The notes under the pieces: model-generated | Databases searched by the model: none | Told to the model about the DNA's origin: nothing | Seen by the model: only the letters and a program-made list of their open reading frames with translations | Virus record (IMG/VR): IMGVR_UViG_3300031785_000063 | Location: 1 to 21,842 of that record | From: a virus | Strand: one strand, 5' to 3' | Length of the DNA stretch: 21,842 nt | Made by a program: the position numbers and the translations under genes | Shown: positions 1 to 21,842 of the stretch, one piece after another | How positions within the stretch are numbered: position 1 is the stretch's first letter | Layout of the letters: each line of letters begins with the position of its first letter

Positions 1-108
1 AAAAACGAGAAAGAAGTCGCTAAACACTATAAAGCCGAATATGAACGTATGCTAGAAAAAAGAAACGATGGCGAAACAGGAAGGCTAGAGTTTGAGGATT
101 ACCTATGA
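1..108 (+). CDS. C-terminal fragment of an unidentified protein
   Basis: Frame 1 is open from the window edge and ends in TGA at 106-108, giving the last 35 residues of a protein whose start lies to the left. The visible tail is highly charged and probably helical (it includes KHYKAEYERMLEKRNDGE) and ends in EFEDYL. The TGA overlaps the ATG of the next gene (ATGA), the usual sign of translational coupling, which supports this being a real coding end. It is transcribed away from the replication side of the genome and toward the late block. I do not recognise the family and the fragment is too short to assign a function. Confidence 0.7.
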   Translation, partial: KNEKEVAKHYKAEYERMLEKRNDGETGRLEFEDYL

Positions 109-353
109 AAGACGATCTTGTTTTCTTTAACGATGTGTTTGAAACCCTTAACAGTCTAGACTGTGAGTTCAAGTCTGTGGAGGATGTTGATATACAAAAA
201 TGGTTTAACAAAATATTTAAGGATGCTGAGAATAAAAAAAGCAAACTATCAGAGCTTGATCTAACCGTTATAGCTAATCTTTATGTGATGTTCTCAGTTC
301 ATCAAGAAAAGAAAATTCAAGAGATAGTATTCTGTAACGACACTATCCACTAA
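105..353 (+). CDS. Small acidic hypothetical protein, last plus-strand gene
   Basis: An 82-residue protein rich in Asp, Glu, Lys and Phe, with no signal peptide or membrane segment, so probably a soluble cytoplasmic protein. The ATG overlaps the preceding stop (ATGA) and a GAGGA motif lies about 8 nt upstream, both supporting this start. Its last 11 bases overlap the end of the minus-strand nuclease gene, so the two transcription units converge here. The sequence begins MKDDLVFFNDVFETLNSLD and has an amphipathic pattern compatible with an all-helical fold. I recognise no family. The context suggests an early or middle gene, possibly a small accessory protein of replication or host takeover, but that is a guess. 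Confidence 0.72.
   Translation: MKDDLVFFNDVFETLNSLDCEFKSVEDVDIQKWFNKIFKDAENKKSKLSELDLTVIANLYVMFSVHQEKKIQEIVFCNDTIH
323..347 (-). terminator. Weak inverted repeat at the convergent gene junction
   Basis: GATAGT (323-328) and ACTATC (342-347) can form a 6-bp AT-rich stem with a 13-nt loop, spanning the end of the minus-strand nuclease gene. On the minus strand it is followed by a T-rich but interrupted stretch. It could be a weak terminator for the late transcript, but stem and T-tract are both poor, so this is tentative. Confidence 0.22.
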
Positions 354-768
354 GTTTGACTAGCTTCCTATTTGCCAAGTGAGCCTTCTTAATATCCTTC
401 TTAGACTTACCATGATATTCAACTGCGTGATGGTTTTTGAGAAGCTCTTTACAAAGCCACTTGCTACCTACCTTTATATCAGCAAGCCATCTACCGTATT
501 TACCTTTTTCATACGTTCTTAGGGTAACCTTAGAGCCTACTGGAGAGAACGCTTTGACAAACTCTTTTGCTGCAAGACCGTATTTTTTCTCTTCCAAGTT
601 TCGAGTGCGAGATTCTGGAGTGTCGATTCCATTAAGACGCAAACAAATACCGCGCCCAGTATCACCACGATTAACAACCCCAAAACCCAAATTGATGTCA
701 GTAACATACATCGTATCTCCATCGACTATTTTGGATACCGTAGCAGTAAAGATGTACGGATTAGACAT
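343..768 (-). CDS. Staphylococcal-nuclease-like (thermonuclease) protein
   Basis: A 141-residue SNase-fold protein, expected to cleave DNA or RNA in a Ca2+-dependent way. The key motifs are in order and correctly spaced against staphylococcal nuclease: VDGDT at 15-19 (Asp18 for Asp21), Arg44, GIDTPE at 47-52 (Asp49 for Asp40, Glu52 for Glu43), and GRWLAD with Arg93 for Arg87. The active site therefore looks intact. No signal peptide is seen, so it probably acts in the cytoplasm or after lysis. The ATG overlaps the endolysin stop by 8 nt, making it the last gene of the late/lysis series; its TAG end runs 11 nt into the convergent plus-strand gene. Possible roles are host DNA degradation for nucleotide recycling or removal of released DNA at lysis; the sequence does not decide between them. 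Confidence 0.9.
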   Translation of the reverse strand: MSNPYIFTATVSKIVDGDTMYVTDINLGFGVVNRGDTGRGICLRLNGIDTPESRTRNLEEKKYGLAAKEFVKAFSPVGSKVTLRTYEKGKYGRWLADIKVGSKWLCKELLKNHHAVEYHGKSKKDIKKAHLANRKLVKLSG

Positions 769-1204
769 ACTTACCTGTACGGATAATATCTGTTAGCTCT
801 AAGCTTCTGCCTTTAACTTGTTTAGCCCATCTGCTGTCTAGAAACTCTGTTGCAGCAAGGTTATAGTCTGCCGCTTCCATAGCAGCAATAGCTTTCTTAA
901 ATCCTCTAAACCTTGTAGCTCCTAAATTAAAAAAGATATTTATTATCGCTTCTTGTCTAACTTCATCCAAAGAACCAAACCATTGATACTCTGAACTCAG
1001 CTCTTTAATGCACCTAAGAATATCATTAGACAAAAGGTACTCGATCTCTTCCATTGACAAACCTATACCTGTCTTGGATATGTTTCTGCCTACACCTATG
1101 TGCTCCAAGTTATTTATATCTTTATAACAGTATGCGGAAACACCTTCATGTCTTTTTAATTGCTCTATTAGTCTGTCCATTTTATTCATCAATACCATAT
1201 CCAA
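761..1204 (-). CDS. T4-type lysozyme (GH24) endolysin with His at the Thr26 position
   Basis: A 147-residue protein of GH24 phage-lysozyme type that would cut the glycan strand of peptidoglycan at lysis. The catalytic region HEGVSAYCYKDINNLEHIG matches T4 lysozyme: Glu20 (T4 Glu11), Asp29 nine residues on (T4 Asp20), then position +15, which is Thr26 in T4 but His35 here. The later IINIFFNLG and FLDSRWAKQVKGRSLEL segments fit the C-terminal helical lobe. There is no N-terminal signal or SAR segment, so it needs a holin, which lies just upstream. The start is uncertain: a TTG at 1204 has AAAAGG 8 nt upstream, but in-frame ATGs at 1198, 1189 and 1180 are also possible, and the last would give a T4-like N-terminal length. 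The 3' end overlaps the nuclease start by 8 nt. Confidence 0.9.
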   Translation of the reverse strand: MDMVLMNKMDRLIEQLKRHEGVSAYCYKDINNLEHIGVGRNISKTGIGLSMEEIEYLLSNDILRCIKELSSEYQWFGSLDEVRQEAIINIFFNLGATRFRGFKKAIAAMEAADYNLAATEFLDSRWAKQVKGRSLELTDIIRTGKYV

Positions 1205-1216
1205 AAACTGCGCCTT

Positions 1217-1687
1217 TTATTTCTTACTTGACGATCCGTAGAAGAAAGCCGCAGCCGTACCAAGTATACCACTTAGCTGACCGAGTACGAGCGAGATAAC
1301 AGTCTCAGACTGTTGCGAGTGCTCGAACAAGGTGACAACCATAACATACGATCCATAAAGCAGCAGAGCTAAGATAGAAAAAACTTTTGGAGTCCAATCT
1401 GTTCCAAAAGATTCTCTTGCTGACTTTCTATCCTCTACCTCAGTCTTAAAAGATTCTAAATCAATCTCCATTTCTCTAATGCGATTTTTGAAGTCTTGAT
1501 CTGCTTGCTTTACTAATACTGCTTTTTCTGGTTCGCGTTCTATTAAATCTTCTATTTCATTAGCTGTTGTATTTTCAGGAAGTCCTAACTTAGATGCTGC
1601 CATCTTGACCGCCATGCCAGCCATTGGGCCGCCAGCAGCAGAGGCTATGGTTGGGGCTAACGATTTTAATAACCCGCCTAGTTTCAT
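1217..1687 (-). CDS. Holin of the GTA/3-TM type
   Basis: A 156-residue membrane protein. The N-terminus LAPTIASAAGGPMAGMAV (10-27) is the small-residue hydrophobic segment typical of the 3-TM holin family also found in gene transfer agents. A charged, probably coiled-coil region follows (about 45-92), then two clear membrane segments at about 102-121 and 130-149, and a short tail ending SSSKK. The role is to permeabilise the inner membrane at a set time and release the endolysin encoded next. No good Shine-Dalgarno lies just before the ATG; AGAGG is about 30 nt upstream, with a CACTT/AAGTG mini-hairpin (1702-1715) between them, so initiation may be deliberately weak or coupled to upstream translation. 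Confidence 0.85.
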   Translation of the reverse strand: MKLGGLLKSLAPTIASAAGGPMAGMAVKMAASKLGLPENTTANEIEDLIEREPEKAVLVKQADQDFKNRIREMEIDLESFKTEVEDRKSARESFGTDWTPKVFSILALLLYGSYVMVVTLFEHSQQSETVISLVLGQLSGILGTAAAFFYGSSSKK

Positions 1688-1730
1688 CTTGTCAGCAAAT
1701 ACACTTTTATAAGTGCCTCTATGTTGTTAA

Positions 1731-1940
1731 TTACTTTCCCGCAGAGTCTTCCTCCACGATTTCATCAATGGTTGTACACACATCTGGAATCGCTACACCT
1801 GTCGTAACTTCAGTAGCTACCCTGCCAACAGCTCTAATACCTTTGTACACTCCAGAACAATACAGCTCTTTATTTGCTATCATCTCTTCAGAGACTGTGC
1901 AGCCAGCCATTAGTAAACACAACGCAGCAATTCTAAGCAT
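1731..1940 (-). CDS. Small predicted lipoprotein in the lysis block
   Basis: Read from the ATG at 1940, this is a 69-residue protein with a compact signal peptide and a lipobox-like MAGC, giving Cys14 as the predicted lipidated residue. The mature part is about 56 residues with two further cysteines (in ELYCSGVYKG and IPDVCTTID) that could form a disulfide. The frame stays open for 12 more codons upstream, but GAGGAAA lies at good spacing from 1940 and the shorter form starts directly with the signal peptide, so I prefer it. It overlaps the end of the lipase gene by 8 nt and precedes the holin. It could act at the outer membrane during lysis, for example as an o-spanin-like protein, but no partner i-spanin is recognised. 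Confidence 0.78.
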   Translation of the reverse strand: MLRIAALCLLMAGCTVSEEMIANKELYCSGVYKGIRAVGRVATEVTTGVAIPDVCTTIDEIVEEDSAGK

Positions 1941-2676
1941 TTCGTTTCCTCTTCTTAGTTTCCAACAATTCTTCACCTAGTTTCTTGTTTGGTTTTTTTT
2001 CTTGATCGTCTAAGAAACCTGTTAACCTTTTTTTGTACCCTTCCATAAAGTGATCTGAGATAGCATCTGCTATACGCCTATCTTCATCTCTAGTAAGTTT
2101 GTCAGGGTTTACAAAGTCCACACCATTGTTACCAAAGTATAGCATTGTTTGCGATTTGCTTGGACCGTAGCAAAGGCGCGGTATCCTAGCTATCAAATCC
2201 GATCCTTGTACGCACGATATTTGATTATCAAGGGTAGTCATAGGTTGCTTAAAGCCTTTGAAGAAAGTATTAGGCTTACCAAAGGTTATAAGGTTAAGGT
2301 TAGAATGTTTTTTCCAAAGCTTGGCTGCTGTAAGCTCTGCTAACGCACCTCCTAAGCTGTGTCCACAGATCAATGTGCGTTTATCTAGGTCTATGTATCT
2401 CTGTAATCTTTTCCATATCGACTTGTGAGCCATAGCAAAGCCGCCATGACAAAGCCTTCCTGCATAGGGTACAGGTACTACCAGCGCGTCTGTAAGCCAA
2501 TCTAGCTTCTGCTCAGTGCCTCTGAATGCTATTACGTCTATAGTCTTGCGTTTTGCAATATAAACAGTAGTTGAAGTCCATTTAGACTCTATCTTTGTAG
2601 TATCTTCTACAAACTTTCTGTAAGCCTTCATGCTCCAAGAGCAAGCCATTTTTAGCAATACAGGGTCTAGCTTCAT
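1933..2676 (-). CDS. Class-3 (alpha/beta-hydrolase) lipase
   Basis: A 247-residue protein of the lipase class 3 family, predicted to hydrolyse ester bonds of glycerolipids or phospholipids. The nucleophile elbow is GHSLGG at 105-110 (Ser107); the acid is probably Asp160 in QGSDLIARIP and the base His209 in AISDHFMEGY. The FRGT motif at 51-54 fits the family's oxyanion region. The triad therefore looks complete. The C-terminal 40 residues are very basic and charged. No Sec signal peptide is evident, so the protein would need the holin lesion, or lysis itself, to reach the envelope. It follows the membrane coiled-coil protein (its ATG shares one base with that gene's stop) and overlaps the lipoprotein gene by 8 nt. 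The context suggests outer- or inner-membrane lipid disruption at lysis, but that is inference. Confidence 0.88.
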   Translation of the reverse strand: MKLDPVLLKMACSWSMKAYRKFVEDTTKIESKWTSTTVYIAKRKTIDVIAFRGTEQKLDWLTDALVVPVPYAGRLCHGGFAMAHKSIWKRLQRYIDLDKRTLICGHSLGGALAELTAAKLWKKHSNLNLITFGKPNTFFKGFKQPMTTLDNQISCVQGSDLIARIPRLCYGPSKSQTMLYFGNNGVDFVNPDKLTRDEDRRIADAISDHFMEGYKKRLTGFLDDQEKKPNKKLGEELLETKKRKRNA

Positions 2677-3176
2677 TATTCAGCTCCAGAGCCAAAGATT
2701 AAAAATACCATTCCAGCTATTACAATGACTGTAACAACCAATCCCAATACCATCTTTGCTAACTGTTCTATTAGAATCTGCTCTTCTTTTTTGGCTGCCA
2801 CCCTAGCGGCTGCATTTGCTTTACGTTTAATTTCACGTTTCTTTTCTATCTTGGCTGCTTCAGCCTTAATTTTGGTCCACCTATGGGTTTGTCCTTTTCG
2901 CATATAATGGTCACGGATTTTTTCCATCATCTTCTCAATCCGTTCTTCTTGCTGGTCTATCGTTATTGCTTCTTCTAAAGCCGAACCCGCCAACAAATCG
3001 TCAGTGCCAGCATCCCTAGCTTTCTTAATATGTTCTTCAACTTTCTTTTTGGCTGTGAAAAATTTACCAACCTCACTCGCCATGTCCTCAACGTCTTTTT
3101 TCTTAGCAATCAATCCTTGCACTGTGACAAAGGCGGTGTCTAACGCTTTGATGGCTAAAATAGCCTCTCCTATCAT
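2676..3176 (-). CDS. Coiled-coil protein with C-terminal membrane anchor
   Basis: A 166-residue protein whose middle (about 30-140) is very rich in Lys, Glu and Ala and likely helical or coiled coil, followed by one strong transmembrane segment at about 143-162 and a short SGAE tail. There is no N-terminal signal, so the topology is probably N-in with a C-terminal anchor, the reverse of a classical i-spanin. The start MIGEAILAIKALDTAFVTVQ resembles small proteins often found near lysis genes of marine phages (from memory, not checked). The ATG overlaps the stop of the preceding small gene (ATGA), and the next gene is the lipase. It may be a structural or lysis-associated membrane protein; the function is not known. 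Confidence 0.72.
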   Translation of the reverse strand: MIGEAILAIKALDTAFVTVQGLIAKKKDVEDMASEVGKFFTAKKKVEEHIKKARDAGTDDLLAGSALEEAITIDQQEERIEKMMEKIRDHYMRKGQTHRWTKIKAEAAKIEKKREIKRKANAAARVAAKKEEQILIEQLAKMVLGLVVTVIVIAGMVFLIFGSGAE

Positions 3177-3343
3177 GGCTCAATCCTCTTACACATAGCG
3201 GTAATGTTTGTATTTACTGAATTAAGGATTATTCTTTGAGCAAACTTTTCACAAGTAGTCTTCTCTTGGAAACACAAGCCGCCATCGCAATCAGATATTA
3301 CGGATACACCTCCTATAATTAGTATCAATATAAAAATATTCAT
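3173..3343 (-). CDS. Small Cys-containing secreted or membrane protein
   Basis: A 56-residue frame starting MNIFILILIIGGVSVISD: a hydrophobic N-terminal segment (3-16), either an uncleaved anchor or a signal peptide, then a short hydrophilic domain with four cysteines at 19, 25, 31 and 51. Paired cysteines after a signal-like segment suggest a disulfide-stabilised periplasmic micro-protein. It lies 8 bp after the tail-fibre stop and its TGA overlaps the ATG of the coiled-coil gene, filling what would otherwise be a 175-bp gap. No strong Shine-Dalgarno precedes the ATG, so it probably depends on re-initiation after the fibre gene. The family is not identified. Position suggests involvement at lysis or at the envelope. 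Confidence 0.65.
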   Translation of the reverse strand: MNIFILILIIGGVSVISDCDGGLCFQEKTTCEKFAQRIILNSVNTNITAMCKRIEP

Positions 3344-3351
3344 TTGTCATA

Positions 3352-5283
3352 TTAATTAGCTGGGTACGCTTTCCAATCACTTGCGGTTGGAATATCAATG
3401 ACTTGTGCTCCATGCGATGATTTGTGATAAGTACTATCTAAAGCCACAACCAGTAAATGTGTTAGCGTTGATGAATTTCCATCATCGCCATAGAGTCCAA
3501 AAAGTTTGTGAGCATAAAGAGTGTTACTTCTATGCCACCAACCAGCAACAGAGTTGTCGATGTCGCAATAGTAAATGTCTGTAAATTTTCCGTTGGTTGG
3601 ATTTATTTTAAATTTCTTTAAAGTGTTCTGACCCGAATAAATATCATTGCGTGGATAAATATAATCAAAACACATAAATTCATTTTCAACTCCAGTGCTG
3701 ACAAACCCACCTTGTCCGTAATTCATCATTTGAGTTTTTGGCAACCATCCACCCTCAACAGCATTGGGAAAATGAGTAGGCGCTTGATCGAATTGTGTCC
3801 AGCGAGATGCCTCAAAATAAGGGTCATACATCATAACTACCGGAGTGCTGCCATCCATCAACAAGAAAGCAAAACCTTGATAGCGAGTTGGATCAAAGCC
3901 AGTGGTAATCGCGTTACTAACATTACCTGTATGATTTAAGGTTTGCGCTACATATGAACCATTTATGTCGTATCTCCAAATTTGTAGTGGATAATCATTT
4001 GTCGAGTCTGGATAAATTCCATGTTGGGTAATCATGCGTATGGATCGGCTTGTAGCACCAGTTGTGTTATGACATTGAGTCATACTTCCCATAGTAGGGT
4101 ATTGAGCACTGGAATTAATCGTCATTATTCTGTAGCTTGCTCGACTGTTTGATAGGTCATAACCCAAGTTGGCTATGTATCCATTAGCATCATCATTTGT
4201 CGGTAACACTTCACGGTGACCACCGTTTGAATAAAGACCATTACCACTACCTTGAGCTGACGATTCTGAATTAAACCCACCATTATCTAAAAAACCATAG
4301 TTGACGATATTGAATTGATGGCTTGATTGACTGCCCATAACAGTATAGCCATTTGAACCCATCTGTCCCGAACCTTCTATTGTGAAGTATTGAGTCGTTG
4401 AGTGAATGTTTCCATTATAATTGGTGTGATACCACGCCCTGTTATAATTTGATTGCCATGTTACTGTTCTTGTACTAGGCACAACACTAAAGGATAGCGT
4501 TGCAACTCCACCATTATTATTTCCAGCATAATTAGATGCGGTTGTTTGCGTATAAGCACTTGTCAGTATAAACGTATTGCCTTTCGCATTGTTTGTGGCG
4601 TTTGTGTCTCTACCTCGAAAAACAGGTATTTGCGCCCAACCAGTAGCCATCACATCACCCAAACCTTGGCTAGACATATTGGCGTTAAAGTTTGTGCTAA
4701 ATGTGTTTGTTCCGACTGTAGGAGCATAGGTCGCGCCAGCACTAGCAGCATCACTCCAAGCAATATCAGTGCCGTCAGATTTTAAAACTTGATCGGCAGA
4801 GCCTTTAGTTAGGATTGCAGTTGCACTAGATGAATTGCCGTAGAGAATAGACCCTCTGCTTAAATCATCTAATAGATTTATTTCGCTTGCAGATGCAGTT
4901 AAATCATCAAGCACGTTAATTTTTGAGCCTGCGTCTGCTATGTCTCTAGCAAGACTTTTTGCTGTAGCCGTATTCAACTGACCGCCCATTCCAGAATGAC
5001 TACTGCAATAGTAGTAAAGCGTTGGCGCTCCAGCCGCTACGACAATTTGTGTGTAAGCTCCGCTACTTCCAGCAGTACCTGCTGTGGTCACGCCAGTAGT
5101 ATATTCAGTCCCACCGCCATGCGTTCCGTCAGATGTTGTTGATAACCGTAGAGGATGAGTCGCGTTTGAGGCATCAGATTGATCGAACGTGTAGGTCTGC
5201 CCCTCAGTCAAATTCAGAGTGGCCTGACTTACTCCGTCTATGACAAACTTGCCAGCCGCAACTGTAACTGTGAAAGTGGTCAT
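3352..5283 (-). CDS. Tail fibre with cupredoxin-like N-terminal domain
   Basis: A 643-residue, Gly/Ser/Thr/Asn-rich protein of tail-fibre type. Residues 1-105 form a cupredoxin-like domain: the pattern FDQSDASNATHPLRLSTTSD, a GGGTEYTTGVTT loop, then YYYCSSHSGMGG, which gives His43, Cys93, His96 and Met99 as a possible type-1 copper set. Residues about 120-180 are linker repeats (NVLDDLTASASEINLLDDL, GSADQVLKSDGTDIAWSD) of a kind common in marine phage fibres. From about 190 to the end the protein is weakly but clearly related to the second half of the fibre at 5551-7311: shared MIT, TTGFD...Y and GKF motifs and a THLL/THIL near the end. AGGAGG stands just before the ATG. It probably binds a host surface receptor. 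Confidence 0.82.
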   Translation of the reverse strand: MTTFTVTVAAGKFVIDGVSQATLNLTEGQTYTFDQSDASNATHPLRLSTTSDGTHGGGTEYTTGVTTAGTAGSSGAYTQIVVAAGAPTLYYYCSSHSGMGGQLNTATAKSLARDIADAGSKINVLDDLTASASEINLLDDLSRGSILYGNSSSATAILTKGSADQVLKSDGTDIAWSDAASAGATYAPTVGTNTFSTNFNANMSSQGLGDVMATGWAQIPVFRGRDTNATNNAKGNTFILTSAYTQTTASNYAGNNNGGVATLSFSVVPSTRTVTWQSNYNRAWYHTNYNGNIHSTTQYFTIEGSGQMGSNGYTVMGSQSSHQFNIVNYGFLDNGGFNSESSAQGSGNGLYSNGGHREVLPTNDDANGYIANLGYDLSNSRASYRIMTINSSAQYPTMGSMTQCHNTTGATSRSIRMITQHGIYPDSTNDYPLQIWRYDINGSYVAQTLNHTGNVSNAITTGFDPTRYQGFAFLLMDGSTPVVMMYDPYFEASRWTQFDQAPTHFPNAVEGGWLPKTQMMNYGQGGFVSTGVENEFMCFDYIYPRNDIYSGQNTLKKFKINPTNGKFTDIYYCDIDNSVAGWWHRSNTLYAHKLFGLYGDDGNSSTLTHLLVVALDSTYHKSSHGAQVIDIPTASDWKAYPAN

Positions 5284-5291
5284 TTGACCTC

Positions 5292-5540
5292 CTAGCTAAT
5301 GTCTATTTGCAAAAAAGCAGCTATAGAGGGATCAACAGGTTTGGGTAATACAGCATCAGAAGCGTTATCGTCTGTAACCCCCTCAGTGCAATCTCTAAGT
5401 TGCTGTCTATAGATGTCTAGCGTTGAGATACTTCCCTCATTTAATTCCAATTTTTTCTGAACGTCTGCAAGGTAGAGACAGTCAGAGGCTTGCAAAGCTG
5501 CATCACGTTCTGATCTAAATTCATCTAAAGTATTTGCCAT
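5292..5540 (-). CDS. Tail-fibre assembly chaperone-like protein
   Basis: An 82-residue acidic protein. The pattern FRSERDAALQASDCLYLADV followed by IYRQQLRDCTE matches the small phage tail assembly chaperone type, in which 'RDxLLxxSDW..LPDV' is followed by 'YRQxLRD'. In those phages the gene sits beside the fibre it helps fold or trimerise. Here it lies between two fibre genes, 8 bp before the cupredoxin fibre and 10 bp after the Mtd-like one, which fits. The Trp usually found after SD is replaced by Cys-Leu. An AAGGAAA motif precedes the ATG. It is not expected to be part of the finished virion. The assignment rests on motif memory and position. Confidence 0.65.
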   Translation of the reverse strand: MANTLDEFRSERDAALQASDCLYLADVQKKLELNEGSISTLDIYRQQLRDCTEGVTDDNASDAVLPKPVDPSIAAFLQIDIS

Positions 5541-5550
5541 TTTAGTTTCC

Positions 5551-7311
5551 TTAAAGAGCTGTAAAGAGGCTGTCGGCTGGGTATTCGAATATTTGGACGG
5601 TTGCTTGGTTTCCGTTTTTCAATCCACCAATCAATATATGAGTTGGTGCGCTACTGATGTCAGAACTATCACCGTAAAGTGCTGCTGCCGTAAATTGAGA
5701 ACCGTCATAAATCATCAGGTCTGTATTTTTTGAAGCGTCATAAACTTTAAGATTGCTGAATTTTCCATCGCTATAATTAATCGTAAATTTAAACATTAAA
5801 AATGGTGGGTAGTATGGATAACTGGTTGCACTATTAAGAGTCAAATATTCGTTAATATTGCCTGTCGGAATAATCATGTCTCTGTTATTGTGCAAAGCAA
5901 AAGGTATATTTCCCAAAGTTCCTCTATCATGAGTTTGAGTCGTAGTAGCCCACTCGCAAATTTGTCCATAGTAGTCGTAGTTGAATAATTTGAGGTTGCT
6001 ACTGCTAGGATCTTTCACAAGAAAAGCGCATTGTGAACTGTATTGGTTTCTATCGAAACCTGTCGTTACTTCAGAACCAACATTATTACCTGCATCAATC
6101 GCAATCTTTGAATAACCATTAGCAGTTCCGTAAGTCATTATATGTGTCGGTAAGTTAAAACCCCCGCTGTTAGGAAACAGGTTAGCATTTGTAATCAACG
6201 GATGCGTAATCATATTTACCGATTCACAAGTAGAGGTATTGGTGTTTGGGCAAGCGGTTACACTACCGACTGAACCATTGCCCTGTCCATGACCAGCACC
6301 AGAGTAAGTACGATAAGATGCCATGTTATTGTTGTTTTGATTGTATCCGTGTATAAAAGCTCTAGTCGCGCCAGCAGCGTTGTAAGGTAAAGATTTTCGA
6401 GGTCTATCATTATGGTATGAATCGCCTGTCCAACCTCCCATAATATTGTTGACATTTGACCCATTTACGTCACTTTGACGGTAAACTGCATATCCAAATG
6501 AGTAACTAGTACGATTAGGCCACGCAATATTGCCAAAACAAGCCATCTCCCCACCGCCATCCGCACCAGTACCAGCCCAAGTGCTAATACCATAACCACT
6601 GGTGTTCGACCAAATTTCAGTTGGAGTTGTGATACTTATACTTTTCGTTGATGGAGTAACAGCAAATCCACAAGCTGCAAAAGACGTCTCGGTATTGGCG
6701 CTTGAGTGATTACCAGTAATAAAGGTAAACGTATTCCCTCCTGTGTGATTAGCTGTTGTTGATGAACCAACTCGCCAAAGTTGGACATAACTAGGACTTG
6801 ATACAGTCCTACCGTTAGATATATCCGCTGATGTTCGCAAAGGCACTTCGTAGGCAGTTCCACCGTTCCAATTATCGTAACTAGTACCACCCGCTGCATC
6901 GGCAAATGACAATGTGCCAGAGCCATTTGTTTTTAAAATCTGATCGGCAGAGCCATCTGCCGCAGGGAAATCAACAGCACCAATAAAAGTGTTAAGGTTT
7001 GCATCAGCAGCAACAGGTACACCTGACTTTTGTAATGCTCCAGTGAAGTTCGCTGTTGTATCTGAGTAACTTGGTACACTGACACCACTCTTCTGCAAGT
7101 CACCAGTAAAGTTTGCAGTCGCATCGGAGTACATAGCTGCACCAGTTGTTCCCAGTGTGTAATAGCTAAGTGATGACCATGCTGTCGATCCATCACCAGC
7201 TTTTAGCTTGCCTGTATCGGTTTCAAGTCCTAATTCGCCTTGCGCCAAAACGCTGTTTGCACTTGTCCAATTTGCTGCGGTATCTCGTCTAATCTGTATT
7301 CGATCAGCCAC
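5551..7311 (-). CDS. Tail fibre with Mtd-like N-terminal domain
   Basis: A 586-residue fibre-type protein. Residues 1-53 (RIQIRRDTAANWTSANSVLA, GELGLETDTGKLKAGDG) match the N-terminal module shared by Bordetella phage Mtd and many phage fibres, where it acts as a trimeric adaptor. Two 21-residue repeats follow (YSDATANFTGDLQKSGV and YSDTTANFTGALQKSGV, 61-102), then a GSADQILKTNGSG linker, and a Tyr/Asn/Gly-rich receptor-binding part from about 145. That part is paralogous to the end of the fibre at 3352-5283. The start codon is GTG, with GGAGGA 7 nt upstream, and it overlaps the preceding fibre gene by 8 nt. It is presumably anchored to the tail by the preceding protein or directly. No reverse transcriptase or template repeat is present, so there is no evidence for diversification. 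Confidence 0.82.
   Translation of the reverse strand: MADRIQIRRDTAANWTSANSVLAQGELGLETDTGKLKAGDGSTAWSSLSYYTLGTTGAAMYSDATANFTGDLQKSGVSVPSYSDTTANFTGALQKSGVPVAADANLNTFIGAVDFPAADGSADQILKTNGSGTLSFADAAGGTSYDNWNGGTAYEVPLRTSADISNGRTVSSPSYVQLWRVGSSTTANHTGGNTFTFITGNHSSANTETSFAACGFAVTPSTKSISITTPTEIWSNTSGYGISTWAGTGADGGGEMACFGNIAWPNRTSYSFGYAVYRQSDVNGSNVNNIMGGWTGDSYHNDRPRKSLPYNAAGATRAFIHGYNQNNNNMASYRTYSGAGHGQGNGSVGSVTACPNTNTSTCESVNMITHPLITNANLFPNSGGFNLPTHIMTYGTANGYSKIAIDAGNNVGSEVTTGFDRNQYSSQCAFLVKDPSSSNLKLFNYDYYGQICEWATTTQTHDRGTLGNIPFALHNNRDMIIPTGNINEYLTLNSATSYPYYPPFLMFKFTINYSDGKFSNLKVYDASKNTDLMIYDGSQFTAAALYGDSSDISSAPTHILIGGLKNGNQATVQIFEYPADSLFTAL
7006..7131 (-). repeat. Two tandem 63-bp fibre repeats
   Basis: Residues 61-81 and 82-102 of the Mtd-like fibre are near copies of a 21-residue unit with core YSD-TANFTG-LQKSGV. 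At DNA level this is a 2 x 63-bp imperfect tandem repeat. It probably forms a short repeating shaft or linker between the adaptor and receptor-binding parts. Confidence 0.8.
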
Positions 7312-8743
7312 TAGCTGTTCCTCCGTCTATATTTTGTTCGGTGGTGTACACCGAATTTGCAAAACCACCATCTGGATTTTTAGTTGATTCAAGGATAGTA
7401 AATGTTCCATATGCCACGATGTCGATTGTATCACCCGCCGCAGCTCCATGCGTAAGAACTGCTGAAGTGCCGTTCGTAGCATTAAAGTCTACTCCATCAA
7501 CCATCTTAACGCCATTTACGAATAAATCAACGAACCCTACATCGTATCCACCTGTTATATTAAAATTTGTCTGATTTGCAACTGCTGTATACGTTACCCT
7601 AGTAGCAGTTCCGTTTATTCCCGACCCAGCGTTGCCCCACGCTGTTCCGCTATAGATTCTTAATTGATTAAGAGTTGTTGAAAAATATAACGCTCCAGCT
7701 TGTAAAGGGTTTCCATCATTGTCTGTAGTTGGGTCTGACGATTTAGCTCCTAAATAAGTATCATCAAAAGAGTCCCATGCTGCTTCGGCTGAAGCCGCAC
7801 TACTAGCAGATGCTGCGGCACTATTACTACTATCTGTGGCGCTGCTTGCCGCAGCGTTTTGACTTACTAACGCAGCAGCCTGAGCTGTCTCCGCATCAGT
7901 TTTTGCTGTCTCACTAGCGGTTTTTGCTGCTACCGATCCTGTCTCAGCAGTTTCTGCTCCTGTTTTTGCGGTTTCAGCCGCAGTTTGAGCTGTTTGAGCT
8001 GCTGTGGCGCTGTTAGCTGCTGCCGTAGCACTGGCTGCTGCTGCCGCGCTTGTACCTACCCAATAAGAAGGACTTGCAGAAGGCTCATTGTTTAGGTTTG
8101 AATTTTGCAATGAGGTGTAAAAGACACCATCGCTACCTACTACGTTTTCATTAATTGCATAAGTATTTGTTGATACCCACGCAATACCTATTCTGGTCCA
8201 GTAAGCAGGAGATGACGATGGATTCTGATTAGCGTTGTTGTTTTGTATGCTTTGATAAAGTATTTGATTTTGCGTGACGTTAGCGCCTGCTGCATAGGTT
8301 ATTCCCGCACTCCACTCTATTGAGTAAAGAAGTGTCCAGTATCCTGTCGTAGAAGTAGGATCATTGTTTTGGTTTGCAGAGACTAAGGACCGATAATAGA
8401 CACCATTACTACCCAACACCACAGCGTCTGCATCGTATATCTTAGTGGCTACCCAAGCGTCACCAAAGGCTGAAGCAGTCTGTCCTACAGGATCACGCAC
8501 CAGTATCTGCACATCACTGGAGTCCGTTAGTATCGCCTTAGCGTTACCAGTGAAGAATATGTTTGGCTGTCTACCAGCCGCAGTTAGTATAACCGGATTA
8601 GTATTCGCTACCGTCTGGTTAATATCAGAGTAAGTAGTCTTTAATGTAGTGGTTCCTGAATCATAGAAGTAAAGCTTTCCAGAGCCTAGAGGATCACCAG
8701 CGTCATCAAAGTATTGTGCGTTTATTTCGCCAAATCTAGCCAT
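7304..8743 (-). CDS. Primary tail fibre with carbohydrate-binding-like repeats
   Basis: A 479-residue modular protein. Residues 1-90 (GEINAQYFDDAGDPLGSGKL, NPVILTAAGRQPNIFFTG) are of the type seen at the N-terminus of podovirus tailspikes and fibres that dock on the tail. Residues 96-229 hold three repeats of about 45 residues with Trp, Tyr and a final YW, similar to type 5/12 carbohydrate-binding modules. Residues 232-322 are an Ala/Thr/Ser-rich region with AETAKT repeats, typical of a long trimeric coiled-coil shaft. Residues about 330-370 form a small domain (GALYFSTTLNQLRIYSGTAW), and 379-448 contain YDVGFVDLFVNGVKMVDGVD, common in marine phage fibres. It follows the ejection genes by 2 bp and overlaps the next fibre. 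It probably links the tail to the following fibre and may bind polysaccharide. No enzymatic motif is seen. Confidence 0.83.
   Translation of the reverse strand: MARFGEINAQYFDDAGDPLGSGKLYFYDSGTTTLKTTYSDINQTVANTNPVILTAAGRQPNIFFTGNAKAILTDSSDVQILVRDPVGQTASAFGDAWVATKIYDADAVVLGSNGVYYRSLVSANQNNDPTSTTGYWTLLYSIEWSAGITYAAGANVTQNQILYQSIQNNNANQNPSSSPAYWTRIGIAWVSTNTYAINENVVGSDGVFYTSLQNSNLNNEPSASPSYWVGTSAAAAASATAAANSATAAQTAQTAAETAKTGAETAETGSVAAKTASETAKTDAETAQAAALVSQNAAASSATDSSNSAAASASSAASAEAAWDSFDDTYLGAKSSDPTTDNDGNPLQAGALYFSTTLNQLRIYSGTAWGNAGSGINGTATRVTYTAVANQTNFNITGGYDVGFVDLFVNGVKMVDGVDFNATNGTSAVLTHGAAAGDTIDIVAYGTFTILESTKNPDGGFANSVYTTEQNIDGGTASG
7319..7324 (-). promoter_or_regulatory. Strong ribosome binding site for a GTG-started fibre
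   Basis: GGAGGA on the minus strand lies 7 nt before the GTG at 7311 and inside the coding end of the preceding fibre gene. It decides the GTG start, since no ATG is available at that position. Confidence 0.75.
8057..8458 (-). repeat. Three tandem carbohydrate-binding-like modules
   Basis: Residues 96-138, 144-185 and 188-229 of the tail fibre align with one another: W at the start, a Y about six residues on, a 'VVGS-GV-Y-SL' strand pair, an Asn-rich turn, then P---YW. The first and third copies are the closest. This is an imperfect coding repeat of about 135-145 bp. Confidence 0.78.
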
Positions 8744-8745
8744 TG

Positions 8746-10380
8746 TTATTCACCCGAATTATTAGCCTGCCTTAACATCTCTACAACAAGCGCCCTGTCA
8801 GCTCTTAACGATTTTATTGTATCTGGATCAGTAGCTTTTTTAATAGCTTTATCTGCTTGTCTTATTGTAGCAGCTATTGATTTTCTAAACTGAGGACTCA
8901 TAAAAAATTTTCCTCCAGCATACATTCCTGCCAATGTATAAGCTAAAGCAGATACTTGACTTGCATACGCATTATAAACGGCAAAAGTACCAACACCAGC
9001 AGCCAAACCCATAACATTCATTACTTTTGATCTTTGTCCTAAAATACGGTCTATACTTTGAGATATTCTTGCTATAGCATTAGCTCCTTCGTCTGCCGCT
9101 TTTTTGCCAATATTGTCTAAAGCTGTATACATACTAGACTGTCTTGACAAAGAATCTCTAACTGCTACTTGTGGGTTTTTAGAAGCTATTAAATTGTTAA
9201 GTGATTGCCTAACTTCTTTCACAGCAATAGAAGCAGCATTCTCTGTTGCTGGGTCTAATATTTTTGGTTTTTGACGAGAAACATATTGGTCAAATTCTTT
9301 TCTTGCGTTTAATAGACCAAGACTTGTTGGAGGATGATTATTAACAATAGTTTTAGCTTGATTTATATATCTTGCTCCTGTTTTTGCTGCATCTCCTACC
9401 ATAACTGGCGATTCTTCAAGAGTTTTTAAAGCAGAATTAAAAACATCATCAACTTCGCTCTTTGGAATCATTACTTTTGAATTTTTTAAAGTATTTGATA
9501 AATTTTGCGCCTCTTTGGTTAGCTCTGACGAAATATTGTTATAATTTTTTTGCAAAGTGTTAGATGGTTTTACAGAAGGAATATTTTCTATTGCACTAAT
9601 AGCTTGAGCTTCTGATGTTGACGGTGCTATGTTTTTTGTATTTAAAATACCAGACTCTGTTGTTCTCTTTACTTGTTCTTCTCTTACTCCTTTTGTTTGT
9701 GCTGGCCTAACTAAATCTTCTAAAAACGATTGTCTTCTTGTTTTTATTGTTTGTTCTGCACTTTCATCAATAGCTTTTGAGGTTGCGCCTAGAACGCTTT
9801 GCGATTTAGTCGTAGGGTTTGTTTTAACCGGAGATGCCACTAAAGCAGTATTTGCTAAAGCGTCAAAGTTTCTTGCTAGTCTTGGGTTATTTTCTGCCCA
9901 ATTTTGATAAGATTCTGTACCAGATTGCATAGCAGACAAACCTTCTTTAACTAAAGGCTGTTGCACAAAAGGATCAAACATATATGTTTTTATCCAATCT
10001 TCAACAGGGTCCGGTGTCACATTTTGGACACCATAACCCGCACTTACAACTCCTTCTCCAATAATATCAAGAACAGACCCTGCCCCTACTTTCCCAATTA
10101 ATTGAAGAACCGTTTCTCCTGCTGTTTGTTTTCCTGACATACCAGCATCTCTTATATCCATTGCCATTTCGCCACGCCTGCTCATATCGTCACCAACTCT
10201 TTCAAAAAAGTTTGGTCTTGATGGCTCAGGCTCAGGCGTAGGCTCAGGCTGAGGAACCGGATCAGGCTCAGGAGAAGAAATGCCGCTAATATAATCCTTT
10301 GCGGCTTTGTCTATAACTTCCAAAGAAGTTTCTTCTGGAAACCGTAATATTTTACCATCAGGCATTTTTACGTCAGGCAT
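8746..10380 (-). CDS. Probable internal virion / DNA-ejection protein with hydrophobic C-terminal region
   Basis: A 544-residue protein in the position of the last P22 ejection gene (gp16, of similar size). Residues 1-30 (VKMPDGKILRFPEETSLEVI) are a short module seen at the start of many phage structural proteins. A Pro/Glu/Asp-rich stretch at 36-56 separates it from a mostly helical body. Residues about 453-489 are a long Ala/Gly-rich hydrophobic region that could make two membrane helices, and the last 50 residues are basic and helical. This layout suits a protein stored in the head and inserted into the host envelope during DNA injection. The ATG overlaps the preceding stop (TAATG). The assignment rests on position and architecture; no diagnostic catalytic motif, such as a transglycosylase, was found. 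Confidence 0.65.
   Translation of the reverse strand: MPDVKMPDGKILRFPEETSLEVIDKAAKDYISGISSPEPDPVPQPEPTPEPEPSRPNFFERVGDDMSRRGEMAMDIRDAGMSGKQTAGETVLQLIGKVGAGSVLDIIGEGVVSAGYGVQNVTPDPVEDWIKTYMFDPFVQQPLVKEGLSAMQSGTESYQNWAENNPRLARNFDALANTALVASPVKTNPTTKSQSVLGATSKAIDESAEQTIKTRRQSFLEDLVRPAQTKGVREEQVKRTTESGILNTKNIAPSTSEAQAISAIENIPSVKPSNTLQKNYNNISSELTKEAQNLSNTLKNSKVMIPKSEVDDVFNSALKTLEESPVMVGDAAKTGARYINQAKTIVNNHPPTSLGLLNARKEFDQYVSRQKPKILDPATENAASIAVKEVRQSLNNLIASKNPQVAVRDSLSRQSSMYTALDNIGKKAADEGANAIARISQSIDRILGQRSKVMNVMGLAAGVGTFAVYNAYASQVSALAYTLAGMYAGGKFFMSPQFRKSIAATIRQADKAIKKATDPDTIKSLRADRALVVEMLRQANNSGE
10213..10275 (-). repeat. Pro-Glu/Asp low-complexity repeat
   Basis: Codes for residues 36-56 of the 544-residue ejection protein, with alternating Pro and acidic residues (PEPDPVPQPEPTPEPEP). 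At DNA level it is built from repeated GGCTCAGG-like units. Likely an extended flexible linker; slippage-prone DNA. Confidence 0.8.
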
Positions 10381-11609
10381 TAGCTTATCCTATTACCGTT
10401 TTCGTCATATTCTATAATATTTTCATTGTCTGCCATATCTTCTGCCATATCCCAAGCAGGGCCAGCTTCTACCTTCATGCCTTCTACAAAGCGTTCCCTA
10501 TTTGCCCTCTTTTGTTCTAGCACTTCTGGCTTATCTCCAAATTGTGGAATATATTGTAATGTTGCAGAGTCAAATTCTGATTGTTGTATTGCAGCTCCAG
10601 ACTCAAGCCTTAAAGTGGCATTAATAAAATTTCTTGTTGCTTGATCGAATTGTTGTTGTTCAGAACTTTTTAAATTATTTGGCATAGACTGTTGGGCAAA
10701 TGTAGCAAAAATATTTCTGTCTATAATAGAACTTTCTAAGTTATCTAATATTGAAGAAGCATCTTGTGCTCTATGCCCAAAAACGGATGCTTTAGATTGG
10801 TTTTGTTTTATACTAGGAACTTCTGGAGTTTCTGGTTCAGTTTCAACATTTGGAAAAACAGGTTCTCCAGTATCTACATAACGCAAAATTCCATTTTGAT
10901 CTGCTTCCATCTCTCTTGTTGAGCTGCCAGTGCTAGGAGAAGTATACCCATCTATATTTTCTATTCTTCCTGTGTCTATATTTACTTGCAAAGGCATATC
11001 TGGAAGAGCAATGCCAGCTTGTCTTGCTCTTTCTCTATCTTCTCTTGTTATCATTCTGAATCTATCTAAAGGCTTGCTCATTTCAGCAGGCGTTAAGTAG
11101 CCAGCAGCAAATGCAGATTCTAGGGTAGATTTTAGATATGGCATAACCGTAGCCATACCATCTGGTCCTTGAGCATCTTGCATGATTTCTAATGTTGAAC
11201 TTGTATCTAAGCCAAGCTTTCTTTCGTTTCTAAGCCTGTCTTCCATCAAGTCCATAAACCCTTGATAGTCTCCATTCTCAGCCATAGCATAGGCGGTAAA
11301 GTAATCCTTAGCTAAAGACTTATCCAGCATCTCTCTTTTTTGAAGCTCTTGCACACCAAGCATACTTTCTGCTTCTCTTTCTTGCATTTGCTGCTGTCTA
11401 AACTCAGGAACCTTGTTACCAACCATTGCTCCCAAAGCTCTTAACTTTGTAGGAAGGTCAGCACCGCCCCCAACTCCCATAAGCTTTTGTCCTCTTGATC
11501 TTGTAGTGCCGCCCAAAGGCGCATCTAAAGACGGAAAGCTAATAGGGTTTCCAGTTAACGGATTATCTTCTACAACCGGACCTTCTTGATAAAAAGTATT
11601 TTCAATCAT
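10380..11609 (-). CDS. Probable internal virion / ejection-associated structural protein
   Basis: A 409-residue protein. The N-terminal 60 residues are Gly/Pro-rich and probably disordered, 65-200 are charged and helical, and 240-265 are acidic. The C-terminal part (about 268-385) carries a motif I have seen in structural proteins near the end of tail modules: FINATLRLESGAAIQQSEFD, then QYIPQFGDKPEVLEQKRANR and EGMKVEAGP. It lies among the ejection-protein genes, 5 bp after the 592-residue protein, and its TAA overlaps the next ATG. In P22 this region holds gp7, gp20 and gp16, so a role in building the channel or being delivered with DNA is plausible. It could also be a minor tail component. 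Confidence 0.62.
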   Translation of the reverse strand: MIENTFYQEGPVVEDNPLTGNPISFPSLDAPLGGTTRSRGQKLMGVGGGADLPTKLRALGAMVGNKVPEFRQQQMQEREAESMLGVQELQKREMLDKSLAKDYFTAYAMAENGDYQGFMDLMEDRLRNERKLGLDTSSTLEIMQDAQGPDGMATVMPYLKSTLESAFAAGYLTPAEMSKPLDRFRMITREDRERARQAGIALPDMPLQVNIDTGRIENIDGYTSPSTGSSTREMEADQNGILRYVDTGEPVFPNVETEPETPEVPSIKQNQSKASVFGHRAQDASSILDNLESSIIDRNIFATFAQQSMPNNLKSSEQQQFDQATRNFINATLRLESGAAIQQSEFDSATLQYIPQFGDKPEVLEQKRANRERFVEGMKVEAGPAWDMAEDMADNENIIEYDENGNRIS

Positions 11610-11614
11610 TTTTT

Positions 11615-13393
11615 TTACCTACGAACCGGATTTAGTTGGTAATTTGTATTACCCATAGTGTAATTACCCCAAGTGGCATTAGGATTTTGATAGTTAGGGT
11701 TAGGGATTCCCTTAGAGGTATCCACTTTCGCTCCACCATCATTTCTTCCAAATACTTCTGCTCCTAAAGCAGCAGAGTTGAAAGCATTTTCAATTCCTTG
11801 CTGATAGTTTGGAACAGCTATTGGAGCCATAGGAAGTCCAGCCAACTGATTACCAATACCTGATTGAATGTTTGATTGATTAACTCCAAAATTTTCTTGC
11901 GCCCTAGCTTCGTTTATTGCTGCATTGTTTCTTGCGTTATTGATGCTTGAAGCTGTGTTTCCAACCAAATTACTTATATTCAATCCCTGACTTCCAAGAA
12001 TGTTAGCAAGCTTATTAGAAGCATCGCCATATTGGTCAGCAAGTTTAGTAGCGGCATCAGTTCTACCTGTCGCAAGGTTAACCCCTAGCGTATTAATAGC
12101 GTTAGCCGCAGGAAGTCCTGTGTTCAAATTTAAACCAGCCATTTGAGTTGCTGCGTTAAATCCTCTGCCAGATAACTGATTTATGTTAGCTATTTGGTTT
12201 TGTAAGTCCTGAGAAGCTAAACCAGTGTTATATCTTGTTAGCTCTTTTAATACGTTGCCGCCACCTAATCCACCAGTTGCAGCCGCATTTCTCAAGGCAG
12301 CTCTTTCTCCTTGCTCTCTTAAAAACTTCATCTGAGGACTTTCTTGATAGGCTGCATCAAAAGCCGCCTGACCATCTAGTCCAGCCAAAGCTCTTTGTGT
12401 CCTTAACGCATCTTGTCCAGCAATAGCATATGGGTTTATGTCTTGCCTTCCAGCTCTGTTAACAGCATCAAGAACGTCTATTGACCCTGCTGTAGTGCCT
12501 TTTAAAGCTTGTTCTGAACCCTTTAGCCCTATAGGTATGTCACTACCTGTCGCGTAATTTGCTACCGCAGTTAAAGGTAATTTATCTTTTGCTGTTACTG
12601 CATTGGGATCAGTAGTATTTTGTATTCCAGACGCTCCAGCAGCACCACCTCCTGCGGCTCCTCCTGTTACTTGATCCACCATAATTGTGGTTCCAGATAA
12701 AGGGTCTGGAGTTCCTGCTAATCCTCCACCAGCAGCTCCACCAGCAGCGCCTGCTGCTGCATTTGTTGCTTGATTGTTAAAAGCCGCCATAGCTGCTGGT
12801 ATCCCTTGAGGATATGGGTTAGCTATGTCAGTAAATCCTTGTTGTTGTACTTCTTGTCTTCTTTTTAACTCATCAGCAACCTGTTGTTCCTGCACTTGAA
12901 AGTTGTTAGCTATTTGTGCAGCAGTATAAGTTCCAGCCTCTAAAGCATCCTGCACTAGCTGAGTTTCTGCCTCTGTGTAATCTCCATCTACTGGAATGCT
13001 TTCTATTTGCTTTTGAGTTGGCGCAGAAACAGGAAGACCTTGTTGAGCCTCCTTAACCTGAGCCTCATTGTATAAAAAATCTTCTTTTAAGCTTTGTTCC
13101 ACAACCGCAGGAGGCGCAGAAAAGTATTGAGCTACCTCTGAGGTATTTGCTACACCTTTCTTAATCAGTCTTTCTACTGCCTTTGCTTGTTGTGGCGTTG
13201 CCTTCCCGCTAGTGTACGCATTTGCTGGGATTCCTAACAAGTTTCCAACAACTACAGTTTTAGGAACCTTAAAATATTGAGCCACTTCTCCGACATCTAC
13301 AGCGCCAGAGTTGAGTAAACCTTTTACTCTCTCAACATCAGCATCAGCGTATGGAGGTTTTTTAGGTATGCCTTTTAAGTTGCTTAATGCCAT
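11615..13393 (-). CDS. Probable DNA-ejection protein with three N-terminal helical repeats
   Basis: A 592-residue protein. The N-terminus has three related units of about 33 residues (18-51, 70-102, 141-176), each two or three short helices around 'EVAQYF-VP--VV' or 'QIANNFQVQEQQVA', resembling small helix-turn-helix folds. A Gly/Ala-rich linker follows (211-258). Residues about 345-420 (ESPQMKFLREQGERAALRNA, GGNVLKELTRYNTGLASQD) resemble a domain found in many podovirus ejection or internal virion proteins, often written 'SPxYQFxLxEG...LxxYGQxLAS'. The rest is Asn/Ala/Gln-rich and amphipathic. It occupies the P22 gp20 position directly after the gp7-like gene, with no gap. It is expected to be packaged in the head or neck and released with DNA. 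Confidence 0.7.
   Translation of the reverse strand: MALSNLKGIPKKPPYADADVERVKGLLNSGAVDVGEVAQYFKVPKTVVVGNLLGIPANAYTSGKATPQQAKAVERLIKKGVANTSEVAQYFSAPPAVVEQSLKEDFLYNEAQVKEAQQGLPVSAPTQKQIESIPVDGDYTEAETQLVQDALEAGTYTAAQIANNFQVQEQQVADELKRRQEVQQQGFTDIANPYPQGIPAAMAAFNNQATNAAAGAAGGAAGGGLAGTPDPLSGTTIMVDQVTGGAAGGGAAGASGIQNTTDPNAVTAKDKLPLTAVANYATGSDIPIGLKGSEQALKGTTAGSIDVLDAVNRAGRQDINPYAIAGQDALRTQRALAGLDGQAAFDAAYQESPQMKFLREQGERAALRNAAATGGLGGGNVLKELTRYNTGLASQDLQNQIANINQLSGRGFNAATQMAGLNLNTGLPAANAINTLGVNLATGRTDAATKLADQYGDASNKLANILGSQGLNISNLVGNTASSINNARNNAAINEARAQENFGVNQSNIQSGIGNQLAGLPMAPIAVPNYQQGIENAFNSAALGAEVFGRNDGGAKVDTSKGIPNPNYQNPNATWGNYTMGNTNYQLNPVRR
12866..13342 (-). repeat. Three HTH-like repeats in an ejection protein
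   Basis: Coding repeat of the 592-residue protein. The units begin VERVKGLLNSGAVDVGEVAQ, AVERLIKKGVANTSEVAQYF and LVQDALEAGTYTAAQIANNF, with similar spacing from the first helix to a small-residue turn and a final VV/VA--L helix. The first two are the closest. Confidence 0.75.
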
Positions 13394-14167
13394 CTAAGTC
13401 ACCACTCCCATCATAGCGCCTCTTACCTGATCTCCGGTAAAGCCATCCATTGATGTATCTATGTTTGTTGTCTGTGCGCCTTGTGCAGCAACCATATTAG
13501 GCAAAGGCCTGTCGTATATTCTGCCTTCTGCTTTACCAAAATTATCGTAATGCCATTTAGCATAACCCTCAAGACTATTAAAAATATCGTTTCCGCTACC
13601 GTCAATTAATGTTTCTTTGTTTTCTTCATAGTATTTAGTAAGGTCAGGATAATTTGCTAAGTATTGAGAAACATCTCCGGCAGTAAAAGTTTCTTGAGCA
13701 GTATCTCCATAATCTGGAGTTGCCATTGGCGTAAAGTTTATTCCTGTTGGATTCGTAATACCTGTTAAGGCAGACATATCTACAGGAACACTTTGCGGCT
13801 GCAATGCTCCGTAGTTAATAGGATCACCCAATGTTGCAGCTCTTTGACCCATTAATCCTGCAAGTACAGCCTGTTGAGCCATGTATCCAGAATCTTGCAA
13901 AAGGTCCACTCTAGGCTCAAAGGTGTTTCCTGTTAAGGCTAGGTTTGCGTCAAGGCCTTGTTGTCTCACATCTTGAGCAGCATTATAAGAAGGCTGAAGA
14001 GCATCTGTGGCCCTTCTGCCACGATCTAATATGTCTTTTCTTAATTGCTCTATTTGCTTTTCGCGCTGTTTGGCAGCTTCTTTGTTTGACTTGTAATCCA
14101 AAACGCTTCCACCGAATGAAAGTACTGCGCCTGCTACACCACCCGCTCCTGATGCTCCATTTGACAT
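13394..14167 (-). CDS. Probable DNA-ejection protein, gp7 position
   Basis: A 257-residue protein (P22 gp7 has 229). It starts with a Gly/Ala hydrophobic segment (5-22), followed by a charged helix (25-55; NKEAAKQREKQIEQLRKDIL) and a helical region to about 115, an arrangement typical of small podovirus ejection proteins. Residues 164-216 form a separate module: DVSQYLANYPDLTKYYEENK and, after a short insert, YAKWHYDNFGKAEGR. I recognise its 'NPD ... A-HY---G--EGR' pattern from repeats in bacterial secreted proteins. Nine bp separate it from the preceding small gene and it ends next to the start of the next ejection gene. It is expected in the virion and ejected first or with gp20-like proteins. 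Confidence 0.66.
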   Translation of the reverse strand: MSNGASGAGGVAGAVLSFGGSVLDYKSNKEAAKQREKQIEQLRKDILDRGRRATDALQPSYNAAQDVRQQGLDANLALTGNTFEPRVDLLQDSGYMAQQAVLAGLMGQRAATLGDPINYGALQPQSVPVDMSALTGITNPTGINFTPMATPDYGDTAQETFTAGDVSQYLANYPDLTKYYEENKETLIDGSGNDIFNSLEGYAKWHYDNFGKAEGRIYDRPLPNMVAAQGAQTTNIDTSMDGFTGDQVRGAMMGVVT

Positions 14168-14176
14168 AATATTCTC

Positions 14177-14428
14177 CTAAACGGCTATCCAGCCTCTTTT
14201 GCGATCACCACCAATTTCTGCCAGCATCTTTCTGTATTGAATGCTGCCAGCACCTCCAGAAGTGTCTAAGTACAAACTAAACTGCCTAGCCTCTACATTA
14301 CCTTCTGGTGTACCTGTTCCTGTAATGGGAATACTCAAAGCAGCATCCTGAGTATACTGCCTGAAAGCATTAGCCATTGTTCCATCTCTCTCAACTATTG
14401 GCTGCGCTACATTTAACTTGTAAGTCAT
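14177..14428 (-). CDS. Small conserved structural protein in the tail-needle slot
   Basis: An 83-residue protein. The ATG overlaps the gp10-like stop (ATGA), so the two are translationally coupled. The middle (SIPITGTGTPEGNVEARQFS) and the end (YRKMLAEIGGDRKRGWIAV) resemble small proteins found after gp10-like genes in other podoviruses, and the GW-I-V ending recalls the close of fibre-docking domains. In P22 the next gene after gp10 is the trimeric coiled-coil needle gp26 (233 residues); this protein is much shorter and not coiled coil. It may plug or cap the tail or connect fibres. The function is inferred from position only. Confidence 0.68.
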   Translation of the reverse strand: MTYKLNVAQPIVERDGTMANAFRQYTQDAALSIPITGTGTPEGNVEARQFSLYLDTSGGAGSIQYRKMLAEIGGDRKRGWIAV

Positions 14429-15846
14429 GCTGCCGCCTCTATCTCAGCCGTTAGTTGAATAAGTACAGGCTTTACAGGATCGCTCATAGTAAATTTAAAA
14501 AGCTCAAACCTTGAAGCTCTGCCGTTCCTTCTCCATATAAGTCTTTTGTCGTACTCACCAACCTTACCCATCTTTCGGTATCTAGCACTTGTCCAGATTT
14601 TGCCGTTCTTACTTCTTGACATTCCAAGCAATGGATCAACGCTATTAGGATTTCCTACACCACTTTCTACTGTCATCTCTATAGAAGGCAGCACAAAAGA
14701 TTCCATATTGTTTTGAAAAGGTTGTGTGACTATTGTTCTTTGTATAGGAGTATCGTACTCCTCAAAAATATCTGCATCTAGCCTGCCTATTCTACCATCA
14801 GTTATATCGCCACAATAGACATTGTTATAAGCTCTAACTAACGACTTAACCCTGTAAGCACCTAGAGTCTCATCTATAACAGACCTTCTTTCATGCCATC
14901 TTTTACTTATAAGGTCATAAACAAACGTAGTGGAAGGCAAAGCAAAACCAACAAAGTAAGCTCCCTTCTGAGCATAGGACCAAGAGTAAATAGCATTAAT
15001 CTGGTCCGTTGTGAGACTTCCTAGCTCTTTATCTATTGCCGTTGTAGATATTTTTACAACGTCATTACCGCTTAACGCCCATATAGCAGGAGATTCTCTA
15101 TAACCGGACCCGATAAATATAAACGTATCTTGCAATGACTGAATACTAAAAGGACTGACTATACCCTTACTTAAAAACAATCCTGTTCTTTGAAACGGAA
15201 AGTCTGCGCCTCCAATATTTGAAAACGCTTCTATTGTCTGAGAACCGCCAATAAACAACTGGTTCTTAAACACTACCGGAGCAACAATCTCGTCAGGGTC
15301 AGACTCTGACGTACCAAAGTCTAAAGCGTTATAGCTAAGTCCATCGTTTATGGAGCTTACAATAAACTTCTTACTGTCTGTCGTTAAACAAAAATATCCA
15401 TCTATGTAGACTACCTGTTGAGGATTACCGTTAGCAGTAAAGTCTACGTCAGTAATTTGTGTCAGTGTCGTAGAGGTATGGTCATAAATGTAGCCATTAC
15501 CGTTAGGAACCAAAACTAACATCTGAGTTCCATTGTCTGCCATAGACACCAATCCACTACCAGCAATCGTTCCTCTAGTAGTCAACACATTGCTAGAGTC
15601 CATACTGTAAAGAGTGTTGCCTATTACAAAGTAAGGCACACCGTTCATTTCATGTGCGCCTCTGTTTATCTCTAGGCTGCTTGCATACGCAACTTGCTCT
15701 ATACCATCAGTTCCAAACAATGTTTCCTGATTTAACGCTGGAGCCTGAACTATATTTGGATAAAAGTTAATGCACTCTTGCGCTGAAATAGGCAGAGAGT
15801 CACTTTCATAGTATCCGTTTGCTATAGGCAATATAGTTTTTGGCAT
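14425..15846 (-). CDS. P22 gp10-like packaged-DNA stabilisation (tail hub) protein
   Basis: A 473-residue protein, almost exactly the length of P22 gp10 (472). The N-terminus KTILPIANGYYESDSLPISA followed by QECINFYPNIVQ is typical of this family, as is the repeated beta-strand content (GVPYFVIGNTLY, GYIYDHTSTT, DGYFCLTTDSKKF) suggesting a propeller-like fold. It lies in the expected order after the gp4-like gene, with one decoration/fibre gene inserted, and its start shares one base with that gene's stop (TAATG). In P22, gp10 extends the tail tube after gp4 and closes the head so packaged DNA is retained. The same role is expected here. Confidence 0.9.
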   Translation of the reverse strand: MPKTILPIANGYYESDSLPISAQECINFYPNIVQAPALNQETLFGTDGIEQVAYASSLEINRGAHEMNGVPYFVIGNTLYSMDSSNVLTTRGTIAGSGLVSMADNGTQMLVLVPNGNGYIYDHTSTTLTQITDVDFTANGNPQQVVYIDGYFCLTTDSKKFIVSSINDGLSYNALDFGTSESDPDEIVAPVVFKNQLFIGGSQTIEAFSNIGGADFPFQRTGLFLSKGIVSPFSIQSLQDTFIFIGSGYRESPAIWALSGNDVVKISTTAIDKELGSLTTDQINAIYSWSYAQKGAYFVGFALPSTTFVYDLISKRWHERRSVIDETLGAYRVKSLVRAYNNVYCGDITDGRIGRLDADIFEEYDTPIQRTIVTQPFQNNMESFVLPSIEMTVESGVGNPNSVDPLLGMSRSKNGKIWTSARYRKMGKVGEYDKRLIWRRNGRASRFELFKFTMSDPVKPVLIQLTAEIEAAA

Positions 15847-16691
15847 TAAGAAGTCCTGAAAGAACCATTAGTTACTACCAAATCATCAGTTCCTGACTCA
15901 TTGGCTACAAATAGCTCAAAGTAATCGTTCTGACCCGCAGTCTCTATCCAAGCAACATTAATATTCTTTTCAACAGTCGCATCTACCTCAGTGTTTACTC
16001 TAGAAGCCGTTACTATTGTTCCGTTTTTAGCAACATACAAAGACGCATTCTGACCAGAAGCTGAAGCCGCTTTTACAGAAATGCTTGCATCTATTTTTAC
16101 TTGTTGCGATGACGAGCCAGTGTAAGTTATCCTGCCGCCTGTAGTGCCAGCACCTATTCCGCTTTTTTCAACTACCCATGTGCCAGCTACTAACACCGCA
16201 TCACCAGCTCCCGCTATTGTTGTAGCTGTACTGTTACCTTGAATACTTAACAATCCATCAAGAACTGTATTAGCGGTTTCTGAAATTGTAAGATAGTTAT
16301 TGGTCCTAGCTATGGTTATTCCATCGCCAGCAACCAAAGAAACTATGTCTGGCGTGTCATCTGTTACATTACGCAGTATAGGTTCACCAGTGGTATCTGC
16401 TGTAAAGTTTTGTTGTATCTTTACACCACCATTTGCGGATATGCTAGTTATGACACCCGACCCGTTTTCTAAGTTTCTTATTTTGTTAACGGTTCCGTCT
16501 ACATTTAAAACAGCAGTTCCAGATGGATCACCTTCTGTAACTATCGTTCCAGTAACACCAAGACCGTTAAGAAAGTTTGTATATAAAATTTTATAGTTTG
16601 TGCCGTTAACAACATAATCTATGTATGCGCCAGCATCTACAGATGTCTTTGCAACAAAGTCTGATTTTTTTCTACCTTGCGATCTATCCAT
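15846..16691 (-). CDS. Beta-rich virion decoration or head/tail fibre protein
   Basis: A 281-residue, Gly/Thr/Ser-rich protein with almost no Cys and many short beta strands. Residues about 75-135 carry a repeating pattern (SISANGGVKIQQNFTAD, DIVSLVAGDGITIARTNNYL) that I associate with phage fibre or decoration proteins. The C-terminal 110 residues (about 170-281) alternate beta strands and have a FELFVANESG-like segment, compatible with a jelly-roll head as in C1q/TNF-like trimeric tips. It sits between the gp4-like and gp10-like genes, where P22 has no gene, and overlaps the gp4-like gene by 8 nt. It could be a head fibre or a tail-neck appendage. Which one is not decided by sequence. Confidence 0.65.
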   Translation of the reverse strand: MDRSQGRKKSDFVAKTSVDAGAYIDYVVNGTNYKILYTNFLNGLGVTGTIVTEGDPSGTAVLNVDGTVNKIRNLENGSGVITSISANGGVKIQQNFTADTTGEPILRNVTDDTPDIVSLVAGDGITIARTNNYLTISETANTVLDGLLSIQGNSTATTIAGAGDAVLVAGTWVVEKSGIGAGTTGGRITYTGSSSQQVKIDASISVKAASASGQNASLYVAKNGTIVTASRVNTEVDATVEKNINVAWIETAGQNDYFELFVANESGTDDLVVTNGSFRTS

Positions 16692-17166
16692 TTGTATTTT
16701 GCTCCAAAGCTATTGCGCCAGTTGTTTCTGCCAAAATATCTGCTTCTGAGTCTGGATAGAAATGTCCAGAGATGCCTGACAGGTCACCCTCGTTACCTGA
16801 GCCTAATGGTAATGTAGAAGGCATTTCGCTTTTTGTTATAGTTTGTCCTATAAGGCGCATTGTATTCATGCCTTCTTTTGCAGCTTTTATAAGGCCTTGT
16901 GACACTATACCGTTATAATCTGGGGCTACTTCTATAGCTAAGTTAGCAATAACGCCTCTCAGAGCGCCTGTGGGAATAGTGACTTCATCACCTATACCGG
17001 AAACAGTGGTATATCCTAACTTAACACCCTGAGCATCAAGCTCACTCATGTAATTGTTCATAGCAAAAATGAAGTCAGCGTACTCGTCTGCTTCTAATGG
17101 AGCTTCACTAGCCTGAACTAAAATTCGTTGTAACGATGCTTTTGCAACTTGCGCGACTGTAGCCAT
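16684..17166 (-). CDS. P22 gp4-like tail accessory / head completion protein
   Basis: A 160-residue helical protein (P22 gp4 has 166). The layout is family-like: an N-terminal helix (VAQVAKASLQRILVQASEAP), then EADEYADFIFAMNNYMSELD, a loop with GYTTVSGIGDEVTIPTGALR, and a helix with NLAIEVAPDYNG. In P22, gp4 binds under the portal ring and starts tail assembly after packaging; it has also been reported to have muramidase activity, which I cannot confirm here. It lies downstream of coat protein and upstream of the gp10-like gene, matching P22 synteny. Its ATG overlaps the stop of the preceding small gene (TAATG). Confidence 0.88.
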   Translation of the reverse strand: MATVAQVAKASLQRILVQASEAPLEADEYADFIFAMNNYMSELDAQGVKLGYTTVSGIGDEVTIPTGALRGVIANLAIEVAPDYNGIVSQGLIKAAKEGMNTMRLIGQTITKSEMPSTLPLGSGNEGDLSGISGHFYPDSEADILAETTGAIALEQNTNG

Positions 17167-17333
17167 TATTCGTATGTCGCTCCTTTAGCAGTTAATGCAC
17201 TTCTCTTAAAAGCTTTTGCTGTAGGCGCTCCTTTAGAGTTTGGCTTTCTCATCCTCTCTGGAGTTTTGCCAGCAGCTTTTTGTCTTTGTATCCTTTTTCT
17301 CTTTTTGTGAATGTTTTCGTAAAGTCCCGCCAT
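17166..17333 (-). CDS. Small basic conserved phage protein
   Basis: A 55-residue, strongly basic protein starting MAGLYENIHKKRKRIQRQKA and containing RMRKPNSKGAPTAKAFKRSA. Small proteins with this 'LYENIHxKRKRI ... MRKPGSKGAPTxxAF' pattern recur beside coat or gp4 genes in many podoviruses (from memory). An AAAAGGAA Shine-Dalgarno precedes the ATG and the TAA overlaps the gp4-like start, supporting translation. Its charge suggests DNA binding or interaction with the acidic inner capsid. Apart from this gene, the 227 bp between coat and gp4-like genes hold only a hairpin and the ribosome binding site. Confidence 0.85.
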   Translation of the reverse strand: MAGLYENIHKKRKRIQRQKAAGKTPERMRKPNSKGAPTAKAFKRSALTAKGATYE

Positions 17334-17348
17334 TTTAGTTCCTTTTAT

Positions 17349-17374
17349 AAAAGATTCAGGGAGCCGAAGCTCCC
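17349..17374 (-). terminator. TTCG-loop hairpin after the major capsid gene
   Basis: On the minus strand GGGAGC-TTCG-GCTCCC (17374-17359) makes a perfect 6-bp GC-rich stem with the very stable UUCG loop, 19 nt after the capsid stop. It is followed after 6 nt by TTTT. It could partly terminate transcription, keeping downstream genes lower than coat, or protect the coat mRNA 3' end. The short, displaced T-run argues for partial termination at most. Confidence 0.6.
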
Positions 17375-17393
17375 ATCGTCTTTGGAGAGGTTC

Positions 17394-18662
17394 TTATACT
17401 CCGAAACCATGACCCGCCATAAACGGATTGAATGTTGCATAAGCTGGCAACAAGTCAAAACGAATCTTCTGGGTATTGGCATCACCGTCAGCATACTTAC
17501 TAACTCTGATAGACATACCATCAGAAGTAGTAGCAATAGTGTCGGTTGAGTAAAGCTTAGGCAACTTCACAGTACCTATGCCGAAAGCTTGCTTCATGTA
17601 GAACAAGTTTGGCTGATACATAGTTGCAGATGCACTAAGTACAGTAACAGCAGCTCCGTTAGCAGGAGCAGCATCAACAGTATTGTACTGTCCGTTAGCC
17701 TCATAAATAGCAGGACCAGCAACAACTAGGTTACCAGCACCAGAACCATCAAGAGTAACGTCAGCAGTAACAACACCTGTCCACTCTACAGCAGCGCCAC
17801 TTTCATTAATCATCGCAGTCTTGCTATCAAGATTTAAACGATTGACGTCAGCAATCTTAACCATGTCTCCAGCCTTAACAACCATATTGGCTTGTAGAGC
17901 TGTTACCGCTAGGGTTTGAGTCATAGTGTCTTTTGCTGTGACATAAGTTGCATCAGGAGCAGCACTCAAAGTACCAGCTCTGTCAGCGCCTGTGCCAGAG
18001 GTAAAAGTGTTTAAGCTCTGAGAAGTTAACGCTCTAAGTCCACCAAAGTTGGCAGAGATTTGAGAGTTCTCCCAAGCTGTACGCACCAAACTATCTGAAG
18101 CATTCAGGCCATTTTGAACGCTTGCTAGTTTAGTAGCTGTGAAAGGATTCATAACATAAAACTTATCAGCAGATGCTGGTACGCCTATGCTATCCAATAA
18201 CGCTCCAGCACCAGCTACGTCAGTCCAAGCGTCAGCAAAGACACCATGACTACCATAACGGAGTGAAGAGTTTTTCATCATGTATCCACTGAGGTCTGTT
18301 TCCAGATCAGTAACAATACGCCTAGCAGCAGGAGCCAATATCTGGTCTAGCTGGTCAAGTTCTAGAGCTTCTTCAATGTTGCTCCAAGAAGTGGAAACAG
18401 TGAAGTAGTTCTGAACCGTACCAGTTGCCTTGCCTGCAATGATGTCAGACTTAGCTGCGCCAGATATGTCACCGCCTGCTGTACGGATTGAGTTGTAGTC
18501 GTGTGGACGTTTGAAGTCTACATTACTACCAGTGGAAGGATTAAATTTGCCACTCAAGAGCTGAGTGTCAACGGTTTTAGTAACTACGCGAGAAGCTTCA
18601 AAAGCATCTAAAAATACTCTTGCCACTTTCCGAGTAATGTTACTCGATAAGTTATTAGCCAT
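17394..18662 (-). CDS. P22 coat-protein-like major capsid protein
   Basis: A 422-residue protein (P22 gp5 has 430) that forms the icosahedral shell. Family-typical features are the start with SSNITRKVARVFLDAFEAS, the FKRPHDYNSIRTAGGDISG segment near 50-68, the run SWSNIEEALELDQLDQILAP followed by ARRIVTDLETDL, and a C-terminal FDLLPAYATFNPFMAGHGF. The middle (about 225-340) is richer in Gly, Ala, Thr and Val, and may include the family's inserted domain. It follows the scaffold gene by 13 bp, with a GAGGTGG ribosome binding site, as expected for genes expressed in fixed ratio. Probably the most abundant product of the window, in line with the stable hairpin after it. Confidence 0.92.
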   Translation of the reverse strand: MANNLSSNITRKVARVFLDAFEASRVVTKTVDTQLLSGKFNPSTGSNVDFKRPHDYNSIRTAGGDISGAAKSDIIAGKATGTVQNYFTVSTSWSNIEEALELDQLDQILAPAARRIVTDLETDLSGYMMKNSSLRYGSHGVFADAWTDVAGAGALLDSIGVPASADKFYVMNPFTATKLASVQNGLNASDSLVRTAWENSQISANFGGLRALTSQSLNTFTSGTGADRAGTLSAAPDATYVTAKDTMTQTLAVTALQANMVVKAGDMVKIADVNRLNLDSKTAMINESGAAVEWTGVVTADVTLDGSGAGNLVVAGPAIYEANGQYNTVDAAPANGAAVTVLSASATMYQPNLFYMKQAFGIGTVKLPKLYSTDTIATTSDGMSIRVSKYADGDANTQKIRFDLLPAYATFNPFMAGHGFGV

Positions 18663-18675
18663 TGGGCCACCTCAT

Positions 18676-19491
18676 TCATTCAAAGGTTGCTCCTACTGGG
18701 CCTCTAGCTTTAGGCGCTGAACCAGCACCCTGTGGCGTATCAACCGGAGGAGGAGCCGCACTTACTTTAGGTTTAAGTTTTGCAGCTTCAGCCCGAATCT
18801 GATTTTCTATCCTAACAGCAGCCTGCATTGGAGACATATTGCGAATGTTGTCAAGTTCAACAGCATTCTTACTGAGGTACATGGTAATCGCTGGACCCAT
18901 CTCATCATCTAATATGTAATCAACAAGGTCTTGCGATACACCAAAGCCAGCTACAGTGTTACCCGCAACTTGCAATTCCTCTGGCGTTATACCCAAAGCA
19001 GCAGCTTTTTTAGAATAAGAGTTAATCTTCTCGTTCTGTTTAGCTACATACTGTTCTTGCTCCTGCTTCTGAGCCAGCATTTGTTGTTGTTGTAACGACT
19101 CTTGCTGAGAATCATAAGCAGCTTGTCTTGCTATTGCCTCGTCACGTTCGCCAGCCTTTCTCCTGAACTCCTGATCGCTTAACTGATAAGGGTCAGGCGT
19201 TGGCGGTATAACAGGCCTCTGTTCTTTAGGGGCGCTTTCTTCAAGAGCTTTGATTCTGGCATTTAGGCCTTGAATCTCCCTATCCTTTTCAGAAATTTGG
19301 AAGACTTTCTTGCCTATAGCTTTATCAAAAGCTTCTTGTTGAGCCTCGTCAAAAACAGGTTTAGTAGATTTTTCCTGAGCTTCCTCAGTATCCGTGGATG
19401 ATTCGGAGTCAGTTTCCTGACCTTCAGGTTCAGTCTCTTCAAGCTCAAACGTAATGTCTGTAGCCTCATCAAGATCATCTTCTGGTAGCAT
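18676..19491 (-). CDS. Capsid scaffolding protein
   Basis: A 271-residue protein with the composition of a phage scaffold: a very acidic N-terminus (1-45; ELEETEPEGQETDSESSTDT), a charged helical region with AFDKAIGKKVFQISEKDREI (about 54-90), a Gln/Glu-rich coiled coil (about 115-160) and a basic, Pro/Ala-rich C-terminus (about 235-265). In P22-type phages the C-terminal basic part binds coat protein. The frame has an upstream in-frame TGA close to the ATG, so the start is certain; GGAAGG stands 5 nt before it. It directly precedes the coat gene, as in P22 (genes 8 and 5). No protease domain is seen, consistent with a reusable scaffold. Confidence 0.85.
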   Translation of the reverse strand: MLPEDDLDEATDITFELEETEPEGQETDSESSTDTEEAQEKSTKPVFDEAQQEAFDKAIGKKVFQISEKDREIQGLNARIKALEESAPKEQRPVIPPTPDPYQLSDQEFRRKAGERDEAIARQAAYDSQQESLQQQQMLAQKQEQEQYVAKQNEKINSYSKKAAALGITPEELQVAGNTVAGFGVSQDLVDYILDDEMGPAITMYLSKNAVELDNIRNMSPMQAAVRIENQIRAEAAKLKPKVSAAPPPVDTPQGAGSAPKARGPVGATFE

Positions 19492-19510
19492 CTTAACCTT
19501 CCGTAAATGC

Positions 19511-19529
19511 CGTCAAATAAACGGTGACG
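19511..19529 (-). repeat. CGTCA/TGACG inverted repeat in the scaffold leader
   Basis: CGTCA (19511-19515) and TGACG (19525-19529) form a 5-bp stem with a 9-nt loop. On the minus strand it lies about 20 nt before the scaffold ATG and upstream of its ribosome binding site. It may shape translation or be coincidental. Confidence 0.35.
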
Positions 19530-19541
19530 TTCCGCACCTCC

Positions 19542-19561
19542 AAAAAAGCGTGGAGTTCGCT
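19542..19561 (-). terminator. Possible weak terminator or attenuator in the scaffold leader
   Basis: On the minus strand AGCG-AACTCCA-CGCT is followed at once by TTTTT. The stem has only 4 bp, so a full terminator is doubtful, but the T-run is well placed. It would lie between the large virion-protein gene and the scaffold gene, where partial termination could matter. Confidence 0.3.
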
Positions 19562-19569
19562 GTACTTTA

Positions 19570-19603
19570 ACTATACCACATATTGTGGTTTTTCATAATT
19601 ATT
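19570..19603 (-). promoter_or_regulatory. Candidate promoter upstream of the scaffold-capsid genes
   Basis: On the minus strand TGGTATAGT gives an extended -10 (TATAGT, 19575-19570). A weak -35-like TTATGA lies 17 nt upstream (19598-19593). It stands in the only non-coding gap over 100 bp and would raise capsid expression independently of upstream genes. The -35 match is poor (3 of 6), and phage-specific or host RNA polymerase preferences are unknown. Confidence 0.4.
19575..19589. repeat. Palindrome overlapping the candidate promoter
   Basis: ACCACA-TAT-TGTGGT is a perfect 6-bp inverted repeat with a 3-nt centre, lying in the spacer and touching the first base of the candidate -10. This is a plausible operator for a dimeric regulator. 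On the plus strand it continues into TTTT, so it could also be a small terminator for antisense transcription. Confidence 0.45.
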
Positions 19604-19606
19604 TAA

Positions 19607-21841
19607 CTAATCTGATAAAATTAATCCTCTAGCAATTAGATCATCAATCATCTCTCTTGTAATGAGTCCTTGTCCTCCAGACTTTAATGAACCAGCTAAA
19701 CCAGAGCCAGCAGTTCTTGCTCTTCCTCCAATAACAGGTCTTTCCCTATTAGGAATATCGAACATTTTAATGTTTTTTATTTTTGGTTGTATTTTGTCCC
19801 TTTGAAAACCAACTGTTCCATCATCTAGTTTTTTAATATCTATATATTCTTGACCAGCCTCTCGCCCTTTTCTCATCATCTCATCTATAAAGTTTAAATT
19901 ATTTTTATATGTCGGGTTCCAATCTAATATGCTAAACCCTTCAGTTGTTGCTCCTATTGGAACTCCTGTTAACGCAGCAGGATAAGATGGATGGGTACTT
20001 CTTGGTTTTGTTTGTCCTGACTTTGGATCAAGTAAATACATTGAGTTAACCATTCCCCAATCTTTGTTAAATTGAGAAGGGTCTGTCACCAAAGCTCTTG
20101 ATTGAGAAAGATTTAATGCACCAGCTTCTCTAAATTCGTCTAAAGCTCTAGTTACATTTTTTCTTTTACCGCCTATAGATGCTAAATACTCGTCTGTTAC
20201 ATTATCAATCCCCATCCAATCTGGTATTGGCTCTTTGCCAGAAGCATATTTATCGCCTTTCTTTGTTAATACTCCATTTCTTATTCTTTCATCTAATAAT
20301 TTTTTATCTTTCGGTTCCATCATAGCTCTAGAATATTTTACCGCTATGTTTGTTGGCATGGTTGCAAAGTCTGGGCTAGAAGGAGTCATTCCATGTGGAG
20401 CAAAAATAACACCTTCTCTTCCGCTAAGTTGTTGCGCCTTTCTAGCTCTGTTTATTTGACTTTGAATAGCTCCGTCAGCAGAGGCAAATGCTTGTCCAAG
20501 TTCCATTTGCTCAGGCTGAAACCCAAAGAAAGTTCCACCTCGCATTTTTTCATCTATAGGAACTCCATCTAACGATATTAAGTTTCTAAGGCTGCTGTCG
20601 GTAGTATCTGTTATGCCTGTCATGTAGGCTCTGTCTTCTAAGTCAGAAGCTCTTGCAATGGGAACGCTTCTAAGCTCAGGTTCACCCCATACAGGATTCA
20701 TGTTGTTTACTGAATCAACATCTAAGACTCTTTCTAACAATGTTGTATCTCTAGTAACCTCTGGTGTATCTCCTGTTATATCCCTCAACGCACTAATAGC
20801 ACCAGAGCCAGCTACTCTATTGTCACCGCTAAAAAAAATTGGATCGCCTTGATCGTTTAGTCTTGGTTCTTTTCTAGTCGTTACTAAGTTTCTAGGATCA
20901 TCTAATTCAATTCTTGTAGGTCTTTTGGCTAGAACAAGTGGCCCTACTTGTAGAACTTGCTCTGTCTCTCCAAGACGTTGACCGTTTCTCTTATCGTAAA
21001 AACCGCTTCCTCTTGCTGGGTTCATCCCAACTTCTACCCATTGGTCAGCATCAGGAGCTGTTCCGTTTAATATGTCTCTAACTTGCTGCTCAACAACTTT
21101 AGGATCACGATTTTCCCAAGCGCCTTCCATTCTTCCTATTGTGGATTTATCTTTTGCGCCCCTAGCAATATCTAGAGCTACGTTAGGCTTAGAATTAAAA
21201 GAAACATTGTTAAGAACAGCAGTAGGCCCATAACCTAAAACAGTGCCACTAGTACCAGCGTCATGCACAGTTGCTACCCAAGTGCCTTGATTCTCATAAG
21301 CTGGTATATCTAACCTTGACGATGCAGGAGTTCCATCAGGAAGCGTTACGTTAACGCCAATTATTCCACCTGTTTTTTCTCCCTTGCCAAGAGCCATCGC
21401 TATCTCTTCATAGCTTGGAACTTCTAATACTTGGCCTATGGGTTCTGGAGGCAATACTCTTTGTACAATGTTGTTGTACTCTTGTATGTCCATATCGCCA
21501 TCGTAAACTTTTTGAGCCGCCTCTCTTATTTCCTGTGGGATTTCGCTTTTAAATCCTTTTCTTGTAGAGCGCCAAGCATTTGTCCCTTCTTGCGTAATGC
21601 CTAGCTTTTCTCTAGCGTCATCTAAATTTCCACCGTATTGCTCATAAGCTCTTTTCTTACCGCCAGAAGGTAGTCTGACCCCAGAGGCTAAAACGGCTTG
21701 TCCTGCTGTTGGGTTGCCTCCAATCATAACCGCAGTAGGATCAAAGCTAACTATTCTTTGTTGTTCAGGATCGTAGTATTGTCCACCAGAAGCAGCAGCT
21801 TTTACTTGCTCTGTTGTGTATTGAGCTAGGCCTTCTGCCAT
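19607..21841 (-). CDS. Large virion-associated / polyvalent-type protein (possibly partial)
   Basis: A 744-residue frame starting at an ATG one base from the window edge, so the true start may lie further right. Its middle (about 255-310; NGTAPDADQWVEVGMNPARG, FYDKRNGQRL, VLQVGPLVLAKRP) matches a segment I know from very large phage 'polyvalent' proteins that carry many small domains and are thought to be injected with DNA or to protect it. The later part is soluble and mixed, with GREGVIFAPHGMTPSSPDFA and a Gly-rich end (GGRARTAGSGLAGSLKSGGQ). No catalytic motif was recognised. It lies upstream of scaffold, where a portal gene would otherwise be expected, so the portal is probably further right. 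Function unknown; a virion or injected role is inferred. Confidence 0.72.
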   Translation of the reverse strand: MAEGLAQYTTEQVKAAASGGQYYDPEQQRIVSFDPTAVMIGGNPTAGQAVLASGVRLPSGGKKRAYEQYGGNLDDAREKLGITQEGTNAWRSTRKGFKSEIPQEIREAAQKVYDGDMDIQEYNNIVQRVLPPEPIGQVLEVPSYEEIAMALGKGEKTGGIIGVNVTLPDGTPASSRLDIPAYENQGTWVATVHDAGTSGTVLGYGPTAVLNNVSFNSKPNVALDIARGAKDKSTIGRMEGAWENRDPKVVEQQVRDILNGTAPDADQWVEVGMNPARGSGFYDKRNGQRLGETEQVLQVGPLVLAKRPTRIELDDPRNLVTTRKEPRLNDQGDPIFFSGDNRVAGSGAISALRDITGDTPEVTRDTTLLERVLDVDSVNNMNPVWGEPELRSVPIARASDLEDRAYMTGITDTTDSSLRNLISLDGVPIDEKMRGGTFFGFQPEQMELGQAFASADGAIQSQINRARKAQQLSGREGVIFAPHGMTPSSPDFATMPTNIAVKYSRAMMEPKDKKLLDERIRNGVLTKKGDKYASGKEPIPDWMGIDNVTDEYLASIGGKRKNVTRALDEFREAGALNLSQSRALVTDPSQFNKDWGMVNSMYLLDPKSGQTKPRSTHPSYPAALTGVPIGATTEGFSILDWNPTYKNNLNFIDEMMRKGREAGQEYIDIKKLDDGTVGFQRDKIQPKIKNIKMFDIPNRERPVIGGRARTAGSGLAGSLKSGGQGLITREMIDDLIARGLILSD

Positions 21842-21842
21842 A

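Follow-up and report, generated by a model that had tools for sequence, protein, structure and literature searches.

The window analysed here is the whole stretch of 21,842 nucleotides of the IMG/VR virus record IMGVR_UViG_3300031785_000063 (positions 1 to 21,842), and close to its beginning lies a lysis cassette on the minus strand, in the order transmembrane protein, lipase, lipoprotein-like ORF, holin-like protein, endolysin and nuclease-like protein. The genes and the catalytic codons of the endolysin are as follows:

3176-2676, minus strand: transmembrane protein, a member of the cassette
1933-2676, minus strand: class 3 lipase with the motif GHSLGG (PF01764, 65.6 bits; phrog_21992)
1731-1976, minus strand: small lipoprotein-like ORF with the lipobox LLMAGC, overlapping the lipase gene (read from the sequence)
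1217-1687, minus strand: holin-like protein with two C-terminal hydrophobic segments (phrog_1544, function unknown)
761-1204, minus strand: endolysin, 147 amino acids from a TTG start
1147-1145, minus strand: endolysin Glu20, codon GAA, the general acid, aligned with Glu11 of T4 lysozyme
1120-1118, minus strand: endolysin Asp29, codon GAT, equivalent to Asp20 of T4 lysozyme; the column is always Asp in His-type and Asp or Cys in Thr-type enzymes
1102-1100, minus strand: endolysin His35, codon CAC, equivalent to Thr26 of T4 lysozyme, in the second strand of a beta-hairpin
343-768, minus strand: staphylococcal-nuclease-like protein, directly downstream of the endolysin (PF00565, 46 bits; phrog_452)

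The same neighbours flank endolysins of the Glu-Asp-His, Glu-Asp-Thr and Glu-Cys-Thr types in related contigs, so that the endolysin of the window most likely has the usual role of an endolysin. The holin-like phrog_1544 protein adjoins this type of endolysin in many contigs, and the small lipobox ORF is also kept beside it in related contigs, where it is a possible candidate for an outer-membrane spanin. A class 3 lipase stands beside related endolysins in many contigs and might act on the membrane at lysis, and the staphylococcal-nuclease-like gene is likewise conserved in related contigs. None of these neighbours was found within the available stretch of other His lineages such as L090, L105, L119, L136, L153, L169 and L192.

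The endolysin sequence LKRHEGVSAYCYKDINNLEHIGVGRN lies within the minus-strand ORF 1204-761. In a Pfam profile search, PF00959 (GH24) is hit with 35.5 bits, above its cut-off of 22.3; the protein also matches phrog_7 (endolysin), and its identity as an endolysin is supported by 80 viral relatives. A phmmer search against PDB chains matched it to T4 lysozyme chains at 1e-12, and the alignment runs from 12 to 45 without gaps and places His35 on Thr26. The three catalytic positions therefore keep the spacing of Glu11, Asp20 and Thr26 in T4 lysozyme, as the earlier note had proposed, and the verified codons occupy exactly the interval 1100-1147, from the Glu20 codon through the His35 codon. Alternative ATG starts occur at 1198, 1189 and 1180, and the true start is likely to be the ATG at 1189 or 1180, since conservation within the family begins at about residue 6-9 (M6, M9); the number in "Glu20" depends on the start codon chosen, and the +9 and +15 spacing is independent of it. 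Every aligned homologue with residues at the Glu20 column has Glu there. Asp29, at +9 from this Glu, is one of the two residues, Asp or Cys, expected at this position in GH24, while at +15 the usual Thr or Ser, which the Pfam definition does not require, is replaced by His35. Because the enzyme agrees with the family in Pfam score, in fold and in both remaining catalytic residues, it is treated here as an active-site variant of GH24 (PF00959). In the T4 reference genome NC_000866 (L342:604-1098, minus strand), residue 12 of the lysozyme is Arg, whereas the aligned PDB chains of T4 lysozyme have Gly.

The AlphaFold2 model of the endolysin (pLDDT 96, pTM 0.83) has a helix at 2-12 that ends at Glu12, followed by strands at 15-20 and 26-29 that form the beta-hairpin of the cleft, and it places His35 on the second strand of this hairpin. 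Searched against the PDB, the model has its best fold match in 1qt8 (T4 lysozyme T26H), which agrees with the ungapped alignment in making His35 the equivalent of Thr26; 1qt8 was absent from the best 50 PDB matches of the model of L049, a Thr-type relative that matches T4 lysozyme as well overall as the model of the window enzyme does. The 1qt8 match mainly shows that His35 and His26 coincide in the structural alignment, and does not establish function. Both the His-type and the Thr-type (L049) models superpose on T4 lysozyme with a TM-score of about 0.63-0.66 and an rmsd of about 11 Å, so that either the arrangement of the lobes differs from that of T4 lysozyme or the alignment mixes the lobes.

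The frequency of His at this column was then read from alignments and motif scans. Among 80 viral relatives aligned with the window locus, 27 have His and 50 have Thr, and 3 more Thr were misaligned: the three apparent Arg residues at the column stem from an insertion ("RLT") around which the alignment is locally wrong, the true residue being Thr. His is present in all of the close contigs (L001-L011 and L030) and in the nearest relatives at 92-99% identity, and the agreement of these near-identical contigs excludes a sequencing error or frameshift as its source and bears out the CAC codon and secure frame of the earlier note. The same note had guessed that further GH24 members carry His, and 88 distinct relatives do so, using both His codons and keeping Glu and Asp invariant. 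An IMG/VR scan with the strict motif EGx5YxDx5[any]IGxG, in which the Thr26 column was left free, gave 77 Thr, 2 Ser and 1 His among the 80 matches listed, and in the GRN subclass, with the Asp column also free, there were 78 Thr, 1 Ser and 1 His among the 80 listed; the same single His contig appears in both samples, which puts the share of His at about 1%, with a wide error. His as a common GH24 residue is ruled out by this proportion of about 1 in 80 among the matches listed. As judged from the sequences, then, His35 is real and uncommon.

When 84,980 genomes of bacteria and archaea were scanned completely with the His motif, 9 matches resulted, among which L320, L321, L323 and L326 hold GH24-like ORFs; L083 and five genome loci were excluded as chance pattern matches without a GH24 ORF. 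The His-type GH24-like ORFs of L321, L323 and L326 come from a Deltaproteobacteria MAG, a Gammaproteobacteria MAG and Helicobacter anseris. The His lineages come mostly from uncultured phage contigs: searches with several of them found no cultured phage relative at 60% identity or more, and 13 relatives from cultured phages (L329-L341) have Thr or Ser at the column and His in none. No report of a natural His at the Thr26 column was found in the part of the literature that was searched.

Across all aligned loci, the Thr26 column holds only Thr, Ser or His, and His is thus among the very few residues tolerated there. The change between Thr (ACN) and His (CAY) takes two base changes, and neither intermediate, Asn or Pro, was seen at the column; that only Thr, Ser and His occur despite this gap argues that the column is not drifting, and the unseen intermediates suggest that the change is quick or proceeds via recombination. 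His occurs on GH24 backbones that are clearly distinct (among them L119, L142, L153, L136, L128, L105 and L169), and 9 of ten proteins, nine of them His-type and one the Thr control L049, passed a Pfam check, the exception being L323. On a weakly resolved tree of 172 GH24 representatives, Thr and His interchange at least 16 times. In the subfamily of the window endolysin, for which a tree of 59 sequences and an outgroup was built with loop columns omitted, His requires 5 changes, with well-supported branches forcing at least 4 of them, and the grouping of all His sequences in one clade was rejected (p-AU 0.0009). Thr and His have thus replaced each other repeatedly.

His is linked to the residue at the Asp20 position. 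The initial His scan had demanded Asp and was hence unfit for testing this link, so the scan was repeated with the Asp position free. Among distinct sequences of the same motif class, the ratio of Asp to Cys at this position is 88:0 with His and 75:72 with Thr, so that none of the 88 distinct His sequences in the Asp-free scan combines His with Cys; after clustering, the counts are 16:0 for His vs 40:44 for Thr (Fisher p 4e-5). On the tree of the motif class, Asp and Cys interchange about 24 times and His changes about 8 times, and a tree-aware independent-pairs test points in the same direction, at 2.8 to 0, numbers too small for significance. The apparent exclusivity of His with Asp is an observation new here. 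The T26H T4 lysozyme of Kuroki's 1999 work was reportedly active without Asp20, and if this holds, natural His sites would depend on Asp where the engineered one does not, and may not simply copy it. About half of the Thr-type enzymes of the GRN class carry Cys at the Asp20 place, as in the P1 type (for example L333 and L341), and the enzyme of L330 (Shewanella phage ZP9) is Glu-Cys-Ser.

Several known systems can be compared with the window enzyme. The T26H mutant of T4 lysozyme (PDB 1qt8, 5xpe and 5xpf; Kuroki, Weaver and Matthews) shares its His column, its Glu/Asp spacing and the GH24 fold, but that enzyme is engineered, whereas the window enzyme is natural, shorter and only about 25% identical to it. 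The Glu-Asp-Thr lysozymes of GH24 (T4, P22, P21, DLP12 and LysF1) have the same fold, the same Glu and Asp, the same E(x8)D(x5) spacing and the same role in lysis, but their third residue is Thr (or Ser) in all published structures, in contrast to His in the window enzyme; published descriptions also give Thr or Ser at the third catalytic place of GH24 (PMC8228626; PMC5674055). P1 Lyz and its relatives (Glu-Cys-Thr) represent another natural change of the same catalytic set, and this type occurs in the same cassette, but there it is the Asp that is altered, and Cys was not seen in combination with His.

It has been reported that Thr26 holds the catalytic water of T4 lysozyme in position and that the engineered replacement of Thr26 by His turns the enzyme from an inverting into a retaining one (PMC2976769). 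The reading that we prefer, with a confidence just under even, is that the window encodes a working GH24 muramidase with Glu-Asp-His in place of Glu-Asp-Thr, in which His35, supported by Asp29, acts as the nucleophile and gives retention with some transglycosylation. The fold, the equivalence of the column, the recurrence and the His-Asp linkage rest on sequence and model, and the placement and attack of His35 are inferred. The imidazole of His35 would occupy the alpha face of the sugar in subsite -1, where Thr26 of T4 lysozyme holds water, and with Asp29 beside it would attack the anomeric carbon, the leaving oxygen receiving its proton from Glu20. Release of the glycosyl-histidine by water or by a sugar hydroxyl would then yield a product of retained (beta) configuration, along with some transglycosylation. 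Asp29 may steady the positive charge on His or on the oxocarbenium, a role that would account for Cys never being seen with His. This retaining route is favoured by the ungapped match to Thr26, the place of His on the hairpin strand, 1qt8 as top match for the His model only, the switch caused by T26H in T4 lysozyme, the recurrent change between Thr and His, the column that does not drift and the occurrence of His only with Asp. The same strict retention of Asp also counts against it, as it is unlike the T26H enzyme, in which Asp20 is reportedly dispensable. Further points against it are the superposition of both models on T4 lysozyme at a TM-score of only about 0.63-0.66, the small size of the tree-aware test, and the repeated swapping of Thr and His inside one cassette, which would also suit two equivalent routes to the same inverting reaction.

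Alternatively, His35 may take over the role of Thr26, holding the nucleophilic water and, together with Asp29, activating it, so that the reaction stays inverting and the swap is nearly neutral; this is a quite possible reading that ranks close behind the retaining route, and sequence cannot decide between them. Asp always stands beside His, as would be the case if it stays the base, Thr, Ser and His all have water-holding side chains, and repeated swaps within one cassette and one subfamily fit interchangeable ways to the same reaction; however, the same swap in the T4 scaffold gives a retaining enzyme (PMC2976769), and Thr-type enzymes fare well with Cys, so that a need for Asp only with His suggests a new demand made by His. 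It is improbable that His35 marks instead a shift in substrate or in another property, such as the pH optimum or a modified or partly acetylated peptidoglycan, with chemistry secondary. Such a shift would suit lineages that are mostly uncultured and lack a detected cultured relative at 60% identity or more, and the residue two places beyond the catalytic Asp does differ between the His and Thr sets, but that difference is confounded by descent, and the Thr26 position touches the catalytic water rather than a side group of the sugar. Chance or decay, that is, a dead or dying active site or an error in the sequence, is very improbable: the rarity of His is the sole point in its favour, whereas near-identical contigs agree, the 88 distinct sequences use both codons with invariant Glu and Asp, and the ORFs are intact within a conserved lysis cassette.

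Taken together, Glu-Asp-His is a new and recurrent active-site variant of the known GH24 family. The CAZy scheme treats mechanism as constant within each family, and a stereochemical switch within one family is thought to be rare. At the residue that switches T4 lysozyme from an inverting to a retaining enzyme, close relatives show natural and repeated variation, some of the Thr and His enzymes being 75-80% identical and occupying the same operon slot. On the retaining reading, phages would repeatedly have evolved an Asp-His-dependent retaining lysozyme in nature, and the family would toggle between inverting and retaining by one residue within one cassette, a proposal made tentatively, as somewhat short of an even chance. 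The matched natural Thr/His pairs make it testable whether a glycoside hydrolase family changes its mechanism in the wild, and the exclusivity of His with Asp offers a second lead, also testable, on the workings of such a site; the natural Glu-Asp-His enzymes may also supply natural transglycosylating muramidases.
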